Source of the DNA: an uncultured Bacteroidia bacterium
Lineage (GTDB): Bacteria; Bacteroidota; Bacteroidia; NS11-12g; UBA9320
Assembly: GCA_905478335.1 (NCBI GenBank)
Contig: CAJQIC010000019.1
Coordinates: 1 to 64,000 of the forward strand
Direction: 5' to 3'
DNA length: 64,000 nucleotides
Every line of letters begins with the position of its first letter. Within the stretch, counting starts at the first letter, position 1. Position numbers and translations under genes: made by a program. Below, one piece after another: positions 1-64,000 of this stretch. The notes under the pieces were generated by a model. That model made no database searches, was not told the origin of the DNA, and saw only the letters and a program-made list of their open reading frames with translations.

Positions 1-124
1 GAAAAAGACCAAAATCAGGACACTTAAGGCTCGTAAAAAACAGTATCAGAAATTTAAACTAAATTAGCATGAACTCTCTCTTAGTTTTTCACTCAAAAAG
101 TTCAACTTTCGCTGAAGACGTACA

Positions 125-478
125 ATGCATGCGCCGATCAGTTTTGCAACTGATGGTATACTTGGGACTATAGACAATCCTTTAGAAGTTGATTTGGGTA
201 ATGTAAGTGTTGAAGAACAGTCGTTCAACACAAATCAAATGTCTTGCTTCCAGAATCCATTTGATGAATTATTTACAGTTACGATCAATGCAAACGGCGC
301 GAATTCAAATATTTGGTTAACGGATTTAACAGGACGTAAAGTGCAACAGATTTACACTGGAGTACTGCCGGCATCGAGTAAGTTTACCATCCAGACTGAA
401 GATTTAGCCAGTGGTCTATATTTCTGCGTGGCGCTTATAGACGGTGTTAAAATGACTCAAAAAATAGTAAAAGAATAG
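125..478 (+). CDS. Orphan T9SS C-terminal sorting domain (possible gene remnant)
   Basis: The 117-residue product is almost entirely a type A T9SS sorting domain. It has the typical NPFDELFTV start at about residues 44-52, a D-LTGRKV segment, an LASGLYFC strand and the terminal KIVKE. Such domains normally sit at the end of large secreted proteins. Here there is no signal peptide and no passenger. The same frame upstream is closed by stops at about 65-67 and 110-112, so it is probably the tail of a decayed gene whose body lies before the window or is lost. The ATG at 125 is only the first available start. A hairpin terminator follows the stop. Confidence 0.5.
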   Translation: MHAPISFATDGILGTIDNPLEVDLGNVSVEEQSFNTNQMSCFQNPFDELFTVTINANGANSNIWLTDLTGRKVQQIYTGVLPASSKFTIQTEDLASGLYFCVALIDGVKMTQKIVKE

Positions 479-487
479 ATTGTAATT

Positions 488-520
488 CCTCTCAGTATGA
501 ATTGCTGGGAGGTTTCTTTT
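488..520 (+). terminator. Rho-independent terminator
   Basis: An 8-bp stem (488-495 with 505-512, one G-T pair) with a 9-base loop is followed by TTTCTTTT. It lies 10 bases after the stop of the orphan sorting-domain gene and just before the convergent stop of the CDF transporter. Confidence 0.7.
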
Positions 521-1409
521 ATGAAGGGTCAAAACAATCTTCATCCACAAGTTCAACTTCAATAGTTACGTGCTCAAAACCATACTTTTTGACTATAGAC
601 TTTAATTCTTCTTTCACCTTGGCCAATACCTGAAGTGATTCGATAGATTTTAGTTTTACATGTGTAGAAAACACATGGTGCTCGCCTTCTAGCGACCATA
701 CATGGGTGTGATGTACGTTTTCGACAAACTCAAGTTTGAGCAGGTCTTGTTCAATTTCAGTTACATCAATATCTAAAGGAGTGCCTTGCAAAAAGAGAAA
801 CGTGGTTTCTTTTAAACGCTTAAATACATTCCAAACGATGTAAAGAGTAATCAGTAAAGATAGCGCAGGGTCTAAATAGGGTATGTGTTTGAAATGCAAC
901 ACGACCCCAACAATTAGAATAGCCACCCAACCCAGCACATCTTCCACTAGGTGCCACGAAATCACTTTTTCGTTCATGGTTTTACCACTACTCAACCGCC
1001 ACGCTGCATAACCATTTACGGCTATACCAACTAAAGCGAACAGGACCATTCCTTCTGCATTCGATTCTTCTGGGTTTTGCAGCCGCCCTATGGCTTCATA
1101 AACGATAAAAACAGAACTCGCAAGAATGACAACAGAGTTAATGGCTGCTCCAAGTAAAGAGAATCTAGCGTAGCCAAAAGAGTATTTCTTGTCTGGTTTC
1201 TGTTTCGATTTTTTATCTAAATACCACGATAACCCCAAAGACATGCTGTCTCCCATGTCGTGCACGGCGTCGGAAATAATGGCGATACTGTTTACGTACA
1301 ACCCTGCGAATACCTCCAAAATGGTAAAACCCAGATTCAGAAAAAAGGCAACCTTTATGTTATTGTTCGAATGATTGTGATGCTTTCCCACAGAGATGAA
1401 TATCTCCAC
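519..1409 (-). CDS. Cation diffusion facilitator transporter (zinc/cobalt/cadmium type)
   Basis: This is an inner-membrane cation/proton antiporter of the CzcD/ZitB type, which exports Zn2+ and related ions. The 296 residues give six membrane segments. The metal-site pairs are visible in helix 2 (D47, H50, D54 in SDAVHDMGD) and helix 5 (H153 and D157 in HLVED). A cytoplasmic histidine-containing C-terminal domain (HHTHVWSLEGEHHVF) completes the family pattern. The longest frame starts with GTG at 1409. A second GTG at 1391 gives an N-terminus beginning GKHHNHSNNNIKVAFFLN, which matches the usual His-rich start of this family, so the real start may be 1391. It stands alone, convergent with the gene before it. 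Confidence 0.9.
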   Translation of the reverse strand: MEIFISVGKHHNHSNNNIKVAFFLNLGFTILEVFAGLYVNSIAIISDAVHDMGDSMSLGLSWYLDKKSKQKPDKKYSFGYARFSLLGAAINSVVILASSVFIVYEAIGRLQNPEESNAEGMVLFALVGIAVNGYAAWRLSSGKTMNEKVISWHLVEDVLGWVAILIVGVVLHFKHIPYLDPALSLLITLYIVWNVFKRLKETTFLFLQGTPLDIDVTEIEQDLLKLEFVENVHHTHVWSLEGEHHVFSTHVKLKSIESLQVLAKVKEELKSIVKKYGFEHVTIEVELVDEDCFDPS

Positions 1410-1599
1410 GAGTATAAATAATTATCGTTAGTCAGGGGCAAACAGAGTAAATCTCCAGTAATCTTTTCTCGCTAAAAAATATTTATACAACTGACTGTCA
1501 GCTAATTAAGAAAACTATTCAATATTTCGTGCAACCATGAACAACCATAGAAGACTAACAATGTGAAAGAAACAAATACAAATACTTAAAAACACTTTT

Positions 1600-3507
1600 A
1601 TGAAGAAATCAATCACACAGCGTTTAGGAATACTAGGTAAACCTATTCTGCTTTTATTAATGGCGGCCTTGTTTTGGCCAGCACAAGCATCTGCAACACA
1701 TTGCATTGATACCTTAGATTTTGAATTTACAATTGACAACAATACACGAATTGTAAAATTTGAATCTATTGTGTCAAGCGACGCAAAAGCGTTAAAATGG
1801 GATTTTGGAGATGGGTCAACCTCAAGTGCAGCAAACGTAAAACATAAGTTTGACTCTGCGGGTTACCAGAAAGTGTGCTTAACAGCGTATGGATACGACA
1901 GCATAAATAAAACACGATGTTCTACAACTGTTTGTAAACGATTCAAAATCATTGATTGCAACCAATTAAAAGCAGATTTTAGCATTACTACGAGCGACTT
2001 GTCCGCAAAGTTTGAAGCAAAATCAAACAGCAAAACGGTGGTTTACGGTTGGACTTTTGGCGATAAAAGCACTGCAAGAGGACAGGCTGTAAAGCACACC
2101 TATGATAAGGAAGGCGGTTACAAAGTATGTTTAATTGCAAAAGACACGGTAACAGGATGTATAACACGTGTTTGTAAAGGTGTTAAGGTAGTAGACGCTT
2201 GTAATTTAAAAGTTGATTTTGAATGGAAGGCCGAAGGTCTATCCATAAAAGCAGTTGGGAAATCCAATTCTAAAAACGCGGTATACGGTTGGACTTTAGG
2301 AGACGGAAATTCTGAACGCGGAGATGAAGTAAAACACACTTATGCAAAAGAAGGCAAGTACACCATTTGTTTTGTAGCAAAAGACACCGTTACCGGTTGT
2401 GTTGCACGCAAATGTGTTGACATCAAAGTTGAAAAACCATGTCGACTTAAGGCTTACTTTGAATTTGCACAAGATGGAAACGACTTTAAATTTAGAGCAA
2501 AAGCATCTGATACAAGTGCCCGTTTTATTTGGAATTTTGGTGACGGTCAAACAGCGACAGGAGCCACTACGAAGCATTCATATAAAAAACCAGGCGTATA
2601 TGAGGTGTGTGTTACGGTGTATTCAAAGAACGCCACAGCTACAAATGCTGGATGTCGCGTTAAAGTATGTAAAAAGGTAGTGGTGAAACGCGACTGTGAC
2701 TTAAAAGCAGACTTTAAATACAAAACAGACGGACAGAAAATTGCGGTAAAGGGTGAGTCAAATGAATCAGGTGTATTGTACTTCTGGTCATGGGGTGATG
2801 GAACTTCAAGCACTGGCCAAACAGCTAAACACAAATACAAAAAAGAAGGTGTTTATGAAGTTTGCCTGATTGTATTCAACCCAAAAACAAAGTGCAAAGT
2901 TTGTGTGTGCAAGCGTGTAAAAATTGAAAAGCCTTGTAAGCTAAGAGCGAAAATGAAGTACACGATTAGCGATAATAAGGTGAAATTTAAAGCACGAAGC
3001 AATAGCAAAAACGTTGTTTACGGTTGGAGCTTTGGCGATGGAGACTACCAAAGAGGAAATCCGGTAAGACACGCATATAATAAACCTGGTGTTTATAAAG
3101 TTACCCTAACAGCTAAAGATACAGTTACGGGTTGTGTTGTGACCATCAGCAAACGATTGATTATTAATCCAAATGCACGAAAAAAGACGGCGATTATCCC
3201 AGGTGCTGGTCAAACGCAGTCGGCTGCAACTGCACAGACAATGAACGTTCAAGACCTTGAAACACCGGATGCAGATTGGTCTGCCATGGCATATCCAGTT
3301 CCTTCGAATAGCCAAGTTGACTTTACAGCAGATAAAAACCTAACAAGCGTTAAGGTATTTACGGCAGGAGGATCTGAGGTCCTTTCTGGTGATTTGACAA
3401 CAAATGAAAACCTTGATATAACTACACTACCTACAGGCTACTATTTTGCCCATTTAACTGCGGCAGATGGTAGCGTGAAAATTGTCAAATTCGTCAAAAG
3501 CGAATAA
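1600..3507 (+). CDS. Secreted protein with six cysteine-rich PKD repeats and T9SS sorting domain
   Basis: A signal peptide covers about residues 1-32 (ends ASA-T). Six PKD domains of about 80 residues follow (roughly 35-122, 123-200, 201-280, 281-365, 366-447, 448-527), each with the W-x-F/W/L-GD core motif. A short linker and a T9SS type A sorting domain (about 560-635, ending KIVKFVKSE) complete the protein. Each of the first five repeats carries four cysteines in the same places: one at the start, one in the YxVC strand, then GC/RC/KC and VC near the end. Repeat 6 has kept only two. The pattern suggests disulfide-stabilised extracellular domains. No enzymatic domain is present, so an adhesive or structural surface role is likely. 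A strong terminator follows. Confidence 0.85.
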   Translation: MKKSITQRLGILGKPILLLLMAALFWPAQASATHCIDTLDFEFTIDNNTRIVKFESIVSSDAKALKWDFGDGSTSSAANVKHKFDSAGYQKVCLTAYGYDSINKTRCSTTVCKRFKIIDCNQLKADFSITTSDLSAKFEAKSNSKTVVYGWTFGDKSTARGQAVKHTYDKEGGYKVCLIAKDTVTGCITRVCKGVKVVDACNLKVDFEWKAEGLSIKAVGKSNSKNAVYGWTLGDGNSERGDEVKHTYAKEGKYTICFVAKDTVTGCVARKCVDIKVEKPCRLKAYFEFAQDGNDFKFRAKASDTSARFIWNFGDGQTATGATTKHSYKKPGVYEVCVTVYSKNATATNAGCRVKVCKKVVVKRDCDLKADFKYKTDGQKIAVKGESNESGVLYFWSWGDGTSSTGQTAKHKYKKEGVYEVCLIVFNPKTKCKVCVCKRVKIEKPCKLRAKMKYTISDNKVKFKARSNSKNVVYGWSFGDGDYQRGNPVRHAYNKPGVYKVTLTAKDTVTGCVVTISKRLIINPNARKKTAIIPGAGQTQSAATAQTMNVQDLETPDADWSAMAYPVPSNSQVDFTADKNLTSVKVFTAGGSEVLSGDLTTNENLDITTLPTGYYFAHLTAADGSVKIVKFVKSE

Positions 3508-3530
3508 GACCATTTACTTTTCTTGAGAAA

Positions 3531-3557
3531 AGCCCCCAGAATTTCTGGGGGCTTTTT
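3531..3557 (+). terminator. Strong Rho-independent terminator
   Basis: A perfect 11-base inverted repeat (3531-3541 and 3543-3553, core GCCCCC/GGGGGC) is followed by five T. It sits 24 bases after the stop of the PKD protein gene. An A-run on the left side means it could also work in the opposite direction. Confidence 0.9.
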
Positions 3558-3740
3558 CTGTTAAAAACAATTAAGTGTGTTGCGCGAAAAGCGAACGCTC
3601 AATGCAAGCATGATTAATATGGATATAATTCTTTTCAACCTAAAGAAGATATACCAAGCCAGCCAACCTATGGAAATCATTAAATCATCAGATTACTGGT
3701 AAGATATCTCAAACCCGTATTGGTGTCGTTATATTTGAGC

Positions 3741-4868
3741 ATGTCTAAAACAGTTTTAAGATCAACACTTAGCACCATGCTCGTGCTTTTTTTGTTCGTT
3801 GTTGGATGTAAAGACGATGACGGCGTTATTGATAACTCTGACGGAGGCGATGACAATACAAGTTCACTATACTTTCCGCCCACTTCTGGCGATACATGGC
3901 AAACAAGCACCCCAGAATCTCTAGGGTGGGATACAAACAAGATTGACGCGTTATACAACTTTCTAGATGACGGCAGTACACGTGCTTTTCTAGTTTTGAA
4001 AGACGGCAAAATTGTGCTGGAGCATTATGCAGGCAAGGACATTTTAAACATTAGCGATTTTACCAAAAACTCCAAATGGTATTGGGCTTCGGCTGGAAAG
4101 ACGCTTACTGTCTTTTTGGTAGGTCAAGCTATTGCAGACGGATATTTAAACCTGAGCGACAAATCGTCTAAACATATGGGCAACTGGACGATGCTTACAA
4201 AAGAGCAAGAGGACAAAATAACGGTAAGACACCAGCTGACCATGACAAGCGGGTTAGATGATAGCGGCAACTCAGACTGTACCGACCAAACCTGCCTAAC
4301 CTATAAGGCGAACCCAGTTGAGCGCTGGGCATACCATAACGCCCCTTACACACTACTTGATAGTGTCATTCAAGGCGCAACGCAACAAGTCTTTGATGAC
4401 TATTTTAACACAACGCTTAGAGACCCAATAGGTATGGATGGAGATTGGACGTACCTAGATTATAACCATGTTTATTTAAGCACAGCAAGGTCGATGGCAC
4501 GCTTTGGTCTGTTGGTTCTTAACGACGGAAAATGAAATGAAACGGTTATGCTCGATGACGCTCAATACCTAAAAGACATGGTGAATACCTCGCAAGACAT
4601 CAATAAATCATACGGTTATTTGTGGTGGCTTAATGGCAAATCATCGCACATGCTTCCTGGTTTGCAATTAGAAATAAGGAAACCATTATCCGAGAACGCC
4701 CCTTCCGATATGGTGTCAGGATTAGGCAAAAATGGCCAGTTCTTAAACGTAGTGCCTAGCCAAAACTTAGTAGTAATTCGAATGGTGGACAACCCGGATA
4801 ATGCGTTAGTACCAGCTAAGTTTTTAGACGAAATGTGGGAGAAGTTAAACATGGTTATTGAACCGTAA
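3741..4868 (+). pseudogene. Serine hydrolase (class C beta-lactamase/esterase fold) lipoprotein with one in-frame TGA
   Basis: The reading frame runs from ATG 3741 to 4868 and is broken only by TGA at 4533-4535; both halves are in the same frame. The N-terminus is a lipoprotein signal (FLFVVGC, Cys23). The catalytic SxxK motif is visible as SAGK and the second motif as YHN. The C-terminal half has the YGYLWWLNG segment and the GLGKNGQ segment that stands where the third motif is expected. Homologues usually have a Trp just after the Gly-Lys/Asn at the break (GxWxG-type segment), so TGG to TGA is the simplest explanation. The TTG at 3720 could extend the frame, but the lipoprotein signal favours 3741. 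It could be a real pseudogene, a sequencing error or a read-through gene. Confidence 0.75.
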
Positions 4869-4890
4869 AACAAGGTTTACGTCAAAAGAC

Positions 4891-4898
4891 TAGATTTG
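4891..4898 (+). promoter_or_regulatory. Putative -7 promoter box
   Basis: TAGATTTG matches the Bacteroidota TAnnTTTG consensus and lies 8 bases before the ATG of the membrane protein gene at 4907. No convincing TTG is seen at -33. If used, it gives a leader of only a few bases. Confidence 0.35.
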
Positions 4899-4906
4899 CG
4901 CCAATA

Positions 4907-5611
4907 ATGGACCCAATCCTTAACCCAACGGTATTTGTAGGCAATTTTGAGTGGAGAGAACCTGTTACCACCCTGACGGACTTTTTAGTTGCAATCGTGT
5001 GCTGGACAGGATATTATTTCTTTTCGAAAGAAAGGGGGAATACCTCAACAAGCTATCCATGGTTTAAAAAGTACTTCTTGATTTTTGCTATTGGCATGAC
5101 CAGCGCGGCGTGGTTAGGACACGGCTTACAAGCCTATGTGTCACCAACATTTAAAATTATTGGTTGGGCATGCGGGGCAACAGGTTTAATGTTTTTACAG
5201 GTAGGAAGTTTGCGCTTAATTGAAAAAAAGCTATCACATAGAGCAAAAACATTGTTGCCAAAGTGGTTTAACCTACAATGGATATTGGCCGTTAGTCTTA
5301 TGTTTTACTTCCTTTCACAAGGAATTGAAACGGCTTTTAAAGTTACCCAAATCAACTCTGTTGTAGCGCTATGGGGTTTTGTACTTCCAATGCATTTGTA
5401 TGGTTACTATAAATTAGAAAACAAAGCGAGTAAAATTGTAATCATCGCTTTGCTATATAGTGTGATTCCGGGTGTGGTGTACAGCACTCAACTAAGTATT
5501 TCCAATTGGTTTAACTACCACGATATAAGTCACGTGCTCATGGCCATATTTATGACTCTGATGTTTTTAGGCTTGTATCAGTTAACCAAACGAACTAATA
5601 CGTATGAATGA
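4907..5611 (+). CDS. Seven-helix membrane protein with CREST-like histidines
   Basis: I do not recognise a named family with certainty. The 234 residues form about seven hydrophobic helices (roughly 21-40, 55-72, 83-103, 124-141, 151-168, 176-194, 208-226) with no signal peptide. S66 lies near the second helix, H72 just after it, and an H-x3-H pair (H205 and H209, in YHDISH) opens the last helix. This arrangement resembles the CREST membrane hydrolases (alkaline ceramidases, PAQR proteins), which bind zinc with three histidines. That assignment is inference. The next gene is a fatty acid hydroxylase/sterol desaturase on the same strand 61 bases downstream, so a lipid-related role is plausible. 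Confidence 0.6.
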   Translation: MDPILNPTVFVGNFEWREPVTTLTDFLVAIVCWTGYYFFSKERGNTSTSYPWFKKYFLIFAIGMTSAAWLGHGLQAYVSPTFKIIGWACGATGLMFLQVGSLRLIEKKLSHRAKTLLPKWFNLQWILAVSLMFYFLSQGIETAFKVTQINSVVALWGFVLPMHLYGYYKLENKASKIVIIALLYSVIPGVVYSTQLSISNWFNYHDISHVLMAIFMTLMFLGLYQLTKRTNTYE

Positions 5612-5648
5612 TTGTTATCATGTGACACAATTTAAGGGGGCTATTTTG

Positions 5649-5656
5649 TAGCTTTG
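5649..5656 (+). promoter_or_regulatory. Putative -7 promoter box
   Basis: TAGCTTTG followed by CAC matches the Bacteroidota -7 consensus. It lies 16 bases before the ATG at 5673. The -33 element is weak. Confidence 0.4.
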
Positions 5657-5672
5657 CACAAAGTTAAGAAAA

Positions 5673-6953
5673 ATGACAGCTAAAGGTTGGATCATCTTAT
5701 TATCGGTTTTGGCAATCTTGATGATTATTGAGAAGATTGTTGCCATTCGAAAAAATGTAAACACCTATTCTTTTGCAGATTTCATGGCGAATTTAACCTG
5801 TGGAATATTGGAAAGAGTTTTTGCTTTTTTCTGGCTCTATGTCTTTTATGTTGCCTCCATGTGGGTGTTCGAAAACGTGACATTTTGGGAAATACCTAAA
5901 AACCCGGCAACTTGGATTCTTGCTTTATTTGCAACGGATTTTTTAGCATACTGGCACCACAGATTAAGTCATGAGATTAACTTTTTATGGGCTGCACATA
6001 TCGTACACCATCAAAGTGAAGACATCAACATATCTACGGTATTTCGGGTGTCTTTCTTTGCAGTGATTAACAGATCGTTTTTCTTTATTTGGCTTCCTGT
6101 AATCGGCTTTCATCCGGATTTTGCTGCAACGGCAATCCTATTCGTAGGCGCATTTCAATTTGTTACACACAGTCGTGTGGTAGGAAAACTAGGGTTCTTA
6201 GAAAAAATATTTTCTACACCATCTAACCACCGTGTACACCATGCAAGAAACGAAAAGTATATCGACCATAACTATGGCCACGTGTTTATGGTTTGGGATA
6301 AGATGTTTGGCACCTATACGCCAGAGGAGGAGGAACCAGATTATGGAATTACAACTGGTTTTGAAAGCGAGAATGCATACAATTCAAACTTTTTCTATTG
6401 GAAAGATTTATTTAAACGTGCGAGCATGGCGTCTAGCTTCAAAGACAAAATCAAATTGTTTTTCGCTAAACCGGAATGGACGCCTGAAGATGTGGGTTAC
6501 CTCCCACCACAATTTAAAACAGACGAAGAAGGAAATCGCTTAACGCATAGTACACCAATATCAAAGCCATTTGGTTTGTATCTTTTGATAAACACCCTCA
6601 TTACTTTGGCGCTGTTTATCTCTCTTTTTGTAATAATTGACGATCCAAAGCGCTCGTTGTTCAAAGATTTAATAGAAAACAAGCAATTACTCGTTCTTGT
6701 ACTCACCATCTTATTTTCAGTGTTTGTTCATGGTAGACTTTTAGACAACAAAACCGGAGGTAAGATTCTAGACACTTTCCGATTAATTATTCTGGCTGTG
6801 GCCTTACCCTTTATTTTTAGTGGCACGGAAATAACCACATGGATTAAGCCTGTTGCCTGGTCTTTTTCTGCTATTATGGTAGTCTGGTTGTGGTTAAGCA
6901 ACAAAACGCATCTAACCCAACAATTAGGGAAGCTTAAAACCCAAGGAGTCTAG
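5673..6953 (+). CDS. Sterol desaturase / fatty acid hydroxylase family protein
   Basis: This is an integral-membrane di-iron oxygenase. The three histidine clusters of the superfamily are present: HHRLSH (95-100), H109 with HH at 112-113, and HRVHH followed by DHNYGH around residues 184-203. They coordinate the iron pair that hydroxylates or desaturates lipids. The N-terminal part holds several membrane helices. A C-terminal extension (about 300-426) with four further helices is typical of bacterial members annotated as sterol desaturases. The substrate cannot be told from sequence; sphingolipid-like or sulfonolipid chains, ornithine lipids or carotenoids are options in Bacteroidota. Its 3' end overlaps the convergent cyclophilin gene by 30 bases. 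Confidence 0.88.
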   Translation: MTAKGWIILLSVLAILMIIEKIVAIRKNVNTYSFADFMANLTCGILERVFAFFWLYVFYVASMWVFENVTFWEIPKNPATWILALFATDFLAYWHHRLSHEINFLWAAHIVHHQSEDINISTVFRVSFFAVINRSFFFIWLPVIGFHPDFAATAILFVGAFQFVTHSRVVGKLGFLEKIFSTPSNHRVHHARNEKYIDHNYGHVFMVWDKMFGTYTPEEEEPDYGITTGFESENAYNSNFFYWKDLFKRASMASSFKDKIKLFFAKPEWTPEDVGYLPPQFKTDEEGNRLTHSTPISKPFGLYLLINTLITLALFISLFVIIDDPKRSLFKDLIENKQLLVLVLTILFSVFVHGRLLDNKTGGKILDTFRLIILAVALPFIFSGTEITTWIKPVAWSFSAIMVVWLWLSNKTHLTQQLGKLKTQGV

Positions 6954-7535
6954 CAACGCATTTTCTGAATAATACTGTATCGATACATCAAGCGGTATGG
7001 TTTCATCAGGCTGGTCTAAGGTGTTCGTTTTTTCCTTCTCTATCGCTTCTAAAACGTCTCCTCCTTTAATGAGCATACCAAAAACCATGTAGTTGCTGTC
7101 TAATTGTGGTAATCCTTGCTCTTTGCAAACAATGTAAAACTGACAAGCGTTCGACTGCTTGCCTGGATTGTCGTCGCGTCCCATGCCAAGCGCACCATAA
7201 GTATGGCCGATACTATCGTGGAATTCTGGATCCAACAAGAAAGGTGAGTTTTCAAAATACTGTACAGAGTCTGGACATCCGCCTTGCACCACAAAGTTTC
7301 TGACCACACGATTAAAAGTAAATTGGTTATAGTGTTTGGCCTTTGCCAGCTCAATAAACTTCTCTTTGTGCACAGGTGTTTCATTATACAGCCAGAAGTG
7401 CATAGCACCAAGACGTGTCGACACTACACCTATAGGATAGGTGGTTTCGTTTGTAACATCTGGGTTCTCTGTGTCTTTACACGCAGTTAGACCAACCATA
7501 AGGGAGCAAAGAAGGTATACTAGATATCGTTCCAT
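6924..7535 (-). CDS. Cyclophilin-type peptidyl-prolyl isomerase lipoprotein
   Basis: A lipoprotein signal (ending VGLTAC) is followed by a cyclophilin fold with FTFNRVVRNFVVQGG, the ALGMGRDDNPGKQSNACQFYIV core and YMVFGMLIKGGDVLE. It catalyses cis-trans isomerisation of prolyl bonds and probably acts as a periplasm-facing folding helper. The frame could extend to 7556, but the ATG at 7535 gives a proper signal peptide (MERYLVYLLCSLMVG). In the core, the usual MAN-GPNTNGSQF is changed to MGRDDNPGKQSNACQF, as in other divergent Bacteroidota members. A second cyclophilin lipoprotein occurs at 14979-15662. It is divergent from the phosphatase gene at 7600. Confidence 0.85.
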   Translation of the reverse strand: MERYLVYLLCSLMVGLTACKDTENPDVTNETTYPIGVVSTRLGAMHFWLYNETPVHKEKFIELAKAKHYNQFTFNRVVRNFVVQGGCPDSVQYFENSPFLLDPEFHDSIGHTYGALGMGRDDNPGKQSNACQFYIVCKEQGLPQLDSNYMVFGMLIKGGDVLEAIEKEKTNTLDQPDETIPLDVSIQYYSENALLDSLGFKLP

Positions 7536-7583
7536 AAACACAAAGATTAACAACAATTTCAGGAATCAAAATAGGATTTGGTG

Positions 7584-7591
7584 TATACTTG
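7584..7591 (+). promoter_or_regulatory. Putative -7 promoter box, TATACTTG variant
   Basis: TATACTTG inside TGGTGTATACTTG lies 8 bases before the ATG at 7600. The same 13 bases recur before the glycosylase gene (50511-50523), and the 8-base core recurs before 55747. Confidence 0.35.
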
Positions 7592-7599
7592 GAAACAAT

Positions 7600-8076
7600 A
7601 TGGAGAAAACGCATATTCTTTTTGTTTGTCTTGGTAATATCTGCCGCTCACCTATGGCAGAAGGGTTGTTTCTGCATCTCATCAATAAAAAGGGCATTGC
7701 TTCAAAGTTCGAAGTGGATTCTGCTGGAACGGCTGGGTACCATATAGGCTCTATGCCCGATGAACGCATGATTGACACGGCTGCTGGGCATAAAGTTTCT
7801 TTACCTAGCTTGGCCAGACAATTCGTTCAGGTAGATTTTGCAGATTTTGATTTTATCATTGCCATGGATGAAAGTAATGTAGAAAACATTGAAAAGCTAC
7901 GACCGCAAACCAACACCCGGGCTCGTGTGTTAAAAATGCGAGATTTCGACGAATTGGACAAAGGCGGCAATGTGCCAGACCCATATTTTGGAGGTTTGCA
8001 AGGTTTTGAAAACGTTTACGAAATTCTATTGAACTGCAACACGCGTTTTATCGACTATCTAGAAAAAACTACATGA
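7600..8076 (+). CDS. Low-molecular-weight protein-tyrosine phosphatase
   Basis: The 158-residue product has the phosphatase P-loop CLGNICRS (nucleophile C10, R16) at the extreme N-terminus and the general acid D127 in DPYFGG, as in all LMW-PTPs. It removes phosphate from tyrosine residues in the cytoplasm; in bacteria these enzymes often counteract BY-kinases of exopolysaccharide systems. The open frame extends upstream to 7441 but would add an unrelated basic stretch, so ATG 7600 is chosen. Its stop overlaps the start of the PIG-L deacetylase (ATGA, 8073-8076), so the two are translationally coupled. Confidence 0.92.
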   Translation: MEKTHILFVCLGNICRSPMAEGLFLHLINKKGIASKFEVDSAGTAGYHIGSMPDERMIDTAAGHKVSLPSLARQFVQVDFADFDFIIAMDESNVENIEKLRPQTNTRARVLKMRDFDELDKGGNVPDPYFGGLQGFENVYEILLNCNTRFIDYLEKTT

Positions 8077-10547
8077 GGTATACAAAACAAATTGTTACTA
8101 TTTGTGCTGCTTTTATCGCAGCGACTACTTTAAAGGCGCAGGAAACTGTGCCCTCATCAGAAATTGTTCATCAGTTACAGGGCTTAGCAAATAACACCAA
8201 GGTGTTATACATCGCTGCACACCCCGATGATGAAAACACAAGGTTAATTAGTTATTTGACCAACTATACGCATGCAGATGTGAGCTACCTAAGCTTAACT
8301 CGAGGTGATGGTGGGCAGAACTTAATTGGCACAGAAATCGGTGAGCAATTAGGTTTAATACGAACACAAGAGCTACTTGCTGCACGTCGGATTGATGGAG
8401 CGAATCAGTATTTTACAAGAGCTGTAGATTTTGGTTACTCGAAAACGCCTGACGAAACATTTCGTTTTTGGGAAAAGAATGAAATCCTTTCCGACGTAGT
8501 TTGGGTAATCAGGAATGTACAACCAGATATAATCATCACACGGTTTAGCCCAGAAGTAAATCCAGAACGATCAACTCACGGACACCATACCGCGTCTGCA
8601 ATGTTGGCACTAGAAGCTTTCGATTTAGCGGCTGATCTCAATCAGTTTCCTGAGCAGCTTGACAAAGTAAAACCCTGGCAGACAACATCAATATTTTGGA
8701 ATACGAGTTACTGGTTTTATGGGAGTGTTGAACGGATGGATGCCGAGGTGGCTAAAGCGCCAAATCAATACTTAAAAATAGATGTGAATCAATACCTACC
8801 TCTTGTTGGTAAAACGGGGTCGGATATATCAAGCCTAAGCAGAAGCCAACACAAGAGCCAAGGGTTTGGAAACTCACCAGTTATTGGCAATCAATGGGAA
8901 TACCTACAAATTCTAAAAGGGCAGATTAGTGAAGACATGTTTTCTTCGACATTCAAGGATAAAGGCTTAAATGCCAAACTGGACAAGCAAATACAAAAGG
9001 CCGTGAAGTCTTTTAGCATTGAGTCGCCACAAAAGAGTATATCCTTGCTGATGGAAATCCGCAATACCATAGCACAGCTTGACAATGCAAAAGCAAAAGA
9101 TGATAAACTGGAAGTGGTTCACAAAATTATATTGTCTTGTGCAGGAATTAAGGCAACAGCGTTTACAAGAGAGCAACGTGTATTTGTTGGTCAAAATGTT
9201 GAGTCAAAAATCAACATTTCTTCGGCTACACCAATTCGAGTTAAAACGATTTCGTCAACCTGGGTCAATGGAGAAGTTAATATACCCATTAATGCCACCA
9301 ACACGTATTTCAACAGGAAAGTGACATGGACGATACCAACCAACACGAACAGTCAGCCATATTGGTTACAAGAAGACAAACGAGCAGGTATTTATCAAGT
9401 TTCTGACCAAAAACAAATTGGCTTGGCTGAAAATCGTTACCCATTCATGTTGCGTGTTTCGATGGAATTCGAAGGAGAACCCATAACGATGAAACTGCCT
9501 CTGCTTCACGGTTCAACCGACCCAGTGAAAGGAAAGCGAATTCAACCATTAGTTGTTACTCCAGCAGCCATGTTAAATATTGGAAAGCAAGTTATGGTGT
9601 ACACCTCCGATAAGGCTAAATTGGTAGATGTTGAGGTTGTGGCGGGAAAAGACAATGTGGAAGGATATGTAGAGATTTTTGTTCCTGAAGGTTGGAAAAG
9701 TGAACCGGCATTTTACAAAACGTCATTGGTTAATAAGGGTGATAAAAAGTTATTTCAATTTACCGTAACTCCATCTAAAGAAGAGAGCAGTGGAAGTCTT
9801 CGGGCAATTTTCAAGGATGATGAATTGGTGTACAGTTTGGGAATATACCAGTTGAATTATGACCATATTCCCGAACTAGCGGTTTTCCCAAGTGCATCAT
9901 CTAAGGTGGTGCGTATTGACCTTAAAAAAGAGGGGCAAAACGTAGGGTATTTAATGGGCGCAGGAGACAAGGTACCAGAGGCTATTGAAGAAATGGGATA
10001 TGAGGTAGCCGAACTGACTGTTGATGATGTTTTGCAAAAAGATATGTCGCAATATGATGCCATAGTATTCGGTATTAGGGCATTGAATACAAAGGCTAAT
10101 GTGGGTTTGTTAAATAATGTATTGTCTGATTACGTTAAGTCAGGAGGAACATTGGTGATGCAGTATAACACGTCTCACCGTTTGAAAGCACAACCACTTG
10201 GGCCGCATAAAATTAAGTTATCAAGAGATAGGGTAACAGAAGAAGACGCTGAAGTGGAAATTATTAATGCAAACCATATCGTTATGAAAAGTCCAAATGT
10301 TATTGGCCAGCAGGATTTTGCTGAATGGGTTCAGGAGCGAGGGTTGTATTTTCCTAGTGAATGGGATGATGAAATGAAACCAATTTTGTCCATGCACGAT
10401 ACAGGCGAGACAGACAAGCTTGGAAGTCTGTTGGTTGGTCAACATGGCGATGGGTATATCGTATATACAGGCCTATCTTTTTTCAGAGAATTACCCGCAG
10501 GAGTTCCTGGAGCGTATCGCATATTAGCCAATATTTTGAGTCTGTAG
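8073..10547 (+). CDS. Secreted PIG-L family deacetylase with C-terminal ThuA/glutamine-amidotransferase-like domain
   Basis: A signal peptide (about 1-22, ends LKA-QE) leads into an LmbE/PIG-L zinc deacetylase domain (about 40-290) with the AHPDDE metal motif at 49-54, the TRGDGGQN segment, and the SPEVNPERSTHGHH metal/catalytic stretch. The family removes N-acetyl groups from amino sugars such as GlcNAc. A beta-rich middle region follows, and the last about 200 residues contain MGAGDKVPEAIEEMGYEV, YDAIVFGIRALNT and YVKSGGTLVMQYNT, resembling ThuA/class I amidotransferase folds. The 824-residue two-domain form is common in Bacteroidota, with an unknown substrate. It overlaps the phosphatase gene by four bases. 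Confidence 0.87.
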   Translation: MRYTKQIVTICAAFIAATTLKAQETVPSSEIVHQLQGLANNTKVLYIAAHPDDENTRLISYLTNYTHADVSYLSLTRGDGGQNLIGTEIGEQLGLIRTQELLAARRIDGANQYFTRAVDFGYSKTPDETFRFWEKNEILSDVVWVIRNVQPDIIITRFSPEVNPERSTHGHHTASAMLALEAFDLAADLNQFPEQLDKVKPWQTTSIFWNTSYWFYGSVERMDAEVAKAPNQYLKIDVNQYLPLVGKTGSDISSLSRSQHKSQGFGNSPVIGNQWEYLQILKGQISEDMFSSTFKDKGLNAKLDKQIQKAVKSFSIESPQKSISLLMEIRNTIAQLDNAKAKDDKLEVVHKIILSCAGIKATAFTREQRVFVGQNVESKINISSATPIRVKTISSTWVNGEVNIPINATNTYFNRKVTWTIPTNTNSQPYWLQEDKRAGIYQVSDQKQIGLAENRYPFMLRVSMEFEGEPITMKLPLLHGSTDPVKGKRIQPLVVTPAAMLNIGKQVMVYTSDKAKLVDVEVVAGKDNVEGYVEIFVPEGWKSEPAFYKTSLVNKGDKKLFQFTVTPSKEESSGSLRAIFKDDELVYSLGIYQLNYDHIPELAVFPSASSKVVRIDLKKEGQNVGYLMGAGDKVPEAIEEMGYEVAELTVDDVLQKDMSQYDAIVFGIRALNTKANVGLLNNVLSDYVKSGGTLVMQYNTSHRLKAQPLGPHKIKLSRDRVTEEDAEVEIINANHIVMKSPNVIGQQDFAEWVQERGLYFPSEWDDEMKPILSMHDTGETDKLGSLLVGQHGDGYIVYTGLSFFRELPAGVPGAYRILANILSL

Positions 10548-10558
10548 AATAATGTTAG

Positions 10559-10588
10559 TTTGGCAATTGGTTAAAATTTTTACCTTTG
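10559..10588 (+). promoter_or_regulatory. Bacteroidota-type promoter
   Basis: TTTG at 10559-10562, an 18-base spacer and TACCTTTG at 10581-10588 match both housekeeping promoter elements of Bacteroidota. The predicted transcript starts near 10594 and would give a leader of about 75 bases before the HD-domain gene at 10668. Confidence 0.6.
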
Positions 10589-10667
10589 ATAATTTTCGAT
10601 GATTTAGATATGACATTTACGGTATACATAAAGTGGAATAAGTATATAAATCAATGACCCGCTGAAC

Positions 10668-11243
10668 ATGAATATTGGCAAATTAAAAAAGTACCTAGCA
10701 CACAAATTTAAATCTGCAATTCCACCAGAACTGTCCTACCATACGTGGGATCACGTATTGGGAGTGCTTGATGTTTGTAATAAATACGCCAAGCGATACG
10801 GCATAACAGGTAGAGATGCCTATCTATTGAGGTCTGCTGCGTTAATACATGATTTGGGCTTTCTTTGGACCTACACTGATCATGAAGAAGAAGGTGTCGA
10901 ATTTACCAAAAGAGAACTTCCTGCTTGGGGGTACACATCTGAAGATATAAAGAAGATAGATGGGATGATTTTAGCGACTCAGATACCGCAAAAACCTCAA
11001 AACCTTCTTGAAGAAATTATTTGCGATGCCGATTTAGATTATCTAGGTACTGATAATTTTTATACCATTGGCGAAACGTTATTTGAGGAGTTTAAGGCAA
11101 TGGGTCAAATTAAAAGCAGAGCTGATTGGAATAAACTTCAAATAAACTTTTTGAAAGGACATCGCTATCATACACCATTTGCCAGAAAATACAGAGAACC
11201 AGTTAAACAAAAACACTTACAAGATTTAATAGCAAATGGCTGA
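10668..11243 (+). CDS. HD-domain metal-dependent phosphohydrolase
   Basis: The 191-residue protein is a compact HD domain. The metal ligands H29, H61-D62 (LIHDLGF) and D120/D122 (CDADLDYLG) are in the expected order. Members hydrolyse phosphomonoesters or cyclic or polyphosphorylated nucleotides; the substrate of this one is unknown. It is cytoplasmic, with no signal peptide or helix. The gene overlaps the next one, a YitT-family protein, by 8 bases, and a well-formed promoter lies upstream, so the two form an operon. Confidence 0.85.
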   Translation: MNIGKLKKYLAHKFKSAIPPELSYHTWDHVLGVLDVCNKYAKRYGITGRDAYLLRSAALIHDLGFLWTYTDHEEEGVEFTKRELPAWGYTSEDIKKIDGMILATQIPQKPQNLLEEIICDADLDYLGTDNFYTIGETLFEEFKAMGQIKSRADWNKLQINFLKGHRYHTPFARKYREPVKQKHLQDLIANG

Positions 11244-12124
11244 GTTGAAGCAGAAGGTTAACTGGCAAATGATCCTTTCAATGCGATCACTTGCCTATAC
11301 TGCATTGGGCGTTTTTTGTGCCATTTTTGCATTAAAAGGCTTTATGATACCGAACCATTTTTTAGATGGTGGTGTTATCGGAATCTCAATTCTGGCTCAC
11401 GAAATTTTCCATGTTAATATCAGTTGGTTTTTAATCGTGTTCAATATCCCGTTCATTATAATGGGCTACAAAAAAAATTGGGGCGACTTTTACCATACAG
11501 GTCATCATTGCCATTGGTTTGCTAGCCATTTTTATGAATGTGTTAAACATACCAACGGTAACCAACGACAAAATATTAATTGCCATTTTTGGTGGGTTTT
11601 TAATGGGTTTAAGTGTTGGTTTTGTTATTAAGGGTGGGGGCGTAATTGACGGTTTTGAGGTTGCGGCGCATTATACCTATAAGAAAATTGGACTATCAAC
11701 CGGCGAAATCGTACTCTTTGCGAATAGCATTATCTTCCTTCTTGCCGCATTTAACTTTGGAATTGAGGCTGCTATGTATTCTATACTGACATACTTTACC
11801 GCAGTGAAAACGTCTGATTACGTTGTTGATGGTTTTGAAGAGTATACCGCCTTAACAATCGTATCTGAAAAACACGAACAGGTGAAAGAAATCATCGTTA
11901 AAGATTTCAAAAAAGCCATCTCTGTGTATAAGGGTGAGCGGGGGTATTTACCTAAAAGTTTTGAGGTAAGACACGACTGTGATATCGTAATGACCATTGC
12001 TACTCGATTGGAAGTTCACAGGTTAAAGGAGAGTATTTCTGAAGTAGACCCTAAAGCATTTTTCTATAGTCAAAGAATCAAGGAAGTTACAGGAGGCGTG
12101 GTTAAACGCAAAGGACACCATTAG
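11236..12124 (+). pseudogene. YitT-family membrane protein (DUF161 + DUF2179) with a +1 frameshift in an A8 run
   Basis: The first part (ATG 11236) encodes membrane helices up to IIMGYKK. The second part, in the next frame, continues as IGATFTIQVIIAIGLLAIF and then the rest of the family: GGFLMGLSVGFVIKGGGVIDG, further helices and a C-terminal DUF2179 domain ending KRKGHH. The break is at the run of eight A at 11470-11477. Removing one A joins the halves into a single protein of about 295 residues, the normal family length. Left as is, the first frame ends at 11631 with an unrelated tail. The second half has lost no conserved segment and shows no further decay, which favours a sequencing error or reversible slippage over old inactivation. 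Function: uncharacterised integral membrane protein. Confidence 0.8.
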
Positions 12125-12191
12125 CCATTTTCTAAGCGTTAAATTACTTTTATCCAATAAACGGTATAGAATAACTGTTAATACATTGGAT

Positions 12192-13763
12192 ATGCGCTTT
12201 GCAACACAATTGGTTTTACTTTTTTTACCGCTTTACGGTTTTTCACAAGACATGTTGTTTTACGACACTTTGATTAAGAGCCGATCTGGCGACTTTGTTA
12301 AGGTGAAATCTGTTTCTGAACTAACCGGGTTGGTTGGTACCTATTCATTGCAAAAGGGGACTTGGCACTACTACGGCAATGAAGGAAACCTCCTAAAAGA
12401 GGCCCAATACAAAGTAAACGCGAAAAACAGAACATCGTTTCTAGATGGTTTGGTACAGTACTATGATGAATCGGGAACCCGCGTTTTAACACAAACCTTT
12501 GACAATGGACAATTAGAAACAAGCATTGGTTTTAAGCATGTTATACTCATAGAAGGGATTACGCAAATCGAAATTAAGAAGGAGTACGGAGATTTTGTAG
12601 TTGTCCAGCATCGCGATAGATTTAGAGAATCTAAAATCCAAACATCGTATGCCAACCTACGTGGAGTCGATGAATTGGCGTATTATCTACCAGAAGAGGA
12701 GAGACTCAAAAGCCTTCACCTACTTGATACTGCTTTGTTTTGGCCAAATGATGAACGCAATTTGGTTGCCAATGCCATGTTTGAAATACATCCCACGCTT
12801 ATCAACTCAATGCCATCGATTACGACAGAAGTTGAGTCATGGTCACCTGCCTCACCCACGCCAGATTTTTATTATTCGGAAGATTGTAAGTCGGGGACAG
12901 GCTGTATCGGTTTTCGGGTGTACAGTTTGGTAAAGGATATAGAGTATGTTCAGAACAGACTCCAAAAGCCTTTGAAAAAAGACAGCTTATATTGTTTTTC
13001 GACCTATGTACGACTGGCAAACCAATGTGCGTATACGAGCAATGGATTGGGAGTTAAATTCAGTAAGAAGCCTCTTAAAAACATCAATGAAGCTTTGTCG
13101 TCAAGCCCTCAGTTATTGATTAATGAAAGCTATCTCCCTTATAAGAGTAAGTGGATGCTTTTGCAATGTAAGTATAAGGCCACAGGAGGCGAAAAGTATC
13201 TAACTATTGGAAGCTTTAAGCCATTAAATGAAATAGCGCTAACACAGGTTAAGGGCTACTCAGCAGAGGCATATTACATCATGGATGATGTAACCTTGGT
13301 GCCCATAAAAGATTCTTCTGTTTGTGGGTGTAATTTAGATGACCTACCCGCAAACAATATCGTTTATGATACGGCCACGAAAGAAACAATAGTAGCCAGT
13401 ATTGACACGCTTAAGGTAGGAGACCGTTTTGTGTTGGAGAATGTATACTTCGATATAGACAAGCACGACCTTTTGCCAGCGTCGATAGAAAGCTTAAGAA
13501 AGTTGTTGGATGTTATGAAGCGCTATCCGGAATTGAAGATTGAAATTGGCGGGCATACAAGCAGTTTGGGTGGTTACGACCACAATGTGCTTTTAAGTCA
13601 AAATCGAGCAAAATCGGTGAAGAGATTTCTTATTGTTCAAGGCGTAGACCATCTACGTGTCAAAACAGAGGGGTATGGTCCAGATAAGCCAATCGACACT
13701 AATGATAATGCCGCTGGTCGCTCGAAGAACCGACGTTTTGAAGTTAAGGTATTGAGAAGATAG
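12192..13763 (+). CDS. OmpA-family outer-membrane protein with MORN-like N-terminus
   Basis: ATG 12192 gives a signal peptide (MRFATQLVLLFLPLYGFSQ). The N-terminal part (about 30-125) has short strand repeats of the MORN type (GTWHYYGNEGNLLKEAQY, GLVQYYDESGTRVLTQTF). The middle (about 200-380) looks like a galactose-binding-type beta-sandwich, with cysteines. The C-terminal 105 residues are an OmpA peptidoglycan-binding domain: ENVYFDIDKHDLLPAS, IEIGGHTSSLGG, LSQNRAKSVKRFL and GRSKNRRFEV. It probably ties the outer membrane or a surface complex to the cell wall. A TTG at 12186 is an alternative start with no advantage. It ends 8 bases from the convergent pgk. Confidence 0.86.
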   Translation: MRFATQLVLLFLPLYGFSQDMLFYDTLIKSRSGDFVKVKSVSELTGLVGTYSLQKGTWHYYGNEGNLLKEAQYKVNAKNRTSFLDGLVQYYDESGTRVLTQTFDNGQLETSIGFKHVILIEGITQIEIKKEYGDFVVVQHRDRFRESKIQTSYANLRGVDELAYYLPEEERLKSLHLLDTALFWPNDERNLVANAMFEIHPTLINSMPSITTEVESWSPASPTPDFYYSEDCKSGTGCIGFRVYSLVKDIEYVQNRLQKPLKKDSLYCFSTYVRLANQCAYTSNGLGVKFSKKPLKNINEALSSSPQLLINESYLPYKSKWMLLQCKYKATGGEKYLTIGSFKPLNEIALTQVKGYSAEAYYIMDDVTLVPIKDSSVCGCNLDDLPANNIVYDTATKETIVASIDTLKVGDRFVLENVYFDIDKHDLLPASIESLRKLLDVMKRYPELKIEIGGHTSSLGGYDHNVLLSQNRAKSVKRFLIVQGVDHLRVKTEGYGPDKPIDTNDNAAGRSKNRRFEVKVLRR

Positions 13764-13771
13764 AGGTCCTT

Positions 13772-14971
13772 CTAGTTCACCGCAGCATTGATTGCAGCGA
13801 TACCAGGAAGTTCTTTACCTTCAAAGTATTCTAATAATGCGCCACCACCCGTAGAGACATAACTTACCTCATCTTTTAACCCAAACTGTTTGATAGCTGC
13901 TGCGCTATCACCCCCACCAATTAGGGTAAAGGCTCCTGTTTTAGTAGCATCAGCGACAGCATGAGCTACGGACTTGGTTCCGTTCTCAAAGTTGCTGAAT
14001 TCAAAAACGCCCATTGGACCATTCCATAAAACAGTTTTAGCGTTTAGTATTTCTGAAACATAGGCCTCAACAGCCTTTGGTCCGATGTCTAAACCCATCC
14101 ACTCATTGTTAATAGAATCGCTCGAACAGGTTAGTAAACCACCGTCATTGGTAAAGCCGTCAGCACAAACAGAGTCCACGGGAAGCACCAATTTAACACC
14201 TTTCGCTTTCGCTTTTTCTAATAGTTCTAAGGCAAGTTCAACACGGTCAGCTTCAAATAAACTGTTGCCTATTTTTCCGCCCAAAGCCGAAACAAATGTA
14301 TATGCCATCCCTCCACCAATCAGTATGGTGTCGGCCACTTGCATCAAGTTTTCTAAGATGAGCAACTTGTCTGAAACCTTGGCTCCACCCACTATGGCGA
14401 CAAAAGGTTTCGCAGGCTCTGCAATTACTTTGTTTGCGTTGGCTATTTCATTTGCCATGATGTATCCAAAACATTTGTCATTGCCAAAAGACGAAGCGAC
14501 TACTGATGTAGAGGCATGGGCACGATGTGCCGTGCCGAAAGCGTCATTGACATAGATATCACCGTGCCGAGCAAGCTTTTTTGCAAAGTCCGGATCTCCA
14601 GCCTTCTCTTCGCTGTAAAATCTTAAGTTTTCTAGAAGCAAGATCTCTCCTGGTTTAATGGATTCCGCTAAAGAAATGGCGTCATCACCGATGCAGTCAT
14701 CGGCAAAATGAACGGGTGCTCCTGTAATTATACCCAAGTGGTCAACCAAATGATTTAGGCTGAATGCAGCATCTGGACCGCCTTTAGGACGCCCAAGGTG
14801 ACTCATCAAAATAGCACTTCCACCATCCTTCAAAATTTTTCGGATAGTTGGCACTGCAGCCATCATTCTGGCATCATCGGTTATGTCAAACGAATCATTT
14901 AAAGGGACGTTAAAATCAACGCGCACAAGCGCTTTTTTACCAGAGAAATCAAAGTGATCTACGGTTTGCAT
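13772..14971 (-). CDS. pgk: Phosphoglycerate kinase
   Basis: The 399-residue protein is a full-length glycolytic kinase that converts 1,3-bisphosphoglycerate and ADP to 3-phosphoglycerate and ATP in the cytoplasm. Diagnostic segments are RVDFNVPLN near the start, SHLGRPKGG, LLLENLRFY, IVGGAKVSDKL, WNGPMGVFE and the nucleotide-binding LIGGGDSAAAI near the end. It lies 7 bases downstream of a cyclophilin lipoprotein gene on the same strand and is probably co-transcribed with it. Confidence 0.98.
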   Translation of the reverse strand: MQTVDHFDFSGKKALVRVDFNVPLNDSFDITDDARMMAAVPTIRKILKDGGSAILMSHLGRPKGGPDAAFSLNHLVDHLGIITGAPVHFADDCIGDDAISLAESIKPGEILLLENLRFYSEEKAGDPDFAKKLARHGDIYVNDAFGTAHRAHASTSVVASSFGNDKCFGYIMANEIANANKVIAEPAKPFVAIVGGAKVSDKLLILENLMQVADTILIGGGMAYTFVSALGGKIGNSLFEADRVELALELLEKAKAKGVKLVLPVDSVCADGFTNDGGLLTCSSDSINNEWMGLDIGPKAVEAYVSEILNAKTVLWNGPMGVFEFSNFENGTKSVAHAVADATKTGAFTLIGGGDSAAAIKQFGLKDEVSYVSTGGGALLEYFEGKELPGIAAINAAVN

Positions 14972-14978
14972 ACTATTT

Positions 14979-15662
14979 TTATTTTAGGGAATTAAATGTT
15001 TCTATGGCGTCGAAGTTTTCTGCCGCTTCTCCAACACGAATTATAGCAACGTAATAAAGCTTGTCACCCTTTAAGGTTTGATTCACTCGAGACTGTCCGT
15101 CAACAACCCGACCAAAAACGTTGTAGCTTCCGTCTAAACTAGGCTGTGCATCGTTGGTAATATAGAACTGACTACCATTGGTGTTTGGGCCACTATTAGC
15201 CATGGCTAATATGCCGGGGCCGCTATGTGTCAATAGAGGATGAATCTCGTTACGAAATTGGTATCCAGGTCCACCTTGACCAGTGCCGTCAGGATCACCT
15301 CCTTGTATCATGAAGTCATACGAATCACCATTGGCAAGATTTATCACCCGATGGAAATTGAGGTTATCATAAAATGGTTCGCCAGCTGGGCGCGCATCGT
15401 TAGGCATAGAACCCTCTGCAAGCGCAACAAAATTGGCAACGGTTAAAGGCGCTTTTTCCACTTCAAGACGGGCAAGCACATTTCCTTCAGTAATGTTGAA
15501 TTGAGCGTATAGACCTTCACCATATTTTTCTTTGATCGAATCAGCGCTTATCACTTTTTTCTCTCTTTTTTGAGATCTACTTTTTGTCGTTGTTTTGGTG
15601 TCATTTCCACAACCAACGGATGCAAGAATGAGAATGATTGAGCAAAATTTAGTAAAGTTCAT
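14979..15662 (-). CDS. Cyclophilin-type peptidyl-prolyl isomerase lipoprotein
   Basis: The signal peptide ends in a lipobox (LASVGC, Cys18), followed by a lysine-rich linker and a canonical cyclophilin domain: FYDNLNFHRVI, FMIQGGDPDGTGQGGPGY, ILAMANSGPNTNGSQFYI and YNVFGRVVDGQ. The active-site Arg, Phe and Gln residues of the FHR, FMIQGG and GSQF motifs are all present, unlike the more divergent copy at 6924-7535. It should be an active prolyl isomerase attached to the membrane on the periplasmic side. It precedes pgk by 7 bases. Confidence 0.93.
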   Translation of the reverse strand: MNFTKFCSIILILASVGCGNDTKTTTKSRSQKREKKVISADSIKEKYGEGLYAQFNITEGNVLARLEVEKAPLTVANFVALAEGSMPNDARPAGEPFYDNLNFHRVINLANGDSYDFMIQGGDPDGTGQGGPGYQFRNEIHPLLTHSGPGILAMANSGPNTNGSQFYITNDAQPSLDGSYNVFGRVVDGQSRVNQTLKGDKLYYVAIIRVGEAAENFDAIETFNSLK

Positions 15663-15682
15663 GTTGTCTTATTTAGAGGTGG

Positions 15683-15690
15683 CAAAAATA
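15683..15690 (-). promoter_or_regulatory. Putative -7 promoter box
   Basis: Read on the minus strand this is TATTTTTG, a TAnnTTTG match 20 bases before the cyclophilin start at 15662. No clear -33 element. Confidence 0.3.
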
Positions 15691-15731
15691 ATGAAACAGA
15701 ATAGTTATTCTTATGCCTAATCGTCTGGTTA

Positions 15732-15753
15732 AGCCGCACAAAAGCCGCACAAA
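15732..15753 (+). repeat. Perfect 11-bp tandem duplication
   Basis: AGCCGCACAAA occurs twice back to back in the 152-base gap between the O-methyltransferase and the cyclophilin gene. It lies about 70 bases upstream of the cyclophilin start on the minus strand, and about 60 bases beyond the stop of the O-methyltransferase. Confidence 0.7.
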
Positions 15754-15794
15754 ATATCGAAAAAGGAAATTATGATTGCGCTTTGAAACAACAG

Positions 15795-15814
15795 GTCTAA
15801 AGGGGGTTTTAGAC
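15795..15814 (-). terminator. Possible terminator hairpin after the O-methyltransferase gene
   Basis: A 7-bp stem (15795-15801 with 15808-15814, GTCTAAA/TTTAGAC) and 6-base loop directly abut the stop at 15815. The following minus-strand bases are only moderately T-rich, so termination would be weak. Confidence 0.35.
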
Positions 15815-16459
15815 TTATTTCTTTCTTATAACCATCAGGCCGTCGCGTACAGGCATTAAAACATTTTCAACCCTTTGGTCTTCGTTTATTTTCTTATTGA
15901 AGGCATCTAACGCCTGTGTTTCCTCATCTTTGTCAAGTTGTTCAACATCTAAGACCTTACCACTCCACAAGACATTATCTCCTATGATAATTCCACCTGA
16001 GGGCATTTTGTCTATTACCATATCATAGTATGCACTATAATTTTCCTTATCTGCATCGATAAAAACCATGTCAATGTTTTCTGTTATGGTTGGAATAATA
16101 TCTAATGCATTTCCAATCCGATAATCAAAGACCTCTGGGTTTTCGGTGTTGTTGAAATAACCCCTGGTCATGTCTTCGATTTCTTCATTAATGTCAAGCG
16201 TTATAATCTTGCCTCCTTCTTTCAAACCTTCGGCTAAACATAAAGCGGAGTATCCGGTATACGTGCCGATCTCTAAAATTAGATTCGGTTGGTGCATTTT
16301 ACTAAACATACTCAGAATACGTCCTTGCATGTGTCCGGATAGCATTCTTGGAATTAAGACGTTTGCGTATGTATCCCTGTTTAACTTTTGTTGTAAGTCA
16401 GATTCTGGCGAAGTATGTTGTTCTGCATAAGCAGAAATTGAGGGGTCTAAAAAGTCCAT
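15815..16459 (-). CDS. O-methyltransferase (CCoAOMT/YrrM type)
   Basis: The 214-residue SAM-dependent methyltransferase has the motif I loop LEIGTYTGYSALCLAE, the acidic motif II (ITLDINEE) and the metal/catalytic segment MVFIDADKENY with IIIGDNVLWSG. These are the marks of the cation-dependent caffeoyl-CoA O-methyltransferase-like family. Bacterial members methylate small catechols or a wobble tRNA uridine (TrmR); the target here is unknown. It is the last gene of the mutL-rhomboid-rhomboid-EEP-methyltransferase run, with a 4-base gap to the preceding gene. Confidence 0.9.
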   Translation of the reverse strand: MDFLDPSISAYAEQHTSPESDLQQKLNRDTYANVLIPRMLSGHMQGRILSMFSKMHQPNLILEIGTYTGYSALCLAEGLKEGGKIITLDINEEIEDMTRGYFNNTENPEVFDYRIGNALDIIPTITENIDMVFIDADKENYSAYYDMVIDKMPSGGIIIGDNVLWSGKVLDVEQLDKDEETQALDAFNKKINEDQRVENVLMPVRDGLMVIRKK

Positions 16460-16463
16460 TGTA

Positions 16464-17498
16464 TTAATTTATTTGTAGGTCTGCAAAGATGAGTTTATGA
16501 TCTGATTTTATGCTATCGGTTGACGAATACCGTACAGGTGTAAATGCATTGTCGGCAAAGATGTAGTCGATTCTGAGAAACGGGAACGGTTTTAAAAAGG
16601 TGGCTTCAAAACCGCTACCAGATTTTACAAAAATATCTTGTTTGCTTTCCACCAATTGTTGGTAGGTGTAGCTTTGAGGCGTATCGTTGAAGTCTCCCAT
16701 TATTATAATAGGTAAATCACATGAAGCCATATGATTTTTTATATCGGCCACTTGACCTGCGCGGTTTTCCATAGACAACTTCAAACGTTGTGCGACATTT
16801 TTGGCGTTTTCCGTATAGGTTGAGTCAAATTCTAATCCTTTAAGATTGTGATAGTCTCTGGATTTTATGCGCGTGGTTTCTAAATGTATACCATATACGC
16901 GAACCAACTTTCCTTCAACGCTTATATCGATAAACCCAGCAGCGTTGTATGATTTTTTGGTAAACGCAACCTTCCCTATATTTTGTATTGGTTTTCTTGA
17001 TACCAGTAATATTCCGTTGTTAGAACCCTTAGTTGCTCGTATTTTTACTTGGTATGGGTATTGTTTTTTACTGATCTTACCCTGGTTAAATCGCCATTCA
17101 ATTAAAGCGGCGCAATCAACATCGTGTTCGTTCAAATACGTTTCAATTTGAGCAGAATTATTCAAACCCTCATAAATGCCAATCGCATACGTATTAAAGC
17201 TGGCAACCTTAAAATTACCAGTTGTAGCTATATCCGGGTGAAATGAAAAAAGTCTTAATAGAAAGGGTAAGCCAATGCCAAAGACAATAATGTTTTTCCA
17301 AAACATTTTGGTTCTGAGCCAGATGCCTAGTAGCAAAAAGCCAACAAGTGCAATTATCCAGGCTTTAAAAGTTAATCCCATAAAAGCAATATGCCAGGAT
17401 TTAGTTGGATCAATAAATGGGGCTATGTAAGATAACAATACCGCACTGAGAACCACCCAATTGAGAATTATGATTGTTGTACGAAATAGTTTTTTCAC
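16464..17498 (-). CDS. Membrane-anchored endonuclease/exonuclease/phosphatase family protein
   Basis: Three hydrophobic helices fill roughly residues 7-85. An EEP (DNase I-like) domain follows, with KVASFNTYA, the catalytic YGIHLETT, IIMGDFNDTP, RIDYIFAD and the final SDHKLIFA. The D-x-N and S-DH motifs for metal and phosphate binding are intact. The active domain should face the periplasm. Bacterial homologues act on nucleic acids or on phosphodiester or phosphoinositide-like lipids; the substrate cannot be set from sequence. It starts one base from the end of the upstream rhomboid gene, so co-translation is likely. Confidence 0.87.
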   Translation of the reverse strand: MKKLFRTTIIILNWVVLSAVLLSYIAPFIDPTKSWHIAFMGLTFKAWIIALVGFLLLGIWLRTKMFWKNIIVFGIGLPFLLRLFSFHPDIATTGNFKVASFNTYAIGIYEGLNNSAQIETYLNEHDVDCAALIEWRFNQGKISKKQYPYQVKIRATKGSNNGILLVSRKPIQNIGKVAFTKKSYNAAGFIDISVEGKLVRVYGIHLETTRIKSRDYHNLKGLEFDSTYTENAKNVAQRLKLSMENRAGQVADIKNHMASCDLPIIIMGDFNDTPQSYTYQQLVESKQDIFVKSGSGFEATFLKPFPFLRIDYIFADNAFTPVRYSSTDSIKSDHKLIFADLQIN

Positions 17499-17499
17499 A

Positions 17500-18408
17500 T
17501 TATTTGTCGCTTGCTCTAAAAAGGAGGTCTTTTTCTTCTTTAGTTAAACTAGGGTAGCCGCTTTGGTTAATCTTATCTAAGATGGCATCAATCTCTTCTT
17601 GACGGGGCTTACTGTTTTTACCTGAACCAGCTCTGTGTGGAGTCGAGGCTTCGGTTTTAACTTTTTCTTTTGGCGTCCTCAAGATATCACGTTCATCCAT
17701 CACTTTGAATTTTGGTTTAAACGGGTTTTTAATTGATTGCAGAAGGGCTAGATTTAATCGACCTTGTTGATTCAACATAAACAAAGACCCAAATAAGGCG
17801 CCGCCCAAATGAGCCAAGTGTCCACCCTGATTACTAGATGTTAGATACAGCAAGTCGACACCGACCAATACCAAAGCAACCCATTTTATTTTGACACGGA
17901 AAGAACCAAACAAATACAACTCGTAATTAGGGACCAGTACCGCCGTGGCAGCAACTACGGCCATTACAGCTCCAGATGCTCCGGGCATTGGCCCACCTAA
18001 TCCCGCAAACGTTGGCAGTATCGTGTAAATGAGGATGTACATAAAAGCACCCACCAAACCACCACCAAAGTAAATCCAATAAAACTGTTTGTTATTTTGA
18101 AAATCCAGGAGAATACGACCCATATAAAAGAGTAACAACATGTTGCCGGCTAAATGAAATAATCCAGCATGAAAAAACATATAGGTGAATACTGACCAAG
18201 GTTTTATCAGAAAAGCAGAGAAGGCCCCTTGGGTATAAAACAAGGTAAGAAAGTCAGACGCTTTTTGAGCGTATTCTGGACCACGTCCTCTGCCCACCAT
18301 CATGACCAAACCACTTAATACGAAAACAGCAATATTGATGATGATCAATTTGCGTATCGGGGAATTGCCCTTGTTAAATTCGTATCGTATTTTATCTAGA
18401 AGCGACAT
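17500..18408 (-). CDS. Rhomboid family intramembrane serine protease
   Basis: A six-helix rhomboid core carries the catalytic serine in GASGAVM and the catalytic histidine in GGHLAHLGGALFG. The protein also has the HAGLFHLAGNMLLLFYMGR loop typical of the family. A soluble C-terminal tail of about 80 residues (KPKFKVMDERDILRTPKEK onwards) extends into the cytoplasm, with a lysine-rich, low-complexity stretch. Rhomboids cut transmembrane segments of other proteins. It is one of two adjacent rhomboids transcribed together, 14 bases after the first. Confidence 0.93.
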   Translation of the reverse strand: MSLLDKIRYEFNKGNSPIRKLIIINIAVFVLSGLVMMVGRGRGPEYAQKASDFLTLFYTQGAFSAFLIKPWSVFTYMFFHAGLFHLAGNMLLLFYMGRILLDFQNNKQFYWIYFGGGLVGAFMYILIYTILPTFAGLGGPMPGASGAVMAVVAATAVLVPNYELYLFGSFRVKIKWVALVLVGVDLLYLTSSNQGGHLAHLGGALFGSLFMLNQQGRLNLALLQSIKNPFKPKFKVMDERDILRTPKEKVKTEASTPHRAGSGKNSKPRQEEIDAILDKINQSGYPSLTKEEKDLLFRASDK

Positions 18409-18422
18409 GTGTTTCTAATATA

Positions 18423-19175
18423 TTAAAAAAAGCTGTCTCTACGGGTTTTGTTCCAGTATTTGACAATAATAATACCTGCCACAAGCCCTCCTAAGTGAGC
18501 GAAGTGGGCAACATTGTCTCCCGGTATGTTCGCAATCCCACTAAATAACTCATACAACCCGTAAAATGTTATCGCGTATTTTAACTTTATTGGAATTGGA
18601 GGGAAAAGTAGAAATAGTTGTGTGTTTGGGAATAGTATTAAACAAGCGCCTAGTATGCCAAATATTGCGCCAGAGGCTCCAACTGTAGGTATGCCAAGAT
18701 AGTATGCTAGTTGCGCAACGATAGGGCTTGTGGCTAGCCTAGGGTTCGTCATAAAAATATCTAAACCTTCCCGTTTAACAATCTCAATCGTTTCTGGACT
18801 CAATTCGAACATCAACTGCATCACTTGATACTGAATAATTCCAAAATGTGCGAGTACGGCAGAAAAACCAGTGATTAGATAAAACAGTAAAAACCGCTGT
18901 GGCCCCCACCTCATTTCTAACATCCGCCCAAAGAAGAACAGGCCAAGCATATTGCCAAAAATATGCCTTATGTCGGCGTGCATAAACATGTGTGTTAGCA
19001 GTTGCCATGGCCTAAATTGACCAGAATATGGGTGGAATAACCCCAACATTGAGGTTAACTGAATGCCACGACTTTCAAGAACATATTTAGCCGCAAACAA
19101 GAGGACATTGATTATCAATAGATTCTTAACCATCGGAGTCAATCCGTTTTGATCAGTAGAACTATAGTGTTGCAT
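18423..19175 (-). CDS. Rhomboid family intramembrane serine protease
   Basis: This second rhomboid copy has the HADIRHIFGNMLGLFFFGR loop, the catalytic GASGAIFGILGA serine helix and NVAHFAHLGGLVAGI with the active histidine. At 250 residues it is a minimal core without the cytoplasmic tail of the neighbouring copy. A loop of about 50 residues between helices 3 and 4 (YQVMQLMFELSPETIEIVKR) may decide substrate choice. It begins 5 bases after mutL ends. Pairs of divergent rhomboids next to mutL are a common Bacteroidota arrangement. Confidence 0.93.
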   Translation of the reverse strand: MQHYSSTDQNGLTPMVKNLLIINVLLFAAKYVLESRGIQLTSMLGLFHPYSGQFRPWQLLTHMFMHADIRHIFGNMLGLFFFGRMLEMRWGPQRFLLFYLITGFSAVLAHFGIIQYQVMQLMFELSPETIEIVKREGLDIFMTNPRLATSPIVAQLAYYLGIPTVGASGAIFGILGACLILFPNTQLFLLFPPIPIKLKYAITFYGLYELFSGIANIPGDNVAHFAHLGGLVAGIIIVKYWNKTRRDSFF

Positions 19176-19180
19176 AGTGT

Positions 19181-20992
19181 TTATTCAAATAATTCCGTTA
19201 AGTCACTTTGGCTCATGGTAACAAAAGTACGCTTACCATTTGGTGTGTATTTGGGTTCGGTACAAGAAAAAAGGTCAACGGCCAATTGCTTAATTTGCTC
19301 TTGTTCTAAAACTGTACCACCCTGAATACCAGCATTTCGAGCCATAGATCGCGCTAAATTTTCCCGCTTATCTAAACGTAAAGATTGTTCATTTAATTTA
19401 TAGTTTTCCAATATTCCTTCTAGTATTTCCTTTTCCTCTCCCTTCGAAATATCTGCGGGTGTACCATTAACAATGATGGTATTTTTGCCAAACACACTTA
19501 CATCAAAGCCCAACAGGTTTATGTCTTTGAGTAAGGATTGCATAATTTCAAAATCAGCAGGTTGCAACTCAATAGTCCTTGGAAATAACAGTTGCTGGCT
19601 TGGCACATTACTCGCCAATAGTTGTTGTTTATACTTCTCAAACAACACGCGCTCATGTGCTCGTTTTTGGTCCATTAAGTACAACTGCTTATTTACCATA
19701 CAAACAATATAATTGCTGTATACCTGAAACGATAATCCTACCTCTACGTTTCGCTCATTCGACGTAAATGCAGAAATTTCTGTCTGACGTTGCTTTACCT
19801 CTTTAGTATTAACTTGGTAATCCCTAAAAGGTTCATAAAGTTTTTCCCAAGCAGTTTCGTTTTTCTTTTTGACAGACTCATTGATAAAAGGGTTGTAACC
19901 GGATTGCGTTTTTATCTGCGGTGGTGCTACCGTTTTGTGTGGGTTGACATCAGGACGATCAAAATTTGGCAGAAAAGCATTCGTGTCCAATTCTGGGGTG
20001 CTATTATAGCCACTTAAAGCCTTTGTTATTACACTTTTTATGATTTGGTAAATAGGCCGCGACTCTTCAAATTTTACTTCCGTTTTGGTAGGGTGCACAT
20101 TAACATCAATTTTTTGTGGATCAATCTTCAGGAATAAAACATAAAAAGGGTGGTGATCCGGTTCTATGATGTCGGTGTATGCGTTGGCAATCGCATGATG
20201 AAAGTAAGGCTCTTTGATAAAGCGACCGTTTACATACAGAAATTGATTGCCGCGTGTCTTTTTTGCGAGTTCAGGACTGCCAACAAATCCATCGATGCTA
20301 ACGATTTCGGTTTGTTCACTAACCTCGAGTAAATGTCCTTTTTTTGATTTAACAAGGATGTCTTCAATTCTTTGTTTTAACGAGGTTTTGGATAGTTGAT
20401 AAACTTCGTTTTTGCCATTGAACAAGTTCATTTTAACATCAGGACGACTAATGGCCATTCGCTGAAAAGCTTCAATGATGTACTTGGTTTCCACCGAAAC
20501 AGACTTTAAAAAGTTTCGTCTGACGGGGATGTTATAAAAGAGGTTTTTAACCGAAATGGATGTTCCTGTAGTCATAGAAACAGGTTCTTGTTTCTTTACT
20601 TCAGAGGCCTCTATGATGATATGACTTCCTAACGCGTCTTCCTCTCTTTTGGTCTTCATTTCAACTTGAGACACAGCAGCGATACTGGCTAGTGCTTCGC
20701 CTCGAAAACCAAAAGTGGATAGGTTAAATAGGTCTTCGGTTTTTTTAATTTTAGATGTGGCATGACGTTCCCAGCACATTCGAGCGTCTGTGTCGCTCAT
20801 ACCAACCCCGTCATCAATAATTTGCAACAAGGTTTGTCCGCCATCTCGAAACACCAACGTTATTTCATTTGCTCCCGCATCAAAGCTGTTTTCAAGCATT
20901 TCTTTTACCACAGACGCAGGGCGCTGAACGACCTCGCCGGCAGCTATTTGATTGGCAATAGATTCTGGAAGTAAACGTATAAAATCAGGCAT
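19181..20992 (-). CDS. mutL: DNA mismatch repair protein MutL
   Basis: The N-terminal GHKL ATPase is complete: ENSFDAGANEI, DDGVGM, a TSKI lid and GFRGEALASIA. The linker (about 340-410) is variable, and the C-terminal dimerisation domain covers about 420-603. The endonuclease motif that reads DQHAxxExxxxE in nicking MutLs is DQKRAHERVLFE here (K443 instead of His). The partner motifs ACKxxI and CPHGRP are degenerate (ARSMARNAGI, YTPNGKRT, no cysteine). The nicking activity is therefore doubtful. It matches MutS recognition to downstream repair. It heads a five-gene run with gaps of 5, 14, 1 and 4 bases. Confidence 0.96.
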   Translation of the reverse strand: MPDFIRLLPESIANQIAAGEVVQRPASVVKEMLENSFDAGANEITLVFRDGGQTLLQIIDDGVGMSDTDARMCWERHATSKIKKTEDLFNLSTFGFRGEALASIAAVSQVEMKTKREEDALGSHIIIEASEVKKQEPVSMTTGTSISVKNLFYNIPVRRNFLKSVSVETKYIIEAFQRMAISRPDVKMNLFNGKNEVYQLSKTSLKQRIEDILVKSKKGHLLEVSEQTEIVSIDGFVGSPELAKKTRGNQFLYVNGRFIKEPYFHHAIANAYTDIIEPDHHPFYVLFLKIDPQKIDVNVHPTKTEVKFEESRPIYQIIKSVITKALSGYNSTPELDTNAFLPNFDRPDVNPHKTVAPPQIKTQSGYNPFINESVKKKNETAWEKLYEPFRDYQVNTKEVKQRQTEISAFTSNERNVEVGLSFQVYSNYIVCMVNKQLYLMDQKRAHERVLFEKYKQQLLASNVPSQQLLFPRTIELQPADFEIMQSLLKDINLLGFDVSVFGKNTIIVNGTPADISKGEEKEILEGILENYKLNEQSLRLDKRENLARSMARNAGIQGGTVLEQEQIKQLAVDLFSCTEPKYTPNGKRTFVTMSQSDLTELFE

Positions 20993-21037
20993 TCTTGAAC
21001 GCCTCGAAGATACTTTAATTCTGTGGTATATGAAGAC

Positions 21038-21352
21038 TTAGCCTTGCTTAAAGCCCTCGAAGATGACATCGATTGTATCCGTGTAAAATGCGAGATATGC
21101 AAGAGAACCAAGGATTGCCGCAATCAGTAAGAAACGTACCCTCGAAACCAGTCGTTGTTGTTGCGATGACGCGTCTAACGGTTGATGACCTCTATTTTTA
21201 AAGGCACTTTGAAGTCTTTTCTTACTACCCTCTGCACTATAGTTGCCTGTAACTTCTGCTGTAATTTGTTCTACTCGATTTTGTAAATCTTCTTTTTGCT
21301 CGTCGTAATAACGCGGACGATAATTAAATCGTTTGTTATTTCGTCGACCCAT
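21038..21352 (-). CDS. Small protein with one C-terminal membrane helix
   Basis: I do not recognise a family. The 104-residue product is basic at the start (GRRNNKRFNYRPRYYDEQKED), has a middle charged region, and ends with one membrane helix (FLLIAAILGSLAYLAFYT) and a short tail. The frame can start at ATG 21373, but a promoter -7 box sits four bases before it. The ATG at 21352, with a run of A before it, gives a more usual leader. It lies between mutL and gldG. A Gln/Arg-rich stretch before the helix suggests a tail-anchored-like topology. Confidence 0.6.
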   Translation of the reverse strand: MGRRNNKRFNYRPRYYDEQKEDLQNRVEQITAEVTGNYSAEGSKKRLQSAFKNRGHQPLDASSQQQRLVSRVRFLLIAAILGSLAYLAFYTDTIDVIFEGFKQG

Positions 21353-21377
21353 TTTAACCCGAGAAAGCTGCATAGTT

Positions 21378-21408
21378 CAAAGATAAGGACCGAAAACGGT
21401 AATGCCAA
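21378..21408 (-). promoter_or_regulatory. Bacteroidota-type promoter for the small membrane protein
   Basis: On the minus strand: TTG at 21408-21406, a 20-base spacer and TATCTTTG at 21385-21378. The -33 TTG lies inside a 16-base perfect palindrome (21401-21416). Confidence 0.55.
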
Positions 21409-21416
21409 TTGGCATT
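21401..21416. promoter_or_regulatory. 16-bp perfect palindrome over the -33 element
   Basis: AATGCCAATTGGCATT is its own reverse complement and covers the -33 TTG of the promoter reading leftwards into the small membrane protein gene. Operator-like position; the binding protein is unknown. Confidence 0.4.
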
Positions 21417-21449
21417 CATGAGTGGAGGATTTCCTTTGACGAATGGCGG

Positions 21450-23246
21450 TTAAGCGTATTTGCGTTTACGAATCCACGCATTTAACAAACCAAAAATGAA
21501 CAACAATACAAGTGGTAAGACCATGTTAATCAGTTGCCATTTGGTTTTTTCCTTTTGTACCTTCCCTTTGTCTAGCAAACGAAGCTCAATTTTCTTAGAC
21601 CTTACATCTATCAAGTTAGATTCGTCACAGAGGTAGTCAACACAGTTTAAGAAGAATTTTTTGTTGGCAAATTCAACGGGTTCTTTAAACGCTTTAGAGG
21701 CGTATTTATCGTAACCCAGTGGGTACACTTGTTTTTTTTCTTTGTCCGTTTGATTTGCGATTAAGTCACCATCAGAAATAACAATCATTGCGTTATCCGC
21801 TATACTCGATTTAAAAGGTATCGGACTGCGTTGTTTCATTGATCGTCTATGCGCATATAACGACTTAAACTGTCCTTCGACCAATACCGCTGCGATATTA
21901 TCTGGGTGACGGAACATTTCGGGTGTTGGCTTTAAACTTAGCAGTTCCAGCGATACATTGACCGGATTGTTCGCAATTCGACTGGTGGAGGAAGATTGAA
22001 GTAAAACGGTTTTTTTGGCATTAGAATTAGGCAAAGTATCAATTCCTGCCGCAAACCTGCCCCAAACAGAGGTCATGTTTCTGATAATCGGGTGCTCACC
22101 TTCCGGGGCGAAGATGGGATAGAAAAGCCAATGTAAAAAGCCGGGTTGTCCGCTAGCCCCTTTGGCTAACACAGGAATACCATGACAATTTAGGTCTTGA
22201 ATAAGACTTGGATTTATGCGTACGCCATACCTAAAGAGTAAATCATTTACATTCAAATTGTAATCCGCCGTCATAATGGACCCGTATTTGGCTACACTAT
22301 CCATTTCTGCGATCAACGGTTCTGCAAGCCAAATCAACTTGCCTCCGTTCATAACATATTGGTCAAGCAGAAATAACTCTTCATCCAAAAAGCTAATACG
22401 GGGCTTGGCAATAATAAGTGCTTGATAGGTGTTCATTTGGTTCATGACACCATTTAATAGAATCTCTCCAGCTTTGTCTGGATCCGCACTGATTTGAGAA
22501 AGAAACTGCTTACTACAGGCCGTGTCTGTTAGATTGATATTCAAACCTTCGACCGAGTAAAACTCTTCTAAGGATTGTGTAATGTCGGCCAAGTAAATGG
22601 GCTCAAGTTCCCCATGACCTTGTGTAAATGCTATTTTTATTTCGCGATCTACTACACATTTTCTAATCACATTTCCGATTTCGTATTCGAGTAACTCAAT
22701 ACTACCATTGATGTCTTCTTCCAGTGGTTGACCGAATTCACGTTTAAGCAAGTTTAACGGATACTCTTTACCCTTATAATTGACTAAACCACCGGGTATA
22801 ATAAACTTTTCTGACGTGGCTTGATCTTGTCCAATTTCAGGTCGGGTGATTTGTACCCCTTTGGAACTAAGCTGTTTCAGAATGTCGTCTTTCTCCTTAA
22901 TGGGTTTGTCGGTAAGTAAATCTTCGAAACGGTAAATAATTCGACCATCACCAATGTGTTGGTATTCGTTTAATAAATCTTGCGTTGCGTTTCTTAGTCT
23001 TCTGTATTCCTGAGGAAATTCACCATCTAAAAATATTTGAACGTAAATGGGTTCGTCAAGTTTGTCGACTAAATCATGTGTGGTTTGAGATAGTGTGTAT
23101 CTTTTTTCCTTCGTTAGATCAAACCTTTTGTAAAAACTATCCGCAGCCACATTTACTACCAAAATTGCAGCAGCAAGAATTAGAAACTGCCAAATGTGCT
23201 TTTGTTTCACCCCAAATTGGCCAGAAGATTTTTTGTTACCTACCAT
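21450..23246 (-). CDS. gldG: Gliding motility-associated ABC transporter auxiliary protein GldG
   Basis: The 598-residue protein has an N-terminal helix (about 16-34), a large periplasmic ABC_transp_aux-type domain (FDLTKEKRYTLSQTTHDLV, then LTDKPI-KEKDDILKQL-KGVQ) and a C-terminal helix (MVLPLVLLFIFGLLNAWIRK). This is the GldG architecture: an extracytoplasmic subunit with GldF and GldA. The ABC complex was linked to gliding in Flavobacterium johnsoniae, but its transported substrate is not known. It overlaps gldF by 7 bases. Confidence 0.92.
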   Translation of the reverse strand: MVGNKKSSGQFGVKQKHIWQFLILAAAILVVNVAADSFYKRFDLTKEKRYTLSQTTHDLVDKLDEPIYVQIFLDGEFPQEYRRLRNATQDLLNEYQHIGDGRIIYRFEDLLTDKPIKEKDDILKQLSSKGVQITRPEIGQDQATSEKFIIPGGLVNYKGKEYPLNLLKREFGQPLEEDINGSIELLEYEIGNVIRKCVVDREIKIAFTQGHGELEPIYLADITQSLEEFYSVEGLNINLTDTACSKQFLSQISADPDKAGEILLNGVMNQMNTYQALIIAKPRISFLDEELFLLDQYVMNGGKLIWLAEPLIAEMDSVAKYGSIMTADYNLNVNDLLFRYGVRINPSLIQDLNCHGIPVLAKGASGQPGFLHWLFYPIFAPEGEHPIIRNMTSVWGRFAAGIDTLPNSNAKKTVLLQSSSTSRIANNPVNVSLELLSLKPTPEMFRHPDNIAAVLVEGQFKSLYAHRRSMKQRSPIPFKSSIADNAMIVISDGDLIANQTDKEKKQVYPLGYDKYASKAFKEPVEFANKKFFLNCVDYLCDESNLIDVRSKKIELRLLDKGKVQKEKTKWQLINMVLPLVLLFIFGLLNAWIRKRKYA

Positions 23247-23968
23247 TTTCTTCTACCAAATGAAAGCTTAGTTAAACCTAGAAAGAAAGCAATGAAGCCT
23301 AAGAAATAACTCAAATCACGTGTGTCTACAACTCCTCGGCTAATAGACTGGTAATGATATTCGATACCTAACCACTCGAGGTAATAATTGGCAGTACCTG
23401 TGTCTAGCAATCCGCTTACTTGCCCGATTACAGAAAACGTAACGAAGCAAAGAAAGGTAGACACGACAAACGCTACAATTTGATTTTCTGTGAGTGAAGA
23501 AGCAAAAAGTCCAACACTTACGTAACAACCACCAAGAAATAATAAGCCGATGTATGAACCCCACATGGCACCGGTATCGATATTGCCAACAGGACTCCCA
23601 AGCTTATGAATGGTATAGTAGTATAAAAGCGTAGGCACTAACGCAAAAACAACGAGGCATAATGCACCTAAAAACTTTCCGAGAATGATGTTCCAATCTG
23701 AAATCGGATGGGTCGTTAACAACTCAATTGTGCCCGCTTTCTTTTCTTCAGCAAACGACCGCATGGTTATGGCGGAAACGAGAAAGATAAAGACCCAAGG
23801 GGCCATCATAAATAAGGTTTCCAAACTTGCGGAACCATAATCTAGGGCATTGGTATCTTTATACACCCACATAAACAAGCCAATGGCAAGTAAAAATACC
23901 GCCACAACAACATAGGCAATCAGGGAGCTAAGAAAGCTTCGTATTTCCTTTTTGAGTATACTCAGCAT
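23240..23968 (-). CDS. gldF: Gliding motility-associated ABC transporter permease GldF
   Basis: The 242 residues form six membrane helices of the ABC-2 permease type, with the EEKKAGTIELLTTHPISDWNIILGKFLGAL motif after the second helix. Together with GldA (ATPase) and GldG it makes the Gld ABC complex in the inner membrane. Its start is 1 base after gldA ends and its end overlaps gldG, which is a clear operon. Confidence 0.93.
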   Translation of the reverse strand: MLSILKKEIRSFLSSLIAYVVVAVFLLAIGLFMWVYKDTNALDYGSASLETLFMMAPWVFIFLVSAITMRSFAEEKKAGTIELLTTHPISDWNIILGKFLGALCLVVFALVPTLLYYYTIHKLGSPVGNIDTGAMWGSYIGLLFLGGCYVSVGLFASSLTENQIVAFVVSTFLCFVTFSVIGQVSGLLDTGTANYYLEWLGIEYHYQSISRGVVDTRDLSYFLGFIAFFLGLTKLSFGRRKW

Positions 23969-23969
23969 G

Positions 23970-24875
23970 TTAATTGGTTAGGGCTCTAAATACGTTTTCT
24001 AAACTGCGCTCTTCTTCTTTTTGTTCGAGCAATACATTTTTGCTTGCCACTGCGAAAGCAAAAAGCTGTTCTTGTATATCGTCGGTAATAGTGGTTAACC
24101 GAAACCTATTTTCTTGTAAAGATTCTACTGCCGATATGCCTTTCAAAGATTCTAGCGCTGATTGTTTTACAGGATTTTTAAACTTGACGACAAGGGTTTT
24201 GCCTTTTCTGTTTTGTTGTTGCAAGCGCTCAATGCTATCATCTGCTACAAGTTTTCCTTGATTAAGGATAATTACCCGGCTACACATTGCCTCCACTTCT
24301 TGCATAATATGGGTTGATAGCAACACCGTCCTTTCCTCACCAATTTCACGTATTAAGTTACGGATTTCAGAAATTTGGTTTGGGTCAAGACCAGAAGTTG
24401 GCTCGTCCAAAACCAACACTTTGGGATCATTCATAAGGGCTTGTGCCATGCCTACCCGTTGCTTATACCCTTTTGATAAGGTTCCAATCTTTTTTGTTTG
24501 CTCGCGCTCTAAACCTGTTCGCGCAATCATTTCGTCTACTCGTTTGGTTACATGTTTAGTGATGCCGCATAGGTTAGCTACAAATCCAAGATATTCTTTG
24601 ACATACATATCAAAATACAGTGGATTGTGCTCTGGTAGATATCCAATTTCACGCCTGATGGCTAAGTCGTCTACGCCCACGGATAGCCCGGAAATTTTTG
24701 CAGACCCTGAAGTCGGGCTAATAAAACACGTCAACATTTTCATTGTCGTACTTTTTCCTGCACCGTTTGGACCCAAGAATCCCACAACTTGGCCAGTTGG
24801 GATATTGAAAGAAACATCGCTAACGGCCCATTGGTTACCGTATTTTTTCGAAAGCTTGTTTACTTCAATTGACAT
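23970..24875 (-). CDS. gldA: ABC transporter ATP-binding protein GldA
   Basis: The 301-residue ATPase shows Walker A (GPNGAGKST), the signature LSKGYKQRVGMAQAL, Walker B (VLVLDEPTSGLDP) and the switch histidine in LLSTHIMQEVE. The C-terminal about 80 residues are the extension typical of ABC-2 ATPases. It powers the GldF/GldG complex. The gene order gldA-gldF-gldG is contiguous here. The 8-base gap to the preceding T9SS gene suggests a common transcript. Confidence 0.94.
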   Translation of the reverse strand: MSIEVNKLSKKYGNQWAVSDVSFNIPTGQVVGFLGPNGAGKSTTMKMLTCFISPTSGSAKISGLSVGVDDLAIRREIGYLPEHNPLYFDMYVKEYLGFVANLCGITKHVTKRVDEMIARTGLEREQTKKIGTLSKGYKQRVGMAQALMNDPKVLVLDEPTSGLDPNQISEIRNLIREIGEERTVLLSTHIMQEVEAMCSRVIILNQGKLVADDSIERLQQQNRKGKTLVVKFKNPVKQSALESLKGISAVESLQENRFRLTTITDDIQEQLFAFAVASKNVLLEQKEEERSLENVFRALTN

Positions 24876-24883
24876 GTAGAATG

Positions 24884-27811
24884 TTACTCAACTACAATTT
24901 TTAACGTTGTTGATCCATTCGAATTGCCCAACCATAAGAAATATTGACCTGATGATATGTCTGATAACTTAAGGGTCATCTGATTTTCACCAGGATATGT
25001 TGAGAACAATTCTTCTTGAATCACTTTGCCTGAAATATCTGTTATACGCGTAGTCAGTTGATCTGTCGATTTTGAATCGAACGTCACAACGATGTGGTCT
25101 GTTGCTGGGTTAGGGAATACACGTAAGGAAGAAACGCTCAATTTTTCAATAGCGTTATTACACGTCATGGTGTCAACATTGATTGAAGCTGAACCCTCGC
25201 AGCCGTTTTGATCTGCAACCGTAACCGTATAAGTTCCCTTACTCGTTACATAAATAATTTCAGTGGTTTCAGACGTACTCCAATCGTAGGAGGCATAACC
25301 ACTTCCCGGGCTTAATTCTAAAGAATCACCAATGCATATTACGGTGTCAGCGCCTAACGAGATTACAGGCAATGATACATTGCTTACGTTTATAGAATCT
25401 GTATATGAACAGGTAAATTCATCTGTAACTTTTAACCAATAGTTTCCAGAAGTGTTTATCAATAATGAATCATTACTGGAGTTGTTACTCCACTTATAGG
25501 TTGTCATATCTTTAGGTCCAACTAAATATCTACTCGAACCAGCACAAAGACCAAAATCGCTACCCAAGCTAAATGTTGGTTGGCTTCTTGTTGTAAGCAT
25601 TATTGTGTCTGAAGAAGGACAACCAAAACTGTTGAATGCGGTCAAGTGATATGATCCAGCACTCGAAACCCGAATGTTTTGTAAAGTTGACGCCGTATCA
25701 TTCCAAATATATCCAGATAATGCACCAGGCCCTAAAATGGTATAGGTCGCACCCATACAAAAAGTATCGTCAGCACCTAAACTAAAAGGCGAAGAAGGGT
25801 TGGTTAATAACGTGATTTGATCTGAATACGTGCAGCCATTTGTATCTACAACAACAAGGCTGTGTGTTTTTTCTACTGCTGTTTTAAAAGTTTGTGACGA
25901 ACCTTCTCCACTATTCCAATTGTAGGTTTTCATGTTGGCAGGTCCAGTTAATTCAATGGCTAGTGACTCACAAATGGTCGTGTCACTACCAAGGTTAAAC
26001 ATTGGCAAATTATTTACATGGACAACCATGGTGTCTTTATACGTACAACTATTTCCGTCAATACCAGCAAAATATATGGTATCGGATTTCTTAACTTTAA
26101 AAGATCTGCTATTGGTATTTACATGTGTGCCTTGCCACAAGTAAGCGATAAGGTTTTTAGATCCTACAATTGTTGCCGAATCTCCATCGCAAAAACTCGT
26201 ATCTCTTGCCAAGTCTTCAGTTAAAAACTGATTAACGGTTACTGTTACAGTAGTAGAGTCAGATCCGCATGCTTGATCATCTGAAGTAACAACAAGTTTA
26301 TAGGTGGTGGTCACAGCAGGTGATACGGAAGGGTTTGCTTTTTTACTAAATTCTTTACCGTTTCCGTCTTTCCACGAATAGTTAATTCCACGAATTCCGT
26401 TGTCACCTAAATTAATATTTTGTCCCGCACATACTTCTAATTGAGTTTTAGGTAACGCCGCTGAAAGTTTGCAGCATAAGGTTGAATCACCTATGGAAGA
26501 TATTGTTGTTCGGCTTACAGCAGGTGTTAGCGTTGTTAAACCAACCAACGCACCACCAAAAGAGGTACTGCTTAAATTGATACCGAAAGTGTTAATTGGG
26601 TCTACACTAGAATTACATATGGTAGAACCATCTTTTCTAATTTTAGCGAGATACAAATCATCGTTACTCGATGTATTAAAGGATCTCGATGTCGATAAAA
26701 CCACAAATCCACCGTCGCCAGAATTTGCAATATCTGTGGGCCAGTGACCATCTCTGGATGACCCTCCCAAAAATACGGAGTTGCTCAGCGTACCTGAAGA
26801 GTTAAAATCACAATAAAGAACTTGTCGATCACCCGCTTGCGATTCTGCATATCCAACAACAGAGAACCCTGCATTGGCTGGTTTTATTACTACGTCAAAG
26901 CCTCTATCTTCTCCCATAGTACCAATAGCTTGTGCATCGATTGAATTTCCAGAAGTGTCGCATGTCATAACGAACATGTCATTGTCTCCAGCACTTACGG
27001 CCTTTGTCCAACCAGTAAGGATGTACGTGTTTCGATCAACTTTAATGTCCCAACCTGCGTCATCGGAGGTAGAACCGTATGTTTTCATCCATTTGAAGCC
27101 ACCTGTTGAGTCAAACTTTGCAATAAATGCATCCGAAGTTCCTGAGCTACCCGTTAACCCACCGTTGGTAATGCTGTCGTAGGTAGTTTGGCCTGTGATA
27201 ATCACATTTCCTCGGTTGTCTTCTGCTAAACCATACGCTTCTTCGTTTCCAGGACTACCAAAGGTTTTATACCATCTTACGTTACCGCCAGTTCCTAGTT
27301 TCGCAAGGAAACCCTGGTCAGCATTTGAATCATTTTTAACGTATCCAGTTATGTAATAACCGTTACTGTACAGAGAGCGGATAACATTGTAACCATCCTC
27401 TAAACTGTCGGAAGCGATAGTGCGTGCCCATTGAACTCTTCCAGACTTATCTAATTTTACTGCAATGGCGTCGCCGTTGGTTTTATACGATGTTGAGCTA
27501 CCAATCACGACATAACCCGAATCATTTGCCACTGTTACATTCCATGCTACGTCGTCGCCACTTTCACCATATGCGTTCGACCATTCAACCTGGCCCATGC
27601 CATCAGTCTTCACAACCAGCATGTCTTTTTTACCTTTTCCATAGCTTTCAGTGTACCCAACGCTAATGTACCCGCCATCAAGCGCACGCTCAACGGCGTA
27701 ACTATTTTCTGCCTTTGAGCCACCAATGGTTCGTTGAAAGAGGTTTTCTTGAGCGAAAACAGAAGAAAATAAGCCTAGCACGAGTGCAATTAATCCTATC
27801 GATTTTTTCAT
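24884..27811 (-). CDS. Large T9SS surface protein: beta-propeller-like repeats plus Ig-like repeats
   Basis: ATG 27811 opens a signal peptide (MKKSIGLIALVLGLFSSVFAQ); a TTG at 27832 is an unlikely alternative. Residues about 22-410 hold repeated blade-like units of the form DGGYISVGYTES and KLDKSGRVQWARTI. Residues about 450-880 hold several repeats of the type SLGxDxxxCxGxxxxLxGPxxxxxYxWSxxxxxxxxxxxxxGxYxLxVxDxxGCxxSD. A T9SS type A sorting domain ends the protein (LRVFPNPATDHIVVTF, final LKIVVE). It is cargo of the T9SS and probably an adhesin or display protein. It stands 8 bases upstream of gldA in the same direction, a link not usually described for gldA. Confidence 0.88.
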   Translation of the reverse strand: MKKSIGLIALVLGLFSSVFAQENLFQRTIGGSKAENSYAVERALDGGYISVGYTESYGKGKKDMLVVKTDGMGQVEWSNAYGESGDDVAWNVTVANDSGYVVIGSSTSYKTNGDAIAVKLDKSGRVQWARTIASDSLEDGYNVIRSLYSNGYYITGYVKNDSNADQGFLAKLGTGGNVRWYKTFGSPGNEEAYGLAEDNRGNVIITGQTTYDSITNGGLTGSSGTSDAFIAKFDSTGGFKWMKTYGSTSDDAGWDIKVDRNTYILTGWTKAVSAGDNDMFVMTCDTSGNSIDAQAIGTMGEDRGFDVVIKPANAGFSVVGYAESQAGDRQVLYCDFNSSGTLSNSVFLGGSSRDGHWPTDIANSGDGGFVVLSTSRSFNTSSNDDLYLAKIRKDGSTICNSSVDPINTFGINLSSTSFGGALVGLTTLTPAVSRTTISSIGDSTLCCKLSAALPKTQLEVCAGQNINLGDNGIRGINYSWKDGNGKEFSKKANPSVSPAVTTTYKLVVTSDDQACGSDSTTVTVTVNQFLTEDLARDTSFCDGDSATIVGSKNLIAYLWQGTHVNTNSRSFKVKKSDTIYFAGIDGNSCTYKDTMVVHVNNLPMFNLGSDTTICESLAIELTGPANMKTYNWNSGEGSSQTFKTAVEKTHSLVVVDTNGCTYSDQITLLTNPSSPFSLGADDTFCMGATYTILGPGALSGYIWNDTASTLQNIRVSSAGSYHLTAFNSFGCPSSDTIMLTTRSQPTFSLGSDFGLCAGSSRYLVGPKDMTTYKWSNNSSNDSLLINTSGNYWLKVTDEFTCSYTDSINVSNVSLPVISLGADTVICIGDSLELSPGSGYASYDWSTSETTEIIYVTSKGTYTVTVADQNGCEGSASINVDTMTCNNAIEKLSVSSLRVFPNPATDHIVVTFDSKSTDQLTTRITDISGKVIQEELFSTYPGENQMTLKLSDISSGQYFLWLGNSNGSTTLKIVVE

Positions 27812-27829
27812 ATTTAAGTTGTTCTTTTT

Positions 27830-27837
27830 CAAATTAA
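27830..27837 (-). promoter_or_regulatory. Putative -7 box of the large T9SS protein gene
   Basis: TTAATTTG on the minus strand lies 18 bases before the start codon at 27811. The identical eight bases precede the GNAT gene (31292-31299). An inverted repeat begins inside this box. Confidence 0.35.
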
Positions 27838-27863
27838 CTAAGGCCTCAAAGAGGCGTAGTTAA
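27834..27863. repeat. Interrupted inverted repeat overlapping a promoter
   Basis: TTAACTA-AG-GCCTC-AAA-GAGGC-G-TAGTTAA forms two stacked stems of 7 and 5 bp. It covers the -7 box and the bases just upstream of it for the large T9SS gene. It could be an operator, or a hairpin at the end of the flavin reductase transcript arriving from the right, although no T-run follows. Confidence 0.4.
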
Positions 27864-27961
27864 AAGTAAAGCGCAATCTATGGATTATTCAAATACTTTA
27901 AAAAAAGAAAAGACGTGATTTGGTATTTTTACACTACCCAGAACCAATTGGGTGCAATGCC

Positions 27962-28543
27962 TTAGGCTACACCAGTAAACCGTTTACACAACTTGGCGCT
28001 ATATTCCACAAAACTTTGTAACCGTTTAGCATAACCACTTTCTTTAATGAATTGACCATTTTCGTCTAATTCGGCTGGGGTGTAATGCGATTCAAATTTA
28101 TTTGGTGAACATACAGCTTGTCCACCCAAGAAAAATATTAGCTTTTCAAATACGGAAGACAATTGCATGGTTGGCAGTCGCCCACCAATTCCAGAGCTAA
28201 CACCAACAAAAGCAAATACCTTATTGTCATACAATGCTTTATGAGCGCCTCCGCTATAATGGTTGGCCATATTGGCTAGTTCAGGAGAGATAAGCCAGTT
28301 GTATTCAGGGCTCAGAATGTAAACTAAATCTGCTTCAGCCCAGGCGGTTAAAAGATTTTCACGAAAAGGTGTAGGTTTTGCGTCATCAACAGGCTCACCA
28401 TTAAAAAAAGGCAGGTCATATGACCGGAAGTCTACGATGGTGCTTTCGTGGCTCAATGACTTATGTAAAGCATTGATGGCTTTTGCAACCCGAATGGTGT
28501 TGTTGCCCTTTCTCGACGTTCCAGATAATATAACTACTTTCAT
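27962..28543 (-). CDS. NAD(P)H-dependent FMN reductase family oxidoreductase
   Basis: This 193-residue flavodoxin-fold enzyme has the phosphate-binding loop LSGTSRKGNNTIRVAK at the N-terminus and the SPEYNWLISPELANMANHY segment that contacts the flavin ring. GVSSGIGGRLPTMQL is the family's second loop. It reduces FMN, quinones or azo-type substrates with NAD(P)H in the cytoplasm. It is the last gene of the tyrS-led operon, and its start directly abuts the stop of the preceding gene. Confidence 0.88.
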   Translation of the reverse strand: MKVVILSGTSRKGNNTIRVAKAINALHKSLSHESTIVDFRSYDLPFFNGEPVDDAKPTPFRENLLTAWAEADLVYILSPEYNWLISPELANMANHYSGGAHKALYDNKVFAFVGVSSGIGGRLPTMQLSSVFEKLIFFLGGQAVCSPNKFESHYTPAELDENGQFIKESGYAKRLQSFVEYSAKLCKRFTGVA

Positions 28544-29092
28544 TTAACCAACTTCTTTAAGGTGTTTGCTTATTTCTTTGCAATTCTTCAGATTTCTACC
28601 CATATCAACAACAGCTAATCGACTTTTTGGTTTACTACTAATCTCAAAACCTTGACCTTTTTGTTCAACGGTTACGATGTCTTTAAAACCGTATCCGTTA
28701 CGTACTAATATTTTGCATTCCGTGTCAGTTTTATGAATCAGAGTCATTTTTTTTGGATGATTCATCAACAAAGCCTTCACTTTTATGTCGAAAGTATCTT
28801 TGGACCAGTTGCTGTTCTTAATCATAAACCGCTGACGCATCTTAAGGTATAGTTTGGGGTCTACATTCCCTATTTTTTCAAACTCCATGGCATGCCACGT
28901 GTTAAAAACAATACCGATACCGATTGCGATAATGAGTGACCAATTGTGGTCGACTGTTAAGAAATCGTAGCCATACTTCATTTTACCTTGTTTAAAGGTG
29001 ATGAGTGCCGCAGCTAAGGGAAAAGCCATTAAACTGATCTTGATCCAATTGATCAGATAGATAACAAGCTTAAATAGTGACCTACTGTTCAT
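28544..29092 (-). CDS. Conserved hypothetical membrane protein
   Basis: I do not recognise the family. Two hydrophobic helices near residues 14-31 (INWIKISLMAFPLAAALI) and 49-64 are followed by a soluble, basic domain of about 110 residues, with KKMTLIHKTDTECKILVRNGYGFKDIV as its clearest stretch. No cysteine or obvious catalytic motif stands out. It overlaps the flavin reductase gene by 11 bases and abuts the FMN reductase gene, so it belongs to the same operon and may work with these flavin enzymes. Confidence 0.65.
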   Translation of the reverse strand: MNSRSLFKLVIYLINWIKISLMAFPLAAALITFKQGKMKYGYDFLTVDHNWSLIIAIGIGIVFNTWHAMEFEKIGNVDPKLYLKMRQRFMIKNSNWSKDTFDIKVKALLMNHPKKMTLIHKTDTECKILVRNGYGFKDIVTVEQKGQGFEISSKPKSRLAVVDMGRNLKNCKEISKHLKEVG

Positions 29093-29945
29093 TTTCTAAG
29101 TTTTTTAACAATAGACATAATGCCTCGTGTGTTAGATTGTTTGCCAATAAAGACTTCACCGCAGAATAGAGCTCATCTTCGTTTAACGTTTCTGAATCTT
29201 TGTATTCCGCGACTGTCGGAATACCTTCAAGTTGGCCGAGCTGGCCTAAGTCATTGCCCGTTAGATTTTCAGACAATCTGATTGAATCAGGAAGTGCATC
29301 AATGCCTATACCAATGGATGTGATTGGTTTAGGAATTTCAAAAAGAGAGTCGCCGTTTGCTCGACAATAAAAATTGCCACCCATCCGTGATACAAGATCA
29401 ATGGCGTATGGGTCAATGTGGTTTTTTTCGTCAATGACGCTTTCGTCAATGTGCAGTTTAACTACTTCACAGATTATTAAATTTCCGGCACCACCACCAT
29501 CGCCTAAGGGTTTAATTTCGTTCACCTTACACTCTAATTGATAGGGTGATTCTTTGACACGGAACGGCTTTACTAAATCAGAACCTACAGCTGTAAACCC
29601 TGCTTTTTCAAACTCATTCACTTCTTTGGGGTAAGGAGAACTAGCCAAACTCATTTGTTGAACCATGTCGTAAGTCACCATATTGATAACCACTTCAGGA
29701 ACTTCATTACAGTTGTCGTAAGTGTTTTTTGTTGCACCGGTTCTTCCACTTCTTGCTGGCGAAAACACAACAATGGGTGGATTTGCGCTAAACACATTAA
29801 AGAAACTAAACGGGGCTAAATTCGGAACACCATCGGCATCAATTGTGCTGGCAAAACAAATCGGACGTGGTCCAATTCCACCAAGCAAATATTGGTGCAA
29901 TTGGGGTATAGCTAAGCTTTTGGGATCTATGCTTTTTGTACTCAT
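29082..29945 (-). CDS. Flavin reductase family protein (DIM6/NTAB type)
   Basis: The N-terminal 200 residues form the FMN-binding split-barrel: LGGIGPRPICFASTIDADGV, NLAPFSFFNVFSANPPIVVF and TKNTYDNCNEVPEVVINMV. Members use NAD(P)H to reduce flavin, or act as oxygenase partners. The 287-residue length with a C-terminal extra segment (about 215-287) is the longer subfamily form. It overlaps tyrS by one base and the next gene by 11. Confidence 0.87.
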   Translation of the reverse strand: MSTKSIDPKSLAIPQLHQYLLGGIGPRPICFASTIDADGVPNLAPFSFFNVFSANPPIVVFSPARSGRTGATKNTYDNCNEVPEVVINMVTYDMVQQMSLASSPYPKEVNEFEKAGFTAVGSDLVKPFRVKESPYQLECKVNEIKPLGDGGGAGNLIICEVVKLHIDESVIDEKNHIDPYAIDLVSRMGGNFYCRANGDSLFEIPKPITSIGIGIDALPDSIRLSENLTGNDLGQLGQLEGIPTVAEYKDSETLNEDELYSAVKSLLANNLTHEALCLLLKNLENEQ

Positions 29946-31222
29946 TAGGCTATGCTTAATAAGAAATAGTTTTTCTTTCCTCTTTGTAACAGTACAAATC
30001 GATTTTTGATTAAATCTTTTTCGGAGAACATAAAGTCTTCCGATACTTTTTCTTTGTTGACAGAAACCGAGTTCTCTTTTAAAGCACGCTTGGCCTCACC
30101 TTTTGACGATACTAAACCACATTCAGCGATGACGTCTACAATGTTTCTATTTACAACACTGTTTACATGACCTTGCTTTGCTCCGCTAAACACATCTAAG
30201 AAGTCTCCTTCGTCTAGTTGGCGCAAGTTGCCCATTACGTCGTCAGAGAATAAGATGCCGGAAAGGTGTTGGGCCTTTTTAAGGGCGTCTTCACCATGAA
30301 CCCAAGTAGTTACGTGTTCGGCTAAAAGCTTCTGCAGACCTCGTTGATGCTCGTTGCCTTTATGTTCAGCGATGGCTTTATCGATGGTTTCTTTGTCTAA
30401 CAGCGTGAAAATCTTTATCAGTTTTTCAGCTTCCGCATCTCCGGTCTTAATCCAGAACTGATAGAATTGGTAAGGCGATGTTTTGTCTTTGTCCAACCAG
30501 ATGTTTCCACCTTCAGATTTTCCAAACTTACTACCATCTGGTTTCGTTAACAATGGAGCAGTTATGGCATAGGCTTCTTTCCCACCTTTGCGACGTATAA
30601 GTTCTGTACCTGTTACGATATTACCCCATTGGTCGCTTCCACCCATTTGGAGCTTACAGTTTTTATGCTCGTTTAGGTAATAAAAGTCGTATCCCTGAAC
30701 AAGCTGGTAACTAAATTCGGTGAAGGATATTCCATCGTCTATTCTATTTTTTACCGAATCTTTCGCCAACATATAGTTAACCGTGATGTGTTTACCAATG
30801 TCACGAATAAACTCAAGGAAGTTCAATTCCTTAAACCAATCATAGTTGTTTGCCATTTCGGCGGCATTCTCGCCTGAAAAATCTAAAAACTGTTGAAGTT
30901 GGTTTTTCTGACAAGCCAGGTTGTGGTTTAAAGTCTCTCTGTCGAGCAAGGTGCGTTCCGCTTTTTTACCAGAAGGATCACCTACCATACCTGTTGCTCC
31001 ACCTACCAATGCAATAGGTTTGTGTCCAGCACGCTGTAAGTGAACCAAAAGAATAATCGGCACCAAGTTGCCTATGTGTAACGAATCGGCAGTAGGGTCA
31101 AAACCAACGTATCCAGTGATTTGCTCCTTCATGAGCGCATCTTCTACTCCAGGGATATGCTGATGATGAAGACCCCTCCATTGAAGCTCTTCGATTAAAT
31201 CAAAATTGGGTGTAAACGGCAT
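29945..31222 (-). CDS. tyrS: Tyrosyl-tRNA synthetase
   Basis: The 425-residue class I synthetase has HIGN at 49-52, the tyrosine-binding QGYDFYYLN and GGSDQWGNIV segments, KFGKS as the KMSKS loop and a C-terminal S4-like RNA-binding domain (about 360-425). It charges tRNA-Tyr. It heads an operon with a flavin reductase, a membrane protein and an FMN reductase (overlaps of 1 and 11 bases, then no gap). A good promoter lies at 31239-31268. Confidence 0.97.
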   Translation of the reverse strand: MPFTPNFDLIEELQWRGLHHQHIPGVEDALMKEQITGYVGFDPTADSLHIGNLVPIILLVHLQRAGHKPIALVGGATGMVGDPSGKKAERTLLDRETLNHNLACQKNQLQQFLDFSGENAAEMANNYDWFKELNFLEFIRDIGKHITVNYMLAKDSVKNRIDDGISFTEFSYQLVQGYDFYYLNEHKNCKLQMGGSDQWGNIVTGTELIRRKGGKEAYAITAPLLTKPDGSKFGKSEGGNIWLDKDKTSPYQFYQFWIKTGDAEAEKLIKIFTLLDKETIDKAIAEHKGNEHQRGLQKLLAEHVTTWVHGEDALKKAQHLSGILFSDDVMGNLRQLDEGDFLDVFSGAKQGHVNSVVNRNIVDVIAECGLVSSKGEAKRALKENSVSVNKEKVSEDFMFSEKDLIKNRFVLLQRGKKNYFLLSIA

Positions 31223-31238
31223 GCTTTAAAATTTACGG

Positions 31239-31268
31239 CAAAGATATAGGGTTAAAGGTAAGAGGCAA
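31239..31268 (-). promoter_or_regulatory. Bacteroidota-type promoter of tyrS
   Basis: On the minus strand: TTG (31268-31266), 19-base spacer, TATCTTTG (31246-31239). The predicted start of transcription is about 10 bases before the tyrS start codon. Confidence 0.6.
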
Positions 31269-31303
31269 CTGGAGGAATAAAGGAAGAGTGCTTAATTTGC
31301 ACT

Positions 31304-31783
31304 GTGGAGGATTACGTTTTTCAGGAGGCAACAAGCAATGACATCCCAGCATTGGTATCTGTGTTTATATCAAGTATACAAACAGCTGCTAAACAGGATT
31401 ATTCAAGTAATGAAATCTCGGAATGGTTAGAATCTGCAAACAACAAAAAACGGTGGAGTGAATTGGTACAGCAACAAACAGTAATTGCACTTTATGTCTC
31501 TAAAGTAATGGCAGGTTTTGGGTCATTAAAAGACAAGAATTATATCGACTTTTTATACGTCCATGGCAATCACCAGAAAAAAGGATTTGCTCAAAAAATC
31601 TTAGATAAATTAATCCAAACTGCAGAAAAGCAAGGCCAAACCATCGTTACGTCGGATGTAAGTTACACGGCACGACCGTTGTTTGAGAAAAATGGGTTTA
31701 CCGTTGTTCAACAAAACAATAATGCACGTGGAAGTGAAGTATTGGTCAACTTCAAAATGGAGTTAGTACTTCCTAACGTCTGA
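31304..31783 (+). CDS. GNAT family N-acetyltransferase
   Basis: The 159-residue enzyme has the GNAT acetyl-CoA loop VHGNHQKKGFAQKILDKLI (Q/RxxGxG/A-type) and the late RPLFEKNGFTVVQ motif. It transfers acetyl from acetyl-CoA to an amine; substrate unknown. The start is GTG at 31304, directly after a TTAATTTGCAC box, so its leader would be almost absent. Its 3' end overlaps the convergent T9SS gene by 11 bases. Confidence 0.85.
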   Translation: MEDYVFQEATSNDIPALVSVFISSIQTAAKQDYSSNEISEWLESANNKKRWSELVQQQTVIALYVSKVMAGFGSLKDKNYIDFLYVHGNHQKKGFAQKILDKLIQTAEKQGQTIVTSDVSYTARPLFEKNGFTVVQQNNNARGSEVLVNFKMELVLPNV

Positions 31784-34232
31784 TGACTCGAGCGGTGTAA
31801 TAACCAGCTTCAGACAATACGGTAATGAAGTAAAGGCTTGGCGTTAGGTCTGCTAAGTCGATTACATGATTGGGCTTTAACGAGCCAGATAATACTTGTT
31901 TACCTGTTACCGACGTCACCGTGTATGTACCGCTTTGCTGGCCGTCAATGTCTATAGTCACCTTGCCTTCGGTAGGGTTAGGGTATACCAGTACAGACTC
32001 AGCAGAAGGAATATGAGCCACTGCAGCTGTTTCTTCAACAACTGCTCTTACCTCATTGGTCATTTCATCAAATTCATCGTCAAACAATACACGTGCACGA
32101 TTGGTGTAGGTCGCACCAATTTGCAGGTTTCCAGTCATCTTCATAGTGAATGCAATGTGGCCTTCATCATCCACAATCTCTCCATTTTTTGTTGGATTGG
32201 GAGGAAGGTCGATGTTTGGGAACTTGTAAACCAGAATGGCATAATCCGAGTACTTTGGACCTTCAATGGTTGTAGGTACAACGTTATGACTCCAAGACAC
32301 GTCTAAGATCTCTTGTATAGTGTTATTTAAATCCACCGTGTCTATCACGTAAACAGTGCGAACGGTATCTGAGGTGTAATTAGCAAAGGAGATCTGGTAC
32401 GTAATGGATTCCGCATCTGGGTTAATAAATGCAGTATCCGACCATGTTGTTTCAGGATTGACAAATTTTCGAACATCGTCGTCTTCAGGCATCACACGTT
32501 GCGTTAAAGAACTCGAATTGTTGTCGTCATTTTCTTCAGTTTCATTTTGCACGATGTCTGCCGTGAGTTCAATAAACTCATCAGCATCTTGTTTAACTTT
32601 AAACAAGCATTTAATTACGCCTCTTTCACCTGGAGACAAGTCATTTACATTCCAATATGCTGTGTCTCCTTCCACTTTTTGTGGGGTAGGGAAGGCAGTC
32701 ATTTTTTCTAAATCCTCGTCAAAAGCCAGTTTTACAATTCCCTCAACAAGCTCATTTGATCCTAAGTTTTCATAGTTAATGTAATATTGTTGCAAATTGG
32801 CAGCGATTACCCGTGGGCCCGAAGATGCCGATAAGGTCACTTTTAAATCTCGAATATTACTCTGCTGTACCAATGGAAAATCAAGATCTCTTTTAATATC
32901 ACGGGCTCCCAACTCTACCGTTTGAGTGAGTTGACTGCAAGTGGAAGGACCCCAAAAATCTGCTGGTGTTATCGTTACAGTGTACTTCCCTTCTTCGAGG
33001 TAAATTTTATAAATGCCGTTGATGTTTGGTCGGATTACTCGGTTTCCTGGTTCAATGCGAATAATGTTTTTATTGAGACGTTCGTCACGACCATTGAGCA
33101 TGCAATTATTGTCTTTATCGTGATACACGGTACCCGATAAAATGGCAAATCTCTTTTCAATGTTTTGCATTGGAAGTCGAGCGACATGGTTTAACGTAAT
33201 TCCACGATATTCTTTAAACTCGCCTGAAGCGAACAAAACATTATTGTAAAATAATAAGTCTTTAACTGTAGTAAGTTGGCCAACATTTAGCGGCGCCCAT
33301 TTTCCATTCTCGTATTTGATAATAGAATAAACCGTTTGATCAGTTGAGAACTTAAAAATACCTGAGGCATACAATACATCTCCTGCGGCAACAATATCAG
33401 AGACATAGGTTACTTTATCCAAACCTTCCATCATTTTTTTTGCGGTGTCTCCATCCACTTCAAAAAAGTACATGGGCGTTTCGTTGGCATTAATGGTTCC
33501 AGCCGCAACAATGCCCTTGTTGTAGGACACTAGATGATAGGGGCGGGCAATGTTGGATGCAAATGGTTTCAGTTCTCCTTTTTCAAAATGAGCGATATAC
33601 TTCGACCTTGTGCTTCCAATTTTTGTAAAAACGCCTCCAATATAAAAGTGATCTCCGTTGCCTACTGCAGTTAAAACGCCACCATTTACACTTTCAAGTT
33701 CTTTAATCGCTGATTGCACCCACTTTTCGCCATCAAAAAACCCAATGTTAGCGCTATTCTTTACTTCGGTACTGGAGAAGTAGCCGGCAACAACCAAAAG
33801 ATTATTATAGATGCTAAGCTCTCTAACGGTTTCGTAGAATTTAACGGCGTTGGAGCTGATGTTAGGAACGTTTTTGTATGTCCGACTGGAGTATTTAACT
33901 AAACTTTTTGCGTTGGTTATGGTGTTAAATCGGTTAAACTGACCACCGATGTAGAGTTCGTTTTTATACCATTTCAACGTATGAATTTGTGCACCTGAAT
34001 CACACTTTATGCTTGGTAAGTGTATCCAGATTGTACCCGTCCACACGGAGATACCAAATTGGGTGGCACCATCACTACTTCCAACTTTATATGCGACAGC
34101 CATGGTTTTGTCCAGTTCTGTCATGGCAACAGGGCTGTGTTTTAAGCCTCCATTTAAGGATTGCCAGACTTGTGCGGAACTCGTAGAACAAATCAAACCA
34201 AGGGCGGAACAAAGTAAAAGTACGTGTCTCAT
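31773..34232 (-). CDS. T9SS surface protein with propeller-like, prealbumin-like and DUF11/DUF7619-type domains
   Basis: A signal peptide (1-20, ends SSA-QVWQ) is followed by propeller-like repeats (about 21-355, e.g. YKNELYIGGQFNR, FYIGGVFTKIG, VLYASGIFKF, LFASGEFKEY), then a Cna-B/SdrD-like domain (about 365-450, YHDKDNNCMLNGRDERL, YKIYLEEGKYTVTITP). Next come two conserved beta domains (about 455-730, the second with TYQISFANYTSDTVRTVYVIDTVD of the DUF7619 type) and a T9SS sorting domain (YPNPTEGKVTI, final ARVIRR). It is surface-displayed or secreted. The start overlaps the preceding gene's stop (TAATG), so its translation is coupled to the beta-barrel anti-sigma candidate. Confidence 0.87.
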   Translation of the reverse strand: MRHVLLLCSALGLICSTSSAQVWQSLNGGLKHSPVAMTELDKTMAVAYKVGSSDGATQFGISVWTGTIWIHLPSIKCDSGAQIHTLKWYKNELYIGGQFNRFNTITNAKSLVKYSSRTYKNVPNISSNAVKFYETVRELSIYNNLLVVAGYFSSTEVKNSANIGFFDGEKWVQSAIKELESVNGGVLTAVGNGDHFYIGGVFTKIGSTRSKYIAHFEKGELKPFASNIARPYHLVSYNKGIVAAGTINANETPMYFFEVDGDTAKKMMEGLDKVTYVSDIVAAGDVLYASGIFKFSTDQTVYSIIKYENGKWAPLNVGQLTTVKDLLFYNNVLFASGEFKEYRGITLNHVARLPMQNIEKRFAILSGTVYHDKDNNCMLNGRDERLNKNIIRIEPGNRVIRPNINGIYKIYLEEGKYTVTITPADFWGPSTCSQLTQTVELGARDIKRDLDFPLVQQSNIRDLKVTLSASSGPRVIAANLQQYYINYENLGSNELVEGIVKLAFDEDLEKMTAFPTPQKVEGDTAYWNVNDLSPGERGVIKCLFKVKQDADEFIELTADIVQNETEENDDNNSSSLTQRVMPEDDDVRKFVNPETTWSDTAFINPDAESITYQISFANYTSDTVRTVYVIDTVDLNNTIQEILDVSWSHNVVPTTIEGPKYSDYAILVYKFPNIDLPPNPTKNGEIVDDEGHIAFTMKMTGNLQIGATYTNRARVLFDDEFDEMTNEVRAVVEETAAVAHIPSAESVLVYPNPTEGKVTIDIDGQQSGTYTVTSVTGKQVLSGSLKPNHVIDLADLTPSLYFITVLSEAGYYTARVIRR

Positions 34233-35611
34233 TATTTTTTCAGTTTAAATTGAATGGATAAATCGGTACCGAAACCGGACATCTTTTGTGATATATTGTT
34301 GATTTTCATCATATCCAAAGCATCGGCATCGTACCTCACGAGTAGTCTTAATTTCATCCGATCATTCAAGGCGTAACCGGATGCAATATAACCGCCGTAT
34401 GTCAACGACAGACGGTTGAAGCCAGACAAACGCTGCACTGGCATCTGGTTCAAGTCGCCATTTAATATGGTTCCTGTACCACCAATTAAGTATTGAATAT
34501 TCGTATTTATACCCACTGTGAGGTCAAATTTGTTACCATCGTAAATAGTCTTTCCAATCGATAATGGAATGGTAACATACCGATATCTCGGACTTGTAAC
34601 GCCATTTACAAGTGTGTCTCTATAATTATATCTAGGGTAACTTGTATCGCCATTGACATCAACGCGGAGTACAGAATCGTAAACCTCATATTTGAACATT
34701 GGACTGTTTTCTTGCCCTTTTTCTTGATATTTCAATCCTGTAGCAATCTGCATTCCTTTGACGCCGGCACCAATGTCAAATCCAACATTTGGTCTGAACG
34801 ATGCTGATTCGTTGCCATTTCGATAAGTGGTGTAGTTCGCAATGTTAGAATTTAACTGCTGACTTAACTGACTACCTCCAAGCGACAATCCAATGAATGG
34901 GTCAATAAACTTAGTCAACGGGCCAAAGGTGTCAATCAAAGAAGCCATTGGGTAGATATAAATTGGAGGCTTTTGATCCAGTCTTTCATCAAGTGTAAGC
35001 ATAGGAGCACCATATGGGTCAAACCTATTGTATAACGTAACACTTGATTTGGGTAATAAGGTAAGAAGTTCAAACGGTTGATTTGTCACTTTCGAAGACG
35101 CATCAATTCCTTTGCTACCCGTTTTAACTTGGGGCTTGGTTACCTTAGGCTGTTTTGAGTTACTGCCGGATATGGTTTTTGTTGATTTAATAGTTTCGTT
35201 GTCTTTCTCACCACGCTTCGCGCTTTCGTCTACATGGTCAACGTTAACCGACTTGGATGCCCCGTCAATGTTGTCACCTTTTTCAACTAATATATCGGTT
35301 GACTCTTCTGTTATATCGTCTTGACTTGCGTTCTCTTCTAATCTATTTTCTTTACCCTTGGTGTTGTCTTCAACTGGATTTTGAACTTTAGTCTGATTAG
35401 CCAAAGAAGTAGAATTCAAATTATAGTAAAGAAGTCCAGCAGCGGAAACCAACAAAATGCCAATACCAAACCACCACCAAACAAATCGTTTTTTCTTTTT
35501 CGGGTGTAATTCTCCAGCCAATCTGTCCCATTCGGAGCCATCTAAAGGCAATTGCGATCCCTGCAAATTGTCCTTAAACAAATCGTCGATATGTTTCTTT
35601 TTGTTAGCCAA
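34232..35611 (-). CDS. Candidate dual-membrane-spanning anti-sigma factor with outer-membrane beta-barrel
   Basis: The order of parts is: a cytoplasmic head (1-42, LFKDNLQ-x-GSEWDRLAGEL), one inner-membrane helix (43-64, FVWWWFGIGILLVSAAGLL), a hydrophilic Asn/Glu/Lys/Thr-rich linker (about 66-185) and an amphipathic-strand region (about 210-459) with outer-membrane barrel features such as FIDPFIGLSLGGSQLS, FDIGAGVKGMQIATGLKY and the terminal LSIQFKLKK. No signal peptide cleavage site is present. Bacteroides Dma proteins with this layout are anti-sigma factors. Here it follows an ECF sigma gene with an 8-base overlap, which supports that role. It lacks FecR or zinc-finger anti-sigma motifs. 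The barrel and function are inferred. Confidence 0.75.
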   Translation of the reverse strand: MANKKKHIDDLFKDNLQGSQLPLDGSEWDRLAGELHPKKKKRFVWWWFGIGILLVSAAGLLYYNLNSTSLANQTKVQNPVEDNTKGKENRLEENASQDDITEESTDILVEKGDNIDGASKSVNVDHVDESAKRGEKDNETIKSTKTISGSNSKQPKVTKPQVKTGSKGIDASSKVTNQPFELLTLLPKSSVTLYNRFDPYGAPMLTLDERLDQKPPIYIYPMASLIDTFGPLTKFIDPFIGLSLGGSQLSQQLNSNIANYTTYRNGNESASFRPNVGFDIGAGVKGMQIATGLKYQEKGQENSPMFKYEVYDSVLRVDVNGDTSYPRYNYRDTLVNGVTSPRYRYVTIPLSIGKTIYDGNKFDLTVGINTNIQYLIGGTGTILNGDLNQMPVQRLSGFNRLSLTYGGYIASGYALNDRMKLRLLVRYDADALDMMKINNISQKMSGFGTDLSIQFKLKK

Positions 35612-36179
35612 TGTTTAGTTGTTCTTTAACCAGTTTCTTTAGCAGCATTCGGGCTCTAGCCAATTGGGACTTAGAAGTGCCGGTGCTTATTTTTAGTTCT
35701 TTTGCTATATCGTTATGCGAATATCCTTCAATCGCATATAAATTAAATACCATTCTATACCCATCTGGAAGCTGAGCGATAATTTTATGTAAATCGCTCA
35801 GTTTGACTTCGTCATCATCTTCCAAAGTAAGTATATAGCTAGTATCATCATTTCCGTATTCGTGCACTTTTTCTGCTTCTTCGAAGTGCATGTATTTTGT
35901 ACTTTTTTTAAAATGGTCAATGGATGTATTTATCATCAACCTTGTCATCCAAGTTTCAAGCGTACTGGTACCCTTAAATTTTTCAATACGTTGAAAAACT
36001 TTTATAAAACCTTCATGGAGCGCATCTTTTGCGTCCTCCATATTTGAGCAATATCTGGCACATACCCCTAACATTTTGGGCGCATAGTTTTCAAACAATA
36101 TCTTTTGGGCACGTGAATCATTGTCAATACAGGCAGATATAATATCCTGTTCGCTTGCCAAGTTTCTTTCTTTACCCAT
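35604..36179 (-). CDS. ECF-type RNA polymerase sigma factor
   Basis: The 191-residue protein has sigma region 2 (FENYAPKMLGVCARYCSNMEDAKDALHEGFIKVF, then the WMTRLMINTSIDHF helix) and region 4 (LPDGYRMVFNLYAIEGYSHNDIAKEL with the helix-turn-helix SKSQLARARMLLKKL). It redirects RNA polymerase to a specific regulon. It is the first gene of a three-gene operon, overlapping the candidate anti-sigma gene by 8 bases, which is followed by a T9SS surface protein. It is not of the FecI type by context: no TonB-dependent receptor or FecR is near. Confidence 0.93.
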   Translation of the reverse strand: MGKERNLASEQDIISACIDNDSRAQKILFENYAPKMLGVCARYCSNMEDAKDALHEGFIKVFQRIEKFKGTSTLETWMTRLMINTSIDHFKKSTKYMHFEEAEKVHEYGNDDTSYILTLEDDDEVKLSDLHKIIAQLPDGYRMVFNLYAIEGYSHNDIAKELKISTGTSKSQLARARMLLKKLVKEQLNIG

Positions 36180-36317
36180 TAGTCTGTGGAATCAACCAAA
36201 GGTTGCATCATCAAACATAAAAGTTTGAAATTTTCTTTACAGGCTATAGAATAGATTGTTATTCAAGTCATTACGATGCCTGACCTGAATGTAATACAGT
36301 ATGTTTTGATACATTTA

Positions 36318-36551
36318 TTACAAATCCCAAACAGATCTTCGGGATTTTCCCATTTGGTTTCTAATTTCCAACCAAAATGCCACAAACAAATAGATTAGGA
36401 TTGACGAACCGAATGTGATGAATGAAAGGTAAATAAAATACAAGCGAATGCGTGAATCTTTAAGACCTAACTTTTCGCCTATATAGGAACACACACCAAA
36501 GAAACGTTGTTCGATAATAAACTTCCAGGTATTTAAAAACTTTTGTTTCAT
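36318..36551 (-). CDS. PspC-domain protein
   Basis: This 77-residue protein is essentially one PspC domain: the FGVCSYIGEKLGLKDSRIRLYFIY motif followed by a hydrophobic helix (IYLSFITFGSSILIYLFVAFW). PspC proteins are small inner-membrane proteins associated with phage-shock-type envelope stress. No other psp gene is adjacent. It lies downstream of pyrF on the same strand after 129 bases. Confidence 0.85.
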   Translation of the reverse strand: MKQKFLNTWKFIIEQRFFGVCSYIGEKLGLKDSRIRLYFIYLSFITFGSSILIYLFVAFWLEIRNQMGKSRRSVWDL

Positions 36552-36680
36552 CTATGCTTGTTTTATGCGGTAATGCTGGCTTTGGCAACAGTTACAAAGC
36601 TTAAAAGTACAAAACTTATAATGGATGTGCAATACAGCTCAAGATTCCAAAGTGTTAACAACGGCCACGTTGAATGGTGA

Positions 36681-37481
36681 TTAGTCCAGGAAGGCAGCCA
36701 TTTGTGTTTGTAACGCCAAAGATTCTAATCCAGCGGCTTCGGCAAAATCTTCACCTTGCGATTTATAAATGATACCTCTTGATGAGTTGACTAAAAGACC
36801 ACAATTCTTATTCATCCCAAATGTTGAAACATCGTCTAAACTTCCACCTTGACTACCAACTCCAGGAACCAAAAGAAAATGATTGGGAACAATACCTCTA
36901 ATTTCTTTCAGTTTTTCCGCTTGGGTAGCGCCTACAACAAACATCATGTTGTCTGAATTTCCCCAAGTTGATACAGTTTCAATCACACTTTCGTATAACT
37001 TTTTATCGCCAACTGGCAGGTGTTGGAAATCTTGACTACCACTGTTAGAAGTAAGGCCAAGCACAATAACCACCTTGCCGTAGCTCAAGAATGGCTGGAC
37101 AGAGTCTTTACCCATGTACGGACTCACCGTAATGCTGTCAAAATCCATGTTTTGTAGAAAGGCTTTTGCATACATTTTACCGGTATTTCCGATGTCGCCC
37201 CTTTTAGCATCAGCGATGGTAAAACAGTTTGATGGAATGTACTTCAGTGTTTCCTCCATAAGTGACCAACCTTCGGCACCATACTGCTCATAAAATGCAG
37301 TATTGATTTTGTACGCTACCGCATAAGGACTTGTAGCTTTGATAATCGCCTTGTTGAAGGTTAGAATAGATTCTGTGGTTTTTGGAAAGTGGGCTGGAAG
37401 TTTTTCAATGTCGGTGTCAAGTCCAACACACAGGTAACTTTTTTTGGCCTTTATTTCTTGTATTAATTCGGAAACAGTCAA
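36681..37481 (-). CDS. pyrF: Orotidine-5'-phosphate decarboxylase (type 2)
   Basis: The 266-residue barrel enzyme performs the last step of UMP synthesis. It has CVGLDTD near the start, the catalytic KRGDIGNTGKMYAKAFL segment (Lys-Asp-Lys network), FVVGATQ and LLVPGVGSQGG for phosphate binding. The length and motif order identify subfamily 2 (longer than the E. coli type). It is on the same strand as the methyltransferase and S41 protease genes upstream, 47 bases away. Confidence 0.95.
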   Translation of the reverse strand: MTVSELIQEIKAKKSYLCVGLDTDIEKLPAHFPKTTESILTFNKAIIKATSPYAVAYKINTAFYEQYGAEGWSLMEETLKYIPSNCFTIADAKRGDIGNTGKMYAKAFLQNMDFDSITVSPYMGKDSVQPFLSYGKVVIVLGLTSNSGSQDFQHLPVGDKKLYESVIETVSTWGNSDNMMFVVGATQAEKLKEIRGIVPNHFLLVPGVGSQGGSLDDVSTFGMNKNCGLLVNSSRGIIYKSQGEDFAEAAGLESLALQTQMAAFLD

Positions 37482-37528
37482 GGAGATAATTTTTGGCGAA
37501 GATACGGTTTGAACTTTTTATCTGTGTG

Positions 37529-38236
37529 TTATAACCCTAACAAAAATACGGCCGGTCTTTTATGCAATCTATCTTCCTTCTCTGCCCAATCGTTTAACTT
37601 CATGGTCGTAATGTTTTCAGTATCTAACGTAAGGTCAACCGCCACACATAATTTGGTTTCGCCTGGAAATTGTTGTTTTAAGTCGGCAATAAACGAGGCG
37701 TTACGATATGGCGTTTCAATAAAGATTTGCGTTTCGTTTCTAGATAAGTCAGATAATACTTGTTTAAGCTTTTTCTTTTTTAGCTGATTATCGTGCGGCA
37801 GATATCCATGAAACCGAAAAGACTGACCATTAAAGCCTGATGCCATTAATGCCATCATAATAGAAGAAAACCCAACTAACGGCAAGACTTCGATGCATTT
37901 TTTATGCGCAATCCGAACCAATTGATGGCCAGGGTCGGCAACACACGGTAAACCGGCATCTGAAATAAGTCCAACATCTTTACCATGATCACAAGCCTTT
38001 AAGTAAGACGGAAAATCTTGAGGATCTGCGTGCTTGTCCATAAAATGAAAAATAAAATCATTTTGATGGATCGGTGACGCAACGGCTTTAAGAAATGCAC
38101 GTGCGGGTTTCTCATTCTCAACGATAAATTCATCTAATCGATGAATAATGTCAAGGTTGAATTTAGGCAGAAAATCGCTGTTTCCGTTTCCCAAAAAATT
38201 TGGGATGAGATATAACTTCCCTTTTTTGTCAGACAT
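37529..38236 (-). CDS. RsmI-like SAM-dependent methyltransferase (tetrapyrrole methylase fold)
   Basis: The fold marks of the RsmI family are visible: GKLYLIPNFLGN at the start, GKDVGLISDAGLPCVADPGHQLV (compare the RsmI DAGTPLISDPG) and LPLVGFSSIMMALMASGFNG, with RFHGYLP. It is a 235-residue paralog, shorter than canonical RsmI, which methylates C1402 of 16S rRNA at the 2'-O. Bacteroidota often keep two copies, so whether this one acts on rRNA is uncertain. The start is 1 base after the S41 protease gene ends. Confidence 0.85.
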   Translation of the reverse strand: MSDKKGKLYLIPNFLGNGNSDFLPKFNLDIIHRLDEFIVENEKPARAFLKAVASPIHQNDFIFHFMDKHADPQDFPSYLKACDHGKDVGLISDAGLPCVADPGHQLVRIAHKKCIEVLPLVGFSSIMMALMASGFNGQSFRFHGYLPHDNQLKKKKLKQVLSDLSRNETQIFIETPYRNASFIADLKQQFPGETKLCVAVDLTLDTENITTMKLNDWAEKEDRLHKRPAVFLLGL

Positions 38237-38237
38237 T

Positions 38238-40325
38238 TTACATCAAATCTTCAGCTACCTGAATGGTTTCATACAAATAGATATCTTTTTTCAGTGCCTT
38301 GTGCCAGTCTTTTGCTCTTACCGCTTTTGTGCTATCTGCCTTGAAGGCTTCAGCATCGGCTTTTAGCGTAGTGATTTGCATGTCTTCGTAAGGCTTAAAC
38401 AGGGTGCTGTACTTGTCAGAAATTTCCTTCTGAGACACTACTTGATTTTGATAAGTCTCTAAGTTAAGGGTGAAAATATGTTTATCACGTCGTGCCTTCC
38501 AACGCTTGGCATTTTGATCAACTTCATTGAATATGGTATTGTTCTCAATGCGTTTTTGACTTGCTTTAATGACACGTTTAAAACCGGACTTGTTTGAGTT
38601 ATCGAATTCATAACTGGTGGTTTCTATTTTGTCCCATTCCAGGCTATTGTCTTGTTCTTTTTCACCTGTTGGTATGTATGTGTAGTTGTCTGGCCAAATG
38701 ATATCTGGAGTCACGCCCTTCAATTGTGTTGTGCTGCCGTCAATCCGGTAAAACTTCTGCGTAGTAATTTTGAGTGCACCTAAGTCAGGGTAGCCCGTAC
38801 CTCTTAAGGTTCTGTTTAAATCAAAAAACTGTTGAACACTTCCTTTTCCATGTGTCGTATGTGAGCCTACAATTATTCCACGACCGTAATCCTGTATGGC
38901 TGCGGCAAGAATTTCACTTGCAGAAGCGCTGAACTCGTTGACCATAATTACAACAGGGTTATCCCATATTTTGCCGCCGTTGGCATCTTCTAATATTCTA
39001 GCTGGATAGTTTCTGGCTTTTACTTGAACTACTGGCCCTTTGTCGATGAAAAACCCAGCAATATCAACCACGTCTTGCAAAGAACCACCACCATTATTTC
39101 TTAAGTCAAAAATTAAGGACTTGGCGCCGGCTTTTTGTAGTTTCTTAAGTTCCTTTTTTACATCCTTAGAGCAACTGCGCCCGCCCTCTTTATTAAAATC
39201 AGCATAGAAACTTGGAAGGTATAAGTACCCAACCTTGTCATTAGATTCATCATTTAAAATAACAGACTTGGCGTAGGTTTCTTCCAGCTGTACAATGTCG
39301 CGTATAATTGGAATAATTTTAATTGTTTCATCAGGTTTTTGAACGGTCAAACGGACTTCTGTACCTTTATCACCGCGAATTAATTTAACCGCATCATCTA
39401 TTCTCGCATTAACAATATCAACTGCTTCGCCATCTCCTTGAGCCACCTTAATAATTAGATCATTTGCCTTTAACTCACCTTGAAGTGCCGAAGGCGAGCC
39501 AGGTACAATGGATGTAACCCGAATATATCCGTCTTTTTCTTGAAGTTGGGCTCCAATACCTTGTAGCTGTCCACTCATGCGAATATCAAAGTTCTCTTTA
39601 TCTGCAGGAGGGAAATAGGTGGTATGCGGATCATATAATGTCGTGATGGCATTCACATAAGTAGAAAGACGTTCTCGTCGATTCAGTTTCTTTAAGCGCT
39701 CAAACCAGTCATTGTGATTTTTTAACACGGCTTTACGTGTGTCTACTTCAATCTCTGAAAGTGTTTTGATTTCATCCGTATTAGTAGAGTCACTTTGTTT
39801 TTTCTTTTCAATGTCTAACGCTGTTGCGACCCGTGTCATAACGTTATATTTCAAATACTTTCTCCATCGCTCTTTCATAGCAGCTGCATTTTGAGCAAAG
39901 GGTAAGTCTTCACCAAAATCCACACTGTCATTCTTTGTGAAGTCGAACGGTTCAGCTAAAATATCTCTGTAATACGTTTGGCACTCTTCAATGCGCTGAT
40001 CTAACAAGTTAAGGGTGTTGTCAAAAAATACGTAAGTGCCAGCCAGCGTTTGATCGTCAATACTTTGCCGGTTGACTTCTAGTTGTTGAACATCAGAGGC
40101 CAACAAAAATCGTTTATTTCCATCTATGTATTTGAGATAATTATCGAACGCTTTTTCGCTCAATTCATCGTTCATTTCCAGCGGAGAAAAATGCATGTAA
40201 TCCAAGTTTTCTTTAATGACTTTTAAGAGAACCTCTTCGCCGGTATCATTTTGTTTCAAAATGAATCCCCAACTAATAAGGGCGATTGGTGCAGCCACCA
40301 TGCAAATCTTTATAAACTTTCTCAT
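38238..40325 (-). CDS. Carboxy-terminal processing peptidase (S41 family, Prc/tail-specific type)
   Basis: The 695-residue enzyme has a signal-anchor at the N-terminus, a large N-terminal helical domain (about 30-230), a PDZ domain (about 240-330: QLQGIGAQLQEKDGYIRV, SPSALQGELKANDLI) and the S41 protease domain with the catalytic Ser in NEFSASASEILAAAI and the Lys in THGKGSVQ. The C-terminal extra region matches the Tsp/Prc subfamily. It degrades or trims periplasmic proteins. It heads the operon with an RsmI-like methylase and pyrF. Confidence 0.94.
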   Translation of the reverse strand: MRKFIKICMVAAPIALISWGFILKQNDTGEEVLLKVIKENLDYMHFSPLEMNDELSEKAFDNYLKYIDGNKRFLLASDVQQLEVNRQSIDDQTLAGTYVFFDNTLNLLDQRIEECQTYYRDILAEPFDFTKNDSVDFGEDLPFAQNAAAMKERWRKYLKYNVMTRVATALDIEKKKQSDSTNTDEIKTLSEIEVDTRKAVLKNHNDWFERLKKLNRRERLSTYVNAITTLYDPHTTYFPPADKENFDIRMSGQLQGIGAQLQEKDGYIRVTSIVPGSPSALQGELKANDLIIKVAQGDGEAVDIVNARIDDAVKLIRGDKGTEVRLTVQKPDETIKIIPIIRDIVQLEETYAKSVILNDESNDKVGYLYLPSFYADFNKEGGRSCSKDVKKELKKLQKAGAKSLIFDLRNNGGGSLQDVVDIAGFFIDKGPVVQVKARNYPARILEDANGGKIWDNPVVIMVNEFSASASEILAAAIQDYGRGIIVGSHTTHGKGSVQQFFDLNRTLRGTGYPDLGALKITTQKFYRIDGSTTQLKGVTPDIIWPDNYTYIPTGEKEQDNSLEWDKIETTSYEFDNSNKSGFKRVIKASQKRIENNTIFNEVDQNAKRWKARRDKHIFTLNLETYQNQVVSQKEISDKYSTLFKPYEDMQITTLKADAEAFKADSTKAVRAKDWHKALKKDIYLYETIQVAEDLM

Positions 40326-40539
40326 ACGTATACTATTTCTGAATTTGGCTTACATCGCAAATCAAGTAATTATTATGCGAATCTACAGCCATGTTTATTC
40401 CTTGTCTAGGATATTTACGTAATGTATAAGTAAACCATGTGAAAAAGTAAGTTTTTTCGATGTTTCAGAACATTTGACCGATAAAATTTAGACCCTTTTT
40501 GAAAAGTAGTTTATTTGCAAGGGATTTGATACAATAACA

Positions 40540-42579
40540 ATGAAACATCTAAAAACGGCAACAATTGGTCTGATCTTTATAATTGGCTTAGGATCTGAAC
40601 CTTTACAAAAAGGAAAACATATCCATAGTAAAGACCCAGTAGCGTTTGATTTAGCTAATTTAAATACGGACGTACAACCATGTGATAACTTCTATGCTTA
40701 CGCTATTGGCAACTGGCAAAAGCTGAACCCGATACCACCAACAGAAGGACGGTGGATGAGTTTTAACGTATTGGCTGAAGAAAACAGAACAAAGATTCAA
40801 GGCATTTTGAATGAAGCGCTTCAAGCGTCAAATCCGTCAAAGGGAAGTGATTTACAACTCATTCAGGATTTTTATAAATCAGCGCTAGATACGCAGTCAC
40901 GTGAGGAACGAGGATACGAGCCGTTACGACCAACATTGGAAACGATAGATCAGATCAATGATGAAATGAAGTTAAACCATGCATTTGCTTCATTAAGAAG
41001 AATGCGGGTATCTACGCCTGTATCGCTATATGTCAGCGTAGATGCGGAAAATAGCAATGAACATATTGTCGGCGCAGGTCAATCGGGTTTAACACTTGGA
41101 GACAAGTCGTATTATTTGCGTACGGAAGACAAGTACGTAGACATAAGAGATAAATATAAAGAGCACATCGATGAGATATTCAGAATTGCTGGTATGGACG
41201 CTAACAATGCAGGCGCACGCATACTCGAATTAGAGACAAAGCTTGCAGAGATTAGTTGGGATCGTAAAGATCTTCGTGATGCGGACAAGACGTACAATCG
41301 AATGATTGTTGAGGAGTTTGATCAAACACTGGTAAACCTACAAATTAAAGAGATGTTAAATGTGATGGGTCTTTCCCATGCAGAAGAGATTGTGGTTGGC
41401 CCGGTAAGTTACTATACAGAATTAGACAAACTTGTAAATACCGTACGTTTAGAAGAATGGAAGCTGTATTTAACCTGGCACGTTTTTTCAAGTTTTTCTG
41501 CCCACATCAATGACGAATTTGAGCAAAAAAGTTTTGAGTTTTTTAATCGAGAGCTACGAGGTGTTAAAGAGATGCGTCCACGTAAAGAGCGGATTTTAAG
41601 AACAATTGATGGTAATCTAGGTGAGCCATTGGGTAAATTATTTGTAGAGCAATACTTCCCTCAAGAGTCAAAAGAATACATGGCTACACTGATTGAAAAC
41701 CTTCGAGGAGCATACAAAGAAAGCATTACAAACTTAACGTGGATGGGAGATGAGACTAAAGAAAAGGCGTTAAAAAAACTGTCCTCGTTTACATATAAAA
41801 TTGGGTATCCAAACGAATGGAAAGACTACTCAAAACTTGATATTCTGCCTAACGAGTATCTCCAGAACCTGCTTAACTTAAGTGCGTTTCGCTACGACCA
41901 AATGATTGCCAAGCTGGGCAAACCAGTTGATAAAAAGGAATGGCACATGTCACCACAGATGGTTAACGCGTACTACAATAGAAGTGGTAATGAGATTGTT
42001 TTTCCAGCAGGAATTTTGCAACCACCATTTTTTCACCCCACGTTTGATGATGCTATAAATTATGGCGGGATAGGCGCAGTAATTGGTCATGAGTTCACTC
42101 ATGGTTTCGACGATCAGGGAGCTAAATATGACTGGGACGGAAACAAAAACGATTGGTGGACCGAAGACGACAAACAAAGGTTTAAAGAGTTAACGCAAAA
42201 ACTAGCGGACCAATACAGCAGTTACGAAGTACTTCCAGGTGAATTTGTCAATGGCCAACTTACTTTGGGAGAGAACATCGCGGATTTAGGTGGACTGACT
42301 TTGGCGTATATGGCGTGTGAGAAAGTAATGTCAAAAAAGAAGGATCCAAAGATTGATGGATTCACTTGGCAACAGAGATTCTTTCTTGGTTGGGCTAATG
42401 TTTGGAAGGGTAATATAACCGATGAAGCTTTGAGAAACAGAATTTTGACCGACCCACATTCACCAGGTGAACAAAGGGTTATTGGGCCATTAATCAACTT
42501 ATCTGAGTTTCAAAAAGCATTTAACTGTAAAAACTCCAAAATGTCTACATCTCAGGATGAGCAGATAAAGATTTGGTAG
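40540..42579 (+). CDS. M13 family zinc metallopeptidase (PepO/neprilysin type)
   Basis: A signal peptide is followed by the M13_N domain (VQPCDNFYAYAIGNWQKLNPIP) and the catalytic M13 domain with HEFTH (517-521), where the two His bind zinc, and E578 in GENIADLGG as third ligand. The VNAYYNRSGNEIVFPAGILQPPFF motif for substrate backbone binding is also present. It cleaves oligopeptides outside the cytoplasm. The gene is divergent from the S41 protease, so two periplasmic peptidases share a 214-base promoter region. Confidence 0.94.
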   Translation: MKHLKTATIGLIFIIGLGSEPLQKGKHIHSKDPVAFDLANLNTDVQPCDNFYAYAIGNWQKLNPIPPTEGRWMSFNVLAEENRTKIQGILNEALQASNPSKGSDLQLIQDFYKSALDTQSREERGYEPLRPTLETIDQINDEMKLNHAFASLRRMRVSTPVSLYVSVDAENSNEHIVGAGQSGLTLGDKSYYLRTEDKYVDIRDKYKEHIDEIFRIAGMDANNAGARILELETKLAEISWDRKDLRDADKTYNRMIVEEFDQTLVNLQIKEMLNVMGLSHAEEIVVGPVSYYTELDKLVNTVRLEEWKLYLTWHVFSSFSAHINDEFEQKSFEFFNRELRGVKEMRPRKERILRTIDGNLGEPLGKLFVEQYFPQESKEYMATLIENLRGAYKESITNLTWMGDETKEKALKKLSSFTYKIGYPNEWKDYSKLDILPNEYLQNLLNLSAFRYDQMIAKLGKPVDKKEWHMSPQMVNAYYNRSGNEIVFPAGILQPPFFHPTFDDAINYGGIGAVIGHEFTHGFDDQGAKYDWDGNKNDWWTEDDKQRFKELTQKLADQYSSYEVLPGEFVNGQLTLGENIADLGGLTLAYMACEKVMSKKKDPKIDGFTWQQRFFLGWANVWKGNITDEALRNRILTDPHSPGEQRVIGPLINLSEFQKAFNCKNSKMSTSQDEQIKIW

Positions 42580-42683
42580 GCGACAATGCGACATTATTTG
42601 TTCACACAAGGCCCCAGTTCGTAAAGTCAGTGAGGTAGACTTATGCCTGTCCAATGGTTAAGTTAATTGGGTGTAAAATAACA

Positions 42684-42723
42684 TTGACGGGATACTTCGT
42701 AGTGTAATTTGCAGTTACCTTTG
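42684..42723 (+). promoter_or_regulatory. Promoter region with two overlapping -7 boxes
   Basis: TTG at 42684-42686 is 18 bases before TAATTTG (42705-42711); a second box TACCTTTG ends at 42723. The start codon is at 42728, so any transcript has almost no leader. Confidence 0.5.
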
Positions 42724-42727
42724 CACT

Positions 42728-44023
42728 ATGGTTAGGGTTATTATTTTTCTACTTCTTGCTGGAAACATGTCACTTGTGTTTGCGCAAGACACGGTTAGTT
42801 TTATGCATTACAATCTGTTGAATTATCGCAACACAACTAACCAATGCACCAATAGCACCAACAACCCAGAAACTAAAGAGGATCACCTAGAAACGATTGT
42901 TTCTTATGTAAAGCCCGATATTCTGACCATAAACGAGATGGGGGCAAACTGGTTAAATCCCAACAAGTTACTTACGAATTCATTAAACAAAAATGGGGTA
43001 AGTCACTACGACCAAGCGGAGTTTGCGAATAATAGCTTTAGTAGTTTGACGAACATGCTGTTTTTTAATAGCGACAAGCTAGAAATGTATGACCAGGTAG
43101 CCTTAATTAAAGACGTCAATAATCAAGAAATGGTGCGTGTGATTGATGTCTACACGTTGTATGTGAAAAACGGAGCATTGTTAACAGGCGATACTACTTT
43201 TCTAACGGTTTTTGTGGCTCACCTGAAGGCGGGTTCAACTTCTACTGATAAGGATAAAAGACAAGAGATGGCAAAAGCGGCTATGGAATACTTGAAGGAC
43301 AATCACAAGTCTCACAGCTACTTCTTTGCTGGCGATTTCAATATCCGCACCCATAGCGAAGCGTGTTATCAAACAATTACTAAGAACAGTGCAACCACGA
43401 TCCGGTTTTACGACCCCAAAGACGCTCCTGGCAGTTGGAATAATAGTAGTACGTATTCAAACTTGCATACACAAAGTACGCATGATGGCGATTCACGAGG
43501 TGGTTGTTTTAGCACTGGAGGAATGGATGATAGATTTGATTTTATACTCTGTGGCAAAGAGGTAATTGATGGCACATACGGTGTACAATACGTTGATGGC
43601 TCATACACTGCCCTTGGTCAAGACAGTCGCAGGTTTAACGGCAATATCAAATACCCAGCGAGCAATATTATTCCGGCATCGGTACAAAACGCCTTATATG
43701 AAATGTCTGATCACCTTCCGGTGCTGATGAATGTCAGTGTAAAGGACAACAGCGTTTCGGTGACCAAGATGCTGGCTAAATCGAAAATAGTTGTATCACA
43801 TCTTCATGATGGTACTTTAAAAGTGCACCTACCAATTGGGAATACATATACAGAGCTAAGAGTCATAGATATGGGCGGAAAAATTGTTCGTCAAAAGGTC
43901 AATCTTACCGGAAATAAGTGGCAAGTTGCTACAGCTGGACTGCCTAATGGATTGTATCTAATAAATGCGATTACCAGCACCGGCGAGGTTTACACGCATA
44001 AAGTTGGAATTCAGAGTAATTAA
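42728..44023 (+). CDS. T9SS-secreted endonuclease/exonuclease/phosphatase family protein
   Basis: A signal peptide (1-19, ends VFA-Q) precedes an EEP domain (about 20-335) with DILTINEMGA, FVAHLKAG, SYFFAGDFNIRTHSE, GGMDDRFDFILCG and MSDHLPVLMNVS, so the metal and catalytic residues are all present. A T9SS sorting domain follows (about 350-431, end YTHKVGIQSN). It is probably an extracellular nuclease or phosphodiesterase released to the surface for nucleotide or phosphate acquisition. It overlaps the next barrel gene by one base (TAATG), which couples the two. Confidence 0.9.
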   Translation: MVRVIIFLLLAGNMSLVFAQDTVSFMHYNLLNYRNTTNQCTNSTNNPETKEDHLETIVSYVKPDILTINEMGANWLNPNKLLTNSLNKNGVSHYDQAEFANNSFSSLTNMLFFNSDKLEMYDQVALIKDVNNQEMVRVIDVYTLYVKNGALLTGDTTFLTVFVAHLKAGSTSTDKDKRQEMAKAAMEYLKDNHKSHSYFFAGDFNIRTHSEACYQTITKNSATTIRFYDPKDAPGSWNNSSTYSNLHTQSTHDGDSRGGCFSTGGMDDRFDFILCGKEVIDGTYGVQYVDGSYTALGQDSRRFNGNIKYPASNIIPASVQNALYEMSDHLPVLMNVSVKDNSVSVTKMLAKSKIVVSHLHDGTLKVHLPIGNTYTELRVIDMGGKIVRQKVNLTGNKWQVATAGLPNGLYLINAITSTGEVYTHKVGIQSN

Positions 44024-44901
44024 TGCGGATTATACAAGCCATACTCCTTATCTATACACTGATATTAAATGGGACTGTATTTGCGCAATATGATTTTTAC
44101 AATAAGCCAAAGGTTGAAAAATTTGCTTTTGTAGGAGGCAGCTATTTTTTTGGGGACATTGGAGGCAGGCAGGAAAATTCGGTTCTTCTTTTTGGCTACG
44201 AAGATTTGGATTTAAGTGCCACTAAACCATGCCTTGGTACAGGCGTAAGGCAAAACTTCAACCGGGTGATTGCTTTAAGGACTGGTTTAAGCTATGTATA
44301 CCTTGAGCAATCCGACGCGAAATCCTATTCCAAAAGTCGACACCCAAGAAACTTGAGTTTTAGAACCCATATCCTGGAAGCATCCGCATTGATGGAATTT
44401 CGCGTTGCCAAGTTCAATCTGAATACAAAGAAGAGAAGAAGCAGTTGGGAATATTATGTTTTTGGTGGCGTTGCTGGATTTTATTACAGCCCACAGGCTA
44501 AGTATAAGACACGATATGTGTCCTTGCGACCATTAACAACAGAAGGTCAAGGCTTAAAACCAGGAACGAAGCCATATTCAGTGGTTGATATTGCCATTCC
44601 TATTGGTGGTGGGTTACGTTACGGGTATGGATTTGGTAATACGGTATTCGTTGAGTTAGGCTATCGCGCTACGAACACGGACTATATTGATGATGTAAGT
44701 ACAAGTTACTATTCTCGAGAAGAATTACTGATTAACCGAGGAAGGGTGTCTGCAGCCATGAGTTATAGGGGCGATGAAGATCAATATAAGGCAGGACGGG
44801 ATAGAGGTAGTCGATATAACAAGGATCACTTCTTATTAATTAATATTGGACTTTCCATGCCTTTGAGAAGCAGAAAGCCGGTCTGGTTTCAAGGAAAGTA
44901 G
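44023..44901 (+). CDS. Outer-membrane beta-barrel protein (DUF6089-like)
   Basis: The 292-residue protein begins with a signal peptide (ends VFAQ). It then has alternating amphipathic strands with aromatic ends: FAFVGGSYFFGDIGG, VIALRTGLSYVYLEQ, WEYYVFGGVAGFYYSP, IPIGGGLRYGYGF and VFVELGYRATNTDY. The start resembles DUF6089 barrels of Bacteroidota. Pore or receptor role unknown. It is translationally coupled to a secreted nuclease, which suggests a dedicated partner for display or uptake. Confidence 0.75.
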   Translation: MRIIQAILLIYTLILNGTVFAQYDFYNKPKVEKFAFVGGSYFFGDIGGRQENSVLLFGYEDLDLSATKPCLGTGVRQNFNRVIALRTGLSYVYLEQSDAKSYSKSRHPRNLSFRTHILEASALMEFRVAKFNLNTKKRRSSWEYYVFGGVAGFYYSPQAKYKTRYVSLRPLTTEGQGLKPGTKPYSVVDIAIPIGGGLRYGYGFGNTVFVELGYRATNTDYIDDVSTSYYSREELLINRGRVSAAMSYRGDEDQYKAGRDRGSRYNKDHFLLINIGLSMPLRSRKPVWFQGK

Positions 44902-45021
44902 TTCCTTTTACAAAAAATATAAAATCACATACGGAAAATAATTCCACAACCACTTATAATTAAATAAGGTCCTATCCGACAACATGTGTAATTAAAATTG
45001 AATTCGAAATCAGTTTTAATT

Positions 45022-48000
45022 ATGCAAAAGTCTTATCACATTTTTCTCGTTTTATTATTGTCAGTTGTTGCTTGTAATAACAAGTCTACGATTCCTGTTT
45101 ACAATTCTGAATTTGTTGAACATATTTCAGCCTATACCTCTGGAGTTATCGGAAGAGATGCGTCTGTAAAAGTGGTTATTTCCGAACCGGTAAAAGACGC
45201 AAAAATGAATAGAATAGACCCCAATGTTTTGTTAGGGTTTAGGCCGAATATCAAAGGAAACGCAGTATGGATTGACAATAGAACAATCGAATTCACACCA
45301 GCCGAACAGCTACCACGAGGAACGGTTTATCAAGGGGTATTTTACTTAGGCAAGCTGAAATCAATCAAAAGAGTGTTAAAGAAATTTCCATTCCGTTTTG
45401 AAACAAGAAAGCAGAAGCTGAATTTGGTGTTAAACGGTTTGCGGACCTACGGAGACAACAATCCCAGATACAGGCACCTTTCAGGCAAAGTAATCGCCAG
45501 CGATCAAGAGGAAGTTAGTTTAATTAAGCAATGTTTATCCGCTGATGACGGAACACAAACACTTAGCATAAAATGGTTAAGTCATTCTGGAAATACATTT
45601 CATTTTAAAATCGATAGTTTAAAAAGGGGAGAATTTCAGAAAGAAGTGATTTTAAAACTGCGCGGCAAAACTGTTGAGTCTGAATCGGATGACACCAGAG
45701 TTGTTCATCTCTCAGGAATGGGCATATTCAGACTGGAATCTGTACGCGTCACAAACGAGCCAGATCAAAAAATTGATTTGTACTTTTCTGAAAGTTTAAA
45801 TAGCGTGCAAAGTTTAATCGGACTTATTATGCTTGATAGTCAGCGGGTCAAGAACTATGAATTGTCTGGTAATAAACTTACAATCTACCCACTGAAGAGA
45901 CTGACAGGGACACACAGTATTTTTTGCTCGTCTGATATTAAGAATTACGCAGGGTATAGACTCAAGAAGGACGTTTCTCGTTCGATACATTTTGAACGGA
46001 CAAAGCCAAAATTGCGCATGATTGGTAAAGGGACCATTGTACCAGATGCGAAAGGTGTTGTATTCCCTTTTGAAACAATGGCACTAAAAGCCGTTGATGT
46101 TTGGATTTATCAAATTCATGAAAAGAACATACCTCAGTTTCTGCAGGTCAATGACCTAAATGGTAACCGTGAATTGTCAAGAGTTGGGTCATTGGTTTAT
46201 TCAGGAAAGGTTGATCTAGCAGAACATAAAAAGCCGGTCGAGAATCAGTGGTCTAGATATACTTTGAATATCAACAAATACATCAAGAAACAACCCGGAG
46301 CTATTTATCGGGTTTTGATTGGGTATCGAAGTTCGTATACCTTCTTTGACTGTGAAGAAGGCCAAAGTGATTATTCACTTGATGAAGATGGATTATGCCA
46401 CGAATATTACAATGGCGAAAACAATAATTTAGTCGGTTATACTCCGTGTGATAGCCGGTTCTATTACAGCGGTTCACTTTGTCGAAATATTTTGGCATCA
46501 GATATTGGTCTGATAGTAAAAAAGGGAGCGGATGAAAAAACACATGTTTTTGTGAGTTCCTTAATCAACGCACAACCCCTTGCCAATACCAAGCTAGAAT
46601 TTTTCACGTATCAGAATACAAAAATTAGGACTGTATACGCTGACCAATTGGGTATGGCTGAAATTAAACTTGCCAAAGAGGCATACATGATTGTAGCTAG
46701 TTCAGGAGCGCAAAAGGGATATCTCAAACTGGGGAATGGACGTAACAATTCTACAAGTAAGTTCGATGTTGGAGGGGTAAATGGTTCGGCTATGGTAGAC
46801 GGGAAAATATACACGGAACGCGGCGTGTGGAGGCCTGGGGATAGCATATACAGCTGCTTTACCTTACAGGATAAGCAAAACAATTTACCAGTGAATACTC
46901 CAGTTACTTTTGAGTTGGTTAACCCAAGAGGTCAGGTAGTACGCAAAAAGGTGAGAACTACATCAGTTGGTGACGTGTACGATTTTAGAACATCAACTGA
47001 GGTGAAATGGACAACAGGGAATTATACAGCACGGGTGAAAGTCGGAGGTTCGACATTTTACAAAACACTAGCCATAGAAACAGTAAAACCTAACCGGTTA
47101 AAAATCGGTATTGCGGTTAAGGATAGTTTGATTACAATTGGTACGGAAAACAAGATTTTTATTGGGGCATCTTGGTTACATGGCGCTCCAGCGCCAGACT
47201 TACATTACACAGTTACAGGTAGGTTAACCCCAGTTCATACTCGGTTTTCAAACTTCACAACTTTTGACTTTGATGACAGAACGAAACCAACTCAAGCCAA
47301 GGATTTGATATTGTCTGAAGGCGAATTAGATGAAAGTGGTACTGCAAGTTTTAAACCAGATTTTGCATTAAATACGGATGTTAGAGGGAGTTTAAAGGTG
47401 AACTTAATGGCTAAGGTTTTTGAAAAAGGAGGGAATTTTAGCCAAGACTATGGCACCTTTCCAATTAAAGTGTTTAGGAGTTATGTCGGCATCGAACCAC
47501 CTCAAGCTAACGAACGCGACAATAGTTTGGAAACAGACAAAAGGCACACTTTTCGCTTGGTAAATCTTACAGACAAAGGCACTCCAATAACAGGAAAAAA
47601 ACTTGAAGTCAAAATATATAAGATTGACTGGAATTGGTGGTGGGACAATAATGGGAACTTATCTACTTATATGCAGTCCAATGGTTTGTTTCCGGTACTT
47701 GATACTGTAGTAACAACCAATGGAACAGGACTTTCTGCCACATCTTTTGCATTACCCTACCCCAATTGGGGGCGCTTCGTCATGATAGCAAAGGATCCGA
47801 TTTCGTTGCATAGAAGCGCTCACACATTTTATGTTGATTGGCCTTACTGGAAAAGAGGGAATAGAAACAGCACGACTCAGGCCAAAACTATTGTGCTTAC
47901 TAGTAACAAAACACAGTACAGTGTTGGCGAAAAAGTCAACATCACCATACCGTCTTCTGATTATGGAAGGGCTTTGGTTTGTGTAGAGAACGGATCATCC

Positions 48001-50496
48001 GTTTTGAAAAAGTTTTGGGTAAATGGAAGTAAAGGAGAGACAAAGTTTAGTTTTAGAACCACCGCCCAAATGACGCCTAATGTGTATGTACACGTGAGCT
48101 ATTTACAAACGTATAAACATAAAGACAATGATCTTCCAGCACGCTTATATGGCATCCTACCGATTAAGGTTGAAAACGCAAAGAGTCATTTACATCCTAA
48201 GTTAATAGTTAAGGACGAGATACGTCCAGACAGAAGAGAATTGGTTCAAGTGAAAGAAAAGTATGGACGACCAATGACCTATACGCTAGCAGTAGTGGAT
48301 GAAGGTTTGTTGGATTTGACACATTTTAAAACACCAGACTTGTGGAGTCATTTTTACCAAAAACAAGGCTTGGGTGTCCGTACGTGGGATTTGTACGATG
48401 AGGTGATGGGTGGATATGCAGGAAAATATGGAAACGTATTAAGCGTCGGTGGCGATGAAGCAGGAGGAGTAGATGAGTCGGTTCATAAGGCAAATAGATT
48501 TAAACCAGCTGTGAAATTTTTTGGGCCTTTTACCCTAAAGCCAGGTCAAACCGCCCGATATTTCGTTGAGATGGGCGCATATATCGGCGCAGTAAGAATG
48601 ATGGTTATTGCACGACAAGACGATGCCTATGGGAAGGCAGAAAAGTCCGTTAAGGTTAAAAAACCAATCATGATTTTACCTACTATGCCTCGGGTGTTAA
48701 GTCCTGGTGAAACTGTCCAAATTCCAGTAACGGTATTCTCGCTTGAAGAGGGCAGAAAATCTGTCACGGTAAAAGTCAAAACTAAAGGAGGGCTGCGCCT
48801 AATTGGCTCTAATACCAAGACTATCGAATTCAGTACTTCGGGCGATGAGACCATTTATTTTTTGGCAGAGGTTGCCGAGCAAGTTGGTGTTGCTAAAGCG
48901 ATATGTACCGCATCAGTGGGAAGCGAAAAGGCTTCTAAATCGATTGAAATTGCCATTCGTACACCCAATCCGAGTATTACGGATGTAACGGACATGGTTG
49001 TGCAATCCGGAGAAACAAAGTCGTCTGAGGTAGTGCTAAAAGGTTTGGACGGAACAAATAACTGTGCGATAGAAGTATCCGCCTTGCCACCACTGAATCT
49101 ACAATCTAGGTTAAACCAGTTGCTACAGTATCCACATGGTTGCGTTGAGCAAACCACGAGCTCTGTATTTGCTCAATTGTTTTTGAGTGACATTCTTACA
49201 TTAAGTGAGGATCAATTGTTTAGGTCAAGTGAAAATATTCAAGCCGCCATCAGAAGGCTATATCTTTTTCAAAATAGTTCGGGTGGATTGGGTTACTGGC
49301 CCGGAGCTCGAGAGAGCAGCCCATGGGGTTCAAATTATGCAGGGCACTTTTTACTATTAGCACAACAGAAAGGGTACAAGGTTGACAAACAATTTATGAA
49401 AAGTTGGTTGTCTTATCAGAAAAAAGAAGCAAAGAGTTATAGGAAAAATCGGTATGGAGATGACCTGATTCAAGCGTACAGATTATACACACTTGTATTG
49501 GCAGATGAAACCGACCTAGCCTCAATGAACAGAATGCGTGAAAGCAGTGAAATTTCTCCGATTGTTAAATGGAGGTTGGCCGCCGCTTATGCGAAGGCAG
49601 GCATGCCTGAAGTAGCCGAGAACTTAATCGATCAATTAGCCTTTACCACCCAAACGTACAACGCCGGACATGGATACACGTTTGGTAGTGCGCTGAGAGA
49701 TAAAGCGATGATACTGGAAACGTTAGGTTTGATTGGCAACCAACTTGACTATGCTGATTTGATGAAAGAGATAGCAGAACAATTGGCTTCAAATCGATGG
49801 TTGAGCACGCAAGAGACTGCCTACAGCCTTATCGCGATTTCAAGTATCTACAAACAAAGTAAAGGCAATGGAGAGCTTCATTTTGATTTAACACAAGGTG
49901 GACATACATCCACGATAAAAACAGGTAAAGCAATTTTTCAAAAGGAGTTAATACGAAACGCTAGGAATAAAAAGCTCCCAATCGGTATAACAAATCATGG
50001 TGACGGGTTGCTATTTGTAAGGGTTATCAAAACTTTTGTCCCACTACAATCTGATACCATTAAGAAAAGCAACCACCTTTCATTACAGGTACAATATGTT
50101 AACTATAAGGGCGCAACGATTGATCCGAGCAAGTTGGAACAAGGAACAGAGTTTAAGGCCATCGTTTCAATCAAAAATGGTGTTCAAAAAGGGTACTTAA
50201 AAGATTTGGCTTTGTCTTTTATGATGCCAACGGGGTGGGAGATAGAAAACAGCCGTATGCAAGGAAGTGGTAACTATAATTTTGTTCATCAAGACTTCAG
50301 AGACGATAGAGTATATACGTACTTAAATATTCAAAGTAATGGGGTTAGAAGGTACGAGTACAAACTTACCGCCACATATGCAGGACGGTTTTTTCAACCC
50401 ACTGTTTCGGTTGAAAGCATGTATGACAATACCATTGTAGCGACTCAACCCGGAGGTTGGGTAGAAGTTGTAGAACGCGAAGTCCAACCACAATAA
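45022..50496 (+). CDS. Alpha-2-macroglobulin family lipoprotein
   Basis: ATG 45022 gives a lipoprotein signal with the lipobox LSVVAC; an earlier TTG at 44998 is unlikely. The 1824 residues follow the bacterial A2M plan: a string of MG-type beta domains, a complement-like region and the thioester domain with the PHGCVEQTTSS motif (C1374, Q1377, so the thioester can form), then a C-terminal receptor-type domain. Bacterial A2Ms trap proteases that attack the periplasm. The usual partner pbpC is not adjacent. The neighbours are a DNA glycosylase downstream and a barrel gene upstream. Confidence 0.93.
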   Translation: MQKSYHIFLVLLLSVVACNNKSTIPVYNSEFVEHISAYTSGVIGRDASVKVVISEPVKDAKMNRIDPNVLLGFRPNIKGNAVWIDNRTIEFTPAEQLPRGTVYQGVFYLGKLKSIKRVLKKFPFRFETRKQKLNLVLNGLRTYGDNNPRYRHLSGKVIASDQEEVSLIKQCLSADDGTQTLSIKWLSHSGNTFHFKIDSLKRGEFQKEVILKLRGKTVESESDDTRVVHLSGMGIFRLESVRVTNEPDQKIDLYFSESLNSVQSLIGLIMLDSQRVKNYELSGNKLTIYPLKRLTGTHSIFCSSDIKNYAGYRLKKDVSRSIHFERTKPKLRMIGKGTIVPDAKGVVFPFETMALKAVDVWIYQIHEKNIPQFLQVNDLNGNRELSRVGSLVYSGKVDLAEHKKPVENQWSRYTLNINKYIKKQPGAIYRVLIGYRSSYTFFDCEEGQSDYSLDEDGLCHEYYNGENNNLVGYTPCDSRFYYSGSLCRNILASDIGLIVKKGADEKTHVFVSSLINAQPLANTKLEFFTYQNTKIRTVYADQLGMAEIKLAKEAYMIVASSGAQKGYLKLGNGRNNSTSKFDVGGVNGSAMVDGKIYTERGVWRPGDSIYSCFTLQDKQNNLPVNTPVTFELVNPRGQVVRKKVRTTSVGDVYDFRTSTEVKWTTGNYTARVKVGGSTFYKTLAIETVKPNRLKIGIAVKDSLITIGTENKIFIGASWLHGAPAPDLHYTVTGRLTPVHTRFSNFTTFDFDDRTKPTQAKDLILSEGELDESGTASFKPDFALNTDVRGSLKVNLMAKVFEKGGNFSQDYGTFPIKVFRSYVGIEPPQANERDNSLETDKRHTFRLVNLTDKGTPITGKKLEVKIYKIDWNWWWDNNGNLSTYMQSNGLFPVLDTVVTTNGTGLSATSFALPYPNWGRFVMIAKDPISLHRSAHTFYVDWPYWKRGNRNSTTQAKTIVLTSNKTQYSVGEKVNITIPSSDYGRALVCVENGSSVLKKFWVNGSKGETKFSFRTTAQMTPNVYVHVSYLQTYKHKDNDLPARLYGILPIKVENAKSHLHPKLIVKDEIRPDRRELVQVKEKYGRPMTYTLAVVDEGLLDLTHFKTPDLWSHFYQKQGLGVRTWDLYDEVMGGYAGKYGNVLSVGGDEAGGVDESVHKANRFKPAVKFFGPFTLKPGQTARYFVEMGAYIGAVRMMVIARQDDAYGKAEKSVKVKKPIMILPTMPRVLSPGETVQIPVTVFSLEEGRKSVTVKVKTKGGLRLIGSNTKTIEFSTSGDETIYFLAEVAEQVGVAKAICTASVGSEKASKSIEIAIRTPNPSITDVTDMVVQSGETKSSEVVLKGLDGTNNCAIEVSALPPLNLQSRLNQLLQYPHGCVEQTTSSVFAQLFLSDILTLSEDQLFRSSENIQAAIRRLYLFQNSSGGLGYWPGARESSPWGSNYAGHFLLLAQQKGYKVDKQFMKSWLSYQKKEAKSYRKNRYGDDLIQAYRLYTLVLADETDLASMNRMRESSEISPIVKWRLAAAYAKAGMPEVAENLIDQLAFTTQTYNAGHGYTFGSALRDKAMILETLGLIGNQLDYADLMKEIAEQLASNRWLSTQETAYSLIAISSIYKQSKGNGELHFDLTQGGHTSTIKTGKAIFQKELIRNARNKKLPIGITNHGDGLLFVRVIKTFVPLQSDTIKKSNHLSLQVQYVNYKGATIDPSKLEQGTEFKAIVSIKNGVQKGYLKDLALSFMMPTGWEIENSRMQGSGNYNFVHQDFRDDRVYTYLNIQSNGVRRYEYKLTATYAGRFFQPTVSVESMYDNTIVATQPGGWVEVVEREVQPQ

Positions 50497-50501
50497 AGAT
50501 T

Positions 50502-50545
50502 TAGCTCGGATGGTGTATACTTGTATTGATATGTCATCCGAGCTA
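50502..50545. repeat. 11-bp inverted repeat flanking the glycosylase start codon
   Basis: Arms TAGCTCGGATG (50502-50512) and CATCCGAGCTA (50535-50545) are perfect complements 33 bases apart centre to centre. The 22-base loop contains a TATACTTG box and the ATG at 50531. It could be an RNA hairpin holding the start codon, or an operator. Confidence 0.5.
50516..50523 (+). promoter_or_regulatory. Putative -7 promoter box, TATACTTG variant
   Basis: TATACTTG lies 7 bases before ATG 50531, and the 13 bases TGGTGTATACTTG also precede the phosphatase gene at 7600. Confidence 0.35.
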
Positions 50546-51157
50546 TCTTATAAAAAGATAAAACAAGCGTTAGAAAGTGTAGACCCGAAGTTGCGACTGG
50601 TATTTGATGCCACGACATCGGAAATTGAACCGCTTCCTAGTGTAGATATCTACGCCAACTTGCTAGAAAGTATTGTTTCACAGCAGTTGTCGACCAAGGT
50701 TGCAGAAATCATTTGGCATAGATTTTTAGACTTATTTCCTTCACAATACCCAGACCCTATGGCTGTTCTTGAATTGGATATTACGCAACTTAGAGGGGTA
50801 GGTTTATCGGGTTCAAAATCGAATTACATTCAAAATGTAGCAAGATTTGCTTTAGATAACGACATGTCATTGGGCAAGTTTGGTGCACTGTCGGATGCCG
50901 AAATTATTGAGTATTTAACAACAATAAAAGGCGTGGGTAAATGGACTGTTCAAATGATTTTGATGTTTCCGTTGGATAGACCAAATGTATTTCCGGTAGA
51001 CGATCTTGGGATTCAAACTAAAATGAAATATTGGTACGGATTAAGATCCGAAAAAAAACAACTTAAAAAAGAGATGCTCGATATAGCTGAATCGTGGGCA
51101 CCGTATAAAACACTGGCTAGCAAGTATTTGTGGGCGTCATCAATGACAAAAGCATAA
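50531..51157 (+). CDS. DNA-3-methyladenine glycosylase (AlkA/HhH-GPD family)
   Basis: The product is about 208 residues from ATG 50531. The frame allows ATG 50510, but that would place the promoter box inside the gene. HhH-GPD features are present: DITQLRGVGLSGSKSNYIQ, the hairpin IKGVGKWTVQMI, and the catalytic Asp in FPVDDLGIQ. It removes alkylated purines from DNA in base excision repair. A perfect inverted repeat spans its start. Confidence 0.9.
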   Translation: MSSELSYKKIKQALESVDPKLRLVFDATTSEIEPLPSVDIYANLLESIVSQQLSTKVAEIIWHRFLDLFPSQYPDPMAVLELDITQLRGVGLSGSKSNYIQNVARFALDNDMSLGKFGALSDAEIIEYLTTIKGVGKWTVQMILMFPLDRPNVFPVDDLGIQTKMKYWYGLRSEKKQLKKEMLDIAESWAPYKTLASKYLWASSMTKA

Positions 51158-51193
51158 AAGTTGTAACTTACCATCGCAACCAACACGAGGAAA

Positions 51194-52639
51194 ATGAGAG
51201 TAATTTTAACAGTGATCGTACTCGCTTTAGGGGTCAACCAGTCAACAGCTCAGGATTACATTACAACTAAGTATCTAATTAAAACAGACAACAATGTATC
51301 CTATGGCACTGCCATTGATGTTGCTGGTAATGTTAGAGACTTAAAAATGGACATTTCCTATCCAACCGATGCGCCCGATAAGAATTGTGGAATGCCGGTG
51401 ATGATGATTATTCATGGAGGCGCATTTATGACCGGTGACAAGGCTGACGGATCACTCGTGACCCTTAGAGAAGAGTTTGCAAAACGAGGTTACATTACTG
51501 CTTCTGTCAATTACAGGCTGGGTGTTTTACATACTGATCGACCAGTTAACTGTAATGTGTCTTCTTTTGGAGCTAGCTGGAATTGTTTAAATGTTCAAGA
51601 TTCTAGTGAATGGTATCGCGCTTATTATCGGGGTATTCAGGATGTTCATGGGGCAATAAGGTATTTGGTAAATAATAGAACAACGTACAAACCCGACGCG
51701 AATAACGTATTTGTGGTAGGACAAAGCGCTGGAGGATTTATTGCTTTGGGTGTTGGATTCACAGATGATTCAACAGAAGTAATGACAAACTTATCTGGCC
51801 AGATGGTTGATGCTAAAGCGCCTAATCGGATGTATGAGTCAGACTGTATTGTAAAACGCGGTTTAGATACTTCGGTGGCCTCAATGGATTTAACACGTGC
51901 CAATTTGGGTTCTTATCGAGGACTTTTAAACCAACCCGAATTGAATAATTATACGATTCGAGGTGTAGGTAATTTTTACGGTGGTGTATTTAACGACATT
52001 GTAGAAAGTCATTCAGACGTTACGCCGGTATTGTACACGTATCACCAACCTAACGACCTAATCGTTCCAATCGGATATTCTAGAGTTTATGCCGGATTTA
52101 ATGCCTGTGCTATGGGTTTTCCGTTCAATTGTCAAGGCATTATTAATCGGCCCCTTATGTATGGCTCTCAAGGTATTGTAGATTTAATTGATGATGCTAA
52201 AAACAACGGTAAAGCAGTCCCAGAAGTACAGTTCGATAAAACCAATAATACGGCAAATTGTGCCATGCAAATTGCCAATCCATCAACTGCTGGGCATGGT
52301 TTTGACAACTATACCTTAAGAAGAACGAACATGGCTAAATACTTTGCAACGGCAATTGATACATGCCAGCTGAATGGATTGCCTGCATTGAATAATGCAT
52401 GGAACCTTACACTTTCACCTAATCCGATTCAACTAGATCAACAGCTTGTTATCCAAGGATTCATTACTCCAGGAGCTCAAATTGACGTTCTTGATATTGC
52501 TGGAAATGTGGTAAAGCATGAAACGGTAAAAGGTGGAAATAAGACCACCGTGCGTTTAGGCAACAGACCTGGTATTTATTTCGTGCGAATTTTGGCTGGC
52601 GCTAAAATGGTAACCAAACGTGTTGTAGTGTTGCAGTAA
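51194..52639 (+). CDS. T9SS-secreted alpha/beta-hydrolase (carboxylesterase type)
   Basis: A signal peptide (1-20, ends STAQ) precedes an alpha/beta-hydrolase domain with the oxyanion segment IIHGGAFMTGDKAD, the nucleophile elbow VGQSAGG, a YHQPNDLIVP acidic segment and a late AGHGFD histidine. A T9SS sorting domain ends it (LSPNPIQLDQQLVIQGF, final KRVVVLQ). It should hydrolyse ester bonds outside the cell. The gene is separate from its neighbours by 36 and 21 bases. Confidence 0.88.
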   Translation: MRVILTVIVLALGVNQSTAQDYITTKYLIKTDNNVSYGTAIDVAGNVRDLKMDISYPTDAPDKNCGMPVMMIIHGGAFMTGDKADGSLVTLREEFAKRGYITASVNYRLGVLHTDRPVNCNVSSFGASWNCLNVQDSSEWYRAYYRGIQDVHGAIRYLVNNRTTYKPDANNVFVVGQSAGGFIALGVGFTDDSTEVMTNLSGQMVDAKAPNRMYESDCIVKRGLDTSVASMDLTRANLGSYRGLLNQPELNNYTIRGVGNFYGGVFNDIVESHSDVTPVLYTYHQPNDLIVPIGYSRVYAGFNACAMGFPFNCQGIINRPLMYGSQGIVDLIDDAKNNGKAVPEVQFDKTNNTANCAMQIANPSTAGHGFDNYTLRRTNMAKYFATAIDTCQLNGLPALNNAWNLTLSPNPIQLDQQLVIQGFITPGAQIDVLDIAGNVVKHETVKGGNKTTVRLGNRPGIYFVRILAGAKMVTKRVVVLQ

Positions 52640-52660
52640 TCAAAGCCGATTCACTGTTAC

Positions 52661-53791
52661 ATGGCAGGCATTTATGTACACATACCATTTTGTAGAAAAG
52701 CATGTCACTATTGCGATTTTCATTTTTCTACTTCTTTGTCAAACCGCAAACCAATGGTCGATGCCATTTGCCAAGAGCTGAGGCAACACAGTGATACTTT
52801 AACGGGAGAGGGGATTGAAACCATTTATTTTGGAGGAGGAACACCGAGTGTGTTGCTCAAATCGGAACTCATTCAGATACTTGATACCATTAAAGACTGT
52901 TTTTCATTATCAGCAGAGATTGAGTGTACATTAGAGGCTAATCCGGATGATTGTTCTACACAGAACTTACAGGATTGGTTTGAATCTGGGGTAAACCGAT
53001 TAAGTATTGGTGTTCAATCTTTTGACCAGAGAGACTTAACGTGGATGAACAGGTCACACGACCACTTGCAGGCCACCGCATCAATTCTTGAAGCAGAAAA
53101 AGTGGGTTACAAATCCATTAATCTAGATTTGATATATGGCGTACCTACCATGCCAGCTGACGTATGGAAGTCGAACGTACAACAAGCCTTGAATCTGCCC
53201 ATAAATCATATATCTGCATATAGCCTGACTGTAGAGCAGGGCACGGCGCTTCATCATTTTGTTAAGACAAAGAAGTACCCAAGCTTGGATGAGGAGAAAT
53301 CTGCGATCGAGTTTGAATATTTCCTTAATGAGATAAAGACCAAAGGTTGGGAGCAGTATGAAATATCAAATTATTGCAAACCAGGCGGATATGCCCAACA
53401 CAATACAAATTATTGGAAACAGAAAGCGTACATAGGTGTAGGCCCGTCGGCACATTCCTACCAGAGTGGCTATAGAAGATGGAACATCGCAAATAATGCA
53501 AAATACCTACGGGCAATTGAGCAGGGTGATATTTTTTTTAGCGACGAAAAATTGTCGGAGACAGATCAAATTAACGAATTGATTATGTTGGGTTTACGAA
53601 CAAAATGGGGCGTAGATACTAGCGCGATTCTTGATGAATTCAATTTTGATTTGGATAAACATGTAGGACAAGAAATTAAGAACTATGAGCGGAGTGGTAA
53701 ACTGACCCAATCGGGTGGAATTATAACCCTAACAGACCAAGGAAAATTAATCGCCGACCGTATCGCCGCTGCATTGTTTACAACGGAATAA
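52661..53791 (+). CDS. hemW: Radical SAM heme chaperone HemW
   Basis: The 376-residue protein starts directly with YVHIPFCRKACHYCDF, whose CxxxCxxC (C11, C15, C18) binds the 4Fe-4S cluster, and has the GGGTPS motif and the C-terminal HemN-like domain (YISAYSLTVEQGT-like segment, then GVGPSAHSY). HemW was long annotated as oxygen-independent coproporphyrinogen oxidase, but this subclass acts as a heme chaperone for respiratory proteins. The start is 21 bases after the esterase gene ends. Confidence 0.95.
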   Translation: MAGIYVHIPFCRKACHYCDFHFSTSLSNRKPMVDAICQELRQHSDTLTGEGIETIYFGGGTPSVLLKSELIQILDTIKDCFSLSAEIECTLEANPDDCSTQNLQDWFESGVNRLSIGVQSFDQRDLTWMNRSHDHLQATASILEAEKVGYKSINLDLIYGVPTMPADVWKSNVQQALNLPINHISAYSLTVEQGTALHHFVKTKKYPSLDEEKSAIEFEYFLNEIKTKGWEQYEISNYCKPGGYAQHNTNYWKQKAYIGVGPSAHSYQSGYRRWNIANNAKYLRAIEQGDIFFSDEKLSETDQINELIMLGLRTKWGVDTSAILDEFNFDLDKHVGQEIKNYERSGKLTQSGGIITLTDQGKLIADRIAAALFTTE

Positions 53792-53824
53792 CAAATATCG
53801 TTTAGATTATTGGTGTGCTTATTT

Positions 53825-53832
53825 TACCTTTG
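53825..53832 (+). promoter_or_regulatory. Promoter -7 box of the cold-shock gene
   Basis: TACCTTTG, preceded by TTTA about 20 bases upstream, gives a predicted leader of about 85 bases before the start at 53925. A long leader is typical of cold-shock mRNAs. Confidence 0.5.
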
Positions 53833-53924
53833 AAGATGATTCTACGTCTTTAGTCGTACAAATTAGCATATCTCAAATGTTATTACTACAGTAAAGCAAG
53901 TAGATAAAGACAGTTAAAATATAT

Positions 53925-54371
53925 ATGGGGAGATCTCAAGAAACATTCGGTAAAAAAGAAGTTAGAAACAAAAAAGCGAAAAAGAAACGCGAAAAGGAAG
54001 CCAAGCGCATGGAAAAACGTGGTCAAGAAAAGAAAAGTCTTGACGACATGATTATGTACGTTGACGCCAACGGTAACTTTACGGATACTCCACCAGACCC
54101 AAGTGAGAAAGAAGAAATCGAAGTAGAAAACATTGCAATTAGTGTTTCTAAAAGAGAAGACGTTGAAGAGGAAATCGAAAGAAGTGGAACTGTTACTTTT
54201 TTCAATGACGACAAAGGATTTGGGTTTATAAAAGACACCATTACTGGTGAAAGTGTGTTTGTTCACATTAACAATACACTTGAACCAATCAAGGAAAACA
54301 ACCTAGTTAAGTTCGAAGTAGAACAAGGTAACCAAGGTCCTGTAGCTGTTAAAGTTGAGGTAAAGCGATAA
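53925..54371 (+). CDS. Cold-shock domain protein with basic N-terminal extension
   Basis: Residues about 85-148 are a cold-shock domain (SGTVTFFNDDKGFGFIKD with RNP1 FGFI, and VFVHI as RNP2). The preceding 80 residues contain a Lys/Arg/Glu-rich stretch (KKEVRNKKAKKKREKEAKRM), probably helical, then an acidic region. It binds single-stranded RNA or DNA. The gene ends two bases from the convergent DEAD-box helicase, and together they look like an RNA-remodelling pair. The leader of about 85 bases may carry temperature control. Confidence 0.88.
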   Translation: MGRSQETFGKKEVRNKKAKKKREKEAKRMEKRGQEKKSLDDMIMYVDANGNFTDTPPDPSEKEEIEVENIAISVSKREDVEEEIERSGTVTFFNDDKGFGFIKDTITGESVFVHINNTLEPIKENNLVKFEVEQGNQGPVAVKVEVKR

Positions 54372-54373
54372 GC

Positions 54374-55633
54374 TTAGTTTCTCCTCGACTTATTACCATA
54401 ATATTTCTTACGCTTATTGCGATTGGCTTGATTGCCATGTCTTGACTTGCCCTGAGGTTTCGGTTTGTTGTTGTTCTGTTTTTGTTTAGGAACTACAACA
54501 TCTGTCGACTCATATCCCTCTTTCTCTTCTGTTTTAGGTGTAAAACCAATTAGCTTTACAATATCCTTTAGCAACGGCACTTCTTCAATAGAGACTAGCG
54601 AAACCGCTTCACCGCTTTCACCGGCTCTTCCTGTCCGGCCAATCCGGTGAACATAATCCTCAGGCACATTTGGAATCTCGAAATTGACGACATGTGGCAA
54701 CAATGGAATGTCTAAACCCCTAGCTGCAATGTCAGTCGCTACTAACACACGGACTTTCCCTTTCTTAAAATCGGATAGTGCTTTTGTGCGTGCATTTTGA
54801 CTCTTATTCCCATGAATTGGAACGGCGGTAATGCCATTCTTACCCATTTTGTCTGCAAGTTTGTTTGCTCCGTATTTCGTCCGAGTAAAAACAAGGACCT
54901 GTTGCCAATTTCCTTCTTTAATCAACTGAATAATCAATTGAGGTTTTTTCTTTTTATCGACGCGATAAACCTTTTGCTGAATTTTTTCAACCGTGGTGTT
55001 TTCTGGTGTTGCTTCTACCAATACTGGGTTGTGCAAAAAGCTACCCGCCAAGGCCTTTATTTCTTTCGAAAAAGTGGCTGAAAACAACAGGTTTTGTCGA
55101 TCCTTTGGAAGCAATTGAAGGACTCTTTTGATGTCCCTGAGAAACCCCATGTCTAGCATTCGGTCGGCCTCATCAAGCACCAAGTGGTCAACCTCGTGTA
55201 GCGATAGTTTTCGCTGGTTTTCTAAATCGAGTAACCTTCCAGGCGTAGCCACCAAAATGTCGATGCCTTTCCTTAAAGCGGTGATTTGAGGGTTTGCACT
55301 TACACCACCAAAAATTACTGTAGAACGAACATCCAAAAATTTGCCGTATTGATCAAGATTCGCCAGAATCTGTGCGGCGAGTTCCCTTGTTGGAGTTAAG
55401 ATTAGAACGCGTATAGGGCGTCTTTTTCGTACGGGATTTTCAGATAATATCTGTAACAGCGGCAGGGTGAACCCAGCAGTTTTGCCGGTTCCTGTTTGAG
55501 CTGAAGCCAGCACATCTTTTCCAGCAAATACTTCTGGAATAGATTTCTCCTGAATCGGTGTTGGATTTTTATATCCTTGAAGCGCAATGGCCTTTAGCAA
55601 AGGCTCTGATAAGCCTAGATTTTTAAATGACAT
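54374..55633 (-). CDS. DEAD-box RNA helicase (RhlE type)
   Basis: All helicase motifs are present: Q motif ([12 protein letters not shown]), [26 protein letters not shown] (DEAD), SATFS, ARGLD and [10 protein letters not shown]. The 419-residue enzyme carries a basic, low-complexity C-terminal tail ([19 protein letters not shown], then [13 protein letters not shown]) for RNA contact. It unwinds RNA in ribosome assembly or decay. It faces a cold-shock gene, with stops two bases apart. Confidence 0.95.
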
Positions 55634-55704
55634 GTATTAATTGCATTAGAGATGACAATCGAACAATGTGCCATTTCGGAAAACTTTAACGAAGATAGAG
55701 AGTT

Positions 55705-55712
55705 TATACTTG
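55705..55712 (+). promoter_or_regulatory. Putative -7 promoter box, TATACTTG variant
   Basis: TATACTTG, 34 bases before ATG 55747, is identical to the boxes before 7600 and 50531. Confidence 0.3.
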
Positions 55713-55746
55713 TGAGCAATGTTAAATTGTGAGACTTAAGGGTAAT

Positions 55747-56661
55747 ATGAAAACTGTTTTAGTAACTGGAGCCTCAGGATTAATCGGCCGACATTTGTGT
55801 CGGTTATTAGAAACAAAAGGCTATTCCATACACGTGTTAGGGCGTTCTATGAAAAAAGATATTTCGTACAAACAGTTTGTTTGGGATATTGGCAGCGGAA
55901 CGGTGGATTTAAATGTTTTTAAAGGCGTAAATGCGATTATCCATTTAGCGGGCGCCAATATTAGTGAAGGTCGTTGGACAAAAACCCGGCAACAAGAAAT
56001 TCGAGACAGCAGGGTCAAGTCAATTGACTTGTTGTATAATTCGGTCAAAAAAGTAGGGATACAACTAGAAGCTTTTATAAGTTCTTCGGCCATTGGTTAT
56101 TATGGTGCAATAACGAGCGATACGGTGTTTACAGAGTCTGATAGCCCAGCTGGAGATTTTATAGGGGGTGTGTGCTTGGAATGGGAATTAGCCGCAGATG
56201 CATTGGAGAAACACGGTGTTAGAACGGTTAAACTTAGAACTGGGGTTGTTTTGACAGCTAAAGGAGGACCTTTGGCCAAGATGGTTCAACCTATTCAATT
56301 AAGATTTGGAAGTGCGTTGGGTAAAGGGAGTCAATTCATGCCATGGATTCATGTTGATGATTTATGCCAGATGTATGTCCAAAGTCTTGAAGACCCAAAG
56401 ATGAGCGGACCATACAATGCTGTGGCTCCTGAACACGTTACTAATAGACAGGTAACAGAATCTATTGGTGCCGTTTTGAAGCGTAAAATATGGTTACCTA
56501 ATGTGCCGAGTTTCTTGTTAAAACTAATTTTTGGAGAGATGGCCGTAATTTTTTTACAAGGTAGCCGAGTCTCTTCTTCACGCATTAAGAAAACCGGGTT
56601 TCAGTTCCAATATGAAGAACTGGACGGTGCTTTAAAGAATCTTTTACCCTTTTCTACTTAA
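55747..56661 (+). CDS. TIGR01777 family epimerase/reductase-like protein
   Basis: This 304-residue Rossmann protein has GASGLIG for NAD(P) binding, then [12 protein letters not shown] and SSSAIGYYG, and a C-terminal DUF1731-type domain ([25 protein letters not shown]). The family is of unknown function and was once annotated as a cell-division inhibitor by similarity. The GTG at 55729 would add six residues; ATG 55747 gives the canonical start [11 protein letters not shown]. Its end overlaps the convergent UXS gene by 8 bases. Confidence 0.88.
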
Positions 56662-57628
56662 ACTCACGCGGGTGAGCATACGTATACAAATCTTCTTTTG
56701 GCAGGTTTTTAAAATATTCGTAAGTGATTTTTAATCCTTCTTGACGGCTATACCTTGGTTCCCAGTCCAAAATTTCTTTAGCTCTTGTAATGTCCGGTTT
56801 TCTTTGCTTTGGATCATCTTTTGGTAAGTCTTTCAAGACTATTTTTTGATCAGTTCCGGTCAAAGCAATGATTTCTTTTGCGAAATCCAAGATGCTAATT
56901 TCATCTGGATTCCCAATGTTTACTGGTGAGGCATAATCGCTATGTAAGAGTCTGTAAATCCCCTCAACCAAATCATCTACGTAACAGAAGCTTCTTGTTT
57001 GGCTTCCATCACCAAACACAGTTATGTCTTCACCTCTTAGCGCTTGTCCTATAAAAGCAGGCAAGGCTCGGCCGTCGTTTAGTCGCATCCGCGGACCATA
57101 GGTGTTAAATATTCTAACGATTCGGGTTTCAACACCATGAAATGTATGATATGCCATAGTCATGGCTTCTTGAAATCGCTTGGCTTCGTCATAAACCCCT
57201 CTTGGTCCAACAGGGTTGACATTTCCCCAATAGTCTTCGTTTTGTGGATGAACCATTGGGTCTCCATATACTTCTGAAGTACTCGCGATAAGCATACGGG
57301 CACTTTTGGCTAAGGATAAACCAAGGCAATTGTGCGTACCTAATGAGCCAACTTTTAGTGTTGGAATAGGAATTTTCAAATAGTCTATCGGACTAGCGGG
57401 TGACGCAAAATGCAACACATAATCCAACTCACCTGGGATATGAATATATTTAGAAACGTCATGATGGTAGAACTCAAATTGTTCTAAAGGCATTAGGTGT
57501 TCAATGTTCCTTAGATCACCAGTGATGAGGTTATCCATGGCGATGACATGAAAACCTTCTTTGATAAAACGATCACATAAATGCGACCCTAAAAAACCTG
57601 CACCCCCTGTTATTAATACCTTCTTCAT
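56654..57628 (-). CDS. UDP-glucuronate decarboxylase (UDP-xylose synthase type)
   Basis: The 324-residue SDR enzyme has [11 protein letters not shown] for NAD binding, the catalytic Tyr-Lys in VYDEAKR, and [10 protein letters not shown] together with [10 protein letters not shown], the decarboxylase-type signature. It converts UDP-glucuronate to UDP-xylose (or a keto intermediate) in the cytoplasm. It overlaps the UDP-glucose dehydrogenase gene by four bases (ATGA), so the two consecutive enzymes of the pathway are coupled. Confidence 0.9.
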
Positions 57629-58935
57629 TTGATAGTTTCTCGACCGATTGAGTAATAGTTAAAACCTTGCTCAGTCATTTTATTTAAGTTAAATAGGTTT
57701 CGCCCATCAAAAATTGTTTGATTTTTCAAGGCACTTGTAATCCGTTCAAAGTTAGGGTTTCTGAATTCGGCCCATTCCGTAGCAATAATTAAAGCGTCTG
57801 CTGATTCCAAACAGGTGTACATGTTATCTGCAAAAGAGATTTTATCTCCAACAACACCTTTTACGTTTTCCATAGCTTCAGGATCGAAAGCAGTAACTGT
57901 TGCTCCAGCAGCAATTAGCTCATCAATTAAATATAATGCAGGAGCTTCACGTATGTCATCGGTATTTGGTTTAAAAGCCAATCCCCATAAAGCAAAGTGT
58001 TTGCCTTTCAGGTCTCCACCAAAATGATTTTTAACCTTAGGAATCAAATAGGTTTTTTGAGATTCGTTAACCTCTTCAACAGCATTCAAAATTTTGAAAT
58101 CGTAATCCACTTCAGCTGAGCTTCTAACTAAGGCTTTGACATCCTTAGGGAAACAAGATCCGCCATACCCGATTCCCGGGAATAAGAACCTATTACCAAT
58201 TCTTGTATCCGTACCTATTCCTTTACGTACCTTGTCAACATCAGCACCAACCAATTCGCATACACGCGCAATTTCATTCATGAAGGTGATTTTTGTTGCC
58301 AAAAATGAATTTGCCGCGTACTTTGTAAGTTCTGCAGACTTTTCATCCATAAAAATTACCGGATTACCTTGTCGAACAAACGGTGCATACAATTCGTGCA
58401 TTAATTTTTCTGCACGCTCTGAACTGCAACCTACAACAACTCTATCAGGCTTCATGAAGTCGTCTACTGCCACGCCTTCTCTTAAAAATTCAGGGTTTGA
58501 AACAATGTCAAAGTCACCTGAATAGTTAGCAGCCACGGCATTGTGTACTTTTTCTGCAGTACCCACTGGAACTGTACTTTTGTCGACAATAACCTTGTAT
58601 TCGGTCATTATTTTACCCAAATGTTCTGCAACACCCAATACATACGAAAGGTCGGCTGAACCATCTTCTCCTGGAGGGGTTGGTAACGCTAAAAATATAA
58701 TTTTTGCCTCCTTGATTGCGTCTTCTAAACTAGTGGTAAAATGAAGTCTCCCTTCTTTAAGGTTTCGTTCAAATAGTTTTTCTAGCCCTGGTTCGTATAT
58801 GGTAATTTTACCTGATGTAAGGCTGTTTACCTTGTTTTCGTCAATGTCGACACAGGTTACATGATTACCGGTTTCGGCAAAACAAGTTCCAGAAACTAAT
58901 CCAACATAACCGGTTCCAATTACTGCAATTTTCAT
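57625..58935 (-). CDS. UDP-glucose 6-dehydrogenase
   Basis: The 436-residue enzyme has [15 protein letters not shown] at the start, [27 protein letters not shown] and the active-site cysteine in [13 protein letters not shown]. It oxidises UDP-glucose to UDP-glucuronate with NAD+. It feeds the adjacent decarboxylase. The gap to the upstream aminotransferase gene is 4 bases, so all three are in one operon. Confidence 0.95.
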
Positions 58936-58939
58936 TTAT

Positions 58940-60046
58940 CTAAGCGAAATTTAATAAGGTTTCTATTACCTTTTGTTGTTGATTTATTGTTAATTCTGTG
59001 CTCATCGGTAACGACAAAACACGGGTGCAAAGGTCATCAGTTATAGGGAAATTTCCAACTCTTTTGTAAGCCTCCTGTCTATTAAGGGGCACTGGGTAAT
59101 ACACCATGCTAGGAATTCCATTGTCTGCAAGATGTTGTTTAAGATGATCTCTATCTAAACCATTGATTTTCAACGTATATTGATGAAAAACATGTGTTGA
59201 TTTTATATCTCTGAAAGGTATTTCTAATGCAGGATGATTGGCAAATGCCGCGTCATAGACCTCAGCTACTTTTTGACGTGCCGCATTGTATTCATCCAAA
59301 TACTTCAATTTAACATCTAATACAGCTGCCTGAATGGTGTCTAATCTTGAGTTTACCCCCACAACGCTGTGATGGTATTTTTTCTTTTGGCCATGGTTAC
59401 AAATCATTCTGGCCTTTTCAGCGAGTGCGTCATCATTGGTAAAAATGGCACCTCCGTCGCCATAACATCCGAGATTTTTGGACGGAAAAAACGACGTTGT
59501 TCCAAAATGCCCCATCGTTCCGGCCCCTCTCGTTTCGCTGCCCAAAGTATAATGTGCGCCGATAGCTTGTGCCGTATCTTCCACCACATATATGTTATGT
59601 TGATTGGAAATGCTTAAAATGGTTTCCATGTCTGCACATTGACCAAATAAGTGCACGGGTACAACCGCTTTCGTTTTATCCGTAATCGCCGACTCAAAGG
59701 CGCGGGTATCAATTTGAAAAGTTTTAGGGTCAACGTCAACCAATATAGGAACCAAACCTAATAAAGCAATTACTTCTGCTGTGGCTACATAGGTGAAGCA
59801 AGGCACGATAACTTCGTCACCAGGGTTTAGGTCTAAGGCCATAAAGGCAACTTGAAGTGCATCGGTACCATTGGCACATGGTATCACGTGTTTCACGCCA
59901 ACATATGCCTCCAAATTTTGAGCGAACTCTTTAACCTTTGGGCCATTAATGAATGCTGTAGAGTCAATCACTTCCTGGATTGAATCATTTATTTCATTGC
60001 TTATTTTGAGATACTGACCTTTTAGGTCAACCATCTGTATCGACAT
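58940..60046 (-). CDS. DegT/DnrJ/EryC1/StrS sugar aminotransferase (WbpE/WlbC-like)
   Basis: The 368-residue PLP enzyme has VIPCANGTDALQVAF, FTYVATAEVIALLG, HLFGQCADMETI, the PLP lysine in TSFFPSKNLGCYGDGG and HSVVGVNSRLDTIQAAVL. These segments closely resemble WbpE/WlbC, which aminate UDP-3-keto-GlcNAcA. The substrate here is inferred from this likeness only. It starts the operon with dehydrogenase and decarboxylase, all sugar-nucleotide enzymes. An inverted repeat lies just upstream. Confidence 0.88.
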   Translation of the reverse strand: MSIQMVDLKGQYLKISNEINDSIQEVIDSTAFINGPKVKEFAQNLEAYVGVKHVIPCANGTDALQVAFMALDLNPGDEVIVPCFTYVATAEVIALLGLVPILVDVDPKTFQIDTRAFESAITDKTKAVVPVHLFGQCADMETILSISNQHNIYVVEDTAQAIGAHYTLGSETRGAGTMGHFGTTSFFPSKNLGCYGDGGAIFTNDDALAEKARMICNHGQKKKYHHSVVGVNSRLDTIQAAVLDVKLKYLDEYNAARQKVAEVYDAAFANHPALEIPFRDIKSTHVFHQYTLKINGLDRDHLKQHLADNGIPSMVYYPVPLNRQEAYKRVGNFPITDDLCTRVLSLPMSTELTINQQQKVIETLLNFA

Positions 60047-60054
60047 ACCTTAGT

Positions 60055-60074
60055 AATATTGCACGCAATATTAA
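60055..60074. promoter_or_regulatory. 9-bp inverted repeat with 2-bp spacer upstream of the aminotransferase operon
   Basis: TAATATTGC-AC-GCAATATTA lies 9 bases before the minus-strand start codon, between divergent genes. It could be an operator, or a leader hairpin of the sugar-nucleotide operon. Confidence 0.4.
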
Positions 60075-60131
60075 CCAAATCTTCACCTTATCCCCTGATT
60101 TTTACGTTATTTGCCACGTTAAATCCGTACA

Positions 60132-60902
60132 ATGAAAAGCCATTTATTGCGTCTGACGATCATTACCCTTCTAGTTTCAATTTGTGGAACTGTAACGGCC
60201 CAACAGAAAACCGTATTTCCTAAAAAGCAAGGCTACCTGTTTGATATACAATACGGTGTTCAAACGCCAAAAGGAGATTTGGAAGACCGATTTGGCTGGA
60301 ATTCTACCTTAGGTTTTGGTGTACGTTATAAGTTTGAATCTGGGTGGACGGCTGGATTTAAATACAATTGGATGTTTGGGAATAACGTTAAGGAAAGAAA
60401 CATGTTTGATTCAATTGTCGGCCCGACAGGGGAGATTTTTGATAAGGATGGTTTATTCTCTGTAATACGTTTGAATCAGCGTGGGCACACCTTGACCATG
60501 AATGGAGGAAGGCTTTTCCCACTTTTAAAAAACAACAAAAACTCTGGAATTTTGGTTGACGTTGGCTTCGGTTTTATGCTCCACAGAATTGACATATTTG
60601 CTTCTTCTCTGACGGTACCACAGGTAACTGAGGATTATGAAAAGGGGTATGACCGTTTATCTGGCGGAGTTGCGTTCAATCAATTCATTGGTTACCAACA
60701 TTTAGATCCAAAGAAAAGGGTCAACTTTCAAGTTGGTTTTAGCTTCCAACAAGCGTTTACTAAAAGTATGCGGTCCATAGATTTTGATACACGAACTTAT
60801 AACGCATTGGAAAGAACGGATCTTTTACAAGGTGTTCGTATTGGTATTATCCTACCTGTCTACACCAAAAAACTAAGCGAAGAAGAATTTTTTATTGATT
60901 GA
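60132..60902 (+). CDS. Putative outer-membrane protein upstream of Kdo transferase
   Basis: The 256-residue protein has a signal peptide (about 1-23, ends TVTAQ) and strand-rich sequence typical of small barrels (GYLFDIQYGVQTPKGD, FGVRYKFESGWTAGFKYNW, SGILVDVGFGFMLH, VNFQVGFSFQQAF). I do not recognise a functional family. The stop overlaps the start of the Kdo transferase gene (TGATG at 60900-60904), so expression is coupled to lipopolysaccharide core synthesis. Confidence 0.72.
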   Translation: MKSHLLRLTIITLLVSICGTVTAQQKTVFPKKQGYLFDIQYGVQTPKGDLEDRFGWNSTLGFGVRYKFESGWTAGFKYNWMFGNNVKERNMFDSIVGPTGEIFDKDGLFSVIRLNQRGHTLTMNGGRLFPLLKNNKNSGILVDVGFGFMLHRIDIFASSLTVPQVTEDYEKGYDRLSGGVAFNQFIGYQHLDPKKRVNFQVGFSFQQAFTKSMRSIDFDTRTYNALERTDLLQGVRIGIILPVYTKKLSEEEFFID

Positions 60903-62146
60903 TGCGTATTCTCTATACGCTCATAGGTGAAATTGCAAGGTATGTATTGCCTTTATTAGCTCGTTTTAATCCAAAAATAGAGCAGTTTCAAAATCAAAGA
61001 AAAACAACATCTACAGATATTGCTCATTGGAAGCAGACGCAAACATCTAAGCCTGTATTGTGGTTGCATTGTGCCTCGCTAGGAGAGTATGAAATGATTG
61101 TGCCATTAATCTCGAATAAAAGCGTACAAAGTACCTTTGAGATAGTCGTAAGCTTCTTTTCTTCATCAGGATATAAGCATGCCCAAACAGACGGTGTGGT
61201 GCAGGGCAAGTTTTACCTGCCGCTAGACAGAAAAAAGACAATGAGCAAACTTGTTTCTCATGTCAATCCAAGTGTCTTTGTTTTGGTGAAGTATGATTTT
61301 TGGTTGAACCTAATGTCGGCACTAAACGAAAGCAATTGTACCAATTTACTTGTTAATGGCCAGTTTGGTTCAAGTCAGTTTATTACGACAAACTGGGCAT
61401 TCTCTTGGCGTAATCAACTGAAGAAGTTTAAGAAAATCTATGCTCAAAATACCGATTCAGCGAAGCTGCTAGAAAGGTTTAAGTTTGACAATATCATATT
61501 GTCAAACGACTTACGTTATGACCGCGCAATTCAGTTAAAAACAAAGATCCACGAGATACCGACGATTGAGGCTTTTGCACAAAACCAACCCACGCTAATA
61601 TTAGGCAGTTCTTGGCCAGAAGAAGAGTATATCGCGTTACAATACTTGACAAGCTTTAATGCCAACATCAAAGCAATCATTGCTCCCCACGATGTCAGTC
61701 CGTCAAATATTGAAAGACTTCAGCATGAATATCGAGAACTTAATCCAAAACTGTTTACAGATTCTGATGATTTTTCTGACGCACGCGTTCTTATACTGAA
61801 CAACATCGGACACCTGTCTAACGCATACCAATATGCCACAGTTGCTTTTGTGGGTGGAGCCTTCGGTAAAGGGTTACATAATGTATTGGAAGCAGCGGTG
61901 CATGGGCTACCCATTTTTACTGGAGCTAATATCGATAAGTTTCCAGAAGCAAAAGCCCTACAGAAACTAGGCGTGCTCCATCCTGTAGCTCAAGATCCAA
62001 GACATTTTATAGAGCTTATGGGTACCTACGACCAGAAAGATTCCTCTAACAAGCACGTTGAGGATATACTCAGAAAATGGTTTGAAGATCAATCCGGTTA
62101 TTCAGCGAATATCGCTCAGTATTTAGTTGGGTTAAACCTCAACTAA
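60902..62146 (+). CDS. waaA: 3-deoxy-D-manno-octulosonic acid (Kdo) transferase
   Basis: The 414-residue glycosyltransferase shows the WaaA pattern: an N-terminal hydrophobic start, VLWLHCASLGEYEMI, IVVSFFSSSGYKHAQ, LPLDRKKTMSKLVSHVNPS and VLVKYDFWLN, and the late AFVGGAFGKGLHNVLEAAVHGLPIFTG donor-binding motif. It adds Kdo to lipid A in the inner leaflet of the cytoplasmic membrane. The ATG at 60902 is chosen; a TTG one codon earlier is an artefact. It overlaps the convergent DUF805 gene by 15 bases. Confidence 0.92.
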   Translation: MRILYTLIGEIARYVLPLLARFNPKIEQFQNQRKTTSTDIAHWKQTQTSKPVLWLHCASLGEYEMIVPLISNKSVQSTFEIVVSFFSSSGYKHAQTDGVVQGKFYLPLDRKKTMSKLVSHVNPSVFVLVKYDFWLNLMSALNESNCTNLLVNGQFGSSQFITTNWAFSWRNQLKKFKKIYAQNTDSAKLLERFKFDNIILSNDLRYDRAIQLKTKIHEIPTIEAFAQNQPTLILGSSWPEEEYIALQYLTSFNANIKAIIAPHDVSPSNIERLQHEYRELNPKLFTDSDDFSDARVLILNNIGHLSNAYQYATVAFVGGAFGKGLHNVLEAAVHGLPIFTGANIDKFPEAKALQKLGVLHPVAQDPRHFIELMGTYDQKDSSNKHVEDILRKWFEDQSGYSANIAQYLVGLNLN

Positions 62147-62494
62147 ATGATCAGAGTCATCATCTTCATTGCCCAAACCTTTTGGATTTGGTCCGTATTC
62201 ATTTGGTCCATGAACACTGTCTGAAGCTGCCAAGATGATATTGTAGATTGGAATCAACAAGTACCAGCCGCTTTTACCCACATCATGCATGCGTCTTACC
62301 CATACAGCTAGGTAAGGGATCAATATCGCAAGGCCGTAAATTGTCGATAAAAAGGGGAGGTTTATTTTAAGTCCAATAAACATCAGGGCATAATTGATTA
62401 CCAAGTTTATCAAAAAGAACATCCAAAACTCTTTACGTCTTGCTCGTCCATCAAACTCGGCATAGCTCCGAAGAACTTTTAAGTACCATTCCAT
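62132..62494 (-). CDS. DUF805 membrane protein
   Basis: The 120-residue protein has the DUF805 motif YAEFDGRARRKEFWMFFLIN, three to four helices and VRRMHDVGKSGWYLLIPIYN, both diagnostic. Function unknown. ATG 62494 gives the typical MEWYLKVLRSYAEF start; the open frame to 62542 adds nothing conserved. Acidic C-terminus (GNEDDDSDHLVEV). Confidence 0.9.
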   Translation of the reverse strand: MEWYLKVLRSYAEFDGRARRKEFWMFFLINLVINYALMFIGLKINLPFLSTIYGLAILIPYLAVWVRRMHDVGKSGWYLLIPIYNIILAASDSVHGPNEYGPNPKGLGNEDDDSDHLVEV

Positions 62495-62639
62495 ATTTTT
62501 AGTTTTTAGTTTTTCCAAATATAGAGAATACCTGAATAACAACTTTCAAGTTGAGTTTGAACCAAACTTATGGCACCGTTGTCTTAAAATTGTTTCAGGT
62601 TTTAGTCTTTATGATGAACTGCTATTAAATTGCACGACT

Positions 62640-64000
62640 ATGTATACGAATCGATTTACGAATTTATTTATCTGCTTTGTCTTTTTGGGTTTTGCAACTA
62701 TAGCCAGTGCGCAAAAGAAGTCAAGCGACAAAAAGAAAACTACGGCTTTGAGTTCATCTACGTTTACGGGACTTAAATTTAGATCCGTTGGTCCGGCACT
62801 TACCTCAGGTCGAATTATTGATATTGCTGTTAATCCTAATAATTCTGCTGAATATTTTGTTGCTGCGGCCTCTGGGGGTGTTTGGAAAACAAGTAATGCA
62901 GGCAATACCTATGTTCCTGTTTTTGATAAATATGGTAGCTATTCAATAGGCTGTGTTTCTATTTCTCCTTCCAATACCAATGTGGTGTGGATTGGCAGTG
63001 GTGAAAACAATAACCAAAGAAGTGTGGCCTATGGAGACGGCGTGTACAAATCAGAAGACGGTGGGAAAAGCTGGAAAAATATGGGCCTTAAAACGTCGGA
63101 ACATATTGGCAAAATTCTTATACACCCAACCAATAGTGATATTGTATATGTGTCTAGTATGGGACCATTATGGAGCGCTGGAGGCGAACGTGGGATTTAC
63201 AAAACGATCGATGGTGGCAAAAACTGGAAACAAGTTTTCAAAATTGACCAACACACCGGAGTGGCAGACATGCAAATGGACCCACGAAACCCAGAGGTGA
63301 TTTATGCCGCTTCTCAACAACGACGTAGACATGTGTTTACCTATATCGGTGGAGGTCCTGGTTCTGGAGTTTTCAGAACAATAGATGGTGGGGCATCGTG
63401 GGACACCATTAACAAAGGATTGCCAGGAGTAGACAAGGGCAGAATTGGTTTAGCGCTTTCTCAGGCTGAACCGGATATCATTTACGCAATAGTTGAAGCC
63501 GCAGAGGGTAAAGGTGGTTTTTATCGCTCCAATAATCAGGGAGCGAGCTGGACTAAAATGAGTAAGTACAAAACGAGTGGTAACTATTACCAAGAGATTG
63601 TTTGTGACCCTGTAAATAAGGACAAAGTATTTGTGATGGATACATGGTTGCACCATACCATTAATGGCGGGAAGACAGTGATAGCGACTGGTGAAAAGTC
63701 CAAACACGTCGATAATCATGCCATGTGGATTGATCCTTCTAACACAAACCACTGGTTGGTGGGTTGTGACGGCGGTTTATACGAAACTTGGGACCACGCA
63801 AAGAATTGGCACTATAAGACCAACTTACCTATAACGCAGTTTTACAAAGTAAGTGTCGACAACGCGAAGCCATTTTACAACATTTACGGTGGTACACAAG
63901 ATAACAATAGTCAAGGTGGACCATCCAGAACGGTAAACGAGCAAGGTATTTCGAACTACGACTGGTTTATTACCAATGGTGGTGATGGTTTTGAAACGGC
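62640..64000 (+). CDS. Secreted sortilin/BNR-propeller protein, 3' truncated by the window
   Basis: The frame opens at ATG 62640 and stays open to the last base (453 codons), so the rest lies outside the window. A signal peptide (1-24, ends ASA-Q) precedes repeated Asp-box/BNR motifs: SGGVWKTSNAGNTY, GDGVYKSEDGGKSW, ERGIYKTIDGGKNW, GSGVFRTIDGGASW and GGFYRSNNQGASW. This is the VPS10/sortilin-type glycosyl-hydrolase-like propeller common in Bacteroidota, often over 1000 residues long. Enzymatic activity is unproven. The upstream sequence ATTGCACGACT resembles the short-leader boxes elsewhere. Confidence 0.85.
   Translation, partial: MYTNRFTNLFICFVFLGFATIASAQKKSSDKKKTTALSSSTFTGLKFRSVGPALTSGRIIDIAVNPNNSAEYFVAAASGGVWKTSNAGNTYVPVFDKYGSYSIGCVSISPSNTNVVWIGSGENNNQRSVAYGDGVYKSEDGGKSWKNMGLKTSEHIGKILIHPTNSDIVYVSSMGPLWSAGGERGIYKTIDGGKNWKQVFKIDQHTGVADMQMDPRNPEVIYAASQQRRRHVFTYIGGGPGSGVFRTIDGGASWDTINKGLPGVDKGRIGLALSQAEPDIIYAIVEAAEGKGGFYRSNNQGASWTKMSKYKTSGNYYQEIVCDPVNKDKVFVMDTWLHHTINGGKTVIATGEKSKHVDNHAMWIDPSNTNHWLVGCDGGLYETWDHAKNWHYKTNLPITQFYKVSVDNAKPFYNIYGGTQDNNSQGGPSRTVNEQGISNYDWFITNGGDGFET

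Follow-up and report, generated by a model that had tools for sequence, protein, structure and literature searches.

A putative trans-envelope sigma/anti-sigma switch with a T9SS-exported partner in uncultured Bacteroidia

Introduction

Could a protein secreted onto the bacterial surface take part in relaying the state of that surface to transcription? The question is raised by a three-gene operon of an uncultured Bacteroidia bacterium (NS11-12g; UBA9320), located in positions 1 to 64,000 of contig CAJQIC010000019.1 (assembly GCA_905478335.1); this whole stretch of 64,000 nucleotides is referred to below as the window. Relays of this general kind are known: in the FecA-FecR-FecI system, a surface event is transmitted across the outer and the inner membrane to an ECF sigma factor. 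In Dma proteins, a domain order matching that of the middle protein of the operon has been described next to an ECF21 sigma factor (PMC13088901). In P. vulgatus, loss of the anti-sigma factor switches on its sigma factor, and toxin exposure induces the pair (PMC9308784, PMC13114119). The nigD-linked type of pair is reported to control surface lipoproteins (PMC9308784, PMC13114119, PMC13088901), and the NigD surface lipoproteins are EcfO-dependent outputs (PMC13114119). ECF sigma factors have also been connected with the type IX secretion system (T9SS). An ECF-type motif precedes genes for T9SS components as well as a sigma/anti-sigma pair in F. psychrophilum (PMC9723704), while PorA of P. gingivalis, a surface protein with a T9SS C-terminal domain (CTD), acts upstream of an ECF sigma factor via PorXY-SigP (PMC7712824).

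Results

The operon and its products

The coordinates and overlaps given for the three genes by a first-pass annotation of the window were correct on re-check: the sigma factor gene and the middle gene overlap by 8 bases, and the middle and third genes share 1 base (TAATG; Table 1). Overlapping or abutting sigma and middle genes are kept, in the same order, in nearly all homologous loci. The window's genome has two such trios (C19 and C20). A further locus, C45, has a related pair without the third gene; the protein encoded downstream of this pair is a different one, with a borderline sorting domain. A gene cluster at 10668-12124, which also has an 8-base overlap, was rejected as a second copy; its products are HD-domain and YitT proteins.

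Table 1. Features of the operon and of its predicted regulon within the window
Feature	Positions	Strand	Basis
ECF sigma factor gene, 191 aa as annotated	35604..36179	-	Regions 2 and 4 (Pfam Sigma70_r2 + r4_2)
Dma/Reo-like anti-sigma candidate, 459 aa, TTG start	34232..35611	-	Architecture and profile match to Bacteroidales Dma-type proteins
Cytoplasmic head, residues 1-43, candidate sigma-binding segment	35483..35611	-	Conserved HIDD-F ... PLDGSEW motif
Inner-membrane helix, residues 44-65	35417..35482	-	AlphaFold helix following KKKKR
Disordered periplasmic linker, residues 66-234 (about 170 residues)	34910..35416	-	pLDDT about 27
8-stranded outer-membrane barrel, residues 235-459	34235..34909	-	pLDDT about 90; Z 16-18
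T9SS-exported surface protein, 819 aa, third gene	31773..34232	-	Por_Secre_tail/TIGR04183, DUF11, DUF7619; linkage
Beta-propeller domain, residues 22-357	33162..34169	-	Z about 22 (VIA) against WD40 propellers; 266 residues aligned at rmsd 3.1 A
Beta-sandwich, residues 358-455, two family-conserved Cys (377, 432)	32868..33161	-	Alignment and model
Type A T9SS C-terminal sorting domain, residues 749-816	31785..31988	-	PF18962 3.5e-9, TIGR04183 1.6e-8
Predicted autoregulatory ECF promoter TGCAACC-N16-GACTA	36180..36207	-	Sequence upstream of sigma
Second exact promoter motif copy	1530..1557	+	Conserved in same place in G001, G004
Predicted regulon member, T9SS-exported, six PKD domains, 635 aa	1600..3507	+	PKD_4 1.7e-68, Por_Secre_tail

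The true start of the sigma factor is probably the TTG at codon 7 (36161), which gives a protein of 185 aa, because the GACTA (-10) element of the promoter abuts the annotated ATG and the TTG is kept in all 10 of 10 orthologs. The paralogous sigma factors have a TTG start some 20-25 nt past their -10 box.

The middle protein matched no Pfam or NCBIfam family, and no solved structure was matched by its sequence. In an AlphaFold2 model built on an alignment of 11 relatives, the head forms two short helices (low confidence), residues 63-234 are disordered, and the strands of an 8-stranded barrel occupy residues 237-456. This bears out the barrel that had been proposed for residues 210-459. The proposal that a head, one inner-membrane helix, a linker and a barrel are joined in one polypeptide likewise stands; the linker itself is longer than the 120 or so residues first ascribed to it (Table 1), and over 33 family members its length is 113-226 residues. 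If extended, such a linker may be long enough to cross the periplasm. The whole-length barrel aligns with the 8-stranded outer-membrane proteins OmpA, NspA and OmpW at the Z scores given in Table 1 (Foldseek was also run). These are the closest solved folds, and the absence of FadL-type barrels from the match list by itself excludes nothing. We considered special conservation of the outer loops of the barrel and dropped the idea, as the loops were not significantly more conserved than the strands.

The third protein has DUF11, DUF7619 and type A T9SS sorting domains, all of which score over the curated cut-offs, and its N-terminus, MRHVLLLCSALGLICSTSSAQ, is signal-peptide-like, as judged by eye. 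A signal-peptide-like N-terminus together with a type A sorting domain is what characterizes T9SS type A cargo, and the T9SS translocon SprA is encoded in the window's genome. The AlphaFold model is all-beta (pLDDT 78). Compared by sequence, solved structures matched the sorting domain only; the model of residues about 18-357 corresponds to a WD40-type propeller that also resembles the propellers of Bacteroides hybrid two-component sensors. The sorting domain and the propeller agree with the initial suggestion that the operon ends with a T9SS-exported, propeller-containing surface protein.

Relationship to the Dma and EcfO-Reo systems

The resemblance of the middle protein to Dma, also pointed out in the first-pass annotation, is borne out by the predicted architecture, by barrel profile comparison and by the sigma factor tree. 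According to the model, the middle protein combines, as Dma does, a transmembrane helix, a long disordered tether and a C-terminal beta-barrel in a single polypeptide, and its gene adjoins and overlaps that of an ECF sigma factor. Bacteroidales reference pairs were chosen through a NigD search and the nigD neighbourhood, not by name; the barrel profile matched the anti-sigma candidates of these nigD-adjacent pairs with prob 96.8 and E 2.1e-10 (hhalign). A tree of 74 sigma factors places trio sigmas in one 28-row group (support 90); a nearby group (support 84) contains the nigD-linked sigmas and four further trio sigmas, and most of the remaining ECF sigmas encoded in the window's genome branch further out. 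The window sigma clusters with EcfO-like sigmas, near those of nigD-adjacent pairs, with moderate support (84-90). On the basis of the shared domain order, the barrel profile match, the sigma tree and the published work on Dma and Reo, we regard the pair, with moderate to good confidence, as a member or close relative of the Dma/EcfO-Reo family.

Genomic linkage of the third gene

Linkage was surveyed in 97 genomes of the window's order, an uncultured order of Bacteroidota. Homologs of the middle gene were found in 94 of them, and 89 have homologs of the N-terminal portion of the third protein. Ninety-nine of 108 strong third-gene matches lie directly 3′ of a middle-gene match on the same strand. 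Inspection of eight of the nine exceptions showed that four are linked after all (two intact trios, one tandem copy, and one with a small reading frame in between) and that four others are cut by contig ends. This brings the linked matches to 103 of 108, with several paralogous copies per genome. The T9SS gene is therefore a fixed part of the trio rather than a passenger, and its conservation beside the pair, which had been named as a test of the idea, holds far beyond chance. Among the matches listed, 51 of 150 middle-gene matches are without the third gene.

Beyond the order, the pair remains common, but hardly ever with the T9SS gene beside it: the sigma/anti-sigma pair occurs in 121 of 392 genomes, and a clear third-gene homolog was present in at least one of 40 neighbourhoods (L144), one of the 40 being from the window's own genome. 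Weak propeller matches outside the order were set aside, as they are mostly partial, and neither of the best two (L201 and L202) has an anti-sigma gene linked to it.

Pairwise distances between barrels correlate with those between propellers (r 0.84; partial r 0.40 given sigma; 33 loci). The correlation fits transmission and divergence of the two as a unit, to which co-inheritance of the operon would contribute part. The 33 loci of this analysis included L045, which was dropped as a trio: the 805-aa protein encoded alongside shows no significant similarity to the third protein, and the L045 sigma factor falls outside the trio group.

Promoter motif and predicted regulon

Of 11 orthologous loci examined, 10 (that of the window and nine others) have the motif TGCAACC-N16-GACTA ahead of the sigma factor gene; it was not found upstream of sigma in the L037 ortholog. 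Six paralogs have TGCAACC-N13-GTGTCTA in its place, and this motif occurs once per genome, at their own sigma gene. Both motifs look like ECF -35 and -10 elements, and their conservation upstream of sigma implies autoregulation.

The exact motif has three sites in the 2.78-Mb genome, namely the operon promoter, a site at 1530-1557 of the window, and one inside a gene; a reversed-pattern control gave 0 sites in the same genome. The second of these sites lies 42 nt upstream of the PKD gene at 1600-3507, and this arrangement is retained in two sister genomes. In G003, G007 and G009 the motif likewise precedes orthologous or similar PKD proteins, and in G009 the PKD gene is directly 3′ of the trio. 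It should be noted that the predicted PKD regulon members change their position in the genome and are not tied to the trio locus.

The regulon was surveyed in 37 relatives by counting non-sigma intergenic sites at most 100 nt from a reading frame. T9SS cargo genes lie downstream of 10 of the 15 sites found. The remaining five precede three lipoproteins (assigned by eye from their N-termini), one small exported protein and one DUF1800 gene, and the gene next to the latter encodes a sorting domain. Sorting-domain genes make up 8 of 92 in comparable stretches of the window's genome. At a background of 10%, the chance of 10 in 15 is 2e-7, and the independent evidence is smaller than this value suggests, because six of the ten T9SS targets are of one orthologous PKD type. 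Motif sites inside a gene of ~345 aa near a paralogous trio were set aside as coding coincidence. Allowing one mismatch yields noise (14 sites, compared with 17 in the control); an exception is one site upstream of a lipoprotein operon, as the G002 counterpart of this operon carries the exact motif. Taken together, the targets predicted from this short motif suggest that the regulon is small and made up of exported surface proteins, most of them secreted by T9SS.

Discussion

Computation supports the gene order, the predicted architecture, the relation to Dma, the near-obligate linkage, the conservation of the promoter and the predicted targets. In our opinion, these results are accounted for best, and somewhat more probably than otherwise, by a sigma/anti-sigma switch of the Dma/EcfO-Reo type with a third, surface-exposed component. 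In this model, the 459-aa protein would grip the ECF sigma factor by its cytoplasmic head and reach through both membranes to its 8-stranded barrel, and the propeller protein, made from the same transcript and exported by T9SS, would sit on the cell surface, where it most likely docks on, or otherwise engages, the barrel. Whether the trigger is a ligand, the condition of the surface layer or T9SS export itself, such a surface event would then alter the pull on the anti-sigma candidate or its cleavage, freeing the sigma factor, which would transcribe its own operon and a small regulon of surface proteins from TGCAACC-N16-GACTA promoters. Binding of sigma by the head, docking on the barrel, the signal and the mode of release are the steps that we infer.

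The first-pass annotation left it open whether the third protein is a sensor, a ligand or a regulon member. Since it belongs to an operon that appears autoregulated by its promoter, it is predicted to be at least a regulon member; a part in sensing would be a further step. Its near-obligate linkage in every paralogous copy, together with the freedom of other predicted targets from the locus, argues that it is more than co-expressed, and the third gene is probably the surface half of the switch. Several observations count against this model: the pair occurs without the third gene elsewhere in the phylum, with a further pair of this kind in the same genome; correlated distances can also arise from the co-inheritance of one operon; conservation of the barrel's outer loops does not significantly exceed that of its strands; and the predicted targets depend on a short motif that drops to noise with one mismatch, six of the ten T9SS targets being one PKD protein type in related genomes. 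A more specific version, which we put forward tentatively, casts the propeller protein as the outside receptor of a one-polypeptide trans-envelope anti-sigma factor, so that the state of the T9SS-built surface would set the transcription of T9SS surface proteins, in several insulated copies, each with its own partner and promoter type.

The strongest competitor is that the third protein is output only, that is, an effector at the surface whose gene stays in the operon so as to be co-expressed, and which has no sensing role. The apparent autoregulation of the operon, the other T9SS cargo that seem to share the regulon, the EcfO-dependent NigD lipoproteins (PMC13114119) and the many Dma-type pairs that lack a third gene are all compatible with it. 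However, a mere output would hardly explain an adjacency that is near-obligate and directional through several paralogous copies while PKD regulon members move about, nor the partner-matched divergence of barrel and propeller, and we consider this explanation unlikely, albeit less so than those that follow. The barrel might instead serve mainly to anchor the third protein at the surface or to assist its secretion, in the manner of PorP/SprF with type B CTD proteins, the sigma arm reporting its loading as a checkpoint of secretion or assembly. PorP-like barrels do bind T9SS cargo, and sprF adjoins sprB (PMC9143113); moreover, feedback of PorA on PorXY-SigP has been proposed (PMC7712824), and the predicted regulon consists of T9SS cargo. 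Against such an anchor stand the sorting domain, which is of type A rather than type B, and, less decisively, the barrel, whose closest solved folds are small 8-stranded outer-membrane proteins whereas PorP-like proteins are 14-stranded and FadL-type; we judge it rather improbable. Least credible of all is the notion that the middle protein is a structural tether between the membranes, cotranscribed with sigma and no anti-sigma factor. It draws on the lack of a sigma-binding domain recognizable by sequence and on the low confidence of the modelled head, but it is at odds with the overlapping or abutting genes kept in nearly all loci, with the conserved head motif, and with the kinship of the protein to others whose loss activates their sigma factor in Bacteroidales (PMC9308784, PMC13088901).

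How does the switch, with its surface-exposed third component, compare with known systems? Like FecA-FecR-FecI, it would connect the surface to an ECF sigma factor. The Fec barrel, however, is a separate TonB-dependent transporter, while here a small barrel is fused to the anti-sigma candidate, and the operon contains no separate gene for a TonB-dependent transducer. Closest are the Dma/Das family (Dma1 and Dma2) of Bacteroides thetaiotaomicron and EcfO-Reo of B. fragilis and Phocaeicola vulgatus, in which an ECF sigma gene is likewise followed by a polypeptide composed of head, transmembrane helix, tether and barrel. These operons are induced upon loss of the anti-sigma factor and have surface proteins in their regulons (PMC13088901, PMC9308784, PMC13114119), but no T9SS protein has been described in them, the linked or regulated genes being nigD or of unknown function. 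The operon of the window, by contrast, has a near-obligate third gene for a T9SS propeller protein, and its predicted targets encode T9SS cargo. As in PorP/SprF, an outer-membrane barrel would have a cognate T9SS-exported partner (PMC9143113); PorP/SprF differs in its 14-stranded FadL-type barrel, its type B CTD and the lack of a sigma arm, and the third protein matches the type A model TIGR04183. A T9SS surface protein is likewise coupled to an ECF sigma factor in PorA-PorXY-SigP of Porphyromonas gingivalis. There, however, the inner-membrane step is a two-component system. PorA itself carries a FimH-like domain, has been reported from Porphyromonas only, and acts on components of the T9SS, not on its cargo.

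With this precedent, the general idea that a T9SS surface protein can influence an ECF sigma factor is not wholly new. The claim that a three-part system with a secreted component is undescribed holds in its narrower form: neither such a system nor the combination of a fixed T9SS partner and a T9SS-cargo regulon was found in the literature searched, mostly open-access journal papers. What is new here is the fixed T9SS partner, the ECF-type promoter and the predicted regulon of T9SS cargo; the pair itself belongs to a known class or is a close relative of it.

A lineage in which each copy of the pair has its own exported partner offers a direct handle on what anti-sigma factors of the Dma/Reo type sense, and the promoter motif yields both a reporter ready for use and a set of candidate targets. 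Should the partner prove to be a sensor, three proteins would let a cell monitor the state of its T9SS-built surface, which would amount to a new type of signalling from surface to gene; and if the switch controls other surface proteins, as the promoter suggests, the cell exterior could feed straight back on the genes responsible for its construction.

Candidate targets of the switch

The predicted promoter motif of the sigma operon recurs without mismatch ahead of the gene for a T9SS-exported protein with six PKD domains, which is likely the main target of the proposed sigma switch. Orthologous lipoprotein operons of the window's genome and of a relative (G002) carry a near-exact and an exact copy, respectively, and are possible further regulon members.

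Locations of the features discussed
Feature	Locus	Coordinates
Motif copy and six-PKD protein gene	Window	1530-3507
Lipoprotein operon, window's genome	L256 (G000)	1494-5659
Lipoprotein operon, relative	L257 (G002)	3515-7656
Second complete sigma/anti-sigma/T9SS trio	L051 (G000:C20)	199-4507
Additional Dma-type pair	L152 (G000:C45)	3752-7403
One anti-sigma gene, two tandem third-gene homologs	L208	4792-8851

Related systems and their variation

The window's genome encodes a second complete trio, whose promoter type (TGCAACC-N15-GTCTA, one occurrence per genome) is distinct from that of the window trio. It also encodes another Dma-type pair, whose downstream neighbour is an unrelated 514-aa protein that has a borderline T9SS sorting domain.

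In the anti-sigma candidates of L042, L064 and L069, the head segment, Trp motif included, occurs in two or three tandem copies within the N-terminal 100-150 residues, ahead of the membrane helix. Such a single protein could perhaps hold more than one sigma factor.

Tandem third-gene homologs occur at L208. In other Bacteroidota families (L113, L114, L115, L117 and L128), the gene after the sigma/anti-sigma pair encodes a protein of 323-347 aa; three of these proteins, scanned against Pfam, matched no family above its cut-off. The presence of this protein behind the pair suggests that the third component differs from lineage to lineage in Bacteroidota.
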